The notes under the pieces: model-generated
Told to the model about the DNA's origin: nothing
The model's database searches: none
What the model saw: the letters and a program-made list of their open reading frames with translations, nothing else
Shown: one piece after another, positions 1 through 64,000 of the stretch
Position numbering within the stretch: the stretch's first letter is position 1
Layout: each line of letters begins with the position of its first letter
Assembly (NCBI RefSeq): GCF_007625205.1
Contig: NZ_VMNI01000020.1
Location: forward strand, 124,001-188,000
DNA: 64,000 nt
Reading direction: 5' to 3'
Origin: Denitromonas ohlonensis
GTDB lineage: Bacteria > Pseudomonadota > Gammaproteobacteria > Burkholderiales > Rhodocyclaceae
Made by a program: the position numbers and the translations under genes

Positions 1-39
1 AGCGTGGAAAAAGGGGTAGCGCGGGCGCAAAAAGCGCGG

Positions 40-48
40 TGCTATAAT
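40..48 (+). promoter_or_regulatory. Extended -10 promoter element upstream of yggS
   Basis: A perfect TATAAT lies at 43-48, preceded by TG plus one base (40-42), which makes an extended -10 element that does not need a strong -35 box. No TTGACA-like box is seen 16-18 bases upstream. A start site near 55 would give yggS a leader of about 55 bases. Inference from sequence only. Confidence 0.4.
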
Positions 49-110
49 TTTTCGGCCATTCTCGCGGGATCTTTAGATTTACGGCGACCCCACGGCAAAT
101 CGATTTCTAT

Positions 111-794
111 ATGACATCAATCGCATCCAACTTGCAAGCCGTGAACGCGCGGATCGCCGCAGCGGCGAAGGCCTGCGGACGTGCGCCGGGCGATATCGCG
201 CTGCTCGCGGTGAGCAAAACCTGGCCGGCAAAATGTGTGGCCGAGGCAGCCGATGCCGGCCAGCGCGCCTTTGGTGAAAACTATGTGCCAGAGGGCTCCG
301 ACAAGGCCGCAGCGCTGGCGGACCGGGCTTTGGCGTGGCATTTTATCGGCCCGCTGCAGAGCAATAAAACGCGCCTGGTGGCGAATGCGTTTGACTGGGT
401 GCACAGTATCGACCGACTCAAGATCGCCGAGCGCTTGTCGGCGCAGCGCGATGCGGCGCGGCCACCGCTGAATGTGTGTCTACAGGTGAATGTGAGCGGC
501 GAGGCGAGCAAGAGCGGGGTGGCGCCGGACGCGCTTGCTGCGCTCGCGCAGGCGGTCAGCGTGTTGCCCGGTTTGCGTCTGCGCGGTTTGATGGCCATTC
601 CCGAAGCGACGGACGACATCGCTTTGCTGAAACAGCGCTTTGCTCAGGTGCGCGCCTTGCGCGATGCGCTCAATGGCGCAGGGATGGCGCTGGACACTTT
701 ATCCATGGGCATGTCCCATGATCTCGAAATCGCAATTGCCGAAGGCGCGACGATGGTACGTATTGGCACGGCCATTTTCGGCGCACGCGCGTGA
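111..794 (+). CDS. yggS: YggS family pyridoxal phosphate homeostasis protein
   Basis: A 227-residue cytosolic PLP-binding protein of the YggS/PROSC family, which is a single alanine-racemase-like barrel with no known catalytic reaction and buffers free PLP. The N-terminal LLAVSK motif places the PLP lysine at residue 36, followed by FGENYVPE (about 56-63), HFIGPLQSNK (about 77-86) and the C-terminal phosphate-binding segments SMGMSHDLEIAI and VRIGTAIFG. Length is normal for the family. It is the first gene of a rightward cluster yggS-proC-yggT-yggU, an order widespread in proteobacteria, where it commonly sits beside pilT. An extended -10 element lies about 60 bases upstream. Confidence 0.95.
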   Translation: MTSIASNLQAVNARIAAAAKACGRAPGDIALLAVSKTWPAKCVAEAADAGQRAFGENYVPEGSDKAAALADRALAWHFIGPLQSNKTRLVANAFDWVHSIDRLKIAERLSAQRDAARPPLNVCLQVNVSGEASKSGVAPDALAALAQAVSVLPGLRLRGLMAIPEATDDIALLKQRFAQVRALRDALNGAGMALDTLSMGMSHDLEIAIAEGATMVRIGTAIFGARA

Positions 795-816
795 CGAAAC
801 CACAATGGAATCCATG

Positions 817-1629
817 ATGAAAATTTGTTTTTTGGGCGGCGGCAACATGGCGGCGGCCTTGATCGGCGGCATGCTCGCCAAGGGCTATGTGGCCGGAGAT
901 ATCGCGGTGGTCGAGTTGCAGGAAGAGGCGCGGGCGCGCCTGCGTGAGCGCTTTGGTGTGCGCACCCATGCCTCGCTCGATGCCGAGGCGCTGGCGTGCG
1001 ACATCCTCGTGCTGGCCGTCAAGCCGCAGCAGATGCGCGATGCGCTGACGCCAGTGGCCGGCATGCTCACCCATCAGGTGGTGGTCAGCATCGCGGCCGG
1101 ACTGCGCCTGGGCGACATGGCACGCTGGTTGGGGGGCTATTCGCGACTGGTGCGCTGCATGCCGAATACGCCGGCGCTGATTGGTGCGGGAGTGACCGGA
1201 TTGTTTGCCGATGCGTCGGTGAGCGAGGCTGAGCGGCGCGCGGTCGGGCAGGTCATGGCCTCGGTCGGCGAGATTGTGTGGATCGATACCGAAGCCCAGA
1301 TGGATGCGGTGACCGCGGTGTCGGGCAGCGGGCCGGCCTATGTGTTCCACTTTATCGAGGCGCTGGAGGCGGCCGGCGTGTCACAGGGCTTTGATGCGGA
1401 TACGGCGCGCAAGCTGGCAATCGGCACCGTGTTGGGCGCGGCCCGGCTGGCGGCTGACAGCGATGAAGGTCCGGCGGTGCTGCGCGAGCGGGTGACATCC
1501 AAAGGCGGCACAACGGCGGCCGCATTGGCGGTGATGGCCGAAGGCGATCTGCTCGGGCTGGTCGGTCGCGCGGTGGATGCGGCCGAGGCCCGCGGCAAAG
1601 AACTGGGCGACGCGCTGGGCGCAGACTGA
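817..1629 (+). CDS. proC: Pyrroline-5-carboxylate reductase
   Basis: Catalyses the last step of proline synthesis, NAD(P)H-dependent reduction of 1-pyrroline-5-carboxylate, in the cytosol. The protein begins MKICFLGGGNMA, the typical Rossmann dinucleotide-binding start, and carries the C-terminal family signature around SGSGPAYVF and VTSKGGTTAAAL. Three in-frame ATGs occur at 805, 814 and 817. I chose 817 because a GGAA ribosome-binding sequence at 807-810 sits six bases upstream and the product (270 residues) matches the usual ProC length. It follows yggS by about 20 bases and is probably co-transcribed with it. Confidence 0.95.
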   Translation: MKICFLGGGNMAAALIGGMLAKGYVAGDIAVVELQEEARARLRERFGVRTHASLDAEALACDILVLAVKPQQMRDALTPVAGMLTHQVVVSIAAGLRLGDMARWLGGYSRLVRCMPNTPALIGAGVTGLFADASVSEAERRAVGQVMASVGEIVWIDTEAQMDAVTAVSGSGPAYVFHFIEALEAAGVSQGFDADTARKLAIGTVLGAARLAADSDEGPAVLRERVTSKGGTTAAALAVMAEGDLLGLVGRAVDAAEARGKELGDALGAD

Positions 1630-1650
1630 GTCGGGCAGGAGCACGAAATC

Positions 1651-2232
1651 ATGATGTCGAATCTCTTTCTTTTTCTCATCGAAGCGGCGGCGAGTTTTGC
1701 GACGCTGATGCTGCTCGCGCGCTTCTTCATGCAGTGGCAGCGGGTGAGCTTTCACAATCAGCTCGGCCAGTTCGTACTGGCCACCACCGACTGGTGCGTG
1801 CGTCCCTTGCGTCGGGTGCTGCCCGGCTTATTTGGTATGGATCTGGCCAGTCTGGTGCCGGCCTGGGTGATCCAGACGCTGGTGGTGCTGGTGCAGTTGA
1901 TGGTGTTCGGCGCCAGTCTGGATGGCAATCCGGCGGCGCTGTTGCTGGGCTCGTGGGGGCTTGGCTTGGTCGGCGTGCTGAAAATGATGGTGTATATGGT
2001 GATCGGCATCGTGCTGATCTCGGCCGTGTTTTCATGGGTCAATCCGCATGCGCCGATGGCGCCGCTGTTCTACAGCTTGTCAGCACCTTTCCTGCGCCCC
2101 CTGCGCAAGGTGATCCCGCCGATCGCCAATGTGGATATCTCGCCGCTGATTCTGTTGCTGCTGCTGCAGATCGTGCTGATGCTGCTGTCGAATTTTGCTG
2201 GCGGCTTCTCGGGGATGATGCTCGCCCGATGA
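1651..2232 (+). CDS. yggT: YggT family integral membrane protein
   Basis: A 193-residue inner-membrane protein with two copies of the YGGT module, each made of paired hydrophobic helices around a conserved arginine-proline stretch (VRPLRRVLP in the first, LRPLRKVIP in the second). Biochemical function is not established; the family is linked to osmotic stress and, in other phyla, to cell division or thylakoid biogenesis. Two start codons are adjacent (1651, 1654). The stop overlaps the start of the downstream DUF167 gene by four bases (ATGA), indicating translational coupling. The gene order proC-yggT-yggU is conserved in many proteobacteria. Confidence 0.92.
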   Translation: MMSNLFLFLIEAAASFATLMLLARFFMQWQRVSFHNQLGQFVLATTDWCVRPLRRVLPGLFGMDLASLVPAWVIQTLVVLVQLMVFGASLDGNPAALLLGSWGLGLVGVLKMMVYMVIGIVLISAVFSWVNPHAPMAPLFYSLSAPFLRPLRKVIPPIANVDISPLILLLLLQIVLMLLSNFAGGFSGMMLAR

Positions 2233-2525
2233 GCGTCTGGCTGCGCCCCGACGGCGATCATGCGTTGATGCTCAGCCTGCATATCCAGCCCGGCGCAAAA
2301 AGCACCGAGTTTGTTGGTTTGCATGGCGAGGCAATGAAGCTGCGCCTCGCTGCGCCGCCGGTCGACGGCAAAGCCAACGCGGCGCTGATCGCGTTTCTGG
2401 CGAAGTTTTCCGGACTGCCCAAAAGCGCCGTGACGCTGGTCAGCGGGCACTGTGCGCGGGCGAAGCGCGTTCGCATTGAGGGTGCCGATGCGGCGCTCAA
2501 AGCCCGGCTGGCCGCCCTCGGCTAG
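2229..2525 (+). CDS. yggU: DUF167 (YggU) family protein
   Basis: A 98-residue small cytosolic protein of the DUF167/YggU family. The diagnostic sequence is the central block LRLAAPPVDGKANAALIAFLA followed by a G-x-x-x-x-x-K/R-x-x-x-I segment (SGHCARAKRVRIEG). The start ATG at 2229 overlaps the yggT stop, so its translation is probably coupled to yggT. Molecular function is unknown across the family. It ends the yggS-proC-yggT-yggU cluster. Confidence 0.92.
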   Translation: MSVWLRPDGDHALMLSLHIQPGAKSTEFVGLHGEAMKLRLAAPPVDGKANAALIAFLAKFSGLPKSAVTLVSGHCARAKRVRIEGADAALKARLAALG

Positions 2526-2590
2526 CGCCCCGCGCGCGTGATAGGCTGCGACTCATCGCCGTGTTTTCAGAGCCCCCAGGGAGATTGCGC

Positions 2591-4240
2591 ATGGTCCCGG
2601 ATACTTATGCGGAGCGCTACGCCGCGCATCGCTGGAAAATTCCCCACGTATTCAATATTGCCGACGCGTGCTGCCGGCGATGGGCGGACGCCCCCGAGCG
2701 TATCGCGATTCTGTCTGAAGACGCCGACGGGGCTCAGGCCAGCTACAGCTATATTGATCTGATGCGGGCGGCCAACCGCTTGTCGAATGTCTTGCGTGCG
2801 CGGGGCATACAGGCCGGTGATCGGGTAGCGATAGTCATGCCGCAGCGCTTCGAAGCCGCGGTGTCCTTGATGGCGCTGTTTCAGCTCGGTGCGGTCGCCA
2901 TGCCCCTGTCGACCCTGTTCGGGCCGGAGGCCATGGCCTATCGCCTGCAAGACAGCCATTCGGTGGCGGCGATTGTCGATGCGCGCGGCGTCGATACGCT
3001 GAGCGCGGTGCGCGCCGAGTGTCCCGCGCTGACTACGCTCATTTGTGTCGATTGCGCGGCGGAAGACGCGCTGGACTGGACGGCCCTGCTGGCCGCGGCG
3101 AGCGATGAATTCCCGTGTGAAATCACCGCGCCAGATGACCCCGCGGTGCTGATCTATACCAGCGGCACCACGGGTGCGCCCAAAGGCGCGCTGGTGCCGC
3201 ATCGCGCCATGCTCGGCAATCTGCCGGGCTTTGTGGCCAGTCAGAACGGGTTTCCGCAGGTCGACGCGGTGTTCTGGTCGCCGGCCGACTGGGCGTGGAC
3301 CGGCGGCCTGTGGGATGCGCTGCTGCCCACGCTGTACTTCGGTCAGCCGATTGTCGCGTACAGCGGCCGTTTCTCGCCCGAGACTGCGTTCTCGCTGATG
3401 GCGCGCTACCGGGTCACGCACACCTTTTTGTTTCCCACCGCACTCAAGGCCATGATGAAGGCCTTCCCGGCGCCACGCACCGAATTTGATCTGCACCTGC
3501 GCGCCATCATGAGCGCTGGCGAGGCGGTGGGCGATGCGGTGTTCGACTGGTGCCAGTCGGCGCTGGGCGTGACGGTGAATGAAATGTTCGGCCAGACCGA
3601 GATCAACTACATCGTGGGCAACAGCGCCACCGAATGGCCGGCGCGACCCGGCTCGATGGGCCGCGCCTACCCCGGCCACCGCGTGGCGGTGATCGACGAC
3701 GCCGGGCAGGTGCTCCCGCCGGGCGAAGAGGGCGAGGTGGCGGTGCATCGCCAGGACATTCACGGTGACCCCGACCCGGTGTTTTTCCTGGGCTACTGGA
3801 AGAACCCGGAGGCCACCGAGCGAAAGTACGTCGAGGGCTGGTGCCGAACCGGCGATCTGGCCACTCAGGATGCCGAGGGCTACCTCTGGTACAAGGGTCG
3901 CGCCGATGATGTGTTCAAGGCCGCCGGCTACCGGATCGGGCCGGGCGAGGTGGAGAACTGTCTGGTCAAGCATCCGGCCGTCGCCAACGCCGCCGTGGTG
4001 CCCAAACCGGACCCGGAGCGTGGCGCGGTGGTCAAAGCCTTTGTGGTGCTGGCCGAGGGCTTCTCGCCCAGTCCGGCGCTGATTGATGCACTGCAGCAGC
4101 ATGTGCGTGACCAGCTGGCGCCCTATGAATATCCCAAAGAAATCGAGTTTCTTGATGCCCTGCCGATGACCACCACCGGCAAGGTGCAGCGGCGTGTGCT
4201 GCGCTTGCGCGAGCGTGACAAGTCAGAAGGGCGGGCCTAA
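2591..4240 (+). CDS. Acyl-CoA synthetase (AMP-forming, acetyl/medium-chain type)
   Basis: A 549-residue ANL-superfamily adenylate-forming enzyme that would activate a carboxylic acid to its acyl-CoA via an acyl-AMP. The ATP-binding P-loop YTSGTTGAPKGA lies near residue 189, the A5 motif is EMFGQTE, the aspartate hinge is in WCRTGDLA, and the C-terminal catalytic lysine is in TTTGKVQRR near residue 530. The motif set resembles medium-chain/acetyl-CoA synthetase-like members rather than long-chain FadD. Start 2591 is preferred over 2561 because AGGGAGA at 2578-2584 is well spaced from it. Substrate cannot be read from the sequence. It appears monocistronic, separated from yggU by 65 bases. Confidence 0.88.
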   Translation: MVPDTYAERYAAHRWKIPHVFNIADACCRRWADAPERIAILSEDADGAQASYSYIDLMRAANRLSNVLRARGIQAGDRVAIVMPQRFEAAVSLMALFQLGAVAMPLSTLFGPEAMAYRLQDSHSVAAIVDARGVDTLSAVRAECPALTTLICVDCAAEDALDWTALLAAASDEFPCEITAPDDPAVLIYTSGTTGAPKGALVPHRAMLGNLPGFVASQNGFPQVDAVFWSPADWAWTGGLWDALLPTLYFGQPIVAYSGRFSPETAFSLMARYRVTHTFLFPTALKAMMKAFPAPRTEFDLHLRAIMSAGEAVGDAVFDWCQSALGVTVNEMFGQTEINYIVGNSATEWPARPGSMGRAYPGHRVAVIDDAGQVLPPGEEGEVAVHRQDIHGDPDPVFFLGYWKNPEATERKYVEGWCRTGDLATQDAEGYLWYKGRADDVFKAAGYRIGPGEVENCLVKHPAVANAAVVPKPDPERGAVVKAFVVLAEGFSPSPALIDALQQHVRDQLAPYEYPKEIEFLDALPMTTTGKVQRRVLRLRERDKSEGRA

Positions 4241-4312
4241 CCGGGTATTTGGCTGGTGCTTTGCTGGCGGGCGCGAGCAGCGGTTTCAGCCCGCTCATTC
4301 AGGCATGCTACG

Positions 4313-4340
4313 AAAAAAAGCCCGGGCCAGAGACCCGGGC
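4313..4340 (-). terminator. Rho-independent terminator of the pyr operon
   Basis: A perfect 7-bp GC-only stem (GCCCGGG at 4320-4326 pairing with CCCGGGC at 4334-4340, seven-base loop) is flanked by seven A residues at 4313-4319. Read on the minus strand this is a GC hairpin followed by a U-run, the layout of an intrinsic terminator for the leftward pyrC' transcript ending at 4470. The rest of the 229-base gap between the convergent genes shows no gene. Confidence 0.75.
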
Positions 4341-4469
4341 TGAATCCACACCAAATTGTTGCGCGTGGAGGAGACGGCTCAACCATAGCGCGTTTTTTGT
4401 TGCGGCGCAACAAATTGCGATGCTGCCATGGTGAATTTCGTCTCACGCGCGCGAGAGGGTGTGGATTCT

Positions 4470-5747
4470 TCAGGGCTCGGCGTACATCACCTTGCCCTCA
4501 ACCACGGTGTAGCAGACCTTGCCAGGCAGGTTGTGGCCCAGGAACGGCGTGTTCTTGCCTTGGCTGCGCAGTCGTTCGCGGGTGACGGTGGTTTCGCCTT
4601 CCGCATCAAAAATACAAATGTCCGCCCGCGCGCCGAGGCTCAATTGCCCCGCCTTGGAGCCGATGATTCGCGCCGGATTGATGGTGACGCGGCGCAGTGT
4701 TTCGAGCAAGCTGAGTTTGTGGCTCTGGCCCCATTTCAGGGCGAGCGGCAGCAGCAGTTCGATGCCGGTGGCGCCTGGCTCGGCTTCGGAGAAGGGCACC
4801 TGCTTGGCGTCGTCGTCGATGGGCGAATGGTTGGAGCACAGGGCGTCGATATCGCCGGTGGCCAGGGCGGCTTGCAGTGCGTCGCGGTCGCGCTGGCTGC
4901 GCAGCGGCGGGTTGAGGCGGCAGTGGGCGTTGAAGTAGCCGATGTCCATGTCGGACAGGTGCAGATGGTTGATCGAAACATCACAGGTGATGTCCAGCCC
5001 TTCGGCCTTCGCCGCGCGCACCAGTGCCAGGCCTTCGGCGCTGGACAGGCGGGTGATGTGCAGCTTGGCGCCGGTCAGGCGGGCGAGTTCGATATAGGTG
5101 AACAGCGCGATGGTTTCGGCGGCGGTGGGAATGCCGGGCAGGCCGAGGCGGGTGGCGACTTCGCCGTCATGCGCGACGCCTTCGTGACCAAAGCGCGGGG
5201 CGATGGGCTGCAGCCATACGCGATAGCCAAAGGTGGCGGCGTATTGCAGCGCGCAGAACAGCACCTGGGTGTCGACGATGGGGGTGTTGGCTTGGCTGAA
5301 GGCGACGCAGCCCGCGTCGACCAGCTCGGCCATTTCGGACAGGCGCTTGCCTTCGAGCCGCTCGGTGAGCGCGCCGACCGGATACACGTGGGCGCGGTTG
5401 AGCTTTTTGGCGCGATAGCACAGCATTTCGACCAGGCCGGGTTCGTCCAGCGGGGGGTCGGTGTCCGGCGGGATGGCCAGGCTGGTGACGCCGCCGGCCA
5501 TGGCGGCTTCCATTTCGGATTCCAGCGTGGCGAGGTACTCGAAGCCGGGCTCGCGCAGCCGGGCGGCGAGGTCGACCAGGCCGGGGCAGATGATCTTGCC
5601 GGTGGCGTCGATGGTTTGCGTGGCAACAAAATCGTCGGGCGCGCTGCCGATGCCGACGATCTTGCCGCGAGCGATGTACACGTCTTGCTGCTGGTCGATG
5701 TCATGGGCCGGATCGATGAGTCGGCCGTTGGCGATATGGATCTTCAT
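4470..5747 (-). CDS. pyrC': Dihydroorotase-like PyrC' (probably non-catalytic ATCase subunit)
   Basis: A 425-residue amidohydrolase-fold protein of the dihydroorotase family. In active type I enzymes the N-terminal strand reads D-x-H-x-H-x-R-E-P; here the positions are L-A-A-R-L-R-E-P (residues 60-67), so both zinc-ligand histidines are replaced (Ala61, Arg63). The usual metal-binding DHAPH region near the C-terminal third reads SNHSPID. This is the pattern of PyrC' (PyrX), which in Pseudomonas has no dihydroorotase activity but is needed to assemble the PyrB dodecamer. The gene directly follows pyrB (25 bases), consistent with that role. A separate active PyrC must be encoded elsewhere (inference). 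Confidence 0.9.
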   Translation of the reverse strand: MKIHIANGRLIDPAHDIDQQQDVYIARGKIVGIGSAPDDFVATQTIDATGKIICPGLVDLAARLREPGFEYLATLESEMEAAMAGGVTSLAIPPDTDPPLDEPGLVEMLCYRAKKLNRAHVYPVGALTERLEGKRLSEMAELVDAGCVAFSQANTPIVDTQVLFCALQYAATFGYRVWLQPIAPRFGHEGVAHDGEVATRLGLPGIPTAAETIALFTYIELARLTGAKLHITRLSSAEGLALVRAAKAEGLDITCDVSINHLHLSDMDIGYFNAHCRLNPPLRSQRDRDALQAALATGDIDALCSNHSPIDDDAKQVPFSEAEPGATGIELLLPLALKWGQSHKLSLLETLRRVTINPARIIGSKAGQLSLGARADICIFDAEGETTVTRERLRSQGKNTPFLGHNLPGKVCYTVVEGKVMYAEP

Positions 5748-5772
5748 GAATGTGCTCGAATTCTGTGCGGGC

Positions 5773-6732
5773 TCAGTTGCTGCCCAGCATGCTCATGACA
5801 GCCATGCGGACGGCAATGCCGAAGGTGACCTGCGGGAGAATGACGGCCTGGGTACCATCGGCGACGGCCGAGTCGATCTCGACGCCGCGGTTCATGGGCC
5901 CGGGGTGCATCACGATGGCGTCGGGGCGGGCGACGGCGAGTTTTTCGGGGGTGAGCCCCCAGACCTTGAAAAACTCCTGGCCGCTGGGTAGCAGCGGGCC
6001 GCTCATGCGCTCGTTTTGCAGGCGCAGCATCATCACCACGTCGACATCGCGCAGGCCTTCGCGCATGTCGTGGAAGACGCGTACGCCGAGCTTGTTCAGG
6101 TCGGTGGGCATCAGTGTTTTCGGGCCGATGACCCGCACCTCGGGCACCCCCAGCGTGGTCAGCGCGGCGATCTGCGAGCGCGCCACCCGCGAGTGCAGCA
6201 CGTCGCCGACGATGGCGACCACCAGACCGGTGAAGTCCTGCTTGTAGTGGCGGATGGTGTACATGTCGAGCAGCCCCTGCGTGGGGTGTGCATGACGGCC
6301 GTCGCCGGCGTTGATGACATGGATGTCGTGACGGCGGGTGTTGTGCAGGTGCTCGGCGATCAGGTAGGGCGCGCCGCTGGAGGCGTGGCGCACCACAAAC
6401 ATGTCGGCCTGCATCGCGCACAGGTTGTCGACGGTGTCGAGCAGGGTTTCGCCCTTGTTGGTGGAGGAGGTCGCCACGTTGAGGTTGATGACGTCGGCCG
6501 ACAGGCGCTTGGCGGCGATCTCGAAGGTGGTGCGGGTACGCGTCGAGTTTTCGAAGAACAGGTTGAAGATGCTCTTGCCGCGCAGGATGGGCAGCTTCTT
6601 GATCTCGCGTTCGGCCACTTCGGTGAAGGGTTCGGCGGTGTCGAGAATGGCGGTGAGAATCTCGCGCGGGAGTCCGTCGAGGGACAGCAGGTGCTGGAGT
6701 TCGCCGTGGGCGTTGAGTTGGGGATTATGCAT
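5773..6732 (-). CDS. pyrB: Aspartate carbamoyltransferase catalytic subunit
   Basis: A 319-residue enzyme committing carbamoyl phosphate and aspartate to pyrimidine synthesis. The carbamoyl-phosphate-binding signature STRTRT is at residues 63-68, the middle domain contains [12 protein letters not shown], and the aspartate-domain signature [11 protein letters not shown] is near the C-terminus. No pyrI regulatory gene is present; together with the adjacent non-catalytic pyrC' this indicates a class A ATCase made of PyrB and PyrC'. Its start overlaps the pyrR stop by eight bases. Confidence 0.96.
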
Positions 6733-7228
6733 CGATCAACCTCAGGGACAGGCTGCCGTTGTCGGCTTTTTCGAGTTGCAGATTTTGCTTGCCACCGAGT
6801 GGTGTGGCCAGGGTGTGGCCGCAGAAGCGGGCGGCGATGGGCAATTGGCGTTCACCGCGGTCGACCAGCACGGCCAGATCGACCCGTGCGGGGCGGCCGT
6901 AGTCGAACAGCTCGTTGAGCGCGGCGCGGGTGGTGCGGCCGGTAAACAGCACATCGTCGACCAGAATGACCGAACGGCCTTCCATGTCGAAGGGGATGTC
7001 GGAGCGGCGCAGCTGCGGGTGCAGCCCCTTGGCGGCGTAGTCGTCGCGGTAGAAGGACACGTCGATGGTGCCCAGCGGGTGGCGGATGCCGAGCGCCTCG
7101 TGGAGCCGCTCGGCCAGCCAGGCGCCGCCGGTGTAGATGCCGACCAGGGCGGTGTCGTCGTTAACATGGGGCGCCATCTGTTCGATCAGCGCCGCAAACA
7201 GGGTGTCTGCGTCAGGCAGTTGGGGCAT
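6725..7228 (-). CDS. pyrR: PyrR bifunctional pyrimidine regulator / uracil phosphoribosyltransferase
   Basis: A 167-residue type I phosphoribosyltransferase-fold protein. The PRPP-binding loop [14 protein letters not shown] spans about residues 87-100 and an [12 protein letters not shown] segment lies at 31-42. In Gram-positives PyrR binds mRNA attenuators; in Pseudomonas it sits in the same pyrR-pyrB-pyrC' order and affects pyr expression without an obvious attenuator. No attenuator-like hairpin is visible before pyrB here because the genes overlap. The start at 7228 overlaps the end of ruvX by 17 bases and gives the normal family length. Confidence 0.93.
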
Positions 7229-7670
7229 GGGCGGTTTGGTCCAGGTAGTACTGAAGAATGATTTGGGCGGCCACGGCGTCGAGCACCGGTTTGCGGTCGG
7301 CCCAGCGGCGCTGGCCGGCCTCGGCCAGCTGGCGCTCGGCCTCGGCCGAGCTGAAGCGCTCGTCGATGAGGGCCACGGGCAGGCCGAAGCGGCCGCCCAG
7401 TTGATTGGCAAAGCGACGACAGCGCGGGGTGAGTTCTTGCGGCGTACCGTCTTCCGACAGCGGCAGGCCGACCACCAGCTGCACCGGTCGCCATTCGTCG
7501 ATCAGGCGGGCGATGGCCTCGAAGCGTGCGGCATTGGCTTCGACGGTGAGGGTGGTCAAGGCATTGGCGCGGCCGGTTTCGAATTCGCCGACGGCGATGC
7601 CGACGCGTGCCAAGCCGAAATCAAAGCCGAGCAGCGAGCCGCGCGCGGGCCGCGCCGCGCCCTCAGGCAT
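7212..7670 (-). CDS. ruvX: Putative pre-16S rRNA nuclease / Holliday junction resolvase RuvX (YqgF)
   Basis: A 152-residue RNase H-fold protein of the YqgF/RuvX family, implicated in maturation of the 16S rRNA 5' end and possibly Holliday junction resolution. The catalytic aspartate is in [12 protein letters not shown] (about residue 17), and the second acidic segment is [10 protein letters not shown] followed by LIDERFSS. The start at 7670 is preferred over an upstream one at 7730 because it gives the standard length and places the GFDFG strand near the N-terminus. It overlaps the yqgE stop by eight bases, in the common yqgE-ruvX-pyrR-pyrB order. Confidence 0.93.
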
Positions 7671-8238
7671 GACCGGCAGACTCGGACAGATTGGCAAAGT
7701 CGATGCCGAGCAGCTGCATGGCGGCGGCAAAGCGCTCTTCGGCGGGCAGGTCGAAGACGATGCTCAGATCGGCCGGCGCGGTCAGCCAGGCGTTGTCGGC
7801 CAGTTCCTGTTCGAGCTGGCCGGCATCCCAGCCGGCGTAGCCGAGGGTGACCAGCACGTCCAGATCACAGCCTTCGGTGGCCATGGCCTGGAGAATGTCT
7901 TTTGAGCTGGTCAGGCCGACTTCGTCGTTAACCTTGAGCGTGGCGCTCCAGTCGCCGGCCGGGCGATGCAGTACGAAGCCACGATCGGTTTGCACCGGGC
8001 CGCCAAAATAGACTGGCTGCTGGGCGTAGCGGTCGCTCTCAAGTGCCATGTCGACGCGCTCGAACAGCGTGGCCAGGCTCATGTCGATGGGGCGATTGAC
8101 GATCACGCCAAGCGCACCGCCGTCGTTGTGCTCGGCAATATAGGTGAGCGTGCGGGCAAAATTGGTGTCCGCCATACTGGGCATGGCGATCAGGAAGTGG
8201 TGGGTCAGGTTCATGTCGGGGGTCGTCACACCGTGCAT
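7663..8238 (-). CDS. yqgE: UPF0301/DUF179 protein YqgE
   Basis: A 191-residue AlgH/YqgE family protein of unknown biochemical function. The family signature [13 protein letters not shown] is at residues 10-22, with [17 protein letters not shown] and [14 protein letters not shown] blocks following in order. An alternative ATG at 8214 would shorten it by eight residues and start at MNLTHHF; neither start has a strong ribosome-binding site. It heads the leftward pyrimidine operon, as in many gamma- and betaproteobacteria. The divergent photolyase starts 97 bases away. Confidence 0.92.
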
Positions 8239-8334
8239 TTTAAACGCACGGATTTTCCGGGGAAAGCGCAGCGCACCCGGTTGGGCGCCTTGTCAGCCAC
8301 AATTTACACTGAAGCACGGTAAGGAGCAGGATGA

Positions 8335-9783
8335 ATGGGGCAAAAAGCATTGGTGTGGTTCCGGCGCGATCTGCGTCATTTCGATCACGCGGCCTTGTAT
8401 CACGCGTTGCGTGACTACGAGTCGGTGTTCTGTGTGTTCGTGTTCGACCGCGATATTCTCGATGCGCTCCCCTCGCGCGAGGATCGTCGGGTGGGCTTTA
8501 TTCATGCCGCGCTGGTCGAGCTGGATGCGGCCTTGCGCGCCGCCGGCGGCGGCCTGGTGGTGCGTCACGGCCGGGCTGTCGACGAAGTGCCCCGACTGGC
8601 GGAAGCACTTGGCGCCGACGCGGTGTATGTCAATCGTGACTACGAGCCGCAGGCCATCGCGCGAGACGCGGCCGTGGCGAAAGCCTTGGCGTCAGCGGGG
8701 CGGGCGCTGCACGACTTCAAGGATCAGGTCATCTTCGAGCAGGACGAGATCCTGACCAAGGGCGGCACGCCGTACAGTGTGTTCACGCCGTATCGGCGTG
8801 CATGGCAGGCGGCGCTGACGCCGGATCGACTGCAGTCGTATCCGGTGGGAGATCACCTTGCGGCGTTGCGTCCGCCGCCCGCCGGCGCGGCGCTGCCGAC
8901 ACTGGATGCGATCGGTTTCTCGGCGGGCAATCTGGCCAGCCTGCCGATGCCGACCGGCATGTCAGGCGGCGAAGCCTTGTTCGCCGATTTTCGGGATCGC
9001 ATCGACAGGTATCGAGCGTTGCGCGATTTCCCGGCGCGAAAAGGCGTGTCCTATCTGTCGGCGCACCTGCGCTTCGGTACGGTGTCGATCCGCCAGCTGG
9101 CGAGCTATGCCTCGTTTCAGGGTGGGCAGGGCGCGGAAACCTGGTTGAGTGAGTTGATCTGGCGGGAGTTCTACCAGATGGTGTTGTGGCATCGGCCCGA
9201 GGTGGTCGATCATTGTTACCGGCCGGTTTATGACGCCCTGCAGTGGGACGACTGGCCGGAGGGCTTTGCGGCCTGGTGTGCCGGGCAAACCGGTTACCCG
9301 CTGGTCGATGCGGCGATGCGCCAGCTCAATCAGAGTGGCTACATGCACAACCGGCTGCGCATGATCGCGGCGTCCTTCCTGACCAAGGACCTGGGGATCG
9401 ACTGGCGTGCCGGCGAGCGCTATTTCGCGCAGCAGCTGATCGACTACGATCTGGCGGCAAACAATGGCGGATGGCAGTGGGCGGCGTCGACAGGCTGCGA
9501 TGCGCAGCCGTGGTTTCGCATCTTCAATCCGGTCACGCAGTCGCAAAAATTTGATCCGGCGGGCGCGTTCATCCGGCGCTATGTGCCGGAACTGGCGGCG
9601 GTGCCGGATCGCGACATCCATGCGCCGTGGACGCTGCCGCCCCTGACGCAATCGGCGCTCGGCATCCGGATCGGTGAGACCTATCCGGCACCGATTGTCG
9701 ATCACGCCGAAGCGCGCGCACGAACCCTGGCCCGGTTTCGGGCAGTCACACCGGCCGATAAGGCATTGGCCGACGCATCGTGA
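8335..9783 (+). CDS. phrB: Deoxyribodipyrimidine photo-lyase
   Basis: A 482-residue blue-light-dependent DNA repair enzyme reversing cyclobutane pyrimidine dimers. The N-terminal antenna-binding alpha/beta domain begins WFRRDLRHFDHAAL; the C-terminal FAD-binding helical domain carries LSELIWREFY, the MHNRLRM segment and the FAD-loop signature DYDLAANNGGWQW followed by QPWFRIFNP. This is the class I CPD photolyase layout. A strong AAGGAG lies nine bases before the start. It converges with chpA, its stop lying inside a palindrome (9768-9793). Confidence 0.95.
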   Translation: MGQKALVWFRRDLRHFDHAALYHALRDYESVFCVFVFDRDILDALPSREDRRVGFIHAALVELDAALRAAGGGLVVRHGRAVDEVPRLAEALGADAVYVNRDYEPQAIARDAAVAKALASAGRALHDFKDQVIFEQDEILTKGGTPYSVFTPYRRAWQAALTPDRLQSYPVGDHLAALRPPPAGAALPTLDAIGFSAGNLASLPMPTGMSGGEALFADFRDRIDRYRALRDFPARKGVSYLSAHLRFGTVSIRQLASYASFQGGQGAETWLSELIWREFYQMVLWHRPEVVDHCYRPVYDALQWDDWPEGFAAWCAGQTGYPLVDAAMRQLNQSGYMHNRLRMIAASFLTKDLGIDWRAGERYFAQQLIDYDLAANNGGWQWAASTGCDAQPWFRIFNPVTQSQKFDPAGAFIRRYVPELAAVPDRDIHAPWTLPPLTQSALGIRIGETYPAPIVDHAEARARTLARFRAVTPADKALADAS

Positions 9784-9793
9784 TGCGTCGGCC
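9768..9793. terminator. Palindrome between convergent phrB and chpA, possible bidirectional terminator
   Basis: Twelve perfectly paired bases (GGCCGACGCATC at 9768-9779 and its complement at 9782-9793) with a two-base centre straddle the phrB stop codon and end ten bases from the chpA stop. There is no T-run on either side, so intrinsic termination is uncertain; the position between convergent operons supports a transcript-end role. Confidence 0.45.
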
Positions 9794-9802
9794 TGCGGTG
9801 GG

Positions 9803-15445
<5,643 letters not shown>

Positions 15446-15476
15446 GCGTGCTGCCTCGTGGCGCGGGCGTTCCGGA

Positions 15477-17612
15477 TCAAACCTTGAAGCCGGAAACGGA
15501 CCCTTTCAGTTCGACGGCCAGATCGGCCAGTTCGCCAATGGATACGGCGGTTTGCTTGGTGCCGCGGGTGGTCTGTTCGGTAATGGCCTGGATGCCGCGC
15601 ATCGACTCGGCCACGCGGGTGGCGCTGGCGGCCTGGCGTTGCGTGTCGGTGGAAATCTGTTCAATCAGCGAGGCGGTTTCGGACGACACGCTGCGGATCT
15701 CGACCAGGGCCTGACCGGCAGAGTCGGACAGGGCGGCTCCGGCCACCACGTCGCGGGTGGCGGTTTCCATGGCGGACACCGCGTCCTGCGTGTCGGTCTG
15801 AATGGTCTTCACAATCGCCGAGATCTGCTTCGTGGCTTCGGCCGAGCGTTCGGCCAGCCGCTGCACTTCTTCGGCAACCACGGTAAAGCCGCGGCCGGCT
15901 TCACCGGCGGAGGCGGCCTGAATGGCGGCGTTGAGGGCGAGCACGTTGGTCTGTTCGGTAATGTCCGAAATCAGTTCCACGATTTCGCCAATCTCCTGGG
16001 ACGACTCGCCCAGACGCTTGATGCGCTTGGAGGTTTCCTGGATCTTTTCGCGAATCTCGTTCATGCCCTTGATGGTGTTTTCCACCGCGTCACGGCCTTT
16101 GTTGGCCGAATCGAGCGAGCGGCGCGCCACCTGGGCGGACTGCATGGCGAGTTCGGAGGCTTCGGTCATGGAGCGCGCCATTGACTGCACGGTATCGCCC
16201 ACTTCTTCGAGTTCTTCGGACTGTCGCTGGGCGGCGCTGAGTAGCTCGTTGGAGGTGCGGCGGGCAGCCTCGGTAGCGCTGGTCACGCGGCCGGCAGCGT
16301 CGTTGATTCGGCGCACCAGCACGGCGAGTTCTTCAACCGTGTAGTTCACCGAGTCGGCAATGGCGCCGGTGATGTCTTCGGTCACCGTGGCGCGGATGGT
16401 CAAGTCACCGTCGGCCAGATCGCCCATTTCGTTCATCAGGCGAAGAATGGCTTGCTGGGTCTGGTTCCGCTCGTCTTCGGCAGACTTCTTCTGGCCTTCG
16501 GCTTCGAGCTGTCGGGCGCCGAGGTCGTCACGATACATTTTCACCATGGCGATCAGGGTCAGCACGGCCAGCGCACCAATGACGGCAATGGCCAGCGGCA
16601 GGGTACCGAAACCGCCGTAGTAATCGGCGTAGCTGCTGGTCAGCTGGTTGGCCTGCTCGGACAGCGGGCGGGCGTTGTCGATGATTCGGCGGCCGGCCTG
16701 CTTGGCCTGCACCAGGTACTGAATGTTGCCGAGAATGCCGGAGACCGCGGCCAGACTTTCGTTAGCGACGGTTTCGAGTTCGGCGAGTTTTCCGCGGGTG
16801 GTGCCATCGGGCGTCATCTCTTTGAGCTGACCGAGAATCTCGCGGAAGCTGTTGGTGTCCTTGCCGAGCAGGAAGGCCACTTCGGGGTCGATGGCGTCGG
16901 CCACGAGCAGCGCGTTGGCGTTCTTGGCGATCCGCTGGGTCAGCATCACCAGACGGTTGGCGGTGGCGATTTCGCGGGCGCTGGCGCCGCCTTGCAGCTT
17001 GAGCGCGGCCACTTGCTCGGTGATGTCGAGCAGTAGCGCGTTCTTTTCGTTAATGGTTTCCACCGAGGTGCTGAGCGTGGTGAGGTTCTTCTCTTGCGCC
17101 AGCAGCAACTGGGTGTCTTTGTCGGTCTTGGCCCAGATGGCGGCCAGACTCTCGAGCGGCGCCGCGAACGGGGCAGGGCTGGCCGGCACGGCGCTGTCGG
17201 CTTTGGCCGGGCTGACCTGGCCCCCGGTGGTGACGGCGGCGAGGAGACGGTCGAATTCAGCGCGGCCGTTGCGAAGTTCGGCAAACGCGGCGGCATCCCC
17301 TTGCAGCGAGAGCTGACCGGACTTGGCGGTCTGCTCCGAGAGCATGCGCATTTCACCGGCGGCGAACAGGTAGGACGTGGCGTTGGCCGCCTGTTGCGTC
17401 TGCTGGTAGATCAGGACGCCGAGGGCGATGACGAGCACGAGCAGGACCGCGCCCAGCAAGCGAAGCTGATCGGCGATCGGGCGTTTGCCCAAGATGGCCA
17501 ACCCTGGGCGCGCGGCCGATGCGTTGCCGGCTTTTTGCGAGGCCTCGGACTCCATGATGGTGGGGTCCTGGGCGGCAGCGCCTTTCAGGGAAGAGGTGGT
17601 CGTTGTTGCCAT
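15477..17612 (-). CDS. pilJ: PilJ twitching motility methyl-accepting chemotaxis protein
   Basis: A 711-residue inner-membrane chemoreceptor feeding ChpA. TM1 is near residues 50-70 ([18 protein letters not shown]), a periplasmic PilJ-type four-helix sensor module follows, TM2 is at about 335-357 ([19 protein letters not shown]), then HAMP and the methyl-accepting signalling domain with the hairpin tip around [20 protein letters not shown] and [16 protein letters not shown]. These are textbook MCP motifs. It is 31 bases upstream of chpA. The C-terminus lacks a CheR-binding NWETF-type pentapeptide, and no CheR/CheB gene is found nearby. Confidence 0.95.
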
Positions 17613-17657
17613 GGCGTTCGCTCCGTGTGGATGGGCGAGGTCAGAAAGAAGGCGAAG

Positions 17658-18170
17658 TCAAACTGCGCTTGCTTCGAGGAATTCGGTGTTCGTGAGCAGC
17701 TGCGGGACGTCGATGTGCTTCCAGCGGCGACCGTGCAGATCGTTCACATGGCGAGGAATCCACGCCACGGGGGTTTCCGGTGTGTCACCGGGTTCAAAGT
17801 CTTCGGGGCTGCGCAGGCCGACTGTGTTGCTGACCAGCAAGGCGCAGTTGGCGCCGTGTCGGGCGCCGATCAGGACGAGCCGGGCGGTGCCGGCCAGCGA
17901 GGTGGTGGGGCCGCCGCAGAAGGCTGACAGGTCGATGACCCCGAACAACGTGCCGCGCACATTGGCCAGGCCGCGGAACCACGGCTGGGTGAGCGGGACG
18001 CTCGCCAGCGGCGGGACGGACAGGATTTCGCCCGCGTCAGCCAGGTCAACCAGCCATTGTTCGCCGCCGGCGGTCAGGCCCAGCAGGTCGCGCCGCGGCG
18101 CCGATTGTGCATCGGCGAGGCGTCGGACAAGGCTTTCCTGAAATTCTCTGAGGCTGATGCGCTTGGCCAT
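17658..18170 (-). CDS. pilI: PilI CheW-like chemotaxis adaptor
   Basis: A 170-residue CheW-domain protein coupling PilJ to ChpA. The CheW fold is visible as strands including GGEQWLVDLADAGEIL, the VPLTQPWFRGLANVRG loop typical of CheW, and GVIDLSAFCGG. It lies between pilH (10 bases) and pilJ (45 bases). The N-terminal RISLREFQESLVRRL helix is typical of PilI homologues. Confidence 0.92.
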   Translation of the reverse strand: MAKRISLREFQESLVRRLADAQSAPRRDLLGLTAGGEQWLVDLADAGEILSVPPLASVPLTQPWFRGLANVRGTLFGVIDLSAFCGGPTTSLAGTARLVLIGARHGANCALLVSNTVGLRSPEDFEPGDTPETPVAWIPRHVNDLHGRRWKHIDVPQLLTNTEFLEASAV

Positions 18171-18180
18171 GCGGGGCGGC

Positions 18181-18546
18181 TCAGCCGATGGCCTTGATGC
18201 GGGCCAGCAACTCGGTGTGGTCGACCGGTTTGACGAGGTAGTCGTAGGCGCCCTGACGCATGCCCCAGATCTTGTCGGTTTCCTGACCCTTGGTAGTGCA
18301 GATGATGACCGGAATGGAACGCGTGGCTTCGTCGCGCGAAATGGTGCGCGTGGCCTGGTAGCCGTTCATGCCCGGCATGACCACATCCATCAGGATCAGG
18401 TCGGGCAGTTCGCTCTTGCTCTTGGCAATGCCTTCTTCGCCGGTTTCGGCGGTGATGACCTGGTACCCGTTCTTGGTCAGCGCTTCGCTCAGTGCGTAAC
18501 GCTCCGTCGGGGAGTCGTCGACGATGAGAATTTTCTTGATCGGCAT
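18181..18546 (-). CDS. pilH: PilH-type CheY-like response regulator
   Basis: A 121-residue single-domain receiver. The acidic pocket is IVDDS (Asp10, Asp11), the phosphoacceptor is in LILMDVVMPGMNG (about residue 54), and the conserved threonine/lysine pair is in ICTTKGQ and YLVKPVDH. In Pseudomonas PilH opposes PilG and regulates retraction and phosphate flux from ChpA. It lies 11 bases after pilG. Confidence 0.93.
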   Translation of the reverse strand: MPIKKILIVDDSPTERYALSEALTKNGYQVITAETGEEGIAKSKSELPDLILMDVVMPGMNGYQATRTISRDEATRSIPVIICTTKGQETDKIWGMRQGAYDYLVKPVDHTELLARIKAIG

Positions 18547-18557
18547 GGAAGTTCAAC

Positions 18558-18953
18558 TCACTCGGTGGATTGGAGGGGCGTGCCATGCGTGGCTACGGCC
18601 CGCAGCAGACTGTCCTTGGTAAAAGGTTTGGTCAGGTATTCGTCGGAGCCGACCATACGGCCGCGCGCCCGGTCGAACAGGCCGTCCTTGGAGGACAGCA
18701 TGATGACCGGGGTCTTGGTGAGGCGGGCGTTTTTCTTGATCAGGGCGCAGGTCTGATAGCCGTCGAGGCGCGGCATCATGATGTCGACAAAAATGACATC
18801 GGGTCGGTGGTCGGCAATCTTCGCGAGGGCGTCGAAACCGTCTTCGGCGAGCACCACCTGGCAGCCCGCCTGCGCGAGAAAAATCTCAGCACTGCGTCGA
18901 ATGGTGTTGCTGTCGTCAATCACCATTACTTTCAGTCCGGTCAGATCAACCAT
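18558..18953 (-). CDS. pilG: PilG-type CheY-like response regulator
   Basis: A 131-residue receiver with VIDDSNTIRRSAE (acidic pair about residues 14-15), phosphoacceptor in VIFVDIMMPRLDG, and lysine in YLTKPFTKDSLL. PilG is the output regulator that promotes pilus extension in the Pil-Chp system. The ATG at 18953 is chosen over an upstream GTG (18959) because AGGGTGA lies at good spacing. It heads the pilGHIJ-chpA operon; a FliA-like promoter candidate is about 55 bases upstream. Confidence 0.93.
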   Translation of the reverse strand: MVDLTGLKVMVIDDSNTIRRSAEIFLAQAGCQVVLAEDGFDALAKIADHRPDVIFVDIMMPRLDGYQTCALIKKNARLTKTPVIMLSSKDGLFDRARGRMVGSDEYLTKPFTKDSLLRAVATHGTPLQSTE

Positions 18954-19016
18954 AGTCACCCTGCGTATCGGTTTGCGCTGCTCATGGAGCGCTGCACGAA
19001 GTCTTGTCGTGTATCA

Positions 19017-19043
19017 CTATCGGACAATCATTTCGCATCTTGA
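19017..19043 (-). promoter_or_regulatory. Candidate FliA (sigma-28)-like promoter before pilG
   Basis: On the minus strand TCAAGATG and TCCGATAG are separated by exactly 11 bases, resembling the E. coli FliA consensus TAAAGTTT-N11-GCCGATAA (5/8 and 6/8 matches). The element lies in the gap between rubredoxin and pilG, about 60 bases before the pilG start. The match is imperfect, so this is a hypothesis. Confidence 0.3.
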
Positions 19044-19051
19044 GCGAAAGT

Positions 19052-19231
19052 TTAGATTTCGACCATTTCGAAATCTTCCTTGCGCGCTTCGCACTCGGGG
19101 CAATTCCAGTTCGGGGGAATGTCTTCCCAGCGTGTTCCGGGCGCAATGCCTTCGTCTGGGAGTCCGGCGGCTTCATCGTAAATAAAGCCACAGATCAGGC
19201 ACATGTAGGTCTTGAAATCAGTCTCGAGCAT
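19052..19231 (-). CDS. rubA: Rubredoxin
   Basis: A 59-residue iron-sulfur electron carrier with one FeS4 centre. The two ligand pairs are CLIC (Cys11, Cys14) and CPEC (Cys44, Cys47), and the aromatic core includes the Y-D and W segments typical of rubredoxins. The ATG at 19231 gives the normal family length; an internal ATG at 19204 would delete the first nine residues. It is immediately upstream of pilG on the same strand and divergent from thiD. A rubredoxin beside pilGH and thiD/thiE/hemL recurs in related betaproteobacteria (recalled, not checked). Confidence 0.94.
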
Positions 19232-19372
19232 CGGTGTTCGCGTCTGCCTCGTCCGAGTCGTCCTGCTCCGCCAGCGGGGGGCGCCGGCGGAAAAGGAAGC
19301 TCGTGTCTCGTGTGTGTTCTTGTCCCGATTCCGCGGTAACGGCTCGCTCACGCTGAGATGGGCGCGGGATGC

Positions 19373-19378
19373 TAAAAT
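19373..19378 (+). promoter_or_regulatory. Possible -10 box before thiD-like gene
   Basis: TAAAAT at 19373-19378 lies 74 bases before the thiD-like start in the divergent gap with rubredoxin. No convincing -35 box is seen. The leader holds no recognisable TPP riboswitch motif. Confidence 0.25.
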
Positions 19379-19452
19379 TTGCGGCATCTTACCGTATTTT
19401 GCTGCGCATGCCAGTGCGCGGCGGTCCGCCCGGCTCGAGGCGGGAGACATCA

Positions 19453-20247
19453 ATGCGTCATGTTGCTGCTGTTCTAGTTGTCGGCCCGGCCGACCCGACC
19501 TCCGCTGCCGGCGTGACTGCCGATGTCCTGACCATCGCGTCGCAGGGGGCCTATCCGCTGAGTGTCGTTTCGGAAATGTGCCTGCGTGACACCGCGCAAT
19601 TCGACGCGCGCATCGCGCTTGACCCCGAGCTCGTGCTTGAGCAGGCGCGGATGATTCTCGAAGACGCGCCGGTTGCCGCGATCAAGCTGACCTTGCCAGG
19701 CTCGGTTGATATGGTGGTGGCGCTGGCCGGGCTGGTGTCTGACTACGGGAACGTGCCGCTCGTGATCGAGGCGCCGTCGTTGATTCTGAACGAAGATGAC
19801 ACCGACGACTCCCCCTTGTCTGCTGCGATCGAACTCTTGTTGCCGCAGGCGGCTGTGCTGGTGGGTGATGTCGCCGTGTGCCGTCGCCTGGTGAGCTCGG
19901 CGTTTGAGGGGGACGAGTCGCAGTTGAGCGTCGAAGACCTCGGTGCCGCCTTGTGTGCGACGGGTGCGGACCATGTGTTGTTGCTCGGCGGTGCTGCCGG
20001 CGTGCAGGTGGTGCACGTTTTGCATGGGTCGTCGGGTGTGGTTCGTCGTGATGTGTTCGAGCGCGCTTCGGTGCCGGTGCTGGGCCTGGCCAGTTCCGTG
20101 TCGGCGGCGCTGGCGGCCGGCCTGGCCGAGGGGCAGGGTGTCCCCGCTGCCGTGCAGGCAGCGCTGCGTTGTGCGCATGCCGCCGAAGGCCGACACTTCC
20201 GCCTGGGCATGGGCACTGCGGTGCCTGGTCGCGGGACGCGCAAATGA
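19453..20247 (+). CDS. ThiD-like (hydroxymethylpyrimidine kinase family) protein, probably degenerate
   Basis: A 264-residue protein with ribokinase-like ThiD architecture: the N-terminal [20 protein letters not shown] aligns with the ThiD substrate strand, and the C-terminal [11 protein letters not shown] aligns with the helix after the ATP anion hole. However, the hallmark GTGCT anion-hole motif is replaced by GLASS, the N-x-x-E Mg-ATP motif reads GDVAV, and the K-S-G substrate motif is absent. Kinase activity is therefore doubtful. The gene overlaps thiE by four bases (ATGA), so a thiamine-pathway role, perhaps as a regulatory or scaffolding pseudoenzyme, is inferred. GGGAGA precedes the ATG at 19453. 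Confidence 0.75.
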
Positions 20248-20897
20248 GCGTCGCGACACCCCCGATGCGCGGCCTGTATCTGGTGACCCCCGACTGGGAC
20301 GACAGCGCGCGCCTCTTCAGCGCGGTTGACGCCGCGTTGGCGGGGCAGCCGGCTCTGCTGCAATACCGCAACAAGTCGACGGACGCCGCCCGGCGGCTGA
20401 ACGAGGCCTCGCGGCTCGCTGCACTTTGCCGGCGCGCGGGTGTGCCCTTCATCGTCAACGACGATCTCGAACTGGCGCTGCGTGTCGAGGCCGACGGCGT
20501 GCATCTTGGCCGGGACGACGGCGCGCTCGAGAGGGCGCGCGAATGCCTGGGCGCCGACCGGATGCTCGGCGTGACCTGCTACAACGATGTGGCGCGGGCG
20601 GAGGCCGCCGAGGTGCTCGGCGCCGATTATGTGGCCTTTGGCGCCATGTTTCCGTCGCCAAGCAAACCGCAGGCGGTGGTCGCCACGCCGGCCGTGCTGT
20701 CGCTGGCGCGCCAGCGTTGCGCGGTGCCGGTCGCGGCCATCGGTGGCATCACGCTGGAGAACGCCGCGCCGCTGGTCGCAGCGGGTGCGGACTTGCTTGC
20801 GGTGATCAGTGATGTTTTCATGGCGGCCGATGTGGCCGCGCGCGCGGCGGCGTATGGCGCCCTGTTTGATGGTGCGACACCGCCCGCCAGGCCCTGA
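20244..20897 (+). CDS. thiE: Thiamine-phosphate synthase
   Basis: A 217-residue TIM-barrel enzyme joining HMP-pyrophosphate and thiazole phosphate to thiamine phosphate. Recognisable blocks are LLQYRNK (pyrophosphate and pyrimidine contacts), FIVNDD, DGVHLGRDD, GVTCYN, DYVAFGAMFPSPSKP and AIGGI near the C-terminal phosphate-binding loop. Its start overlaps the stop of the ThiD-like gene (ATGA), indicating translational coupling. hemL follows 42 bases later. Confidence 0.95.
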   Translation: MSVATPPMRGLYLVTPDWDDSARLFSAVDAALAGQPALLQYRNKSTDAARRLNEASRLAALCRRAGVPFIVNDDLELALRVEADGVHLGRDDGALERARECLGADRMLGVTCYNDVARAEAAEVLGADYVAFGAMFPSPSKPQAVVATPAVLSLARQRCAVPVAAIGGITLENAAPLVAAGADLLAVISDVFMAADVAARAAAYGALFDGATPPARP

Positions 20898-20939
20898 CCG
20901 CGAACTGCGGATTCAAGAACACCTTATCTGGAAGAACTC

Positions 20940-22223
20940 ATGAGCCGAAACGAAACCTTGTTCAATCGCGCCCAAACCGTGATCCCCGGCGGCGTTAATT
21001 CTCCGGTGCGCGCCTTCGGGTCGGTCGGCGGCTTCCCGCGCTTCATCGCGCGGGCCGAAGGCTCACGCATGTGGGATGCCGACGGCGCGGCCTATATCGA
21101 CTATGTTGGCTCCTGGGGCCCGGCCATCGCCGGTCACGCCCACCCGGCCATCGTCGAGGCGGTGCGCGAGGCGGCGCTGAAGGGCTTGTCCTTTGGCGCG
21201 CCGACCGAGGCGGAAGTGGAGATTGCCGAGGAGCTGTGTGCGCATCTGCCCAGCCTCGACATGGTGCGCCTGGTCAGCTCCGGCACCGAGGCAACGATGA
21301 GCGCCATTCGTCTGGCGCGTGGTTTTACCGGCCGCGACACCATCATCAAGTTCGAAGGCTGCTACCACGGCCACGCCGACTGCCTGCTGGTCAAGGCCGG
21401 CTCCGGTCTGCTGACCTTTGGCAACCCGTCCTCCGGTGGCGTGCCCGAGGACTTCGCCAAGCACACCCTGGTGCTCGACTACAACAACCCCGAGCAGCTC
21501 GAAGAAACCTTCCGCGCCAAGGGCGACAGCATCGCCGCGGTTATCGTCGAGCCCTTCGCCGGCAACATGAACCTGATCCGCCCGAGCGACCGCTTCCTGC
21601 ATCTGCTGCGCCAGCTGTGCTCCGCGCATGGCACCGTGCTGATTTTTGACGAAGTGATGACCGGTCTGCGCGTTGGCCCGCAAGGTGTGCAAGGTCTGGT
21701 CGGCATCACGCCGGACCTCACCACCCTGGGCAAAGTCATCGGTGGCGGCATGCCGGTGGGTGCCTTTGGTGGCCGTCGCGACATCATGGAAAAGATCGCG
21801 CCGCTCGGTTCGGTGTATCAGGCCGGCACACTGTCTGGCAGTCCGGTGGCCGTCGCTGCCGGACTGGCGTCGCTCAAATTGATCCAGGCGCCGGGCTTTT
21901 ACGAAGCGCTCGAAGCGCGCACCGTGCAACTGGTCGAGGGCCTGCAGGCTGCTGCCAAACGCCACGGCGTCACTTTCTGCGCCCAATCCTTCGGTGGCAT
22001 GTTCGGACTGTATTTCGCCGACGCGTTGCCGCAGTCCTTTGCTGACGTGATGGCCTCTGATCGCAACCGCTTCAACCAGTTCTTCCATGCCATGCTCGAC
22101 GCGGGCCATTACTTTGCGCCCTCGGCCTTCGAAGCCGGCTTTGTCTCGGCCGCCCATACCGAGGTGGACATTGACGCTACCATCGCGGCAGCGGATCGGG
22201 TGTTTGCCGGCATGGCGGCGTAA
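20940..22223 (+). CDS. hemL: Glutamate-1-semialdehyde 2,1-aminomutase
   Basis: A 427-residue PLP enzyme making 5-aminolevulinate from glutamate semialdehyde, the C5 route to haem. It starts [25 protein letters not shown], as is typical. The PLP phosphate region [15 protein letters not shown], the CYHGHAD motif and the catalytic lysine in [17 protein letters not shown] (about residue 264) are all present. GGAAGAAC precedes the start. C5-pathway haem synthesis is normal for betaproteobacteria. It is probably co-transcribed with thiE. Confidence 0.96.
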
Positions 22224-22228
22224 AAGCC

Positions 22229-22255
22229 TTGATAAAAGAACGATCGTTCTATAGT
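22229..22255 (+). promoter_or_regulatory. tetR promoter with embedded palindromic operator
   Basis: TTGATA (22229-22234) and TATAGT (22250-22255) resemble -35 and -10 boxes with a short 15-base spacer. The spacer contains a perfect 14-bp palindrome, AGAACGATCGTTCT (22237-22250), the size and symmetry expected for a TetR-family operator, so autorepression by promoter occlusion is likely. The predicted start near 22262 is two bases before the ATG at 22264, implying a leaderless or nearly leaderless mRNA. Confidence 0.6.
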
Positions 22256-22263
22256 GTGAGCGC

Positions 22264-22869
22264 ATGAACAAAGGCGAACGTACCCGACAAACCATCCTCG
22301 ATGCGGCAGTGGCCATGGCTTGCGAAGCAGGCTTCGAGTCGCTGTCGATCGGGGCGCTGGCTGATCGGGTCGGCATGTCGAAGAGCGGACTGTTCGCCCA
22401 CTTCGGCTCACGCGAAGACTTGCAGATCGCCGCCATCGAGGCGGCGGCCGCACGCTTTACCGAGCTGGTCTTCCTGCCGGCGCTCAAGGCACCACGCGGG
22501 GTGCCGCGTCTCGACGCCTTGCTCGGCAACTGGCTGACCTGGGTCGACCGGGGCGGCTGGGGCGGCGGTTGCCCCTTGCAATCGGCCGCGCTGGAATTCG
22601 ATGACAAGCCCGGCCCGGTGCGCGACGTGGTGATTGCCCATTATCGGCAGCTGGAACGAGAGCTCACGCGCACCGTGCGCCTGGCGGTGGAGCAGGGCGA
22701 GTTCCGTGCCGATCTCGATCTGAGTCAGTTCGTGTTCGACATGCTGGGCATTGTTTTCGTTACCTACTACCGGCGACGCCTGCTCTCCGATGCGAACACG
22801 CGCGCCATGGCGCTGCGCAGCTTCAACGACCTGATTTCACGTAGCCGGACGATACCGGCAACCCACTGA
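22264..22869 (+). CDS. TetR/AcrR family transcriptional regulator
   Basis: A 201-residue repressor. The N-terminal HTH is typical (RTRQTILDAAVAMACEAGF, then LADRVGMSKSGLFAHFGSRE, about residues 6-57); the C-terminal ligand domain has the WVDRGGWGGGCPL block seen in one AcrR-like subfamily. No Shine-Dalgarno sequence precedes the ATG, matching a predicted leaderless transcript. An AGAACGATCGTTCT operator overlaps its own promoter. It is followed 36 bases later by an alpha/beta hydrolase, the probable regulated partner. The ligand is unknown. Confidence 0.92.
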   Translation: MNKGERTRQTILDAAVAMACEAGFESLSIGALADRVGMSKSGLFAHFGSREDLQIAAIEAAAARFTELVFLPALKAPRGVPRLDALLGNWLTWVDRGGWGGGCPLQSAALEFDDKPGPVRDVVIAHYRQLERELTRTVRLAVEQGEFRADLDLSQFVFDMLGIVFVTYYRRRLLSDANTRAMALRSFNDLISRSRTIPATH

Positions 22870-22904
22870 TCCCGTCCGGGATAGGCGATCTGACAGAGAG
22901 AGGC

Positions 22905-23819
22905 ATGATGAAAACTTTGCCAAAAAATAGCACGACCGATCGTATTGAATTGCTGACCCCCGCGCAACGCCGCTGGGTATCGCTCAGCGCGCGGCTGTTT
23001 CCGGGCTGGACGGCGGGCAAGGCCGAGGCGCTGCTGCTTCGACCACCACGCAAACGGGGGCGGGCGGGTGAGGTGCTCAGTGCCTGGGGCCAGCGCGAGA
23101 CCTTGAGCGTGGGCGGCCACGCGATGGCGGTGTGGCATTTCGGCGAGGCCGGGCGGCGGCGCGTGGTGCTGGTGCATGGCTGGGGCGGGTATGGCGCGCA
23201 ATTGGCCGCCTGGGTGCCGGCTTTGCTGGCGCGTGGGTTTGCGGTCAGCGTATTCGACCAGCCTGGCCATGGCGACAGCGATGGCCAGGCGGGGATCTTG
23301 CCCGACTTCATTGCCGGCTTGCGAGCGGTGATGGCGGTGGTGCCCGATGTGGCGGCCGTGGTGGCGCATTCGATGGGCGCCGCCAGTGCCTTGCATGCGG
23401 TGCGCGAGGGCTTGCCGGTGGATGCCCTGGTGTTGATTGGCTCGCCGGGCTCCTTCGACATCCACCTGAAAAGTTTGTCTCGGCGGGTTGGCCTGGGGCG
23501 GCGGGCGCATCACTCGCTACGCGGCCGACTGGAGCGTCGCTATGTGCCAATCGCTGAAATGGATGCCTTGCGCGACCTGCCCGTGGCGCGCACGCGTGCC
23601 CTGTTTGTGCATGACGAGGATGACTCGGAGGTCGACTTCAGCCATCTGGCACGACTGCATGCCGCCTGGCCGGGGAGCGAGACGATGGCCACTCACGGCT
23701 ACGGGCACCATCGGATCCTGCGCGCGCCGGAGGTGATCGCGAGATCGGTGGACTTTCTGGCGGAGGCCCTAAAGCAAAAAAATCGAGGCCAGCCCAAGGA
23801 AGATGAAGAAGCCGCCTGA
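22905..23819 (+). CDS. Alpha/beta hydrolase
   Basis: A 304-residue cytosolic alpha/beta-hydrolase. The oxyanion region is LVHGWGGYGAQLAAW, the nucleophile elbow is AHSMGAASAL, the acidic residue lies in FVHDEDDSEVDF and the catalytic histidine is in HGYGHHRIL. The catalytic triad is intact; the substrate is unknown. AGAGAGAGG precedes the paired ATGs at 22905/22908. It probably forms an operon with the upstream TetR regulator. Its last 51 bases overlap the 3' end of mgtE on the opposite strand, an unusually long convergent coding overlap. Confidence 0.88.
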   Translation: MMKTLPKNSTTDRIELLTPAQRRWVSLSARLFPGWTAGKAEALLLRPPRKRGRAGEVLSAWGQRETLSVGGHAMAVWHFGEAGRRRVVLVHGWGGYGAQLAAWVPALLARGFAVSVFDQPGHGDSDGQAGILPDFIAGLRAVMAVVPDVAAVVAHSMGAASALHAVREGLPVDALVLIGSPGSFDIHLKSLSRRVGLGRRAHHSLRGRLERRYVPIAEMDALRDLPVARTRALFVHDEDDSEVDFSHLARLHAAWPGSETMATHGYGHHRILRAPEVIARSVDFLAEALKQKNRGQPKEDEEAA

Positions 23820-25205
23820 GTCGGTACAGGCGGTGATCATGACGCTGGCGCCGAGGGCCGGGTCGCGTCCGAGGCGCTGCATGGTGGTGGGGATGATGAC
23901 CCCCATGCTGGCGGCCAGCAGCAGATTGAGCGTGGTCGCCAGCGTCATCACCAGGCCGAGTTCGGCGTTGCTGTACAACAACCAGGCCATCACGCCGAGC
24001 AGGCCGCCCCACACCAGGCCATTGATCAGGGCGACGCCAACTTCCTTTTTGAGCAGGCGCTTGCCGCTCTCGTGGCTGATCTGGCCGACGGCCATGGCGC
24101 GCACGATCATGGTGATGGTCTGATTGCCGGAGTTGCCGCCAATGCCCGCCACGATGGGCATCAGTGCGGCGAGGGCGACCAGTTTCTCGATGGCGCCTTC
24201 GAAGACGCCGATCACCCGCGAGGCGATGAAAGCGGTGACCAGATTGACCGCCAGCCAGGCCCAGCGGTTGCGCACCGAGTCGAGCACCGGGGCAAAGATG
24301 TCTTCTTCTTCGCGCAGACCGGCCTGATTGAGCAGTTCGGCTTCGGATTCTTCGCGGATGTAATCCACGACTGCGGCGACGGTCACGCGACCGATAAGGC
24401 GGTCGTCGGAGGAGACCACCGGCGCCGACACCAGATCGTAGCGTTCGAAGGCGGTGGCGGCGTCCTCGGCCTTGTCGTCGGGGCGCAGCAGCAGCGGGTC
24501 GTCATTCATGATCTCCGACACCAGTGCGTCCGGGTCGCACACCAGCATGCGCCTGAGCGAGAGCACGCCGCGCACGGCTTCTTCGCGGTCGACGACATAG
24601 AGCTTGTCGGTATGGTCGGGCAGTTCGGTAAAGCGGCGCAGGTAGCGCAGCACGACTTCCAGGCGCACATCTTCGCGGACGGTCACCATGTCGAAGTCCA
24701 TCAACGCGCCGACCGTGCCTTCGGGGTAGGACATGGCGGCGCGCAACTGGGCGCGCTCTTCCACGTCCAGCGACAGGTACACATCCTCCATCACCGCGTC
24801 GGGCAGGTCGGGCGCGAGGTCGGCCAGTTCGTCGGCGTCGAGTTGCTCGGCCGCGGCCTTGAGCTCCTCGTGCGCCATGGTCTCGATCAGCGATTCGCGC
24901 ACCGCATCGGAGACTTCCAGCAGGATCTCGCCGTCGCGCTCGGCCTTGACCAGATCCCAGACGAAGAGACGCTCGTCAACCGGCAGCGCTTCGAGGATGT
25001 AGGCGATGTCGGCCGGGTGCAGCTCTTCGAGTTTTTGCGTCAGCTCGGCCACATGCTGGCGATGGACCAAGGCGTCCACCAGCTCGTGGCGGGGCATCTC
25101 CTGGCGGTGCACGAGGGTCTCGACCAGCGACTGGCGGCGCAGCAGGTCTTGCACCTCTTTCAGGTGCGCCTGGACATTCTCGCGAGGCTGCTCGAGTTCG
25201 GACAT
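23769..25205 (-). CDS. mgtE: MgtE-type magnesium transporter
   Basis: A 478-residue magnesium channel/transporter. The cytosolic N domain of helical repeats (ELHPADIAYILEALP, LIETMAHEEL) is followed by two CBS domains (VRGVLSLRRMLV..., LIGRVTVAAVVDYI) that sense Mg2+, then a C-terminal five-helix membrane domain with the ion-path motif GGIGGNSGNQT. Start 25205 gives MSELEQPRE; an upstream extension to 25256 would precede the family start. Its C-terminal FLGLASIFLL is encoded within the overlap with the convergent hydrolase gene. Confidence 0.94.
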   Translation of the reverse strand: MSELEQPRENVQAHLKEVQDLLRRQSLVETLVHRQEMPRHELVDALVHRQHVAELTQKLEELHPADIAYILEALPVDERLFVWDLVKAERDGEILLEVSDAVRESLIETMAHEELKAAAEQLDADELADLAPDLPDAVMEDVYLSLDVEERAQLRAAMSYPEGTVGALMDFDMVTVREDVRLEVVLRYLRRFTELPDHTDKLYVVDREEAVRGVLSLRRMLVCDPDALVSEIMNDDPLLLRPDDKAEDAATAFERYDLVSAPVVSSDDRLIGRVTVAAVVDYIREESEAELLNQAGLREEEDIFAPVLDSVRNRWAWLAVNLVTAFIASRVIGVFEGAIEKLVALAALMPIVAGIGGNSGNQTITMIVRAMAVGQISHESGKRLLKKEVGVALINGLVWGGLLGVMAWLLYSNAELGLVMTLATTLNLLLAASMGVIIPTTMQRLGRDPALGASVMITACTDSGGFFIFLGLASIFLL

Positions 25206-25301
25206 GAGGTGGATTCCGCGGCGCTGAAGGGGGCGGCCGGTTTTGGCGGGGGCCATTGTACGTGCTTTGCCCGGGGGGCGCGATGCCGGTTTTTGGCCGG
25301 A

Positions 25302-25994
25302 TCAGGGCACTTGCGATCGGTGCATCCGGGCTTGTATGCGCTCGGCGTGAGCGGCCAGGCGGGGGCCGAACTGGCGCTCGTAACGGCGCGGGTTGGGCAG
25401 CATCACGGCCAGTCGCGCCGCTTGTGCCGGGCCGAGCGAGGCGGCCGGTTGGCCGAAATAATGGCGCGCGGCGGCCTCGGCGCCGAACACACCGCGCCCC
25501 CACTCGACCACGTTGAGATACACCTCAAGAATCCGCCGCTTGCTCCAGGTGGTCTCGATCATCAGGGTGACAATCGCCTCCTGCGCCTTGCGCACATAGC
25601 TGCGCGAGGGCGACAGAAACAGGTTCTTGGCCAGTTGCTGGCTGATCGTCGAGCCGCCCGCGACCGCGGCGCCACGCTTTTGATTCTTTTCGATGGCGCG
25701 CTGGATGCCTTCCCAGTCGAAGCCTTCGTGTTCCAGAAAACGGTCGTCTTCGGCCGCCACCACGGCTTGCTTGAGATGGCGGGAGATCTTGGCGTAGGGC
25801 ACCCACTGGTGCTTGAGCCGGGCGTTGGGCTCGCTTTCGCGCAGGACAGACAACTGGGTGGACATGAAGCGGGTCATGTCCGGGTCGTTGCGGGTCCACC
25901 ACAGCACATGCGCGAAAATCCAGCACTCGTAGAGGACGAAGGTCGCCAGCAGGAGCAGCAGCGCGCCGCCGGTCCAGCGGCCGATGGCTTTCAT
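25302..25994 (-). CDS. mtgA: Monofunctional biosynthetic peptidoglycan transglycosylase
   Basis: A 230-residue GT51 glycosyltransferase polymerising lipid II at the inner membrane. One N-terminal membrane helix (ALLLLLATFVLYECWIF) anchors it; the catalytic motifs VVAAEDDRFLEHEGFD, GGSTISQQLAKNLFL and KRRILEVYLN are all present in order. There is no transpeptidase domain. The start overlaps the aroE stop by four bases (ATGA), the usual aroE-mtgA arrangement in betaproteobacteria. Confidence 0.95.
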   Translation of the reverse strand: MKAIGRWTGGALLLLLATFVLYECWIFAHVLWWTRNDPDMTRFMSTQLSVLRESEPNARLKHQWVPYAKISRHLKQAVVAAEDDRFLEHEGFDWEGIQRAIEKNQKRGAAVAGGSTISQQLAKNLFLSPSRSYVRKAQEAIVTLMIETTWSKRRILEVYLNVVEWGRGVFGAEAAARHYFGQPAASLGPAQAARLAVMLPNPRRYERQFGPRLAAHAERIQARMHRSQVP

Positions 25995-26824
25995 CCGCCT
26001 GCCAGTGTCGCGCGCTGTGCGGCGAGTACCGGGGCGGTGTCGGGACGAACGCCGCGCCAGATCAGGAAGCTCTCCGCCGCCTGCTCGATGAGCATGCCCA
26101 GGCCGTCGGCCACGCGTGCGGCGCCAGCGGTAGACGCCGCGATCAGAAACGCGGTGGGCTCGGCGCCGTACATCATGTCGTAGGCCAGCGCGCCGGGGGC
26201 GTAGACCGTGTCGGGGATGGCCGGGGCGGCGGCTGACAGGCTGGCCGAGGTGGCGTTGATGATGATCTCGAAGGCAGCGATGCCGAGGTCGTCGAAACCG
26301 CTGGCGGTCAGCGGGACTGCGCCGGCCAGGCCGTCGAACTCGCCGGCCAGTTCGACCGCTTTGGCGGCCGTGCGGTTGGCGATGTGCAGTGCGCGTGGGG
26401 CGGCTTCGATCAGCGGCTGAATGGCGCCGCGCGCCGCGCCGCCCGCGCCGAGTAGCAGCACGCGCCGGCCAGCCAGCGGGCAGTCGAGATTGGCGATCAG
26501 GTCGCGCACCACACCGACGCCATCGGTGTTGTCACCATGAATGCCATCGGCGCGAAAGCTGAGCGTGTTGACCGCGCCGGCGGCCTGGGCGCGCGGCGAC
26601 AGGTGGTCGGCCAGCGCGAAGGCTTCGAGCTTGAAGGGCACGGTCACGTTCATGCCACGGCCCCCCGCAGCGATGAAGTCGCGCACCGTGTCGACGAAGC
26701 CGTCGAGCGGGGCCAGGATGCGTTCGTAAGTCATCGCCTCTCCGGTCTGCGCGGCAAAGGCGGCGTGGATGGACGGAGATTTGCTGTGGGCGACGGGGTG
26801 GCCGATCAGGGCGTAGCGGTCCAT
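25991..26824 (-). CDS. aroE: Shikimate dehydrogenase (NADP+)
   Basis: A 277-residue enzyme reducing 3-dehydroshikimate to shikimate for aromatic amino acid synthesis. The substrate-binding HSKSPSIHAAF is at residues 13-23, the catalytic lysine is in NVTVPFK, and the NADP Rossmann motif is GAGGAARG with the following ANRT specificity loop. All key residues are intact. It is translationally coupled to mtgA downstream and lies 57 bases from the upstream tonB-like gene. Confidence 0.95.
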   Translation of the reverse strand: MDRYALIGHPVAHSKSPSIHAAFAAQTGEAMTYERILAPLDGFVDTVRDFIAAGGRGMNVTVPFKLEAFALADHLSPRAQAAGAVNTLSFRADGIHGDNTDGVGVVRDLIANLDCPLAGRRVLLLGAGGAARGAIQPLIEAAPRALHIANRTAAKAVELAGEFDGLAGAVPLTASGFDDLGIAAFEIIINATSASLSAAAPAIPDTVYAPGALAYDMMYGAEPTAFLIAASTAGAARVADGLGMLIEQAAESFLIWRGVRPDTAPVLAAQRATLAGG

Positions 26825-26881
26825 GGGCTCGGGGGCGCGTGAGAAAACGCCATTTTACCGTCGCTGGCCAGCGTGCCGACG

Positions 26882-27817
26882 CTATTTGGCGCTGGTCTCG
26901 AGCGCGTCGGCGTTGGTGAAGCTCCAGGTGCGTGTGATTTCGACGATGTCGGTGTCTTTGCGGATGCTGGCCGGGAAGGCCGAGAAGGGCGCCGCCAGCT
27001 CGACGATGCGCCGGGCGGCGTTGTCGAGCACGGTGTGGCCGGAGGACCGATGGATGTTGATGGACTCGACGCTGCCGTCGGCGCGGATGACCACCGACAT
27101 CAGCAGGCTGCCGTAGAGTTTGCCGCGCGCCGAGTCGGGGTAGTTGAGCGTGCCGACGCGCTCGATCTTGAGGCGCCAGTCTTCGACGTACTGCGCGAAG
27201 CGGTATTCCTTGGTGCGCGCGCCGATGAACTTCTTGCGCGGGCGCTTGGCGTATTCATTGAGGTTCTTGTCGATCTTGGCTTCGAGCCGGGCGATGGCGG
27301 CGGCGCTGTCCATCAACTCGGTGCCGGAGAGCTCGCGCGGGGTCTCGGCCGGGGCGTCGCTGTTCTTGACCACCGGTTGCGTGGTCGGGCGGGTTTTCTT
27401 GGCCTCGGCCACCAGTTTGCGCTGCGCCGCTTCGAGCGCTTCGACCTTGCGCTTGGCGTCCATCAACTGGTCGCCGTCTTTTTGCTTTGGTTTGGGCGGC
27501 ACCGGGGTGCTGGCCATCTGCTTGGCGTCGGTGTTGCCGCCGCCATCGAGGTTGGCCTGCGCCAGCGCTTCGGCCTTGTCGGGCGCGCGGGCGTGGCGGG
27601 CGTTGACCAGCACCACTTCGAGGCCGCTGTCGCGCTTGAACGCCTTTTTGATGTCGGGGAATTCGAAGTGCAGCGATAACACCGCGGCGTGCAATAAAAA
27701 GGAGATGCCGAAGGCGATGATCACCGCCGATGAGCCGCGCCGCGCCCAGGCACGCGCCGACGGCCGCGGGGCCGCCTTTTTGGCGCGTGGTGTCGGGGCT
27801 TTGACGGCTTTGATCAT
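26882..27817 (-). CDS. TonB family energy transducer-like protein
   Basis: A 311-residue envelope protein with one N-terminal membrane helix (SSAVIIAFGISFLLHAAVLSL, about residues 30-50), a long charged linker rich in Pro, Lys and coiled-coil-like heptads (VEALEAAQRKLVAEAKK), and a C-terminal TonB-type domain (TLNYPDSARGKLYGSLLMSVVIRADGSV...). In TonB systems this domain contacts outer-membrane receptors. No exbB/exbD or receptor gene is adjacent, so it may be an orphan transducer. It lies nine bases downstream of the RNase II-family gene. Confidence 0.83.
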   Translation of the reverse strand: MIKAVKAPTPRAKKAAPRPSARAWARRGSSAVIIAFGISFLLHAAVLSLHFEFPDIKKAFKRDSGLEVVLVNARHARAPDKAEALAQANLDGGGNTDAKQMASTPVPPKPKQKDGDQLMDAKRKVEALEAAQRKLVAEAKKTRPTTQPVVKNSDAPAETPRELSGTELMDSAAAIARLEAKIDKNLNEYAKRPRKKFIGARTKEYRFAQYVEDWRLKIERVGTLNYPDSARGKLYGSLLMSVVIRADGSVESINIHRSSGHTVLDNAARRIVELAAPFSAFPASIRKDTDIVEITRTWSFTNADALETSAK

Positions 27818-27826
27818 GACAACATT

Positions 27827-29728
27827 CTACTGTGCAAGCGAATCGGCAGCGGCCTCGTCGGTGGCTTCGGAGAGCAGGCTGACGAAGCGCGCGCGCACGT
27901 CGACATCGAGCAGGTCCGAATCCTTGAGCTCCAGACTGATATGCGCGCCCGGCGCTTGCAGGGGCATGCCATTGACCTTGAACACGAAGGGCGAGTCGTC
28001 GAGGCGCACCACGTTGTCGCGCAGCACGCGGGCGGTGATGATCGGGTCTTCGCGCTGACGCAGCCAGCGCACGCACCAGTAGCGTTCCATGTGGCGCTGG
28101 AACTCGGCGTAGGCGGTGTAGGCCAGGTCGAAGTCGCGCACGGCTTCCATCAGGTCTTGCGACTTGGGCGGGAAGGGTGGCTCGACGCCTTGCAGCACGC
28201 TGATCAGTTGCCACTGATTGACCATGTCGACATAGCGGCGCAGCGGCGAGCTGGACCAGGCGTAGCAATCGACGCCCAGGCCTTCGTGCGGTGCGGCCAC
28301 GGTGGCCATGCGCACCTTGCCGCCGCCTTGCACGCGGTAGATGCCCGGCACGCCGGCTTCATCCAGGCGCTTGCCCCAGGTGGAATTGGCGGCAATCATC
28401 AGCTCGGAGACGGTCTTGTCGATGGGCGAGCCGCGCAGGCGCTGGCCGATGCTGATCACGCCGGGGCCGTCGGGCGAGGTGGCGTCCCAATCGACCGCGA
28501 AGCTGAAATCGGTCTGCGTCTGGTTGGTGGCCGGTTTGCCGCGGCCGGCTTCCAGAATGGTGGCCAGCTCCCACAGCAGGGTCAGCTCTTTCTTCCAGGG
28601 GAAGTCGGGGCCGCCGTTCATCAGGGTGTCGTCGTTGAACACCGGCTCCAGGTCGTGGTGGCGCAGGTTGGCGGCAATGGGCACCATCTCCAGCCGGGTT
28701 TCATGGCTGAGCACGGCGAGCGCGTTGGTGATGTCGAGGTAGAGCGACACCGCCGGGCAGGTGCGTCCGGCCTCCAGCGTGAAGGTCTCGACCACCGAAT
28801 CGGGCAGCATGGTGATCTTATTGCCGGGCATGTAGACCGTCGACAGGCGCTTGCGGGCAATCTCGTCGAGCGTCGAGCCCCGCGCAAAGCCCAGGCCCGG
28901 CGCGGCGATGTGGATGCCGATGCGCCAGCCGCCGCCTTCGCGCGGGGTGACCGAGAAGGCGTCGTCGATCTCGGTGGTGGTGGCGTCGTCGATGGAGAAG
29001 GCTTTGACGTCTGCCACCAGCAGATCTTGCGGCCACGTGCAGGTGGGCACCTCGCCAAAGTCGGTGCCATCCGGGAACTGGTCGAACAGGAAGCGACCGT
29101 AGTGCACATCGTAAGTCGAGCTGAAGGCGCCGCACTTGAGCAGCAGCGCGGCGGCGCTCAGGCCACTGTCGACGCAGGCGGCTTCGAGGGCTTTGGCTTC
29201 GAGGCGGTTGCGGTCGGGGCGGTAGAGCAGTTGCGCCACCATGCCGTCGAACTCGTCGGGCAGCTCACCGGCGAGCAGGCGGTCGCGCATGGCTTCGATG
29301 GCGAGGCTTTGCTGACGTTTTTTCTCCAGCCCGGCCAAGGCGGCCTGGAGGATGTCGTCGGGTGCCTTGCGGAAGCGGCCGCGGCCCTTGCGGTGGAAGT
29401 AGATCGGCGCCGAATGCAGGCACAGCAGCACAGCGGCGGATTCGACCGCGTTGGGCACATGGCCGAAGTAGTCTTTGGCAAAGTCGACAAAATCGAATTC
29501 GTCGTCGCCGCAGACCTCCCACAGGAAGTCGACCTCCAGCGATTCGGCTTCGGACTCCGCGCGCGGGATCAGCTCGCCGGGGGCAGGGCTGTCGAAATTG
29601 AGCAGCACATGGTTGCGCTTGATCTTGAGGCGCTTGCCATGCGTGTTCTCGACTTGCAGGGAGCTGTCGTTGTCCAGCAGAACGGTGCCGCATTTAAAGG
29701 CGCCGCTCTCGTCATAAAGCACGTGCAT
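27827..29728 (-). CDS. RNase II/RNB family exoribonuclease (VacB-like)
   Basis: A 633-residue cytosolic 3'-5' exoribonuclease candidate. The RNB catalytic signature is FSIDDATTTEIDDAFSV (about residues 243-259), where the aspartates bind magnesium, followed by IGIHIAAPG, VYMPGNKITMLP and the CYAWSSSPLRRYVDMVNQWQ region near 485-505. An S1-like C-terminal tail is short. It belongs to the compact group found next to tonB-like and aroE genes in betaproteobacteria rather than full-length RNase R. The N-terminal about 60 residues may form an RNA-binding barrel. Confidence 0.88.
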   Translation of the reverse strand: MHVLYDESGAFKCGTVLLDNDSSLQVENTHGKRLKIKRNHVLLNFDSPAPGELIPRAESEAESLEVDFLWEVCGDDEFDFVDFAKDYFGHVPNAVESAAVLLCLHSAPIYFHRKGRGRFRKAPDDILQAALAGLEKKRQQSLAIEAMRDRLLAGELPDEFDGMVAQLLYRPDRNRLEAKALEAACVDSGLSAAALLLKCGAFSSTYDVHYGRFLFDQFPDGTDFGEVPTCTWPQDLLVADVKAFSIDDATTTEIDDAFSVTPREGGGWRIGIHIAAPGLGFARGSTLDEIARKRLSTVYMPGNKITMLPDSVVETFTLEAGRTCPAVSLYLDITNALAVLSHETRLEMVPIAANLRHHDLEPVFNDDTLMNGGPDFPWKKELTLLWELATILEAGRGKPATNQTQTDFSFAVDWDATSPDGPGVISIGQRLRGSPIDKTVSELMIAANSTWGKRLDEAGVPGIYRVQGGGKVRMATVAAPHEGLGVDCYAWSSSPLRRYVDMVNQWQLISVLQGVEPPFPPKSQDLMEAVRDFDLAYTAYAEFQRHMERYWCVRWLRQREDPIITARVLRDNVVRLDDSPFVFKVNGMPLQAPGAHISLELKDSDLLDVDVRARFVSLLSEATDEAAADSLAQ

Positions 29729-29771
29729 CGGGGGGCTGTCTGGGAGGTTGAGGCCCGACAGTTTAATGGAT

Positions 29772-30656
29772 TCAGGCGCGCGATGGCGCTCGGCTGGCGC
29801 GCAGCAGATCGGCGGTGTAGAGCGCCAGCGCGCACCAGATGATCACGAAGCCCGCCAGGCGGGCGGCGTCGAAGGCTTCGTGGAACACAAAGATGGCCAG
29901 CAGGAAGTTCAGGCTGGGCGCCAGATACTGCAAAAAGCCGACCGTCGCCAGCGGCAGGCGGCGGGCGCCGAAGGCAAACAGCATGAGCGGCGTGGCGGTG
30001 AGCACACCGGCAACGGGTAGCAGCAGATCGATGTGCAGGTCGTGGCCGAAGTGAAGGTCGCCGGTGAGGTAGAGCCAACCCAGCCAGCCGAGTGCCAGCG
30101 GCAAGACCAGCACGGTTTCGACGCACAGGCCGACGATGGCGTCGACCGGGGTGCGCTTGCGCAGCAGGCCGTAGATGCCGAAGGTCAGTGCCAGAAACAG
30201 GGCGATCCACGGCACCGCGCCGACCGCGGCGATGCGCCAGGCCACGCCGCAGGCGGCGATGGCGACGGCCAGTTTCTGCAGCGGCCGGAGCCGTTCACCC
30301 AGAAACAGCCGGCCGAGCAGCACACTGAGCAGCGGGTTGATGAAGTAGCCCAGGCTGCCTTCGAGCACGCGCTCGTGCGTGATCGCCCAGACAAAAACCA
30401 GCCAGTTGCTGCCGGTGAGCAGGGCGGTGAATAACAAGGTGCGAAGCAGCCGACGGTTGCCAAACGCGGCGCGCAGCGCCGGGCCTTGTCGCATGAAGCC
30501 GACCAGCGCGGCCAGAAAGACGACCGACCACAGCACGCGGTGGGCAACGATTTCGTCAGCCGGTACCGTGCCCACCGCCTTGAAGTACAGCGGCGCCAGG
30601 CCCCAGATGGTGAAGGCCGCCAGGGCGGCGAGTATGCCGCGGCGCGTGTCGTCCAC
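29772..30656 (-). CDS. rarD: RarD protein, EamA/DMT superfamily transporter
   Basis: A 294-residue inner-membrane protein with about ten hydrophobic helices, of the RarD branch of the drug/metabolite transporter superfamily. The RarD-specific opening RGILAALAAFTIWGLAPLYFK, the EIVAHRVLWSV block, and FLGERLRPLQKLAV followed by FLQYLAPSLNFLLA support the call. It begins with GTG at 30656. The substrate is unknown. It is separated by three bases from the upstream methyltransferase gene. Confidence 0.92.
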   Translation of the reverse strand: MDDTRRGILAALAAFTIWGLAPLYFKAVGTVPADEIVAHRVLWSVVFLAALVGFMRQGPALRAAFGNRRLLRTLLFTALLTGSNWLVFVWAITHERVLEGSLGYFINPLLSVLLGRLFLGERLRPLQKLAVAIAACGVAWRIAAVGAVPWIALFLALTFGIYGLLRKRTPVDAIVGLCVETVLVLPLALGWLGWLYLTGDLHFGHDLHIDLLLPVAGVLTATPLMLFAFGARRLPLATVGFLQYLAPSLNFLLAIFVFHEAFDAARLAGFVIIWCALALYTADLLRASRAPSRA

Positions 30657-30659
30657 GAC

Positions 30660-31490
30660 TTACGGCTTGATGGCGGTGGCGATCAGCGTGCTGGCGGGGA
30701 CGTGGTAGCCGTCGTCGTCAGCCAGATCGGCGAGATCGTCGGCGACGGCGGCGCGCAGTGCCTGCTGCTTGTCGGCGGGGAGGCGGGACAGCGCTTCGGT
30801 GGCGCCGCCGGCGAGCGCGAGAAAGGCGTCCCAGTAGGCGTCGGCGGTGGCGAAGCGGCAGTGGAAGTCATGCGGCGCGAGCGTGATGCGGCCGAAGCCG
30901 GCCTCGCTCAGCATCGCGCTCAGGTAGGCCGGGTCGCCAAAGCGGAACACCGAGGGGCGCGCCACTTTGGGCGCCGGCAGCAGTCGGGCGATGCATTGCT
31001 GGGCGCGCTCGATCAGCGGCACGCTGCCGGCGGCGCCCCATACCGATAGCGCGATGCGCCCGCCCGGCTTGAGGCTGCGGCGCAATTCTGCCAGGGCTTT
31101 GTCGGGGTGCGGCAGCACGAACAGGCCGAGGCCGATGCTGATGCCGTCGAAGTGGCCGTCGGGCGTGCACAGGCGCTCGGCATCGGTGGCGGCGAACAAC
31201 ACATTGCCGGCGTCGATGTTGCGCCGGGCGTGGGCGAGCATGCCGTCGGCGATGTCGGTGGCCAGCACCGAGCCGGTCGGGCCGAGCTGCGGCGCCATGG
31301 CGCGGGCGAGCAGGCCGGGGCCGCTGGCGACGTCGAGCCAGTGCTCGCCGGGCGCGGGCGCGGCGGCCGCGATGAGCGCGTCCTGCAAGCTGGCGCGCAG
31401 ATGGGCGGCGTTGTCGTAGTGGGCGGCGATGCGGTTGAAGCCGGCGCGCTCCATGGCCTTGAAGCGGCGGGCGTCGAAGTCGGAACTCAT
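30660..31490 (-). CDS. Class I SAM-dependent methyltransferase
   Basis: A 276-residue Rossmann methyltransferase of the UbiE/COQ5-like group. Motif I is WLDVASGPGLLARAMAPQ, the post-I acidic residue is in VLATDIADGM, motif II is FDGISIGLGLFVLPHP and motif III is LKPGGRIALSVWG. The acceptor is not identifiable. The start overlaps the YqiA esterase stop (ATGA). It sits between that esterase gene and rarD in a leftward operon. Confidence 0.85.
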   Translation of the reverse strand: MSSDFDARRFKAMERAGFNRIAAHYDNAAHLRASLQDALIAAAAPAPGEHWLDVASGPGLLARAMAPQLGPTGSVLATDIADGMLAHARRNIDAGNVLFAATDAERLCTPDGHFDGISIGLGLFVLPHPDKALAELRRSLKPGGRIALSVWGAAGSVPLIERAQQCIARLLPAPKVARPSVFRFGDPAYLSAMLSEAGFGRITLAPHDFHCRFATADAYWDAFLALAGGATEALSRLPADKQQALRAAVADDLADLADDDGYHVPASTLIATAIKP

Positions 31491-32053
31491 GTGATCTCCG
31501 CGAAGGCGAGGACGTCGTCGAGGTAGTCGTTCCAGCGCGAGAAGCTATGGTCGCCGCCGTCGAGCACGGTCTGGCGGGCGCCGGCGTATTTGGCCACGGC
31601 GTGGCGATAGTCGAGGACTTCGTCGCCGGTCTCGACCATCAGCCAGTAGCGCTCGGGGCGGGTGATTTTTGGCACTTCCATGGCCTTGAAGTCGGCGATG
31701 TACTGCTCGGTGAAATCGAAGACTTCACCGGTGTAGAGGTTGGTCTGCTGGCCGACATAGGGCGCGAGCGAGATGTGCGACAGCACGCTGGGATTGACCG
31801 CGATGGCTTTGAAGCCGTGCTTTTCGGCCAGCCAGGTGGCGTAGAAGCCGCCCAGCGAACTGCCGACCAGGGTGGGCGGCGTGTCGCAGCGCGCGATCTG
31901 CGCTTCGATGAGGTCGATGGCCGCTCTGGGCGCCACCGGTAACTGCTCACACCAGAACTGATCCGCCAGGCCGCGCTCGGCCATGTAGGCTTTCAGGCGC
32001 GAGGCTTTGATCGAGGCGGGCGCGGAGCGGAAGCCGTGGAGGTAGATGATCAT
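31487..32053 (-). CDS. YqiA/YcfP family alpha/beta-fold esterase
   Basis: A 188-residue compact alpha/beta hydrolase of the YqiA family. It begins IIYLHGFRSAPASIKASRL, has the nucleophile elbow VGSSLGGFYATWLA and ends with a histidine in DGGDHSFSRW. Family members hydrolyse short acyl esters in vitro; the in vivo role is unknown. It is 21 bases from uppP and overlaps the methyltransferase start. Confidence 0.9.
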   Translation of the reverse strand: MIIYLHGFRSAPASIKASRLKAYMAERGLADQFWCEQLPVAPRAAIDLIEAQIARCDTPPTLVGSSLGGFYATWLAEKHGFKAIAVNPSVLSHISLAPYVGQQTNLYTGEVFDFTEQYIADFKAMEVPKITRPERYWLMVETGDEVLDYRHAVAKYAGARQTVLDGGDHSFSRWNDYLDDVLAFAEIT

Positions 32054-32074
32054 GGGGCGATCCTGTGCCGTGTG

Positions 32075-32908
32075 TCAGGCGTCGTGCCAGCTCACCCAGC
32101 CGGCTTGCCAGGACACCAGCACCACGATACCAAACACGATGCGATACCAGGCGAAGGGGGCGAAGCTGTTGTTCGACACGTAGTGGATGAAGGCCTTGAC
32201 CGCGACCATGGCGGCCAGGAAGGAGGCCACAAAGCCAATGGCAAAGACCAGGTAGCCGTCGCTGTTCATGCCGCTGAGCAACGCCCAGTTTTTATAGACG
32301 TCGTACACCGTCGCGGCGAGCATGGTGGGGATGGCGAGGAAGAAAGAGAATTCGGTGGCGGCCTTGCGCGACAGGCCGAGCATCAGCCCGCCCATGATGG
32401 TGGCGCCGGAGCGTGAGACGCCCGGGAACATCGCGAGCGACTGGGCAAAGCCGACCTTGAGTGCGTCTTTCCAGCTCATGTCTTCGACGGTGTTCAGGCG
32501 CGGGTGGTAGGCGCGGCGCTCGATATACAGAATCAGCAGACCGCCGGCGATCAGTGCGCCGGCCACGGTGAGCGGGTTGAACAGATAGCCCTTGATGATC
32601 TTGTAGAACATCAGGCCGAGCACGGCGGCCGGCAGGAAGGCGACGATCAGGTGACCGGTGAAGCGCCGGGCGAGCGGATCGGTGCGCAGGCCACCAAGCA
32701 CCGTGGTAATACGCTGGCGATAATCCCAGCACACGGCGAGAATGGCGGCGAGCTGGATCACGATCTTAAAGACCTTGCTCTGGTCGTCCGTATAGTCGAG
32801 GAGGTCCCCGAAAATGATCAGGTGGCCGGTGGACGACACGGGCAGGAATTCGGTCAGACCCTCGATGACACCGAGGATGGCCGCTTTGAACAGCAGTGGG
32901 AGATCCAT
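32075..32908 (-). CDS. uppP: Undecaprenyl-diphosphate phosphatase
   Basis: A 277-residue polytopic inner-membrane enzyme (BacA/UppP) recycling undecaprenyl pyrophosphate for cell-wall synthesis; overproduction confers bacitracin resistance in other bacteria. Signatures are [19 protein letters not shown] near the N-terminus and the second phosphatase motif [21 protein letters not shown]. The start at 32908 gives the standard family length; longer readings extend into unrelated upstream DNA. Confidence 0.95.
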
Positions 32909-32935
32909 TCTGATTACAGTTTGCGCAAAGGCGCG

Positions 32936-32941
32936 ATTATA
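32936..32941 (-). promoter_or_regulatory. -10 box of the uppP operon promoter
   Basis: TATAAT on the minus strand, 27 bases before the uppP start. No good -35 box is seen 17 bases upstream. The remaining part of the 235-base gap to the divergent sensor kinase (32942-33143) shows no gene. Confidence 0.4.
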
Positions 32942-33143
32942 GCCGGCCGAGGTGATTGGCATGTGACGCGTCGTATCGCGGCGGCGCCGGGGCGATTTTT
33001 GGTGGCTGGTGCGGACGCTGAGGTCAGGATGATCTATCCTTGACGGATTCCTGTCGGGCAAAAGAGAGGGGCTGGATGGGCAGAAAGCTTGAAAACCACA
33101 GGTCGGGCCGGGCGGCGGCGGTGAGCTGCGCTTTGATCGCCGC

Positions 33144-36100
33144 ATGCCGGTGAGTGCGCCGTCAGACACGCCGCGCATTGCGTCGGTGCCGGGGGCATCG
33201 CGCTGGGCGCTGCTGACTGTGGTGGTCGGTGCGCTGATCAGCCTTGCCTTCAGCGCGCAACTGAGCCTCGCTGAGTGGCGCAACGTCACGCAGGCTGAAA
33301 CCGAGGCGGTGGATGCCCAGGCGGCGTTGCTGCGCGAGCGTCTGGCGCATGTGTCAGGTGATCTGCATGTGATCGGCCACTTGGTGGCGACAGACCCGGA
33401 GGCGGCGGCCGGGTTGTTTGGCGAGATCGCGCGGGGTGCGCTGGCGCATTCGCCGGTGTATCACCAACTCGTATGGGCCATGGCCGATGGCCCCGATCCG
33501 GCCATGGCCGCGTATCCGGTGTCGCTGTCCATCGGGCGCGGTCTGGCCGCGCTGAAAATCGGCAGCGATCTGCGTGCAGACCCGGCCGCGTCGGCATTGT
33601 TGCCGCGTGCGCTGGCCCAGCCCGGTCTGGTCGGTGGCGGATTGATCGCGGCCGGCCCTGATTCGCCATCGGTTGTGCCGGTCGCAATGGTCGTACGCGA
33701 CCGGGATGCGGCCAAAGGGACGGTCGGCATCTTGCTGGCGAACCTGCTGCCGGAACAGCTGATGGTGATGCCTTCGTCGGTGGGGCAGGGCGCCGATCTG
33801 AATTTCGTTTTGCGCGATGTGAGTGGCGGCGCGTCCACCGAGCTTGGCGGGTATGGGGCGTCAGTGTCGGACGAGGTGCCCGCCACCGCGTTTCGCGAGT
33901 TGGTGTTAGCCGAACGAACATGGCGGATCGAGAGCCGGCGTACGGAGGCCTTTGTCAGCCGTCACGTCAGCCCTGCGCCCTGGTTGATCCTTGTGGCGGG
34001 GCTGGTCGCCACACTGGCGCTGGCCGCGTTGGTGCGCGTGTTCCTGCGTCGCCACGCCGATATTTCGCGACTGGTCGAGGCACGGACCCAGGCGCTGGCC
34101 GAGACGGAAGCCCGCTTTACTTCGGCCTTCGAACAGGTTGCGGTGGGCATGTCGCATATCGGCCTGGATGGCCAGTGGCTGATGGTCAACGATACCTTGT
34201 GCAAGCTGGTCGGCTATTCGCGCGACGAACTCCTCGAAAAAGGGTTTGCTGGCATAACAGAATCGGACGATCTGGCGCGGGATCTTGAGGCCAAAGCCAA
34301 AATGGAGCGCGGCGAGATCGAGGTGTACACCACCGACAAACGCTATCGCCATCGCGATGGACATCTGGTGTGGGTGCGGGTGGTAGTGTCGCCGGTGTTC
34401 GACGGCGCGGCGCGTCCCAAGTACTACGTGTCGGTGATCGAAGACATCAGCGATCGCAAGCGTGCCGAGGCCGAGGCACGTCAGGCCGAGGCGGCCAAAT
34501 CGCGCTGGCTGTTCGCGCTGGAGGCGGCGGGTCACGGCTTGTGGGAGTGGAACGCGCCGAGCGGTGAAGTCAGTGTGTCGGAGCAGGCCAAGGCGTTGGG
34601 CGGCTATGCGCACTGGGAGCTTGAAAATACCGTTGCGCAATGGCTGTGGCTGATCCATCCGGACGATCTCGATCAGGTGCGCGCCTCCTTGATCGCGCAC
34701 CTCAAGGGGGAGACTGGGGTGTGGCGGAGCGAGCACCGAGTGCGTTGCAAGGATGGCAGCTATCGCTGGATTCTTAATTGCGGCGGGGTGGTCGAGCGTG
34801 ACGAGACGGGCCGCGCCGTGCGGGTGGTGGGTACCAACACCGATATCACCGAACAAAAGGAGATGGCCGCGCTGGCGCGCGAAGCCCAGCTGCGCTGGCA
34901 GTACGCCATCGAGAGCGCCGATCACGGGGTGTGGGACTGGGACGCCACAAGCAATCGGGTGTTCTTCTCTGCCCAGTGGAAGGCGATGCTCGGTTACACC
35001 GAGGCCGAGGTTGGCGACACGCTCGGCGAGTGGGAGAGCCGCGTGCATCCGGACGACCTGCCGGACACCCAGGCCACTCTCCGGCGGCATCTGGATGGCA
35101 AGACGGCGAGCTATACCAACGAACACCGGATGCGTCACAAGGATGGCAGCTGGCGGTGGATTCTTGATCGTGGCCGGGTGGTGGAGCGCAATGCCGCAGG
35201 CGAAGCGCTGCGGGTGATGGGCACGCACACCGATATCACTGATCGCAAGGAGGCAGAGGCGGCGCTGCGGGCCAGCGAGCGCCAGCTGCGTACCCTGATC
35301 GAGGCCATGCCCGATCCGGCCTTCTTCAAGGATGGTCAGAATCGCTGGCGGGTGATCAACAGCGTTGCCATGCGGCTGTTCGGGCTGACGCGTCAGTCCG
35401 AATGGTATGGCTACTCCGATCCCGAGCTGGCGGAGCGCTTTCCCGATCGCGCGGTACAGTTCATCCATTGCGCCGAGAGTGATGAGCGCGCCTGGAGCCT
35501 GGGTCGCCTGTATAGCGCTCGTGAGGAGATTCCGCTCCCCGGTGGCGAAATCGGCTTCTTCGATGTCTCCAAAGTGCCCTTGTTCGATGCCACAGGCAAA
35601 CGCGAGGCCATGGTGGTGATTGGTCGCGACATGACGCGCTACGAGATCGCCGCACAGCGCTTGCGCGCGCGTGACGCCTTGCTGGGCGGCGTGTTCGATG
35701 CCGTGCGCGACGGCTTGCTGGTGTTTAACGAGCGCGGCATGGTGGTGGAGTCGAACGCCACGGCAGCGCAGATGCTGGGTCGGCCGGCCGAGACCATGTC
35801 GCAGGCGGATCTGGTGAGCCTGTCGGGCAGCGCGGGGCGTCGCTGGGGCCCGCGCCTGGCGGCCCGGATGCGCCATCGGCGACCGGTGAGCCTGCAAGGC
35901 CGTCTGGCGCCGGCGGCACAGGCCGAGGTCGACGTTGAGCTGACGGGCGTGCCCATGCACACCGGTGAGGAGCAGCGGTATCTCGTGGTGATTCGCGACG
36001 TGACCGCACGCCGTCAGCTGGCGCTCGAGCAGGCGCGGCGCACCGAAGAGCTCGAGGCGCTGGTGGGGCAGCGGACGGTCGATCTGGTGGCTGCCAAGGA

Positions 36101-37637
36101 GAACGCCGAGCGTGCCAATCAGGCCAAGAGCGCCTTTTTGGCCAACATGAGTCATGAAATCCGCACGCCGATGAATGCGATCATTGGCTTGTCGGGGCAG
36201 TGCCTCAAAACCGGGCTCGATGCCCGCCAGCGCGATTACATCGTCAAGGTCAATGAGTCCGCGCAGTCCTTGCTCGGCATCCTGAACGACATCCTCGATC
36301 TGTCAAAGGTCGAAGCCCAGCGGCTGGAGCTGGAGGTGGCGCCCTTTGCGGTGCGCGAAGTCGTCGAGAGCGTTGCCGCCATGGTGTCTTACCGGGCCAT
36401 TCAGAAAGGGTTGAACTGGGTGGTGTCGGTGGGTGACGATGTGCCGGTGACGGTCATCGGCGACGCGCTGCGCTTGCGCCAGATCCTGACCAATCTGGCC
36501 GGAAATGCGGTCAAGTTCACCGAGCGCGGTCGCGTTGATCTGGTCGTAGAACGGCTGAACACGCTGGCCGGACGCGTCCGATTGCGCTTTAGTGTGATCG
36601 ACACCGGCATCGGGATCGCCGATGAGGCGATGGCGCAGCTGTTCAGCCCGTTCTGGCAGGCGGACACCAGTACCTCACGCCGATACGGCGGGTCGGGCCT
36701 GGGACTGGCCATTTCTCGCCATCTCGCCGAGGCCATGGGCGGTGTCATTTCGGCGCACAGTGCGCCCGGCCAGGGCAGTCGCTTTGTCTTCGAGGCGGAG
36801 TTCGATATTGCGGATGCCGGCGAGCGCGTGGCGGCCGCGCCTGCGGTACTGGACGCCACGTCACTGGTCGGCATGCATGTGCTGGTGGTGGAAGACAATC
36901 CGCTCAACCAGCAACTGGCGCGCGAGCTGCTCGAAGAGGTGGGCGTCAAGGTCAGCGTGGCGGAGGATGGCGAACTGGCCCTGGCGCAAATCGAAGCCAA
37001 CGCGTTCGACGCGGTGCTGATGGACATCCAGATGCCGCGCATGGACGGTCACGCGGCCACCCGGCAACTGCGGGCCACGCCGCGCCACAGCGGCTTGCCG
37101 GTGATTGCCATGACGGCCCATGCGCTGGCCGAGGAGCGCGACCGTTGCGTGGCCGCGGGGATGGATGACTTCCTGACCAAGCCGGTCGAGCCGAGTGCTT
37201 TGTACGCCGTGCTTGCCCGCTATCGCAACGGCCGGACGCCAGGCTCGGCAACGCCGCCAGCATCCGGGATGCCGGCGGTCGATGTGCCATCGGGTGCGGT
37301 GATTCAACCTGAGGTCGGCTTGCGCTACGCCGGCGGCAAGGAGGCCTTGAGGTTGCGCCTGCTCGGTCGTTTTCGCGACACCCAACACGACCTGATGCTT
37401 CGATTCGACCGCGCACAGCGCAGCGGGGCGCGCCAGGAGGCGTATCGACTGGCGCATACCTTGAAGAGCTCGTCGGCGACCATTGGCGCGATGGCCTTGT
37501 CGGAGGTGGCGCGCGCGCTCGAGGAGGCCTACCACCAGGAGGATCCCGGCGGGATCAGTGCCGGCCTGGAGCGGGTTCGCGCGCGTTTTGACGAGGTGAT
37601 GGCGGCGATCGACGAGCAGCTTGGCCCCAGCGTCTGA
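33144..37637 (+). CDS. Large hybrid sensor histidine kinase with five PAS domains, REC and HPt
   Basis: A 1,497-residue inner-membrane hybrid kinase. TM1 is at about residues 15-40 and TM2 at about 276-300, enclosing a roughly 235-residue periplasmic sensor domain. Then come five PAS domains (starting about 325, 450, 575, 700 and 850; the second and third are close duplicates), HisKA with MSHEIRTP (His about 1004), HATPase ([30 protein letters not shown]), a receiver (VVEDN; phosphoacceptor in [11 protein letters not shown], about 1293) and a C-terminal HPt ([12 protein letters not shown], His about 1438). A complete His-Asp-His relay is present, but no output regulator is adjacent. Signal unknown. 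Confidence 0.92.
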
Positions 37638-37646
37638 GGGCCGGCG

Positions 37647-38348
37647 TCAAGCGGCGCCTGGGTGGCAGACCCACTCAATCAGCTGCCATTGCGTCGTATC
37701 CAGATGCCACAGGGCGTAGTCGGCCTCGCGGCGCCAGCCCAGCGTGCCGTGATCGACCACCTCGCAGCCGATGCCCGCCCAAAGCTGGCGGGCGACGGCG
37801 CTGCTGTCGGTGCTTGCGTCGATGGGAGACGCCGGCAGGCGGCGCGGCGCCTGCGGTGCCGAGAAAACGTCGTGCCAGCTGGCCCAGTGGTGTTGCGTGA
37901 GCGCATCTTGCTGGGCGAGGCGCCAGGGCGGCGCGGTGTCGGTGTCCAGCCGCTGGCCGATCACATTGCAAAACAGAATGGCCGCGTCGGGCCACTGACG
38001 CGCCAAGGCCGCCGGTCCGTCGGGTAGCGAAAACACATCCAGCCACGCGAATTGCAGCGGCACGCCGCGAAAGCGTCGGCGCAGCAAGGCGCGGGCCAGG
38101 CGATCGGGCTCAAGGACGGTGATTTTTGTGAAGCGCGACAGAAAGCGCTCGGTCAAGGCGTAGCCGGCCGACGGGCCGACCAGCACCAGTTCGCGGGTGG
38201 GCGGGTGCCAAGCGTCCAGCCAGTCACCGATCTGGAGCAGGAAGGGCGCCCAGAGGCGATGGCGCAGGCGCCAGGCGCGCCAGTGGTAGCCCAGGCCGCC
38301 GCTGGCGTCGGTCCAGTGCGATTTCAGGCGCGGGGCGGGGGTGGCCAC
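37647..38348 (-). CDS. Conserved protein of unknown function, possibly methyltransferase-fold
   Basis: A 233-residue protein starting with GTG and containing no other methionine. It is rich in Trp, Arg and Leu. The LVLVGPSAGYALTERFL stretch followed by KITVLEPDRLA resembles a SAM-binding motif I and acidic post-I strand, so a methyltransferase-like Rossmann fold is possible but not secure. It is the last gene of a leftward pair with a DUF2478 gene seven bases upstream, suggesting a shared function. It converges with the large sensor kinase, leaving nine bases between stops. Confidence 0.65.
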   Translation of the reverse strand: MATPAPRLKSHWTDASGGLGYHWRAWRLRHRLWAPFLLQIGDWLDAWHPPTRELVLVGPSAGYALTERFLSRFTKITVLEPDRLARALLRRRFRGVPLQFAWLDVFSLPDGPAALARQWPDAAILFCNVIGQRLDTDTAPPWRLAQQDALTQHHWASWHDVFSAPQAPRRLPASPIDASTDSSAVARQLWAGIGCEVVDHGTLGWRREADYALWHLDTTQWQLIEWVCHPGAA

Positions 38349-38355
38349 CCGGGGC

Positions 38356-38868
38356 TCAGTCTGGCGTATTGAAGGCGTCCCACCAGGCCAGCGCGGCTTC
38401 GGCCGAGCAGCTCAGGCGGTCGTAGTCGCCGCCGGTGAACTCGGTCCAGGCATCGAGAAAGCGCTCACCCACGGCGGTGATCAGTGGCACGCCGGCCATC
38501 ACCGAGGCGGCCATTTCGTCGCGCAGGCCATCGCCCAGCGCTTCCTGCGAGCCGAACTTGTTGAACACCGCCAATTCCGCGCCGTTGGCAATCGCGGCTT
38601 GCACCGTGATGGCGGCTTCGGCCATGGCGGCCGGGTCCAGCCGGCAGGAGGTCGAACCGCTGCCCAAATACTGCGACATCGGCATCCGCCGCCCCGAAGG
38701 CAGGAGTTCGAGTTCCATGGTGCAGGTGGCGCGTGGGCCGGTGTCGTGCTGGATGGCGCCGGCCAGCGACACGCCGCGCGCCTGGAGTGCACGGACGAAC
38801 TGTGTCAGCACCGGGGTGGGGTCGGACTCGGGCGGATAGAAGATGGCAGCGATCGGCTGGGCACTCAT
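38356..38868 (-). CDS. DUF2478 domain protein (molybdenum/nucleotide-binding-like)
   Basis: A 170-residue cytosolic protein of the DUF2478 family, often found near molybdate transport or molybdopterin genes and resembling P-loop-like NTP-binding folds. Recognisable family blocks are IAAIFYPPESDPTPVLTQFV at the N-terminus, the Cys-containing SGSTSCRLDP and NKFGSQEALGDGLRDEMAAS. The ATG at 38868 was chosen over an upstream one at 38901. No molybdenum genes lie nearby, so its role here is unclear. Confidence 0.8.
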   Translation of the reverse strand: MSAQPIAAIFYPPESDPTPVLTQFVRALQARGVSLAGAIQHDTGPRATCTMELELLPSGRRMPMSQYLGSGSTSCRLDPAAMAEAAITVQAAIANGAELAVFNKFGSQEALGDGLRDEMAASVMAGVPLITAVGERFLDAWTEFTGGDYDRLSCSAEAALAWWDAFNTPD

Positions 38869-38954
38869 GGACGGGCATCCGGCGGCATCAATGGCGGGCA
38901 TTGTCGCATGAACTCGTACGGTGGTTATTGGCGCCGGTCAATCGGCTTGGTGCA

Positions 38955-38987
38955 CAAAAAACGCCTGCGGTGCTCGGCAGGCGTTTT
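38955..38987 (-). terminator. Intrinsic terminator after folE2 (bidirectional form)
   Basis: An 11-bp perfect stem (AAAACGCCTGC at 38958-38968 with its complement at 38977-38987, eight-base loop) carries A- and T-runs on both arms. Read leftward from folE2 (stop at 39009) it is a GC-rich hairpin followed by six U residues, a classic intrinsic terminator. Confidence 0.8.
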
Positions 38988-39008
38988 GGGGTGTGCGGCG
39001 TGCGGGGG

Positions 39009-39806
39009 CTACTTCTGGCGTTCGATCAGCGCGTAGGCCGAGTGATTGTGGATGGACTCGAAGTTTTCCGATTCGACCACATAGGCGCCTATGCGTGACT
39101 CGCGGTCGAGCACGCCGGCCACGTCGCGCACCATGTCTTCGACGAACTTTGGGTTGTCGTAGGCGCGCTCGGTGACGTATTTCTCGTCCGGCCGCTTGAG
39201 CAGGCCGTAGAGCTCGCAGGAGGCCTGGGCTTCGACCTGTTCGACGATCTCCTCGATCCACACATGCTCACGCAGGTTGGCCGTGACGGTGACATGCGAG
39301 CGCTGGTTATGCGCGCCGTAGTCGGAGATTTTTTTGGAGCAGGGGCACAGGCTGGTGACCGGCACCACGATCTTCATGCGGAAGCTGTAGACGCCGCCTT
39401 CGGTGATTTCGCCAATGAAGGTGACGTCGTAGTCCATCAGGCTGTTGACGCCAGAGATCGGCGCGGCCTTGTTGATGAAGTAGGGGAAGGTCATCTCGAC
39501 ATGACCGGTCTCGGCTTCGAGGCGCTGCACCATCTCGCGCAGCATGGGCTCGAAGGATTCGACCGAGATCTCGCGCTCGCCGCCGTTGAGAATCTCGACG
39601 AAGCGCGACATGTGGGTGCCCTTGAAGTTGTGGGGCAGGCCGACATACATGTTGAACATGGCGATGGTGTGCTGCACGCCACCGCTGCGATCACTGACCG
39701 TGACCGGGTGGCGGATGGCCTTGATACCGACCTTGTCGATGGCGATCTGGCGGCTGTCCTGGCTGTTCTGGACGTCGGGAATGGCTTGGGAATCAATGGC
39801 GGACAT
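39009..39806 (-). CDS. folE2: GTP cyclohydrolase I, FolE2 type (IB)
   Basis: A 265-residue GTP cyclohydrolase IB giving dihydroneopterin triphosphate for folate. The family hallmark [21 protein letters not shown] (Cys near residue 155) and [20 protein letters not shown] are present. Unlike FolE it does not depend strictly on zinc. The first ATG with sensible family spacing is at 39806; a TTG at 39854 is a weaker alternative. It is the last gene after dxs, 54 bases downstream, and ends at a strong terminator. Confidence 0.95.
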
Positions 39807-39860
39807 CGGGGTCTCGATCATGCTGGCAGGCGGGAAGCCTACGGTTTCCGACAAAAATAC

Positions 39861-41741
39861 TCAACTATTGGCGGGATAGCGTGCGTGTATGGCCTTGAGG
39901 ATGCCCTCGACATCGAGGCCGACCTCCTTGAGCAGCTGGCCTTGCTCGCCGTGATCGATGAAACGATCCGGCAGACCGAGGCGCAGCGTGCGCACCGGCG
40001 AGGGCGCTGTTTCGAGCACCCGGCTGACTTCGCTGCCCGCGCCGCCGATGATGGCGTTTTCTTCGAGCGTCACGATCAGCGCGTGGGTTTGGGCCAGTTC
40101 GAGAATCAGCGCCTCGTCGAGTGGTTTGACGAAGCGCATGTTCACCACCGTGGCGTCGAGCGCTTCACCTGCTTCCAGCGCCGGCTTGAGCATGGCGCCG
40201 AAAGCCAGCAGGGCGATCTTCTTGCCGCTGCGGCGCAGCTCGGCCTTGCCGATGGGGTAGGCCGTCATGGCTTTCTCGGGCGTGACGCCCATGCCGCTGC
40301 CGCGCGGGTAGCGCACGGCAGCGGGGCCATCGTGACAGTGCGCGGTGTACAGCATCTGCCGGCATTCGTTTTCGTCGGCCGGCGCCATGACCACCAGATT
40401 CGGAATACAGGTGAGGTAGGACAGGTCGTAGGCGCCGTGGTGGGTGGCGCCGTCGGCGCCGACCAGGCCGGCACGGTCGATGGCGAAGACCACGGGCAGG
40501 TTCTGCAGGGCCACGTCGTGAATGAACTGGTCGTAGCCGCGCTGCAGGAAGGTCGAGTAGATGGCGACCACCGGCTTGAGTCCGTCGGCGGCCATGCCGG
40601 CGGCGAAGGTGACCGCGTGCTGCTCGGCGATGCCCACATCGTAGTAGCGCTTGGGGTATTTCTCGGCAAAGCGCACCAGGCCCGAGCCTTCGCGCATGGC
40701 GGGCGTCACGCCAACCACGCGCTCATCGGCCTCGGCCATGTCGCACAGCCAGTCGCTGAACACCTGGGTGTAGCTGATCTTGCTGCTCGGCTTGCCGGAT
40801 GACTTGATGCCCTCGGTGTGGTCGAAGGTCGACACGCCGTGGTAGAGAATCGGGTCGGCCTCGGCCAGTTTGTAGCCCTGGCCCTTGCGGGTGACCACAT
40901 GCAGAAAGTGCGGCCCGTCGAGTTTGCGCAGGTTGTGCAGCGTGGGCAGCAGGGCGTCGAGGTCGTGACCGTCGATAGGGCCGACATAGTTGAAGCCGAA
41001 TTCTTCGAACAAGGTGCCCGGCGTGACCAGACCTTTGACGTGCTCTTCGACACGGCGGGCGAAGTCGAGCATCGGCGGCGCCACGCCCAGCACCTTGCCC
41101 CCTGCGCGGCGGGCGGCACTGACGGTGCGGCCGGTCATCAGGCGAGCCAGGATCTGGGTGAGCGCGCCAACCGGTGGCGAGATCGACATCTCGTTGTCGT
41201 TGAGGATCACCAGCAAATTGGTGTCGCGCATGTCGCCGGCGTTGTTGAGCGCCTCAAAGGCCATGCCAGCCGACATCGCGCCGTCGCCGATCACGGCAAT
41301 GGCGCGGCGGTCCGAGCGCTGGTCGCGCGCGGCGACGGCCATGCCGAGCGCGGCTGAAATCGAGGTGGACGAATGCGCCGTGCCAAAGGTGTCGAATTCG
41401 CTTTCATCGCGTCGCGGAAAGCCCGACATGCCTTGGTATTTGCGTAGCGTTGGCATGCGCCCGCGCCGACCGGTGAGGATCTTGTGACCGTAAGTCTGGT
41501 GGCCGACGTCCCACACGATGCGGTCTTCGGGCGTGTTGAAGATGTAGTGCAAGGCGATGGTCAGCTCGACCGTGCCCAGGTTGGACGACAGGTGGCCGCC
41601 GGTGCGCGAGACCGATTCGATCAGAAACTGGCGCAACTCCTTGGCCAGCGCCGGCAGCTGCTTGCGTTCGAGCGCGCGCAGCTCGGTCGGGGAATCGATG
41701 GCGTTGAGCAGGGGATACATGGCGGGCATTGGATCGTTCAT
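39861..41741 (-). CDS. dxs: 1-deoxy-D-xylulose-5-phosphate synthase
   Basis: A 626-residue thiamine-diphosphate enzyme making DXP from pyruvate and glyceraldehyde 3-phosphate, the entry to the MEP isoprenoid pathway and a precursor for thiamine and pyridoxine. The ThDP motif [18 protein letters not shown], catalytic [13 protein letters not shown] and [18 protein letters not shown] (cofactor glutamate) are intact. It follows ispA by 14 bases. An internal ATG at 41720 is possible, but 41741 gives the usual length. Confidence 0.96.
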
Positions 41742-41755
41742 TCGGGTCCCTGCGC

Positions 41756-42652
41756 TCAGAAGCGACGGTGGACGATGTAGCTGGCCAGCGCGCGGAGCAT
41801 GTCGGCGCGTGCGTCCAGCGGGCTGAGGGCGGCCAGGGCGTCGGCTTCGAGTTCGGCGGCAAAACGGCGCGCTTCTTCGAGGCCCAGCAGGGTGACATAG
41901 GTCGGTTTGTCGTTGCGGGCGTCCTTGCCCGCGGTCTTGCCCAATGTGGCGGTGTCGGCTTCGCAGTCGAGGATGTCATCGACCACCTGGAACAGCAGGC
42001 CGATGCGCTTGCTGAACTGGTCGAGGCGGGCGAGGGTGTCGGCGTCCTGCGTCGGGCCGCACAGCGCCCCCAGTTGGACCGAGGCACGGATCAGCGCGCC
42101 GGTCTTGTGCACATGCATGACTTCAAGCGCTTCGCGGCTGATGGCCTGCCCCACCGATTGCAGGTCAATCGCCTGGCCGCCGGCCATGCCGCGCGAGCCG
42201 GAAGCAATGCCCAGGTGCTCGACCATCTTCAGCTGGCGCGCGGCGTCCGGGAGCAGGCCCGGTTCGGCCAGCAGCTGAAAAGCCAGTGATTGCAGTGCGT
42301 CGCCGACCAGCAGCGCGGTGGCGTCGTCGTATTCGACGTGTACGGTCGGCTTGCCACGGCGCAGGCTGTCGTCGTCCATGCACGGCATGTCGTCGTGCAC
42401 CAGCGAGTAGGCGTGAATCAGTTCGACGGCACAGGCGGCGCGGTCGACCGTGTCCGGCGCGGCGGCGGTGACCAGGCCCGCGCCATGGGCGAGCAGCGGT
42501 CGCACCCGCTTGCCGCCGCCGAGCACCGCGTAGCGCATGGCTTCATGCAGGCGGTCGGGGGTGAGATCCAGCGGGGGCAGGGCGTTGGCAAGTGCGGTTT
42601 CGGTGCGCGACTGGATGCTGCGCATCCAGTCGGAGAAAATGGCGCCACTCAT
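41756..42652 (-). CDS. ispA: Farnesyl diphosphate synthase
   Basis: A 298-residue prenyltransferase condensing IPP with DMAPP and GPP. The first aspartate-rich motif DDMPCMDDD (about residues 91-99) has the bacterial DDxxxxD spacing of type II FPPS, and the second motif is DDILDCEAD near 227. GGKRVRPLL near residue 50 is the IPP-binding site. The start overlaps the xseB stop (ATGA), giving the common xseB-ispA-dxs order. Confidence 0.95.
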
Positions 42653-42897
42653 GATGGGTCGTCTGCCGGTGCGATCGTGTCGGCCGAGGTGTCGTCGGCG
42701 TTGGCTTCGAGGGTTTCGAGGCGGGCTTCGGCGCGGCTCAGCGTGTCCTGGCAGTAACGCAGCAGGCCGATGCCTTGCTGGTAGTGATCGAGCGCGTCTT
42801 CCAGCGGCAGATCGCGCGACTCCATCGCGGCCACGATCTCTTCGAGCTGGGTGATGGCGTTTTCAAAGCTTTTCGGGGATTTTGCCTGTTTGGCCAT
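42649..42897 (-). CDS. xseB: Exodeoxyribonuclease VII small subunit
   Basis: An 82-residue helical protein. The family core SFENAITQLEEIVAAMES followed by LPLEDALDHYQQGIGLLRYC is unmistakable. It binds XseA to make exonuclease VII; xseA is not in this window. ATG 42897 is preferred over a TTG at 42921. The acidic tail is typical. It heads the xseB-ispA-dxs-folE2 operon and is divergent from the Rieske oxygenase. Confidence 0.94.
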   Translation of the reverse strand: MAKQAKSPKSFENAITQLEEIVAAMESRDLPLEDALDHYQQGIGLLRYCQDTLSRAEARLETLEANADDTSADTIAPADDPS

Positions 42898-42971
42898 GAG
42901 TCGGCTGCGCGCGAGGGTCAAAGGCGGAAAAATACCCGAAGGGGGGCCCTGCGGTCAAACCAGCCTTCGAC

Positions 42972-42977
42972 TATAAT
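42972..42977 (+). promoter_or_regulatory. -10 box before the Rieske oxygenase
   Basis: A perfect TATAAT sits in an AT-rich stretch 57 bases before the gene start. No strong -35 box is seen 16-18 bases upstream. The 136-base gap to divergent xseB otherwise holds nothing recognisable. Confidence 0.45.
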
Positions 42978-43033
42978 TTTATGTTACTCATTGTTTTATT
43001 GGACCTTTTGCGCGTTTTCGAGGGAGTTCGCGG

Positions 43034-44134
43034 ATGTCCGACATCGCAACGCAACACGGTTTGACGCGGGCCGCGCCTCAGCTGCCGGTGTCGAGCTACT
43101 TTGATGAGAAATTGTTCGCGCTCGAAAAGCACCTGCTTTTCGATGCCGGGCCGGGCTACGTGGGCCATGAATTGATGGTGCCGGCGCTGAACGATTACCG
43201 TTCGCTCGAAGGCTGCGACCACGCCAAACTGCTGGTGCGCGGGCCCGAGGGCTGCTACGAATTGTCGAACATCTGCCGGCATCGTCAGGCGATCATGCTC
43301 GAAGGCCGGGGCAATACCGAACACATCGTGTGCCCCCTGCATCGCTGGACCTACGACAACCGCGGCACCTTGCTGGGGGCGCCGCACTTCGCCGAGAACC
43401 CCTGTCTCAACCTGCCGCGACAGCCGCTCGAAAACTGGCAGGGGCTGCTGTTTCGCGGACCGCGCTCGGCGGCGAGCGATCTGGCCTCGATGACGGTAGC
43501 GCCGGCCTTCGATTTCACCGGCTACAAGCTCGATCATGTCGAGCGCCATGAGTGTAACTACAACTGGAAGACCTTCATCGAGGTGTATCTGGAGGATTAC
43601 CACGTCGTGCCTTTTCATCCCGGGCTGGGGCGCTTTGTCGATTGCGACGCGTTGAGCTGGCAGTTTGGCGACTGGTTTTCGGTGCAGCGGGTGGGGGTCA
43701 CTTCGCTCAAGAAGCCGGGCACGCCGGCCTATGCGCGCTGGCATCAGGCGGTGCAGGATTACTACGGCGGTGAGACGCCGCCGCATGGCGCGATCTGGCT
43801 GGTGTACTACCCGAACGTGATGGTCGAGTGGTACCCGCATGTGCTGGTGGTGAGCACCTTGCTGCCCACCGATGTGGACAAGACCACCAACGTGGTCGAG
43901 TTTTACTACCCGGAGGAGATCGTCGAGTTCGAGCGCGAGTTTGTCGCGGCCGAGCAGGCGGCGTACAGGGAGACCGCCATTGAAGACGATGAGATCGGCG
44001 AGCGCATGGATCGCGGCCGCCGGGCGCTCTACAAGGCCGGGCGCAACGAGGTGGGGCCCTACCAGTCGCCCTTCGAGGACGGCATGCTGCACTTCCATGA
44101 GTTCTACCGGCGCACGATGGCCGGGCACCTCTGA
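43034..44134 (+). CDS. Rieske 2Fe-2S domain aromatic ring-hydroxylating oxygenase-like protein
   Basis: A 366-residue protein with an N-terminal Rieske domain (Cys81-x-His83 and Cys100-x2-His103) and a C-terminal catalytic domain with the mononuclear iron site FIEVYLEDYHVVPFHPG, giving Asp/Glu-Tyr-His and a second His. This is the alpha-subunit architecture of Rieske non-haem iron oxygenases. No beta subunit, ferredoxin or reductase gene is adjacent, so it may be a single-component oxygenase served by a general reductase. Substrate is unknown. CGAGGGAG precedes the ATG. A 13-bp hairpin follows at 44153-44183. Confidence 0.88.
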   Translation: MSDIATQHGLTRAAPQLPVSSYFDEKLFALEKHLLFDAGPGYVGHELMVPALNDYRSLEGCDHAKLLVRGPEGCYELSNICRHRQAIMLEGRGNTEHIVCPLHRWTYDNRGTLLGAPHFAENPCLNLPRQPLENWQGLLFRGPRSAASDLASMTVAPAFDFTGYKLDHVERHECNYNWKTFIEVYLEDYHVVPFHPGLGRFVDCDALSWQFGDWFSVQRVGVTSLKKPGTPAYARWHQAVQDYYGGETPPHGAIWLVYYPNVMVEWYPHVLVVSTLLPTDVDKTTNVVEFYYPEEIVEFEREFVAAEQAAYRETAIEDDEIGERMDRGRRALYKAGRNEVGPYQSPFEDGMLHFHEFYRRTMAGHL

Positions 44135-44152
44135 CCGATCCGAGCCGGTCAA

Positions 44153-44183
44153 CGACAACGGGGCCAATGCGGCCCCGTTGTCG
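44153..44183. terminator. Strong hairpin between convergent Rieske gene and ispH
   Basis: A perfect 13-bp stem (CGACAACGGGGCC at 44153-44165, complement 44171-44183, five-base loop) lies 19 bases after the Rieske stop and 19 bases after the ispH stop. There is no long U-run, so it is a probable bidirectional transcript-end structure. Confidence 0.6.
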
Positions 44184-44201
44184 TGTGTGCTACCGATGTA
44201 A

Positions 44202-45134
44202 TCAACCGACCAGCGCCTTGGGCAGCGGGAACACCACATTCTCTTCTGCGCCTTCGAGCGTGCGCACCGAGGGCGCGCCCAGCGATTTGAGCCGGTCGAT
44301 GACCGCCGAGACCAGCACTTCGGGGGCCGAGGCGCCGGCGGTGACGCCGATGCGGCGCTTGCCGTCCAGCCAGTTGGGATCGACCGCGTCGGCATTTTCC
44401 ACCAGGTAGGCATCCACCCCGCGCAGGGCAGCGACTTCGCGCAGGCGGTTGGAGTTGGAGCTGTTCTGCGAGCCCACCACCAGCACCAGATCGACCTTGG
44501 GCGCCATGAACTTGACGGCGTCCTGGCGGTTCTGGGTAGCGTAGCAGATGTCGTCCTTTTTCGGGCCGACGATGTTCGGGAAGCGCGTGCGCAGCGCGGT
44601 GACGATGGCGGCGGCGTCGTCGACCGACAGCGTGGTCTGGGTGACATAGGCCAGCTGGTCGGGGTTGGCGACCTGAAGCGTGGCCACGTCCTCAACGTTT
44701 TCCGCCAGCAGGATACCGCTGTCGACCTGGCCCATGGTGCCTTCCACTTCGGGGTGGCCCTTGTGGCCGATCATGACGATTTCCTTGCCCTGGGCGCGCA
44801 TGCGGGCCACTTCGATGTGCACCTTGGTGACCAGCGGGCAGGTGGCGTCGAACACGCGCAGGCCGCGGGCATCGGCTTCGGTGCGCACCGATTGCGGCAC
44901 GCCGTGGGCGCTGAAGATCACGGTGTTGCCATCGGGGACTTCGTCGAGCTCTTCGACAAAGATCGCACCTTTGGCACGCAGATCATCGACCACGAATTTG
45001 TTGTGCACCACTTCATGGCGCACATAGATCGGCGCGCCGAAGCGGATCAGCGCCTGCTCGACGATTTCGATGGCGCGCTCGACCCCGGCGCAGAAGCCGC
45101 GGGGGTTGGCGAGCAGGATTTCCTTGTCACTCAT
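44202..45134 (-). CDS. ispH: 4-hydroxy-3-methylbut-2-enyl diphosphate reductase
   Basis: A 310-residue iron-sulfur enzyme making IPP and DMAPP in the last MEP step. The three cluster cysteines are Cys15 (GFCAGVERA), Cys99 ([12 protein letters not shown]) and Cys197 ([13 protein letters not shown]). The catalytic Thr/Glu regions (YVTQTTLS) are present. The four genes upstream, ribF-ileS-lspA-fkpB, run into this gene; the order is conserved in proteobacteria. The gap to fkpB is 12 bases. Confidence 0.96.
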
Positions 45135-45146
45135 GTCGGTGTTCCG

Positions 45147-45575
45147 TCAGAGGATGCCGATGATCTCGACATCCAGGGTGATGGTCTTGCCGGCCAGCGG
45201 ATGGTTGAAATCCACCTTGGCCTGGGTGTCGTCGATCTCGCGCACCAGTCCGGAGTAGCGCGAACCGTCCGGCGCGACAAACTCCATGATCGTCATCGCT
45301 TCGATCGGCTCGTCGGGCATGTCCTGGCGGCGCACGGTCTCGATCAGCTCGGGCCGGTAGGGGCCGAAGCCTTCTTCCGGCGTCAGCGTGAAGCTGTGAT
45401 AGCTACCGTCTTCGAGGCCGGCGAGGCGCGCTTCGAGTTGGGGCATCATTTCGTTGGCGCCCAGCTGCAGTGTGGCCGGCTTGCCTTCGAAGGTGCTGAT
45501 GACGGGCTGGCCGCTGTCGAGCGAGATGCGGTAGTTGAGCGTGACCAGACTGTTGGCTTGGATGGTTTGCGTCAC
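45147..45575 (-). CDS. fkpB: FKBP-type peptidyl-prolyl isomerase (FkpB/SlpA)
   Basis: A 142-residue SlpA-type prolyl isomerase and chaperone. It contains an FKBP core (LVTLNYRISLDSGQPV; LQLGANEMMPQLEARLAGLEDG; VDFNHPLAGKTITLDVEI) with an inserted IF domain. The start is a GTG at 45575, preceded by AAGGAGA seven bases upstream; the GTG overlaps the lspA stop (GTGA). A longer reading upstream is ruled out by that ribosome-binding site. It is coupled to lspA. Confidence 0.93.
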   Translation of the reverse strand: MTQTIQANSLVTLNYRISLDSGQPVISTFEGKPATLQLGANEMMPQLEARLAGLEDGSYHSFTLTPEEGFGPYRPELIETVRRQDMPDEPIEAMTIMEFVAPDGSRYSGLVREIDDTQAKVDFNHPLAGKTITLDVEIIGIL

Positions 45576-46066
45576 GAATGGTTCTCCTTGGGCGCGCTTT
45601 GGTTTGCGGGGCGGAACTGCGCCCACAGCATCAGACCCACGCCCAGCGTGATGGCCGAGTCGGCCAGATTGAAGGCGGGCCAGCCGTAGCGGCCCACATG
45701 GAAATACAGGAAATCGACTACTGCACCGATGAACAGCCGGTCGATCACATTGCCGATGGCACCGCCGATGATCAGCGCGAAGGCGAAGGGCTGCAGGCGT
45801 TCATGTTGATGCTCGTACATCAAACGCCCCAGCCACAGGCAGATGATTACCGCCAGGCCGGTAAAGAACCAGCGCTGCCAGCCGGAGTGATCGGCCAGAA
45901 AGCTGAAGGCCGCGCCCGGATTGAAGAGCAGCACCAGATTGAAAAAGCTGGTGACCGGTATCGACTCGCCCGGCACCAGCTGGGCGAGCACGATCTGCTT
46001 GCTCAGTTGATCAAGCACCACCACCACGAAAGCAAAGGCCAGCCACAGGCTGAAACGCGGACGCAT
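45572..46066 (-). CDS. lspA: Lipoprotein signal peptidase (signal peptidase II)
   Basis: A 164-residue inner-membrane aspartic protease that cleaves prolipoproteins after diacylglyceryl modification. Four membrane helices are visible, and the catalytic aspartates are in GNVIDRLFIGAVVDFL and FNLADSAI. Start 46066 gives the standard length; longer readings run into the extragenic repeat. It would process the lipoprotein at 56291-56917. Upstream, between lspA and ileS, lies a 279-base repeat-rich spacer. Confidence 0.95.
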   Translation of the reverse strand: MRPRFSLWLAFAFVVVVLDQLSKQIVLAQLVPGESIPVTSFFNLVLLFNPGAAFSFLADHSGWQRWFFTGLAVIICLWLGRLMYEHQHERLQPFAFALIIGGAIGNVIDRLFIGAVVDFLYFHVGRYGWPAFNLADSAITLGVGLMLWAQFRPANQSAPKENHS

Positions 46067-46088
46067 CAGTGTTTGTTTTCCGGCTGGC

Positions 46089-46173
46089 GTAGGGCGGATA
46101 AGCCATAAGGCGCATCCGCCGATCTCGGCCAATGTTGCGGTGATGGCGGATGCGCTGCGCTTATCCGCCCTAC
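46089..46173. repeat. Large REP-like extragenic palindrome
   Basis: Two nested inverted pairs: GTAGGGCGGATAAGC (46089-46103) with its exact complement at 46159-46173, and GCGCATCCGCC (46110-46120) with its complement at 46145-46155, around a 24-base centre. The resulting long cruciform/hairpin is typical of repetitive extragenic palindromes. GTAGGGCGGATAAGC-type ends recur widely in bacterial genomes (recalled, not checked). Confidence 0.85.
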
Positions 46174-46179
46174 GTTCGT

Positions 46180-46345
46180 CAAGCATTGGGGGGCGTCGCC
46201 CGCCCGCCGGGCCGCCCCAAGGGCGGGCGCCACCCCCTCGGGGGGGTGAGGCAGGGGTTTCGCAAAGCACTGCTTTGCGCCAGCCGAACGGGTCGCCTGT
46301 GCAAAGGCGACCCTCCGCGAACGAAGTGAGCGTGGGGGCCTTTCT
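46180..46345. repeat. GC-rich compound repeat downstream of ileS
   Basis: A tract with several short hairpins: CGCCCGCCGGGC- and CCCCCTCGGGGGGG-type runs, GCAAAGCACTGCTTTGC, and GGGTCGCC (46300-46307) pairing with GGCGACCC (46316-46323). The base composition and stacked hairpins suggest an interspersed extragenic element rather than coding DNA. Similar blocks occur between genes in betaproteobacteria (recalled, not checked). It may help terminate ileS transcription, or stabilise the 3' end. Confidence 0.55.
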
Positions 46346-49189
46346 CTAGGCATGGCTACGCGCTTCGCCGTCGCCATGCAGATTGCTGTGGCACCGGTTG
46401 CACAGGGCGGGATGGTCGGCAATCGAGCCGACTTCCGGCCGGTAGTGCCAGCAACGCTCGCACTTGGCGTGCTCTGAGGCGACGGCGTCGACGCGTTGCT
46501 CGTCTGCGCTGTGAACCGCCTCCAGCGTGGCGGCCGAGGTCTGCAGCACGAGGCGCAGGTCTTCGCCCAGCGAGGCCAGCGCAGCCAGGCGCTCGGGGGC
46601 AGCCTTGACCACCACTTCGGCCTGCAGTGCGGAGCCGATGGCGCCGGTGGTGCGCAGGGCTTCGAGTTGCTTCTGCACGTCGGCGCGGGCTTCGCGGATG
46701 ATCTCCCAGCGGGCGATCAGCGCGCCTTCGTCGGCTTGCGCGGGCAGCACATGCCAGGTCTGGAACATCACGCTGTCGTCCTCGCCCTTGCCGATCAGCG
46801 CCCAGACTTCTTCGGCGGTGAAGGACAGAATCGGCGCCATCAGCTTGACCAGCGTCTGGGTGATATGCCACAGCGTGGTTTGCGCAGCGCGGCGCGCGGG
46901 CGAGTTTTCGGCCGTGGTGTAGAGACGGTCCTTGAGAATGTCGAGGTAGAAGGCGCCGAGCTCTTCGGAGCAGAAAATCTGCAGCGCCTGGACCACACGG
47001 TGGAATTCGAAGGTGGCGCAGTCGGCCTCGGCCTGCTTGGCCATCTGCCGCGTGAAGGCGAGCGCGTAGCGGTCGATGTCCAGCCATTGTTCGACCGGCA
47101 CGCCGTTCTTCTCGATGTCGAAGTCGGCGGTGTTGGCGAGCAGGAAGCGCAGGGTGTTGCGCACGCGGCGGTAGATCTCGACCACGCGGTCGAGGATCTC
47201 CTTGGAGATCGACAGCTCGCCCGAGTAGTCGGTGCTGGCGACCCACAGGCGCAGGATTTCGGCGCCGAGCTTGTCGGAGACTTCCTGCGGCACCACCACG
47301 TTGCCGACCGACTTGCTCATCTTGTGGCCCTTGCCGTCCACCGCGAAGCCGTGGGTCAGCAGCGCGTGGTAGGGCGGGTGGCTGTCGATGGCGCAGCCGG
47401 TGAGCAAGGAGGAGTGGAACCAGCCGCGGTGCTGGTCCGAGCCTTCGAGGTAGAGGTCGGCGCGCGGGCCGGTGGCGTGGCCGTCGGGGTGCGAGCCGCG
47501 CAGCACATGCCAGTGCGTGGTGCCGGAGTCGAACCACACGTCGAGCGTGTCGCTGATCTTGGTGTACTGGCCGGCCTCGTCACCGAGCAGTTCGGCGGCG
47601 TCAAGCTTGAACCAGGCTTCGATGCCTTCCTGTTCGACGCGCTGGGCAACCTGGTCCATCAGCGCGACGGTGCGCGGGTGCAGCTCGCCGGTCTCCTTGT
47701 GCAGGAAGAAGGGGATGGGCACCCCCCAGTTGCGCTGGCGCGAGATGCACCAGTCGGGCCGGTTGGCGATCATGGCGTGCAGGCGCGACTGGCCCCACGA
47801 GGGGTAGAAGCGGGTGTCGTCCACGCCCTTGAGCGCGCGTTCGCGCAGGGTGGAACCGTCGGCCACCTGGCGGTCCATGCCGACAAACCACTGCGCCGTG
47901 GCGCGGTAGATGACGGGCGTTTTATGGCGCCAGCAGTGCATGTAGCTGTGGGTGATTTTCTGGTGCGCGAGCAGGCAGCCGACTTCCTCGATCTTGGCGA
48001 CGATGGCCGGGTTGGCCTTCCAGATCATCTGGCCGCCGAAGAAGGGCAGGTCGGGCACATAGTGGCCGTCGCCCATCACCGGGGTGAGGATCTCGTCATT
48101 CGTGCGGCCGTAGGCATGCCAGGCGTTGAAGTCATCCACGCCGTGCGCGGGTGAGGAGTGCACGATGCCGGTGCCGGCGTCCAGACCCACGTAGTCGGCC
48201 AGGTATACCGGTGAGACGCGGTCGTAGAAGGGGTGGCGGAATTTGATGACGTCGAGTGCGGCTCCTTTGGTCGTGGCCAGCACTTCTCCTTCGAGTTTGT
48301 AGCGGGCCAGGCAGGACTCGACCAACTCGGCGGCCAGTATCAGTAGGCGGTCACCGACGTCGACCAGCGCGTAGTCAAACTCGGGGTGCATGTTGAGCGC
48401 CTGATTGACCGGGATCGTCCACGGCGTGGTAGTCCAAATCACGGCGAAGATCGGTTTCTGCGCGGCGGCTAATGTAGCAGTGAGCTGCGGACTGTCAGCT
48501 TCTGGAGCTCCAAAGAAAGCTCTGAGTGTGTTTTGAACGTGGCTTGGGTCGCATGGAAACGCCACGTCGATTTGCGGCGACTGTTTGTCTGCGTACTCCA
48601 CTTCGGCCTCGGCCAGCGCCGAGCCGCAATCGAAGCACCAGTTCACCGGCTTGAGGCCCTTGAACACATAACCGGCCTCGACCATCTTGGCCAGCGCGCG
48701 GATCTCGTTCGCCTCGTTGGCGAAGTCCATGGTCTTGTACGGGTTATCCCAATCGCCCAGTACGCCAAGGCGGATGAAATCGGCCTTCTGGCCTTCGATC
48801 TGCTCGGCCGCGTAGGCGCGGCACAGCTCGCGCACCTTGTCGGCGGGCAAGCCCTTGCCGTGGGTGACCTCGACCTTGTGCTCGATCGGCAGGCCGTGGC
48901 AGTCCCAGCCCGGCACGTAGGGCGCGTCATAGCCGGCCAGCGTTTTGGAGCGGACGATGATGTCTTTCAGGATCTTGTTCAGCGCATGACCGATGTGGAT
49001 GCTGCCGTTGGCATACGGCGGGCCATCGTGCAGCACGAACTTCGGTCGGCCGGCCGACGCCTGGCGAATCTTCTGGTAGAGCTTGCGCTGCTGCCAGTCC
49101 TGAACCCAGCCCGGCTCGCGCTTGGGCAGGTTGCCGCGCATCGGGAAGGGGGTGTCGGGGAGATTGAGCGTCGTGCGGTAGTCAGCCAT
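46346..49189 (-). CDS. ileS: Isoleucyl-tRNA synthetase
   Basis: A 947-residue class I synthetase. HIGH is at residues 65-68, KMSKS at about 621-626, the editing domain with [11 protein letters not shown] is in the middle, and a C-terminal zinc finger has CERC near 905 and CNRCHSNLH. The start at 49189 gives MADYRTTLN, typical of the family. The editing-domain entry (48455-48560) carries an insert of about 17 residues relative to E. coli with codon usage unlike the rest of the gene. It follows ribF by ten bases. Confidence 0.96.
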
Positions 49190-49199
49190 TGCGGTTCTT

Positions 49200-50144
49200 T
49201 TAGCGTGAGGTATCGAGCGAATTGTGAGAGAGCCAGACGCGGGCAGCGTCGGCGTCAAGTGCGATCTGGGCGGTCAGCGCGTCGAAGGAATCGAATTTTT
49301 GTTCGTCGCGCAGCTTGTGCAGAAAATGCACCCGCAAATGCGCACCGTAGCAGTCCTGATCGAAGTCGAACAGGTGCACTTCCAGTGTCGGCCGGCCGGC
49401 ACTGTTGACCGTGGGGCGAACGCCCACGCTGGCCACGGCCGGGCGCAGCGCGTTGCCTAGACCTTCGACGGCCACGGCATACACGCCGGAGAGCGGCGGG
49501 TGGCGGCCTTTGAGCTGGATGTTGGCGGTCGGATAGCCCAGCGTGCGGCCAATCTGGTCGCCGTGCACGACACGGCCGGCAATGCTGTAGGGGCGACCAA
49601 GCAATTGCGCCGCGCGGTCCAGTTCGCCACCTGCCAATGCGGCGCGCACGGCCGAACTGGAGACGCGCTCGGCGCCACAGGCGTGGGTCGGCATGGCTTC
49701 GACGACAAAACCGAGGCGTTCGCCGGTGGCCTTGAGCATCGCAAAGTCGCCTTTGCGGCCCGCGCCAAAGCGGAAGTCATCACCGATGATCAGGTGGCGC
49801 ACCTTGAGGTTGCGCACCAAGACAGTTTCGATGAAATCCTCGGCCGTGAACGCGGCAAAGCGGGCGTTAAAACGAATGATGCGGGTGATATCGACGCCGG
49901 CAGCGGACAGCAGCAGCAGCTTTTCGCGCAGTGAGGCCAGACGCGCAGGGGCCTGCGCAGGCGCAAAATACTCGCGCGGATGGGGCTCAAAGGTGAGCAC
50001 CACTGCCGGCAAGCCAAGAGCCTGAGCCTTATCCGTAAGAAGGCGGAGCAGGGCCTGATGTCCGCGGTGGATGCCATCGAAGTTGCCGATGGTCAGTACC
50101 GAGGCCGTCGTAGCCTGTTCCGCGTCGCCGCGTGTAACCTGCAT
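49200..50144 (-). CDS. ribF: Bifunctional riboflavin kinase / FAD synthetase
   Basis: A 314-residue enzyme converting riboflavin to FMN and FAD. The adenylyltransferase half has [17 protein letters not shown] (HxGH-like site), [12 protein letters not shown] and [17 protein letters not shown]; the kinase half has [20 protein letters not shown] and a YAVAVEGL...PTVEVHLFDF-type core. It heads the ribF-ileS-lspA-fkpB-ispH operon. A TATAAT box is found on the minus strand 22 bases upstream. Confidence 0.95.
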
Positions 50145-50165
50145 AAGCGCCTGAAAAAAGCGGCA

Positions 50166-50171
50166 ATTATA
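50166..50171 (-). promoter_or_regulatory. -10 box of the ribF operon
   Basis: TATAAT on the minus strand, in GGCTATAATTGCC, 22 bases before the ribF start. No clear -35 was found. The remaining part of the 164-base divergent gap to egtB shows no gene. Confidence 0.4.
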
Positions 50172-50308
50172 GCCTCAAGGCGCCGATTTTCGGACGTTTG
50201 GTGCGCCGCCGCAAGGGTGCGCGGCGCGAACGGCGCACCGATACGCGTGCTTGACCATGGCATCCGCATTTGGTTTGCTGAGGGCTGGGACGCCGAGAGG
50301 GCCATGCG

Positions 50309-51595
50309 ATGAACGACCGGGCAAGCATCAATCAGGCGCCACAGATGCGGCGTGAAGACAGGGCCGAGGCCTACATGCGGGTGCGCGCGGCGAGCGAAGC
50401 CTTGTGCGCGCCGCTGTGCATCGAAGACTACGGCTTGCAGACGGCCGATTTCGCCAGCCCGCCCAAATGGCATCTGGCGCATGTGAGCTGGTTTTTCGAA
50501 ACCTTTCTGCTCGAACCCTATCTGCCGGGGTATGTGATCTTTGATCCGGCGTTCCGCACGCTGTTCAATTCCTATTACGAACAGGTCGGCCAGTTTCATC
50601 CGCGGGCCGAGCGCGGGCATTTGTCGCGCCCGACGGTTGAGGCGGTGTATCGCTACCGGGCGCATGTGGATGCCGCCATGCGCGACCTGATTGCCGGCGC
50701 GGACGAGGCGCAGTGGCTGGCGATCGAAACGCGGCTGGCGATCGGGCTGAACCACGAGCAACAGCACCAGGAGTTGCTGCTCACCGACATCAAGCAGCAT
50801 TTTTCGGTCAATCCGCTGCGTCCGGCCTATCGCAGCGATCTGGCCACGCCGCGTCAGGGCGATGCGCTGCCGCTGGCCTGGCAGGGATTCGAGGGCGGCT
50901 TGATTGACAGCGGTTTCGATGGCGAGGGCTTCTGCTACGACAACGAGCGCCCGCAGCATCGCGTGTTTCTCAATCCCTTTGCGCTGGCCAATCGGCCGGT
51001 GACCAATGCCGAATACCTCGCTTTCGTCGATGCTGGCGGCTACCGCAATCCCGCGCTATGGCTGTCCGATGGCTGGGCCACGGTGCAGCGCCTGGGTTGG
51101 GGCGGCCCCCGCTATTGGGAGCGCATTGGTGGTGACTGGCATGAATTCACGCTGGGCGGCATGCGCACGCTTGACCTCAACGCGCCGGTCTCGCATGTGA
51201 GTCATTTTGAAGCGGACGCCTACGCGACCTGGGCCGGTGCGCGGCTGCCGACCGAGGCCGAATGGGAGCATGCGGCGGGGGCCGTGCCCAACGAAGGCAA
51301 CTTTGTTGATGCTGATCTACTGCATCCGCAAACCGCGGTGGGCGAGGGGCTGGTGCAGCTGTTTGGTGATGTGTGGGAGCACACCGCCTCGGCTTACCTC
51401 GCGTACCCCGGCTATCGCGTGCCGGAGGGCGCGCTGGGCGAATACAACGGCAAGTTCATGTCCGGGCAGATGGTCTTGCGCGGCGGCGCCTGCGCCACGC
51501 CGGCCGGGCATGTGCGCGGCACCTATCGCAATTTTTTCTACCCGCAGGAGCGCTGGCAGTTTCAGGGCATCCGCCTGGCGCAGGATCTGACATGA
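50309..51595 (+). CDS. egtB: EgtB ergothioneine sulfoxide synthase
   Basis: A 428-residue non-haem iron enzyme joining a thiol donor to hercynine in ergothioneine synthesis. The N-terminal DinB-like domain supplies iron histidines in KWHLAH (His55/His58) and NHEQQHQELLLTD (His149, His153); the C-terminal formylglycine-generating-enzyme-like domain has RLPTEAEWEHAA and VWEHTASAY. Start 50309 has GAGAGG nine bases upstream. The gene overlaps egtD (ATGA). The thiol donor (cysteine or gamma-glutamylcysteine) is not settled by these motifs; egtA and egtC are not adjacent. Confidence 0.93.
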   Translation: MNDRASINQAPQMRREDRAEAYMRVRAASEALCAPLCIEDYGLQTADFASPPKWHLAHVSWFFETFLLEPYLPGYVIFDPAFRTLFNSYYEQVGQFHPRAERGHLSRPTVEAVYRYRAHVDAAMRDLIAGADEAQWLAIETRLAIGLNHEQQHQELLLTDIKQHFSVNPLRPAYRSDLATPRQGDALPLAWQGFEGGLIDSGFDGEGFCYDNERPQHRVFLNPFALANRPVTNAEYLAFVDAGGYRNPALWLSDGWATVQRLGWGGPRYWERIGGDWHEFTLGGMRTLDLNAPVSHVSHFEADAYATWAGARLPTEAEWEHAAGAVPNEGNFVDADLLHPQTAVGEGLVQLFGDVWEHTASAYLAYPGYRVPEGALGEYNGKFMSGQMVLRGGACATPAGHVRGTYRNFFYPQERWQFQGIRLAQDLT

Positions 51596-52563
51596 GCGCA
51601 CTCCCCAATTTCGAACTCCACGACCTGAAGCCGGCGGTGGCCGATTTTCGGCGGGAGGTGCTGGCCGGTCTGGCCGCCACGCCGCGGCGCATCGCGCCCA
51701 AGTTTTTCTACGATGCCGCGGGCTCGCACCTGTTCGACGCCATCACCCAGCAGCCCGAGTACTACCCGACCCGCACCGAAATCGGCCTGCTGCGCGGTCA
51801 TGGGGTGGAGATTGCCGAGCGGCTGGGCCGGCAGGCGGCGCTGATCGAACTGGGCAGCGGCAGCGACATCAAGATTCGCTGCTTGCTGGACGCTTTGCGA
51901 CCGGCCGAATACCTGCCGCTCGATATCTCGCTGGATCATCTGCGGGAGTCCGCCTCGGGCATCGCCCGCGACTATCCTCAGGTTCGGGTGCGCGCGACCT
52001 GCGTCGACTACACCCGCGAGTTTCCCTTGCCGCCGATTGCGCCGGAGGCGCACCGAGTGGTGTTCTATCCCGGCTCCAGCGTCGGCAATTTTGAGCCATC
52101 CGATGTGCGCGACTTGTTGCGGTGGGTCGCCGGCATGGTCGGGCCGGGCGGGCGGCTGCTGATTGGCGTCGATCTAAAGAAAGACCCGGCGCGCCTGCAT
52201 GCCGCCTACAACGACGCCGCCGGCGTGACCGCCGCGTTCAATGGCAATGTGCTGACACGCATGGCCACGGAGTTGGGCGCGAAGCTGAAGGTCGAGGATT
52301 TCGCGCATCACGCCTTCTACAACGAGGCGCTCGGGCGTATCGAAATGCACCTGCGCGCGTTGCGCGCGACGTCCATTGAGATTGCCGGACAGCGTTTCGA
52401 CTTTGCCGAAGGCGAGGGCATCCACACCGAAAATTCCTACAAATATTGCGAGGAAGAATTCGGCGCCTTGGCGGCGAGCGTGGGTTTTGTGACCGAGCAG
52501 GTGTGGTGCGACGCTGACCGGCTGTTCAGCGTGCACTGTCTGCGGGTGGGCGCGCTCAGTTGA
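51592..52563 (+). CDS. egtD: EgtD L-histidine N(alpha)-methyltransferase
   Basis: A 323-residue SAM methyltransferase making hercynine by trimethylation of histidine. Family landmarks are PKFFYDAAGSHLFDAITQQPEYYPTR (residues 36-61, in two parts), SAM motif ELGSGSDIK (about 86-94) and the C-terminal IHTENSYKY block. Its start overlaps the egtB stop, so the two are translationally coupled. The last eight bases overlap the convergent amiC gene. Confidence 0.95.
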   Translation: MSALPNFELHDLKPAVADFRREVLAGLAATPRRIAPKFFYDAAGSHLFDAITQQPEYYPTRTEIGLLRGHGVEIAERLGRQAALIELGSGSDIKIRCLLDALRPAEYLPLDISLDHLRESASGIARDYPQVRVRATCVDYTREFPLPPIAPEAHRVVFYPGSSVGNFEPSDVRDLLRWVAGMVGPGGRLLIGVDLKKDPARLHAAYNDAAGVTAAFNGNVLTRMATELGAKLKVEDFAHHAFYNEALGRIEMHLRALRATSIEIAGQRFDFAEGEGIHTENSYKYCEEEFGALAASVGFVTEQVWCDADRLFSVHCLRVGALS

Positions 52564-53881
52564 GCTGGGCGATGCGGGTGCGGGTCAGCGGCGGGTTGTC
52601 GTCGAAGTAGCGACGGATGCCTTTCAGGATGGCGTTGGCCATTTTGTCCTGATAGGCGTGGTCGTTGAGGCGGCGCTCTTCTTCCGGGTTGCTGATGAAG
52701 GCGGTCTCGACCAGCACCGAGGGGATGTCCGGTGCCTTGAGCACGGCAAAGCCGGCATGCTCGACATCGCGCTTGTGCAGCGTGTTGATGTCACCCAGCT
52801 CGGCCAGCACGGCCTTGCCGACTTTCATGCTGTCGTTGATCGTGGCGGTTTGCGACAGGTCGAGCAGGGTGCGCGCCAGATGGCCGTCCTGACCGCCGAG
52901 GGCGACGCCACCGATCAGGTCGGCATTGTTTTCGCGCTTGGCCAGCCAGCGGGCGGCCGCGCTTGAGGCGCCGCGCTCGGAGAGCACGAACACCGAACTG
53001 CCGCGCGCATCGGGTTTGACGAAGGCGTCGGCATGGATCGACAGGAACAGGTCGGCTTTCACGGCGCGGGCCTTCTGGACGCGCTTGTGCAGCGGCACAA
53101 AATAGTCGCCGTCGCGGGTCAGCACGGCGCGCATGCCGGGCTCGGCGTCGATGCGCTTCTTGAGCAGGCGCGCGATCTTGAGCGTGACGTTCTTTTCGTA
53201 GCTGCCACGACGACCCACGGCGCCGGGGTCTTCACCGCCATGGCCAGGGTCGATGGCGACCGTCACCAGACGGTTCATCTTGCGCTCACCGGCCGGGTCA
53301 CGGCGCTCGGTGTGCTTGGCGGTTTGCACGTCGGCGCCGTCGCGGGTCGGGGTCGGCGCTTCGCCAACGGCCGCTTCGGTGGGGGAGTTCTTTTCGATCA
53401 GCGCCAGCAGCGGGTCGATCGGCTCGGTCGGGTAGAGGTCCACCACCAGCCGGTGGCCGTAGGCGCCAATGGGCTGCAGCGTGAAGATCTGCGGGTTGAT
53501 CTCTTTCTTGAGCTCGACCACCACGCGCACCACGCCCGGGCGGTTGCGGCCGGCGCGGATGAGCTGGATGTAGGGGTCGCCACCGGTCACGCTGTCGGGC
53601 AGGTGCTTGAGCACGCTGTCGAATTCGACACCTTCGAGGTCGACGACCAGGCGGTCCGGACCCTTCAGGACCATGTGTGAGGCTTTGATGTCGCTGTGCG
53701 ATTCGAGCGTGATGCGGGTGTAGTCTTCGGCCGGCCAGATGCGCACCGCCACCAGTTTGGGGGCGGCGTGGCCGAGCGGCGTGACCAGCATGGCAAAGGT
53801 GGCACTGGCCGCTTTGAGAAAATGGCGGCGTGCGGTGGGCTGCCCTACTGGGCTGGGCGCTTCGCTATTTTTATTGCGCAT
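52556..53881 (-). CDS. amiC: N-acetylmuramoyl-L-alanine amidase AmiC-type
   Basis: A 441-residue periplasmic zinc amidase splitting septal peptidoglycan. A Tat signal (RRHFLK, residues 18-23, before a hydrophobic stretch) is followed by an AMIN domain (LVAVRIWPAEDYTRITLES onward) and the Amidase_3 domain with VAIDPGHGGEDPGA (zinc His near 213), LSIHADAF and LVETAFISNPEEE. Tat export matches E. coli AmiC. Its 5' end overlaps the tsaE 3' end by 37 bases, linking the two as in many proteobacteria. Confidence 0.95.
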   Translation of the reverse strand: MRNKNSEAPSPVGQPTARRHFLKAASATFAMLVTPLGHAAPKLVAVRIWPAEDYTRITLESHSDIKASHMVLKGPDRLVVDLEGVEFDSVLKHLPDSVTGGDPYIQLIRAGRNRPGVVRVVVELKKEINPQIFTLQPIGAYGHRLVVDLYPTEPIDPLLALIEKNSPTEAAVGEAPTPTRDGADVQTAKHTERRDPAGERKMNRLVTVAIDPGHGGEDPGAVGRRGSYEKNVTLKIARLLKKRIDAEPGMRAVLTRDGDYFVPLHKRVQKARAVKADLFLSIHADAFVKPDARGSSVFVLSERGASSAAARWLAKRENNADLIGGVALGGQDGHLARTLLDLSQTATINDSMKVGKAVLAELGDINTLHKRDVEHAGFAVLKAPDIPSVLVETAFISNPEEERRLNDHAYQDKMANAILKGIRRYFDDNPPLTRTRIAQLN

Positions 53882-54351
53882 TGTCGTCCCGTGTCCGTCA
53901 GAGGGCGAATGAGTGCTTCGCGCCCGTCACCGTCAATTGCCAGCCTGATCTCGATGTCCGCCGGGCTGACATACGGCTCGGCTTTTTGGGGCCATTCGAC
54001 CAGACAGACGCCCTGAGCTGAAAAATATTCTTCGAGTCCCGCATCCAGAAATTCTTCTGGTGAAGTGAACCGATAAAAATCAAAGTGATATAAGTCTAAT
54101 CTAGAAACTACATAAGGTTCAATCAAGGTGTATGTGGGACTTTTCACGCTGCCGGTGTGACCGAGGCCTCTGAGCAGGCCGCGCACCAGCGTGGTTTTGC
54201 CCGCGCCGAGGTCGCCTTGCAGGTAAATCACCAGCCCCGCGGCCATCGCCGGCGCCAGTGCGGCGCCCAAGGCGAGGGTGTCGGTTTCATCAGCCAGATG
54301 CGTGTGCAGGCTGGGGTCGCTATCATCCGGGCTATGGATAAATTCGATCAT
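53845..54351 (-). CDS. tsaE: tRNA threonylcarbamoyladenosine biosynthesis ATPase TsaE
   Basis: A 168-residue P-loop protein of the t6A pathway, acting with TsaB and TsaD. The Walker A motif is GDLGAGKTT (about 46-54), followed by KSPTYTLIEPY and LYHFDFYRF, then the VCLVEWPQKAEPYV switch. Start 54351 overlaps the divergent queG start by 18 bases; a shorter start would relieve this but gives a less normal N-terminus. A stretch of about 80 bases (54054-54150) has AT-rich, rare-codon usage unlike the rest of the window. Confidence 0.92.
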   Translation of the reverse strand: MIEFIHSPDDSDPSLHTHLADETDTLALGAALAPAMAAGLVIYLQGDLGAGKTTLVRGLLRGLGHTGSVKSPTYTLIEPYVVSRLDLYHFDFYRFTSPEEFLDAGLEEYFSAQGVCLVEWPQKAEPYVSPADIEIRLAIDGDGREALIRPLTDTGRQCAIKIAKRPAQ

Positions 54352-55440
54352 CAGGAGGTCTCCGGGGCGGTGGGCGAGGCGTTCGACGTCGATGCGCTCG
54401 CGGCGCGCATTCGCGCGTGGGGCCTGGGGTTTGGCTTCGGCGAGGTCGGCATCACGGGCACGGATTTGCCGGGCGCGGAAGTGGGCCTGCAAGCCTGGCT
54501 GGCGGCGGGTTTTCACGGCGAGATGGATTATATGGCCAAACATGGCCTGCGCCGCTGCCGCCCCGCCGAGCTGGTGCCGGGCACCTTGCGGGTGATCACC
54601 GCGCGGCTCGACTACTGGCCCGAGTCGGCCGATGCCGACGCGGCGCTGAACGACCCCGAGCGGGCCTACATATCGCGCTACGCGCTTGGGCGCGATTATC
54701 ACAAAGTGTTGCGTTTACGCCTCAAAAAACTGGCTGAACGCATCGCCGAGGAGGTGCCGCACGGGTTTCGGGTGTTCACCGACTCGGCGCCGGTGACCGA
54801 AGTGGCGCTCGCCACCGAGTCCGGCATCGGCTGGCGCGGCAAGCACACGCTGCTGATCAGCCGCGAGGCCGGCTCCTTCTTTTTTCTGGGTGAAATCTTT
54901 ACCGATCTGCCGCTGCCGGTCGACCCGCCAGTCAGCGACCACTGCGGCGACTGCACCGCCTGCATCACCGTCTGCCCGACCCAGGCCATCGTCGCGCCCT
55001 ACAAGCTTGATGCGCGGCGCTGCATCTCCTACCTGACCATCGAATTGCACGGCGCGATCCCGGTCGAATTCCGTCCGCTGATCGGCAACCGTGTCTATGG
55101 CTGCGACGACTGCCAGCTGGTGTGCCCGTGGAACCGTTTCGCGCAGCGCACGGCCGAGGCGGACTTTGCCGTGCGCCATGGCCTCGACACCGCCTCGCTG
55201 GTCGAGCTGTTCGCCTGGACGGCAGAAGACTTCGAGTCGCGCATGCCCGGCAGCCCGATCTACCGCATCGGCCATGAGCGCTGGCTGCGTAATCTTGCCG
55301 TCGGTCTTGGCAATGCGCCGGGCACGCCGGCGGTGCTTGCTGCTTTGCAGGCGCGCGCGGACGATTCGTCCGAACTGGTGCGCGAGCATGTCGCCTGGGC
55401 GCTGGCGCAACACGCCGACCGCGCCGCGGCATCGGCGTAG
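54334..55440 (+). CDS. queG: Epoxyqueuosine reductase
   Basis: A 368-residue cobalamin and iron-sulfur enzyme for the last step of queuosine synthesis in tRNA. Two ferredoxin-like 4Fe-4S motifs are CGDCTACITVCPTQAIV (about 204) and CDDCQLVCPWN (about 257). The C-terminal HEAT-like repeat region is typical. The ATG at 54334 lies inside the divergent tsaE coding start. It is followed 29 bases later by murI. Confidence 0.94.
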   Translation: MDKFDHQEVSGAVGEAFDVDALAARIRAWGLGFGFGEVGITGTDLPGAEVGLQAWLAAGFHGEMDYMAKHGLRRCRPAELVPGTLRVITARLDYWPESADADAALNDPERAYISRYALGRDYHKVLRLRLKKLAERIAEEVPHGFRVFTDSAPVTEVALATESGIGWRGKHTLLISREAGSFFFLGEIFTDLPLPVDPPVSDHCGDCTACITVCPTQAIVAPYKLDARRCISYLTIELHGAIPVEFRPLIGNRVYGCDDCQLVCPWNRFAQRTAEADFAVRHGLDTASLVELFAWTAEDFESRMPGSPIYRIGHERWLRNLAVGLGNAPGTPAVLAALQARADDSSELVREHVAWALAQHADRAAASA

Positions 55441-55469
55441 AATGGCCGCTTTTTCGCCCGACCGCCGCC

Positions 55470-56279
55470 ATGCCTGCTGACCGTTCCCTGCCCATTGGTG
55501 TGTTCGATTCCGGCGTCGGCGGGCTGACCGTGGTGCGTGCGCTGATGGAGCGCCTGCCGCTCGAAAACATCGTGTACTTCGGCGACACCGCCCGCGTGCC
55601 CTACGGCATCAAGTCGGTCGCCACCATCGGCCACTACACCGAGCAGATCACCGACTTCCTGATGGCGCGCGGCGTGAAGATGCTCATCGTCGCCTGCAAC
55701 ACCATGGCCGCGGTGGCCGGCGATGTGGTGCGCCAAAAGGCCGGCGATGTGCCGGTGCTGGACGTGATCGACGCCGGTGCACAGGCCGCGGTGGCCGGCT
55801 CGACAGGTCGCGCCATCGGCGTCATCGGTACGCCCACCACCATCAACTCCAACGCCTACGCCCGACGCATGCATGCGCTCGACCCCAGCGTGCGTGTCTA
55901 TTCGCAGGCCTGTCCGCTATTCGTGCCGCTGGTCGAAGAGGGCTGGCTCGACCACCCGGTCACCCGCATGACCGCGCTCGAATACCTCAAGCCGGTGCTC
56001 GCCGAGCATGTGGACTCGCTGGTGCTCGGCTGCACCCACTACCCCTTGCTCAAACCGCTGCTGATGGACGTGGCCGGCCCGGGCGTGCGGCTGGTCGACT
56101 CCGCCATTACGGTTGCCGAACAAGCTGCGCAGACGCTCGTCCGGTTGAAGCTGGCCAACGCTGGCGAGCAGCACTCGTCCGCGCAGTTCTGTGTGACCGA
56201 TATCCCGCTGCGGTTTCAGACCATTGGGGAGCGGTTTCTGGGGCGCTCGCTCGGCCAGATCGAACGCATCGAGTGGTAG
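55470..56279 (+). CDS. murI: Glutamate racemase
   Basis: A 269-residue cofactor-independent racemase supplying D-glutamate to peptidoglycan. The catalytic cysteines are in VACNTMAAV (about residue 75) and LGCTHYPLLKP (about 187). The N-terminal GVFDSGVGGLTVVRAL is diagnostic. It follows queG in the same direction. A TAGAAT sequence at 55438-55443 overlapping the queG stop could act as its own -10 box, with low support. Confidence 0.95.
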   Translation: MPADRSLPIGVFDSGVGGLTVVRALMERLPLENIVYFGDTARVPYGIKSVATIGHYTEQITDFLMARGVKMLIVACNTMAAVAGDVVRQKAGDVPVLDVIDAGAQAAVAGSTGRAIGVIGTPTTINSNAYARRMHALDPSVRVYSQACPLFVPLVEEGWLDHPVTRMTALEYLKPVLAEHVDSLVLGCTHYPLLKPLLMDVAGPGVRLVDSAITVAEQAAQTLVRLKLANAGEQHSSAQFCVTDIPLRFQTIGERFLGRSLGQIERIEW

Positions 56280-56290
56280 GTGCGTCGCCG

Positions 56291-56917
56291 TTAATTCACC
56301 GCAAAGCAATAAAACAGGCCGTCGCCGCCAGTGCCCTGCAAATCGCTCTGACTGCAGCCGCGCGAGCCGTGTGAGCTGTTCCACGACTTTGACGGTGCGT
56401 CGTCGCGCAAACCGATACGGTCGTGGTGGCCAACCATCGCGCTGCCCGCGCCGCTGCTTGTCCAGTCGTTACAGGTTTTGCCCGCCGCCAGTGTGCCGTC
56501 CGGGTTCGAGCCGGTCAGGATGTCGTGACGGTTGGGCGTGTCGCCCCGCCCGTTGATGACCTCGCCGGTTTCGGTCAGCGCGGTCTGCTTGGTCAGCCCG
56601 TTCTGGTCGCTGTGCAAGTCGGCCACGCTGCTCGCAATGCGCTCGCCTTTGGCGTTGGCCCACGGGCCCTTTCCAATGCGGTCGCGCGCATTTACCCCGG
56701 TGCTGCTCAGGTAGGCATGCCATGTTTTGTTACCGGCGCCGGCAGCGGCGGCAAGCTTCTGGCAGTGCGCATCCGCGCCGGTCAGACCGCCCAGGTTTGC
56801 CCCTTGCCCGGGTCCGGCGCTGGTGACGAAAAAGCTCATCCCGCCGTGTCCGCCCATGGTGCTGCAGCCGGCCAGTAAAACCGTGCCGAGTAGTGCGAGT
56901 GTGGTCTTGTGATTCAT
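56291..56917 (-). CDS. Putative outer-membrane lipoprotein, lectin-like/DUF1554-type domain
   Basis: A 208-residue predicted lipoprotein. A short signal helix ends in LLAGC (lipid-modified Cys18), and AAGGAG is well placed before the ATG at 56917. The mature domain holds LTGADAHCQKLAAAAGAG, TWHAYLSSTGVNARDRIGKG and paired cysteines, with TCNDWTSSGAGSAMVGHHDR and CSQSDLQGTGGDGLFYCFAVN near the end. This motif order resembles collagen XV/endostatin-like or DUF1554 surface domains (recalled, not checked). Function is unknown. It converges with murI with an 11-base gap. Confidence 0.75.
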   Translation of the reverse strand: MNHKTTLALLGTVLLAGCSTMGGHGGMSFFVTSAGPGQGANLGGLTGADAHCQKLAAAAGAGNKTWHAYLSSTGVNARDRIGKGPWANAKGERIASSVADLHSDQNGLTKQTALTETGEVINGRGDTPNRHDILTGSNPDGTLAAGKTCNDWTSSGAGSAMVGHHDRIGLRDDAPSKSWNSSHGSRGCSQSDLQGTGGDGLFYCFAVN

Positions 56918-57132
56918 GCTCGTCTCCTTCCGGTCGGCGCGCGAAGCCCGCACGCGGGCGACAGCAACGGGTTTCTGGCTGCTGTGAGAATGGGGTTGTC
57001 ATTCAGGTATAGAACATCGGTGGGGTGAGAGATATTCCCTGCGCGTTGCCCGAAGGCTGCGAAACAGAATCAGCGCGTCGTCGCGCGATCAAGCCGTCCC
57101 CACCGGGGTTTCGTCTACAGCCTGCCCGTGGA

Positions 57133-57516
57133 CTAGATGGCTGCGCCGTTTTCCTTCAGGAGATCGCGTAGCACCGAGCGGTGGCAGTGCAATTCGTTCT
57201 CGCAATAGCAACCGACCGAGAAGTTGCTCTGGTGCGAGAGCGTTGCAAGCAGTGCGAGGGCATGGGCGGCCGAGGGCTCGCGCATTTCTGAGCGGTACTT
57301 TTTCTTGAAAGCCGACCATTCTGCGTCGGTCTTTGCCGCCTGGCCGAGTTTCATGGTGTCGCCGCTTGGCGCCAGTACCGGGAACCACACATCATAGAAA
57401 TTGCGTGAGGCGAACTCGGTCTTGGGCACGCCGCGAGGCGGGCGGCGGACCGTGCCGATGCGGGTGCCTTCGTCCGGTGCGCGGTCGGTGCCGAGGCGAA
57501 CGACTCTGATGGTCAT
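57133..57516 (-). CDS. DUF488 family protein
   Basis: A 127-residue cytosolic DUF488 protein. The family pattern is RVVRLGTDR near the start, FYDVWFPVLAPS, and the C-terminal Cys/His motif VGCYCENELHCHRSVLRDLL. The function is unknown; a redox or nucleic-acid role is often suggested. The start lies seven bases after the sulfurtransferase stop, so the two probably share an operon. The 215-base gap upstream of 57133 toward the lipoprotein gene contains only small GC hairpins. Confidence 0.88.
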   Translation of the reverse strand: MTIRVVRLGTDRAPDEGTRIGTVRRPPRGVPKTEFASRNFYDVWFPVLAPSGDTMKLGQAAKTDAEWSAFKKKYRSEMREPSAAHALALLATLSHQSNFSVGCYCENELHCHRSVLRDLLKENGAAI

Positions 57517-57523
57517 TGATGTC

Positions 57524-58375
57524 TCAAGTGCCTGTCGCGATGGCGCGCCCTGCATCCGCACACCATTCACTCCACGACCCCGGATACAGCCGCCCGCCAG
57601 ACAGCCCGGCGATTTCCATCGCCAGCAGGTTGTGGCAGGCGGTGACGCCGGAGCCGCATTGGTGCACGACCTGTTGCGGGTCGCGGCCGGCGACGAGTGA
57701 GGTGAATTCCCTGCGTAGTTGTTCGGCCGACTTGAAGCGGCCGTCGGGGCCGAGGTTGTCTTTGAAGAAGCGGTTGATTGCGCCGGGGATGTGGCCGCCG
57801 ACGGGGTCGATGGTTTCGTTCTCGCCGCGGAAGCGGTCGGGGCTGCGCGCGTCGATGAGCAGCATGGCGTCGCTGCCCTTGTGGCTGTCGACATAGCTCG
57901 CGTCAACGGCGAGCGGTCGAAGTTCGGCGTCGAAGCGGGTGGCCGTGGGGGTGACCTCTTTCTGACTGAGCAGTCCGTTGGCCGAGCACCAAGCCTGGAA
58001 GCCGCCGTCGAGTACCGCGACGTTGCGATGGCCGAGCCAGTTGAGCAGCCACCACAGGCGGGCCGCGTACATGCCGCCGCCGTCGTCATAGGCAACGACC
58101 TGGCTGTCGCGGTTGATGCCGATCTCACCCAGACGTTGCGCCAGGGCGACCGGATCGGGCAGGGGGTGCCGGCCGTTCTTGCCCGTGCGCGGGCCGGACA
58201 GCTCATCGTCCATGTGCAAAAAATGGGCGCCGGGGATGTGGCCTTTGGTGTAAGCGGCGCGGCCGAAGTCGGGGTTGCCGAGGTCATGCCGGCAGTCGAC
58301 CACCACCCAGCCGGGCGCCTGCAATTGGTGGATCAGGCGCTCGGGGGTGATCAGCGTGCACAGCGGCTCGGTCAT
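57524..58375 (-). CDS. sseA: 3-mercaptopyruvate / thiosulfate sulfurtransferase
   Basis: A 283-residue tandem rhodanese. The N-terminal inactive domain holds WVVVDCRHDLGNPDFGRAAY and GHIPGAHFLHMD; the C-terminal catalytic domain has LLIDARSPDRFRGE, GHIPGAINRFF and the active loop CGSGVTA (Cys about 240). The CGSGVTA loop is the mercaptopyruvate-sulfurtransferase type. Its start overlaps the STAS-like gene by four bases (ATGA). Confidence 0.93.
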   Translation of the reverse strand: MTEPLCTLITPERLIHQLQAPGWVVVDCRHDLGNPDFGRAAYTKGHIPGAHFLHMDDELSGPRTGKNGRHPLPDPVALAQRLGEIGINRDSQVVAYDDGGGMYAARLWWLLNWLGHRNVAVLDGGFQAWCSANGLLSQKEVTPTATRFDAELRPLAVDASYVDSHKGSDAMLLIDARSPDRFRGENETIDPVGGHIPGAINRFFKDNLGPDGRFKSAEQLRREFTSLVAGRDPQQVVHQCGSGVTACHNLLAMEIAGLSGGRLYPGSWSEWCADAGRAIATGT

Positions 58376-58731
58376 GCGACGGTTTCCGCGTCGGTCAGCC
58401 AGGCGCGGGCGTTGAGTTCGTCGGTGAAGACCTGTACATCGGCGTCAACAAACATCTGCGACACCCAGGCACTCCAGGTGGCCCATTGGTCTTCGGTGAT
58501 GACGGCGATCTTGCCGAAATCGTGTTTGTGCTCACGGCTGTAGCGGATCTCTTCCCAAGCCACGTCGATGGTGAAGCCGCTCATCTCGCGTAGGTCGATC
58601 AGCAGATTGACCGGACCCTCGAACTTGATCTTGTAATTGACCAGCTCTTCGAACTCTTTGTAGTCCGCGAGGGTGAATTCGCCGAAGACGGCGATAGCGA
58701 CGAGTCCGTCGGAGTGCTCTTTGGTGATCAT
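58372..58731 (-). CDS. SpoIIAA/STAS-like protein
   Basis: A 119-residue cytosolic protein with the STAS/SpoIIAA-like fold: alternating strands and helices with VAIAVFGEFTLADYKEF, VNLLIDLREMSGF and a KIAVITEDQW segment. The family (SpoIIAA-like) includes lipid-binding or anti-sigma regulator relatives, but no partner kinase or sigma factor is nearby. It is translationally coupled to sseA. Confidence 0.82.
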   Translation of the reverse strand: MITKEHSDGLVAIAVFGEFTLADYKEFEELVNYKIKFEGPVNLLIDLREMSGFTIDVAWEEIRYSREHKHDFGKIAVITEDQWATWSAWVSQMFVDADVQVFTDELNARAWLTDAETVA

Positions 58732-58789
58732 GCCATGCTCCTTTTGGGCAGAAGGCCTGTCTCTACTATAACGACCGGCCGGTGGGGCT

Positions 58790-59683
58790 TCAATCGCGGT
58801 GTGATGCGGCGGGGGCCGGTGCGCGGGCGCGGGTGATGAGCATGCCGCTGACCACGATCATGCCAATGCCCAGCCACGCCGCGGCCGGCAGCACTTCGCC
58901 CCACAACACCACGCCGAACAGGCTGGCGAATATCACCGTCGAATAGGCCAGATTGGCCGCGACAATGGTGGCGCCAACGCGATAGGCGCGGGTCATGGCC
59001 AGTTGGGCGGCCGTGCCAAACACGCCAATGCCCAGCACCAGCGCGGCGCCCGTGGCATCAGGCGCGGTAAAGCCGTCGCTGGCGAACACGAAGGGCAGGG
59101 CGCCCAGGCAGGTGACACACGAAAAGTAAAACACCGTGCGCGACTCCGGCTCGCCCGCGCGGCCGAGTTCTCGCACATTGATGTAGGCGAGGCTGGCGAT
59201 CAGGCCCGAGGCCAGCCCGGCCACGGCGCCCAGCCATTGCTCCGGGGCGATGGTGGGGTGCAGCAGCACGACCACACCGAGAAAACCGAGTGCTACGGCG
59301 CCGATGGCCAGCGCGCGCAGCGGCTCGCGAAACCACAGGGCGAGCAGCAGTGCGACAAAAATGGGTGAGGTGTAATTAAGCGTGACTGCCGCGGCCAACG
59401 GCAGCAGGCTGATCGCAAAAAAGTAGCAGCCCAGCGCAATCGAGCCCGCCACGGCGCGGGTGAGCTGTAATCGCCAGTGCCGGGTGCGAAAAGGCGTGCC
59501 CCGGCTGCGCATGAACACCGCCATGAACAGCAAGCCGGCCAGACCGCGGTAAAAGGTCAGCTCGGCAATGCCCACGCGGTCCGCGCCGAGCTTGACGCAT
59601 ACGCCCATGCAGGCGAACAGCAAACTGGCGAGGATCATCCAAAAGGCGGGCATGGCATGGCGCGGTGCAACACAAAAACGCAT
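58790..59683 (-). CDS. DMT (EamA) family permease
   Basis: A 297-residue ten-helix drug/metabolite transporter. Two EamA halves are visible; the second strand pair starts near LGIGVFGTAAQLAMTRAYRVG and ends with WLGIGMIVVSGMLI. An alternative start at 59653 (MPAFWMILASLLFACMG) begins right at TM1. Substrate unknown. It is leftward; the promoter region faces the divergent alkA fusion. Confidence 0.88.
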   Translation of the reverse strand: MRFCVAPRHAMPAFWMILASLLFACMGVCVKLGADRVGIAELTFYRGLAGLLFMAVFMRSRGTPFRTRHWRLQLTRAVAGSIALGCYFFAISLLPLAAAVTLNYTSPIFVALLLALWFREPLRALAIGAVALGFLGVVVLLHPTIAPEQWLGAVAGLASGLIASLAYINVRELGRAGEPESRTVFYFSCVTCLGALPFVFASDGFTAPDATGAALVLGIGVFGTAAQLAMTRAYRVGATIVAANLAYSTVIFASLFGVVLWGEVLPAAAWLGIGMIVVSGMLITRARAPAPAASHRD

Positions 59684-59799
59684 TGAACCACAGGCCTTGC
59701 GTCACCGACAGGACGGTGCGCCGCGGCCCGGACAGTTTTGTCTGATTCCATGTCCGATGTGTTCGTGCCCGATGCGTCCGGGCTGACCATAATGCAGGC

Positions 59800-61233
59800 A
59801 TGGAACTCGATCCTGACCGCTGCTATGACGCTTTTACCACCCATGATGCCCGCTTTGATGGCCGGGTGTTCGTGGGTGTGAGCTCGACCGGCATCTACTG
59901 TCGGCCGGTGTGCCGGGTGCGCACGCCGCGGCGGACCGTGTGCAGTTTTTATGTGAGTGCGGCGGCCGCCGAGGCCGCTGGCTTTCGCCCCTGCCTGCGC
60001 TGCCGGCCCGAGCTGGCGCCGGGGTTGTCGGCCATGGACGCGAGCGCCACGCTGGCGCACGCCGCGGCTGGCCTGATCGATGCGCACCTGGCGGACGATC
60101 TGTCGGTAACGTCGCTGGCCGGCAAGGTTGGCATCACCGATCGCCATCTGCGCCGCCTGTTTCGTGAACAATTTGGGGTTGCGCCGGCAGACTATCTGCG
60201 TACCCGCCGCCTGTTGCTGGCCAAGCGCCTGCTCACCGACACAGCGCTGCCCGTTACCGAAGTGGCGGCGGCCGCCGGCTTCGGCAGCTTGCGGGCACTC
60301 GAATCGGCCTTTCAGCGCAACTACCGCATGGTGCCGTCTGCGCTGCGTGGCAAGGTGCGGCAGATGGCGGGCGATGGCCTGCATTTCACGTTGGCGTACC
60401 GGCCGCCCTTCGACTTCGCGCGGCTGATCGACTTCCTCGCCGGGCGCACCATCCTTGGCGTGGAGCAGGTGGCCGAGGGCGAGTATCGCCGCACCGTGCG
60501 GCTCGACGGGCACCGCGGCTGGCTGCGGGTGCGCCCCGGCAAGACCGCGCTTGTAGTGACGCTGTCTCCGTCCTTGTCGGCCGTGGTGCCCGCGGTGCTG
60601 GCGGGCGTGCGGCGCCTGTTCGATCTCGACGCCGATCCGCTGGCCGTGCTGCAAGCGCTCGGCCCGCTGGCCGAGGCCCGCCCCGGGCTGCGGCTGCCGG
60701 GCGCCTTCGACGGCATCGAGATGGCGGTGCGCGCGGTGCTCGGCCAGCAGATCACCGTCAAGGCTGCACGTACCCTGGCCGGGCGTTTTGCCGCCGCTTT
60801 TGGCGAACCGATCGAGACGCCCTGGGCGGAATTGAACACCTGCTTCCCCAGCGCCGAGCGCATCGCCGACCTGAGCATCTCTCAGATCGCCGAGCGCGGC
60901 GTCATCAGCCGACGTGCCGAAGTCATCATCGCGCTCGCCGCGGCGGTGGCCGAGGCACGGCTGATGCTCTCGCCCGGCGCGCCGGTGCAGGAGACCATCG
61001 CGCAGCTTCAGGCCTTGCCCGGCATCGGCCCGTGGACGGCGCACTACATCGCCATGCGCGCGCTGGCCTGGCCGGACGCCTACCCTGACGGCGACTACGG
61101 CGTGCGCGCCGCGCTGGGCATGTGCAGCACCCGCGAGGCGCGCCTCCAGGCCGAGGCCTGGCGGCCGTGGCGCGCCTACGCGGTCATGCATCTATGGGCT
61201 TCGCTGGGCGAAGCCGAGGAGACCCCATCATGA
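59800..61233 (+). CDS. Ada regulator/AlkA fusion: DNA-3-methyladenine glycosylase II
   Basis: A 477-residue fusion. The N-terminal Ada zinc domain has Cys34, Cys38, Cys65 and Cys68 (Cys34 or 38 is the methyl-phosphotriester acceptor), then an AraC HTH ([20 protein letters not shown]), then an AlkA glycosylase with Hh[18 protein letters not shown] and a catalytic Asp near 432. Methyl-phosphotriester repair on the N domain should turn on transcription, while AlkA removes alkylated bases. It overlaps ogt by four bases (ATGA). Confidence 0.94.
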
Positions 61234-61718
61234 ACACCCCGCCATACGGACTGCGCTTTGATACCTCGCTCGGCGTGTGCCAGGTGCGCGCCAGCGATGC
61301 CGGATTGCTTAGCGTGCGTTTCGACGAGGCGGCGTGCGATCTGCCCGCCAACGGGCTATGCCACGAGGCGGCGCGGCAAGTCAGCGCCTATCTGGCCGGC
61401 GAATTGAGTGCCTTTGATCTGCCGCTGGCACCGCAAGGCACGCCCTTCCAGCAGTCGGTGTGGTCGGCCTTGCGCAAACTACCCTATGGCGCGACCACGC
61501 ATTACGGCGCGTTGGCCGCCGCACTCGGCCGGCCGACTGCTGCGCGCGCCATCGGTGCCGCCGTCGGCAAAAATCCAATCTGGCTGATCATCCCCTGTCA
61601 TCGCGTCATTGGCCGCGACGGCTCACTCACCGGTTACGCCGGCGGCCTGCCGCGCAAGCGCGCGCTGCTGGATCTGGAGGCGAGCGTGGCCACCGAATTG
61701 ACCGGGAGCGCACACTGA
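61230..61718 (+). CDS. ogt: Methylated-DNA--[protein]-cysteine S-methyltransferase
   Basis: A 162-residue suicide repair protein for O6-alkylguanine. The acceptor is Cys123 in [19 protein letters not shown], with the HTH region [20 protein letters not shown] before it. The start overlaps the Ada/AlkA stop. With the upstream gene it rebuilds the full Ada activity set (Ada N-domain, AlkA, MGMT) in one operon. Its stop overlaps the next permease start (TGATG). Confidence 0.95.
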
Positions 61719-62626
61719 TGCGACCGCGTGACACATTCGATTTGTTCGTGCTGGCCGCGCTGTGGGGTGCCAGCTTTCTGTTCATGCGTCAGGCCGCACC
61801 CGATTTCGGCCCGGTCGGGCTGATCTTCATTCGCGTGCTGTTCGCCGCGCTGTTTTTGCTGCCGATCATCGTTTGGCGCGGGCAGTGGCGCGAACTCATT
61901 CAACACGCCTGGCCGCTCACCGTGATAGGCATCCTCAACTCCGCGCTGCCCTTCGTGTTGATCGCCTGGGCGCTGCTCTCGCTCACCGCCGGCTTCGCTT
62001 CCATCGTGAACGCCACCGCCCCGCTGTGGGCCGCCGTGGTCGCCTGGCTGTGGTTTGGCGAGCGGCTCACAAATTGGCGCGCGGCCGGTCTGGCCATCGG
62101 CTTTATCGGCGTGGGCGTATTGGTGTCCGGCAAAGCGGGTTTCCATGGCGAGCACATTGCGCTGTCGGTGGTCGCCGGCTTGCTGGCCACGCTGTCGTAT
62201 GGCGTGTCGGCCAACTACACCAAGCGCTATCTCACCGGCGTGTCTTCGCTGGCCATCGCCACCGGCGGCCAGACCGCCGCTGCCATCGCGCTCGCGCCCC
62301 TGGCCTGGTGGCTGTGGCCGAGCGGCCCGATCAGCCTCGGCGCCTGGGGCGCCGCCGTCGTGCTGGCTGTGGCCTGCACGGCTGTGGCTTACATCCTCTA
62401 CTTCCGCCTCATCGCCAACATCGGCCCGGCCCGCGCCATCGCCGTCACCTTTCTGATCCCCGCCTTCGGCATGGGCTGGGGCGTGCTGATCCTCGACGAA
62501 GCCCTCGGTCTGCGCATGCTCGCCGGCGCCGGGGTGATCCTGGCCGGTACCTCGCTGGCGACCGGTTTGGTGGATGGCGAGAAGCTGCGGCGCTGGGCGG
62601 TGAAGCTGGGCTTGCGGGCGGCGTGA
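61718..62626 (+). CDS. DMT (EamA) family permease
   Basis: A 302-residue inner-membrane permease with ten predicted helices in two EamA halves (opening LFVLAALWGASFLFMRQAAP; second half LSVVAGLLATLSYGVSANYTK). It starts within the ogt stop (TGATG), so it is co-translated with the repair genes. The substrate is unknown; linkage to alkylation repair suggests efflux of a toxic compound, which is speculation. Confidence 0.88.
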   Translation: MRPRDTFDLFVLAALWGASFLFMRQAAPDFGPVGLIFIRVLFAALFLLPIIVWRGQWRELIQHAWPLTVIGILNSALPFVLIAWALLSLTAGFASIVNATAPLWAAVVAWLWFGERLTNWRAAGLAIGFIGVGVLVSGKAGFHGEHIALSVVAGLLATLSYGVSANYTKRYLTGVSSLAIATGGQTAAAIALAPLAWWLWPSGPISLGAWGAAVVLAVACTAVAYILYFRLIANIGPARAIAVTFLIPAFGMGWGVLILDEALGLRMLAGAGVILAGTSLATGLVDGEKLRRWAVKLGLRAA

Positions 62627-62739
62627 GGTGCCGCGGATTCGGTGGCGGGAATGTTGGCGTCTGTTAGCTTGATGGCATAGTCGTTTGGAATTGTTGTGTG
62701 CTAACCTTCTGGGGTTTTCTGCTTCCTGTGGGGTTGGCG

Positions 62740-63918
62740 ATGAATGTGTTGTGTGCGGCGAGGCCGCAGCCTGCGATTGGGCGTGTCGGACTGTGTGTAA
62801 GCGTGTTGTCCATTTGCCTGGCGGCCCCGGTGGCGTCGGCTGCGGTGAGCTACACAGTCACGCCGATTGCGAGTGGCTTTATCGCCACCGATATCAATGA
62901 CGCCGGATGGGTCGCTGGAACAAGCATTGGGTCTAACTATCGAGCGTCTTTGTGGTCTTCCGGGAGCGGCATGCTGGATCTCGGGCAGCTCGTTGGGGCG
63001 ACGCCCAACTCAATGGCGCTGGGGATCAACAACGATAACCGTGTGGTGGGCGCCGGAGTCTCCGGAAGCACTCGCATTCCCCGCACCGATCTTGAGTGGA
63101 CTGATGATGCCTTTCAGTGGACGCGTGATACTGGCATGCAGTACCTGAACACATCCAGTCCTCAGGTGAGCAGTCTGGCGGCGGCGATCAACGATCAGAA
63201 TCAAATAGCGGGCACCGTCAATCATGGCGGTACGCGGGTCGCGGCCATAACCACACCCGACGGCACTCAGCGATTGCTTGGTACGCTGACCGGCGGGTCG
63301 GACTACAGCGGCTGGACCGGGTTTAGCTCGGCGTCGGCAATTAATGCAGGCGGCGATGTCGTCGGGACAGGTCGCTCAGTCTCGGGTGGCAACCATGCGT
63401 TTTTGTGGACCGAAGCCGGCGGCATGCAAGACCTCGGTTTTCTGCCGGGTGCCTATGAAAACAGTCGTGCGACCGGCATCAACGACGCGCGTCAGGTGAT
63501 CGGATGGAGCCAGGGTGACGATTGCTGGTGTGCTTTTCTGTGGTCGGCAAGTGACGGAATGCAGAGTCTCGGGCATTTGTCTGGCGCTGCCTCGGGTTAC
63601 GAGAGCAGTTTCGCTTCGGATATCAACAATGCGGGGCAGGTGATCGGCTGGTCTTATGTCGGCGATGTCGCGCATGCGATGCGATGGACCGAAACCGCTG
63701 GCATGCAGGATCTGAATGCTTTGATCGATCCGGCCGAAGGCTGGGTGCTGAGCAGCGCCAACGGCATCAACGAAAAGGGACAAATCGTTGGTACGGGTCT
63801 GTTGAATGGGCAAAGCTACGGTTTCGTGTTGAGCCCGGTGCCAGAGCCTGCTACCTGGGCCATGATGTTGGGCGGACTTGGCGTGTTGTTCCGGCGTCGT
63901 CGGAGCGTTTCCGCTTGA
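62740..63918 (+). CDS. PEP-CTERM sorting-domain protein with HAF repeats
   Basis: A 392-residue exported protein. The N-terminus carries a signal peptide (VGLCVSVLSICLAAPVASAAV). The body holds about six repeats of 40-50 residues of the HAF type, each with a (H/D)AFLWT-(x)-GMQDLG core followed by A-x-x-IN-(D/N)-x-x-QV-(I/V)-G. The C-terminus is the sorting signal VPEPATWAMMLGGLGVLFRRRRS, with PEP, a membrane helix and a basic tail, implying exosortase processing elsewhere in the genome. ATG 62740 was chosen over GTG 62698 because it precedes a proper signal peptide. Confidence 0.9.
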   Translation: MNVLCAARPQPAIGRVGLCVSVLSICLAAPVASAAVSYTVTPIASGFIATDINDAGWVAGTSIGSNYRASLWSSGSGMLDLGQLVGATPNSMALGINNDNRVVGAGVSGSTRIPRTDLEWTDDAFQWTRDTGMQYLNTSSPQVSSLAAAINDQNQIAGTVNHGGTRVAAITTPDGTQRLLGTLTGGSDYSGWTGFSSASAINAGGDVVGTGRSVSGGNHAFLWTEAGGMQDLGFLPGAYENSRATGINDARQVIGWSQGDDCWCAFLWSASDGMQSLGHLSGAASGYESSFASDINNAGQVIGWSYVGDVAHAMRWTETAGMQDLNALIDPAEGWVLSSANGINEKGQIVGTGLLNGQSYGFVLSPVPEPATWAMMLGGLGVLFRRRRSVSA

Positions 63919-63934
63919 AGCGCACTGTTCGTTA

Positions 63935-63960
63935 AAAATAGGGCCGCGCAAGGCGGCCCT
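63935..63960 (-). terminator. Intrinsic terminator for a leftward gene beyond the window edge
   Basis: An 8-bp stem (AGGGCCGC at 63940-63947 pairing with 63953-63960, five-base loop) is flanked on its left by AAAAA. On the minus strand this is a GC hairpin followed by UUUUU, so it should terminate a leftward transcript entering from the right edge, and may also serve the PEP-CTERM gene. Confidence 0.65.
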
Positions 63961-63979
63961 GATATTCCATCTTGGTGAG

Positions 63980-64000
63980 TCACATCCCAAGCACTTTCAT
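63980..64000 (-). CDS. Possible 3' end of a leftward gene (partial)
   Basis: In one minus-strand frame the last 21 bases read as six codons and a TGA stop at 63980-63982, twenty bases before a good minus-strand terminator. This is consistent with the end of a gene continuing off the window, but far too short to identify. Confidence 0.25.
   Translation of the reverse strand: MKVLGM

Follow-up and report, generated by a model that had tools for sequence, protein, structure and literature searches.

The question raised by this locus is why a thiD-like gene lying directly in front of thiE should be kept when the residues expected of a kinase have gone. The window analyzed here, that is, the whole stretch of 64,000 nucleotides from Denitromonas ohlonensis (positions 124,001 to 188,000 of contig NZ_VMNI01000020.1), holds this gene, thiD*, at 19453–20247 on the plus strand, and its product of 264 aa (ThiD*) was recognized by matches to PF08543 and TIGR00097, by an AlphaFold2 model and by the likeness of that model to 1ub0. 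The start at 19453 is favored over an in-frame ATG at 19369, as close relatives begin at the same Met, and the ThiD* protein of Denitromonas halophila SFB-3 (locus L166) is 99% identical. The coupling to thiE proposed in the initial annotation can be read directly at the junction, where the stop of thiD* and the start of thiE overlap by four bases (ATGA, 20244–20247, plus strand); thiE, for thiamine phosphate synthase, runs on the same strand from 20244 to 20897 (TIGR00693, 186 bits against a cut-off of 145). The conserved downstream neighbor is hemL (20940–22223, plus strand; TIGR00713, 599 bits), and a rubredoxin gene diverges upstream (19052–19231, minus strand; NF045768, 75 bits, under the cut-off of 90). 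Beyond it, genes for a CheW-like protein, a methyl-accepting protein, two response regulators, and a multi-Hpt CheA-like protein of 1880 aa with a long Glu-Pro repeat make up a chemotaxis-like cluster on the minus strand (9803–18959), recognized by eye.

ThiD* scores above the cut-off of the kinase domain and below that of the ThiD equivalog. The match to PF08543 (Phos_pyr_kin) reaches 99.2 bits against a cut-off of 27, and that to the ThiD equivalog TIGR00097 reaches 63.3 bits, below the cut-off of 204.95, compared with 292.4 bits for a second ThiD (ThiD2) of the same genome. A pyridoxal kinase identity was rejected, the one such model listed, NF009077 (pyridoxal kinase; PRK12412 and related), scoring 32.4 bits against a cut-off of 385, and no domain besides the kinase was found with the Pfam and NCBIfam profiles. 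The AlphaFold2 model, computed from an alignment of 39 sequences, has a pLDDT of 84.5 and a pTM of 0.87, and its best match in the comparison with solved structures, which covered the families of the VIA-align list, is Thermus ThiD 1ub0 (Z 32.0, rmsd 1.9, 232 residues aligned); ThiD* is thus predicted to keep the ThiD fold over residues 4–252. Residues 251–264, with a pLDDT below 50, form a C-terminal tail (20203–20244, plus strand) that is shorter than the PDRxFWAR of sister species. Of the ThiD signatures once described as kept at both ends, the N-terminal one is present, and the class-specific C-terminal tail is shortened in 6/10 members of the genus, the window's among them.

The motif columns themselves have all changed; in the ThiD family they correspond to the anion hole (which includes the catalytic Cys), the Mg motif, the ATP lid, and the residue that contacts HMP. 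In the alignment with 92 intact relatives (the 95 motif-keeping copies of the family sample minus L087, L110, and L129), GSGCT has become GLASS (G211-L-A-S-S215, 20083–20097), TPNxxE has become VGDVAV (V137-G-D-V-A-V142, 19861–19878), and the (K)SGD or SGRGD lid stretch reads LILNEDD (residues ~110–116, 19780–19800), all on the plus strand. Arg45 (19585–19587, plus strand) replaces the HMP-ring Gln/Glu of ThiD and aligns with Glu44 of Salmonella ThiD (1jxh), a residue that presumably contacts the HMP ring, and Glu106 (19768–19770, plus strand) replaces an Asp found in 92/92 intact rows. The alignment to the intact relatives is gapless in the anion-hole and NxxE columns; around the lid it has small gaps and one inserted residue (A107), and neither SGRGD nor KSGD occurs anywhere in the protein. 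Misalignment or shifted motifs are excluded by these gapless columns together with the ThiD fold over residues 4–252, and a sequencing error or frameshift pseudogene is excluded by the same state in 10/10 genomes of the genus. The description of a ThiD-like protein without kinase motifs is thereby borne out for GTGCT, NxxE, and KSGD, and extends to the HMP-contacting Gln/Glu; as judged from these residues, ThiD* almost certainly lacks kinase activity. That it might be a working ThiD diverged past recognition is barely credible: PF08543 is matched above its cut-off, and the Cys remains in the congener G150 and in the degenerate copy G041, but the window protein has lost every signature, its 63 bits with TIGR00097 stand against the 205 required, and an intact ThiD is present.

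This intact ThiD was found by searching the window's genome (G000; 4.4 Mb, listed as 100% complete), as the initial annotation had proposed. ThiD2 lies on contig C33, upstream of thiC, with 292 bits to TIGR00097 and all motifs intact, and a canonical ThiD in the genome excludes ThiD* as the sole ThiD with an unusual chemistry. The genome has a single RF00059 match, a TPP riboswitch between thiD2 and thiC; in this locus (L001; C33:1048-1902 for thiD2 and 851-944 for the riboswitch) thiD2 is upstream of the riboswitch and hence not under it. The contig ends within thiC, whose N-terminal part scores 266 bits, under the full-length cut-off. Among 150 genomes sampled from the family, a second ThiD, with 46–100% identity to the ThiD2 of G000, was found in 60; the remaining matches were to the class-A gene, that is, the betaproteobacterial thiD of the rubredoxin/thiD-thiE-hemL locus. 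Six additional genomes of the window's genus also carry it. The 41 second-ThiD loci that were read (30 of the family's 60, the six more of the genus, and five of genus g96) all keep HGTGC[TS], TPNxxE, KSGD, and Gln, and a ThiC-like string is present in 24/41 of these stretches.

Motif loss and a second copy mostly occur together. The family sample, drawn from a larger group, yielded 129 class-A loci, and the stretches retrieved around them include thiE at 125 loci, hemL at 124, and a rubredoxin gene at 81; the motif G[STA]GCT is kept in 95/129 and lost in 34/129, and 33 of the 34 motif-less copies have no Cys, which only L133 (G041, GPGCI) retains. A second ThiD accompanies 33 of the lost and 7 of the intact copies, and none was detected beside 88 intact copies and one lost copy (G089), in a genome that is 79% complete and whose congener G030 has a second ThiD. 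Twenty of the 150 genomes have the second ThiD only, the search having yielded no class-A locus within its limit. All but one of the 20 gave a stretch with thiE; of these 19 stretches, 15 have hemL and no ThiD-like gene, so that the gene is missing in place, three have neither hemL nor a ThiD-like gene, and one (G103) retains a fragment of the old gene where the contig ends. In one genome, G093 (52% complete), neither a class-A locus nor a second ThiD was seen. In genus g58, G057 (L296) has thiE and hemL but no thiD*, and the two other sampled members keep a degenerate gene; some lineages can thus do without it.

Within the window's genus, G[STA]GCT is absent from 10/10 examined genomes (47–100% identity), and the most divergent member, G150 (L251), reads GFGCS, with the Cys present and the lid, NxxE, and Gln gone. 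Intermediate states are found elsewhere: GAGCT with a changed lid, GAGIT or GAGVT with part of NxxE, and GAGST alongside otherwise intact motifs (L110 of G072, L129 of G074, L143 and L147 of G007 and G120, and L293-L295 of genus g96), as well as GAGAT with the N of NxxE kept. Genus g96, of family f29, has a second ThiD in 5/5 genomes tested (five of seven, with G343 and G538 left out); three of the five keep the class-A gene, each reading HGAGST with the Cys lost and the other motifs kept, and none was seen in the other two. Across the order, 28 of the best 30 loci read, from 295 genomes with a match, are intact, as are 74/80 named loci. In genus g104 of family f37, class-A matches in two congeners (G376:C36 and G276:C5) were counted with one in-frame TGA, for which read-through, a pseudogene, or a match overrunning its stop are candidates.

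How often the motifs were lost depends in part on the tree. The ThiD tree, computed with the motif columns removed, unites 27 degenerate copies in one main clade and places a few others elsewhere, and a single origin of all 34 losses is not rejected on it by the AU test (p 0.41). In the ThiE+HemL tree, built without the gene in question and, like the ThiD tree, of a quick kind, degenerate copies of g8 and g12 fall within starred clades that also include intact ones, g43 stands separately, and G057, which has lost the gene, groups with the degenerate members of its genus g58; at least four changes of the label 'lost' fall on its starred branches, partly since 'absent' counts as a state of its own. 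When second ThiD and motif loss were compared over independent pairs, the starred branches gave four pairs, too few for significance; on average 1.4 pairs agree, none disagrees, and 2.5 do not differ. Repeated motif loss after acquisition of a second ThiD is therefore likely, rather than proven, from the placements in the ThiE+HemL tree and from genus g96.

The degenerate copies are under purifying selection. The per-genus median of omega, taken within genera, is 0.214 for degenerate copies (13 genera, 22 pairs) and 0.105 for intact ones (26 genera, 66 pairs), and omega was at least 0.92 in 120/120 runs of a neutral simulation that started from two of these genes and kept the third-position composition of each; hand-picked pairs range from 0.025 to 0.37 (degenerate, 13 pairs) and from 0.026 to 0.21 (intact, 6 pairs). 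For the window's genus, the medians are 0.267 for ThiD*, 0.276 for ThiE, and 0.250 for ThiD2, from pairs with a dS of 0.05–1.5 (43/45, 42/45, and 35/36, respectively) and with dS differing between genes; the dN of ThiD* over the same pairs (34/36, from 9/10 genus genomes, G060 being left out as no ThiD2 locus was retrieved for it) is 1.17 times that of ThiE and 2.64 times that of ThiD2. In each of the 34 degenerate loci, the gene is a single frame without a stop, with 253 aligned aa or more. The constraint on ThiD* is about twofold relaxed compared with the working ThiD of its class, equal to that on thiE, and far from none, and the combination of lost catalytic residues, a kept fold, an open frame, and purifying selection is that of a maintained pseudoenzyme of the ThiD family.

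These data bear on the view that the gene is a slowly decaying relic, redundant since the second ThiD arrived and persisting through translational coupling to thiE and the need to fold. The four-base overlap with thiE, the existence of intermediate forms (GAGCT, GAGAT, GAGST) and of full deletions, and an evolution about two times faster than that of intact copies, which indicates a partly relaxed constraint, agree with such a decay. Nevertheless, coupling requires an open frame and not a particular sequence, and omega is far below the neutral simulation; because the sequence itself is under selection, an open frame for thiE is insufficient as an explanation. Specific derived residues are also kept, 0/34 degenerate copies have an internal stop, and deletion is possible (G057), yet 27 of the 37 non-intact rows in the main group of the ThiE+HemL tree keep the gene, all of which makes a relic rather unlikely. 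ThiD* thus probably has some retained function, and the terms 'retained' and 'non-catalytic' of the initial annotation are well supported by the missing signatures, the intact second ThiD, and a purifying selection of about the strength seen in thiE, the second term being a prediction from sequence.

Some of the changes in the pocket recur. Position 45 is Q in 94/95 motif-keeping relatives of the family sample and R in 25/34 motif-less copies, the rest having G, C, or S (5/34) or the original Gln (4/34), and position 106 is E in 18/18 main-clade degenerate rows and in 89% of 27 degenerate rows (the 34 minus L086, L128, L133, L143, L147, L161, and L162). Many degenerate copies have both Q45R and D106E in common, and Q45R also appears in G007, G120, and G011, all outside the main clade of the ThiD tree. 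Every one of the 18 main-clade rows has R48 and E106, and 16/18 have R45; the window itself has Ala48. Within the window's genus, 85/264 residues are invariant in 10/10 genomes at identities down to 45%, including E41, R45, D46, T47, and E106. These changes suggest either another ligand or a structural salt bridge.

One reading of the pocket is that ThiD* acts as a metabolite sensor or regulator, which would use Arg45 to bind a phosphorylated ligand (HMP-P, HMP-PP, thiamine phosphate, PLP, or another) and feed back on the pathway without touching ThiE directly. The change from Q to R in 25/34 degenerate rows, with three cases outside the main clade, and that from D to E at position 106 in the main clade fit such a role, but the kinase domain is the only one shown by the Pfam and NCBIfam profiles, the Gln has become G, C, or S or has stayed unchanged in nine rows, and Arg45 could equally form a structural salt bridge with Glu106, so that a sensor appears decidedly unlikely. 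Very improbable, too, is a new catalysis, in which ThiD* would still be an enzyme with another reaction or phosphate donor: Asp24, Asp46, and the Gly-Met-Gly stretch are still conserved, and Asp14 nearly so, but the ATP lid, the Mg motif, the anion hole, and the Cys were lost differently between genera, unlike what would be expected of a new active site.

The link to ThiE is less clear than the retention itself. The window's ThiE is the only one in the genome over the family cut-off. The second genome match, of 90 bits, is a ThiE-like domain at G000:C37:17683-18204 (L164), in a frame of 343 aa that is possibly a Nudix-ThiE fusion. In all 34 degenerate loci thiE is on the same strand as the degenerate gene, and an overlap with thiE, taken at the nearest start codon, is found in at least 54/91 intact and in 24/34 degenerate loci; translational coupling alone shows no role, because intact copies overlap thiE too. 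Distances between ThiD* proteins correlate with those of HemL at 0.83 and with those of ThiE at 0.63, and the correlation between ThiD* and ThiE given HemL is 0.45 in degenerate and 0.40 in intact genomes. The comparison of ThiE columns between intact and degenerate genomes gave one conserved-then-lost column and one weak switch, and no interface signature, and no ThiD*-ThiE fusion was found in the 125 loci holding both. Co-evolution of the two proteins was rejected as support, neither the distance correlations nor the ThiE columns being discriminating. Codon 35 of the window's thiE (20346–20348) corresponds to a position that is Gly in 97% of 91 ThiE from intact class-A genomes, and Arg is its commonest residue in degenerate (47% of 34) or gene-missing (39% of 18) genomes; this could be lineage-specific.

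Genomes without the gene keep thiE in place, which indicates that any role is not obligatory for ThiE. For the 'thiamine-related' role once proposed, the thiE operon and descent are in favor, and the indication of thiamine synthesis comes from the neighbor thiE and from that descent; no decisive co-evolution signal accompanies them, and thiE stays where the gene has been deleted. A function linked to ThiE or thiamine is accordingly possible and, on balance, somewhat doubtful.

Our preferred reading, held tentatively and at a little less than an even chance, is that the resident ThiD became a maintained pseudoenzyme after a second ThiD came, most likely as a partner of ThiE or a binder of an intermediate. 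The starting point would be the class-A ThiD already resident at the rubredoxin/thiD-thiE-hemL locus, in a lineage that would then gain a second canonical ThiD, beside thiC in the window's genome, able to make HMP-PP. The resident copy would then lose the ATP/Mg lid, NxxE, the anion hole together with the Cys, and the Gln that contacts HMP, with the fold and the locus kept and translation still coupled to that of thiE; the losses, the second copy, the conservation, and the selection are there to be observed in the genomes, and the order of events, acquisition and then loss, is among what we infer. Purifying selection would keep ThiD* for a role without catalysis, the likeliest being that of a scaffold, stabilizer, or activator of ThiE, or else the binding of some phosphorylated intermediate, pyrimidine or thiamine, by a re-tooled pocket (Arg45, Glu106). 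This choice of partner or ligand is weakened by the deletions, by the missing signal of co-evolution with ThiE, and by the loss of the tail in the window's sub-group. A bolder version of the maintained pseudoenzyme, in which the arrival of a second ThiD makes the thiE-coupled ThiD lose catalysis in parallel in several lineages, each copy being kept as a regulator or scaffold of ThiE with an Arg pocket that reads a phosphorylated intermediate, seems unlikely; if true, the ordinary ThiD would have had a hidden second job all along.

Among known systems, ThiD itself, the HMP/HMP-P kinase (TIGR00097; 1jxh, 1ub0, 8g1h), shares with ThiD* the ribokinase-like fold (residues 4–252), the DPxxxxG...D N-terminus, and the adjoining thiE; in contrast to it, ThiD* is without GTGCT, NxxE, (K)SGD, and the HMP-contacting Gln/Glu and falls under the equivalog cut-off. 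The closest counterpart is the class-A betaproteobacterial ThiD, with which ThiD* shares the orthologous position and the core QARxLLEDxPV, SDYP, and RPGMG; unlike ThiD*, its intact forms, for instance in Azospira oryzae (L245) and Nitrosospira (L168), keep GSGCT, TPNSLEAR, and SGRGD, and in the family sample they occur where no second ThiD is detected, with 7 exceptions in 95. The dual PLK/HMPPK enzymes of Firmicutes (2i5b, 4c5n) are active kinases with the fold of ThiD* (Z 31.6 and 30.3), whereas ThiD* has neither the ATP nor the Mg motif. In Staphylococcus aureus, thiD and thiE share one operon (PMC2766623), and the text of that paper contains no word starting with 'interact'; in the main text of a Tn-Seq study of Azoarcus olearius BH72 (PMC9769520), the terms thiD, thiE, thiC, thiamin, and vitamin are absent. 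No report of a non-catalytic ThiD was found among the titles and abstract openings of the open-licence literature.

The Pfam kinase model accepts ThiD* well over its cut-off, and automated annotation may consequently label such genes kinases despite the loss of the catalytic residues. The locus offers, within one family, a graded series of intact copies alone, intact copies with a second ThiD, degenerate copies with a second ThiD, and deletions, which makes a non-catalytic role of ThiD toward ThiE directly testable. Outside this family, the plant fructokinase-like proteins FLN1 and FLN2 are not known to need kinase activity. These pfkB-type proteins are described as subunits of the plastid RNA polymerase complex (PMC3409070), and they differ from ThiD* in organism, subfamily, and partner; they are thus an analogy for the keeping of a dead ribokinase fold rather than relatives.
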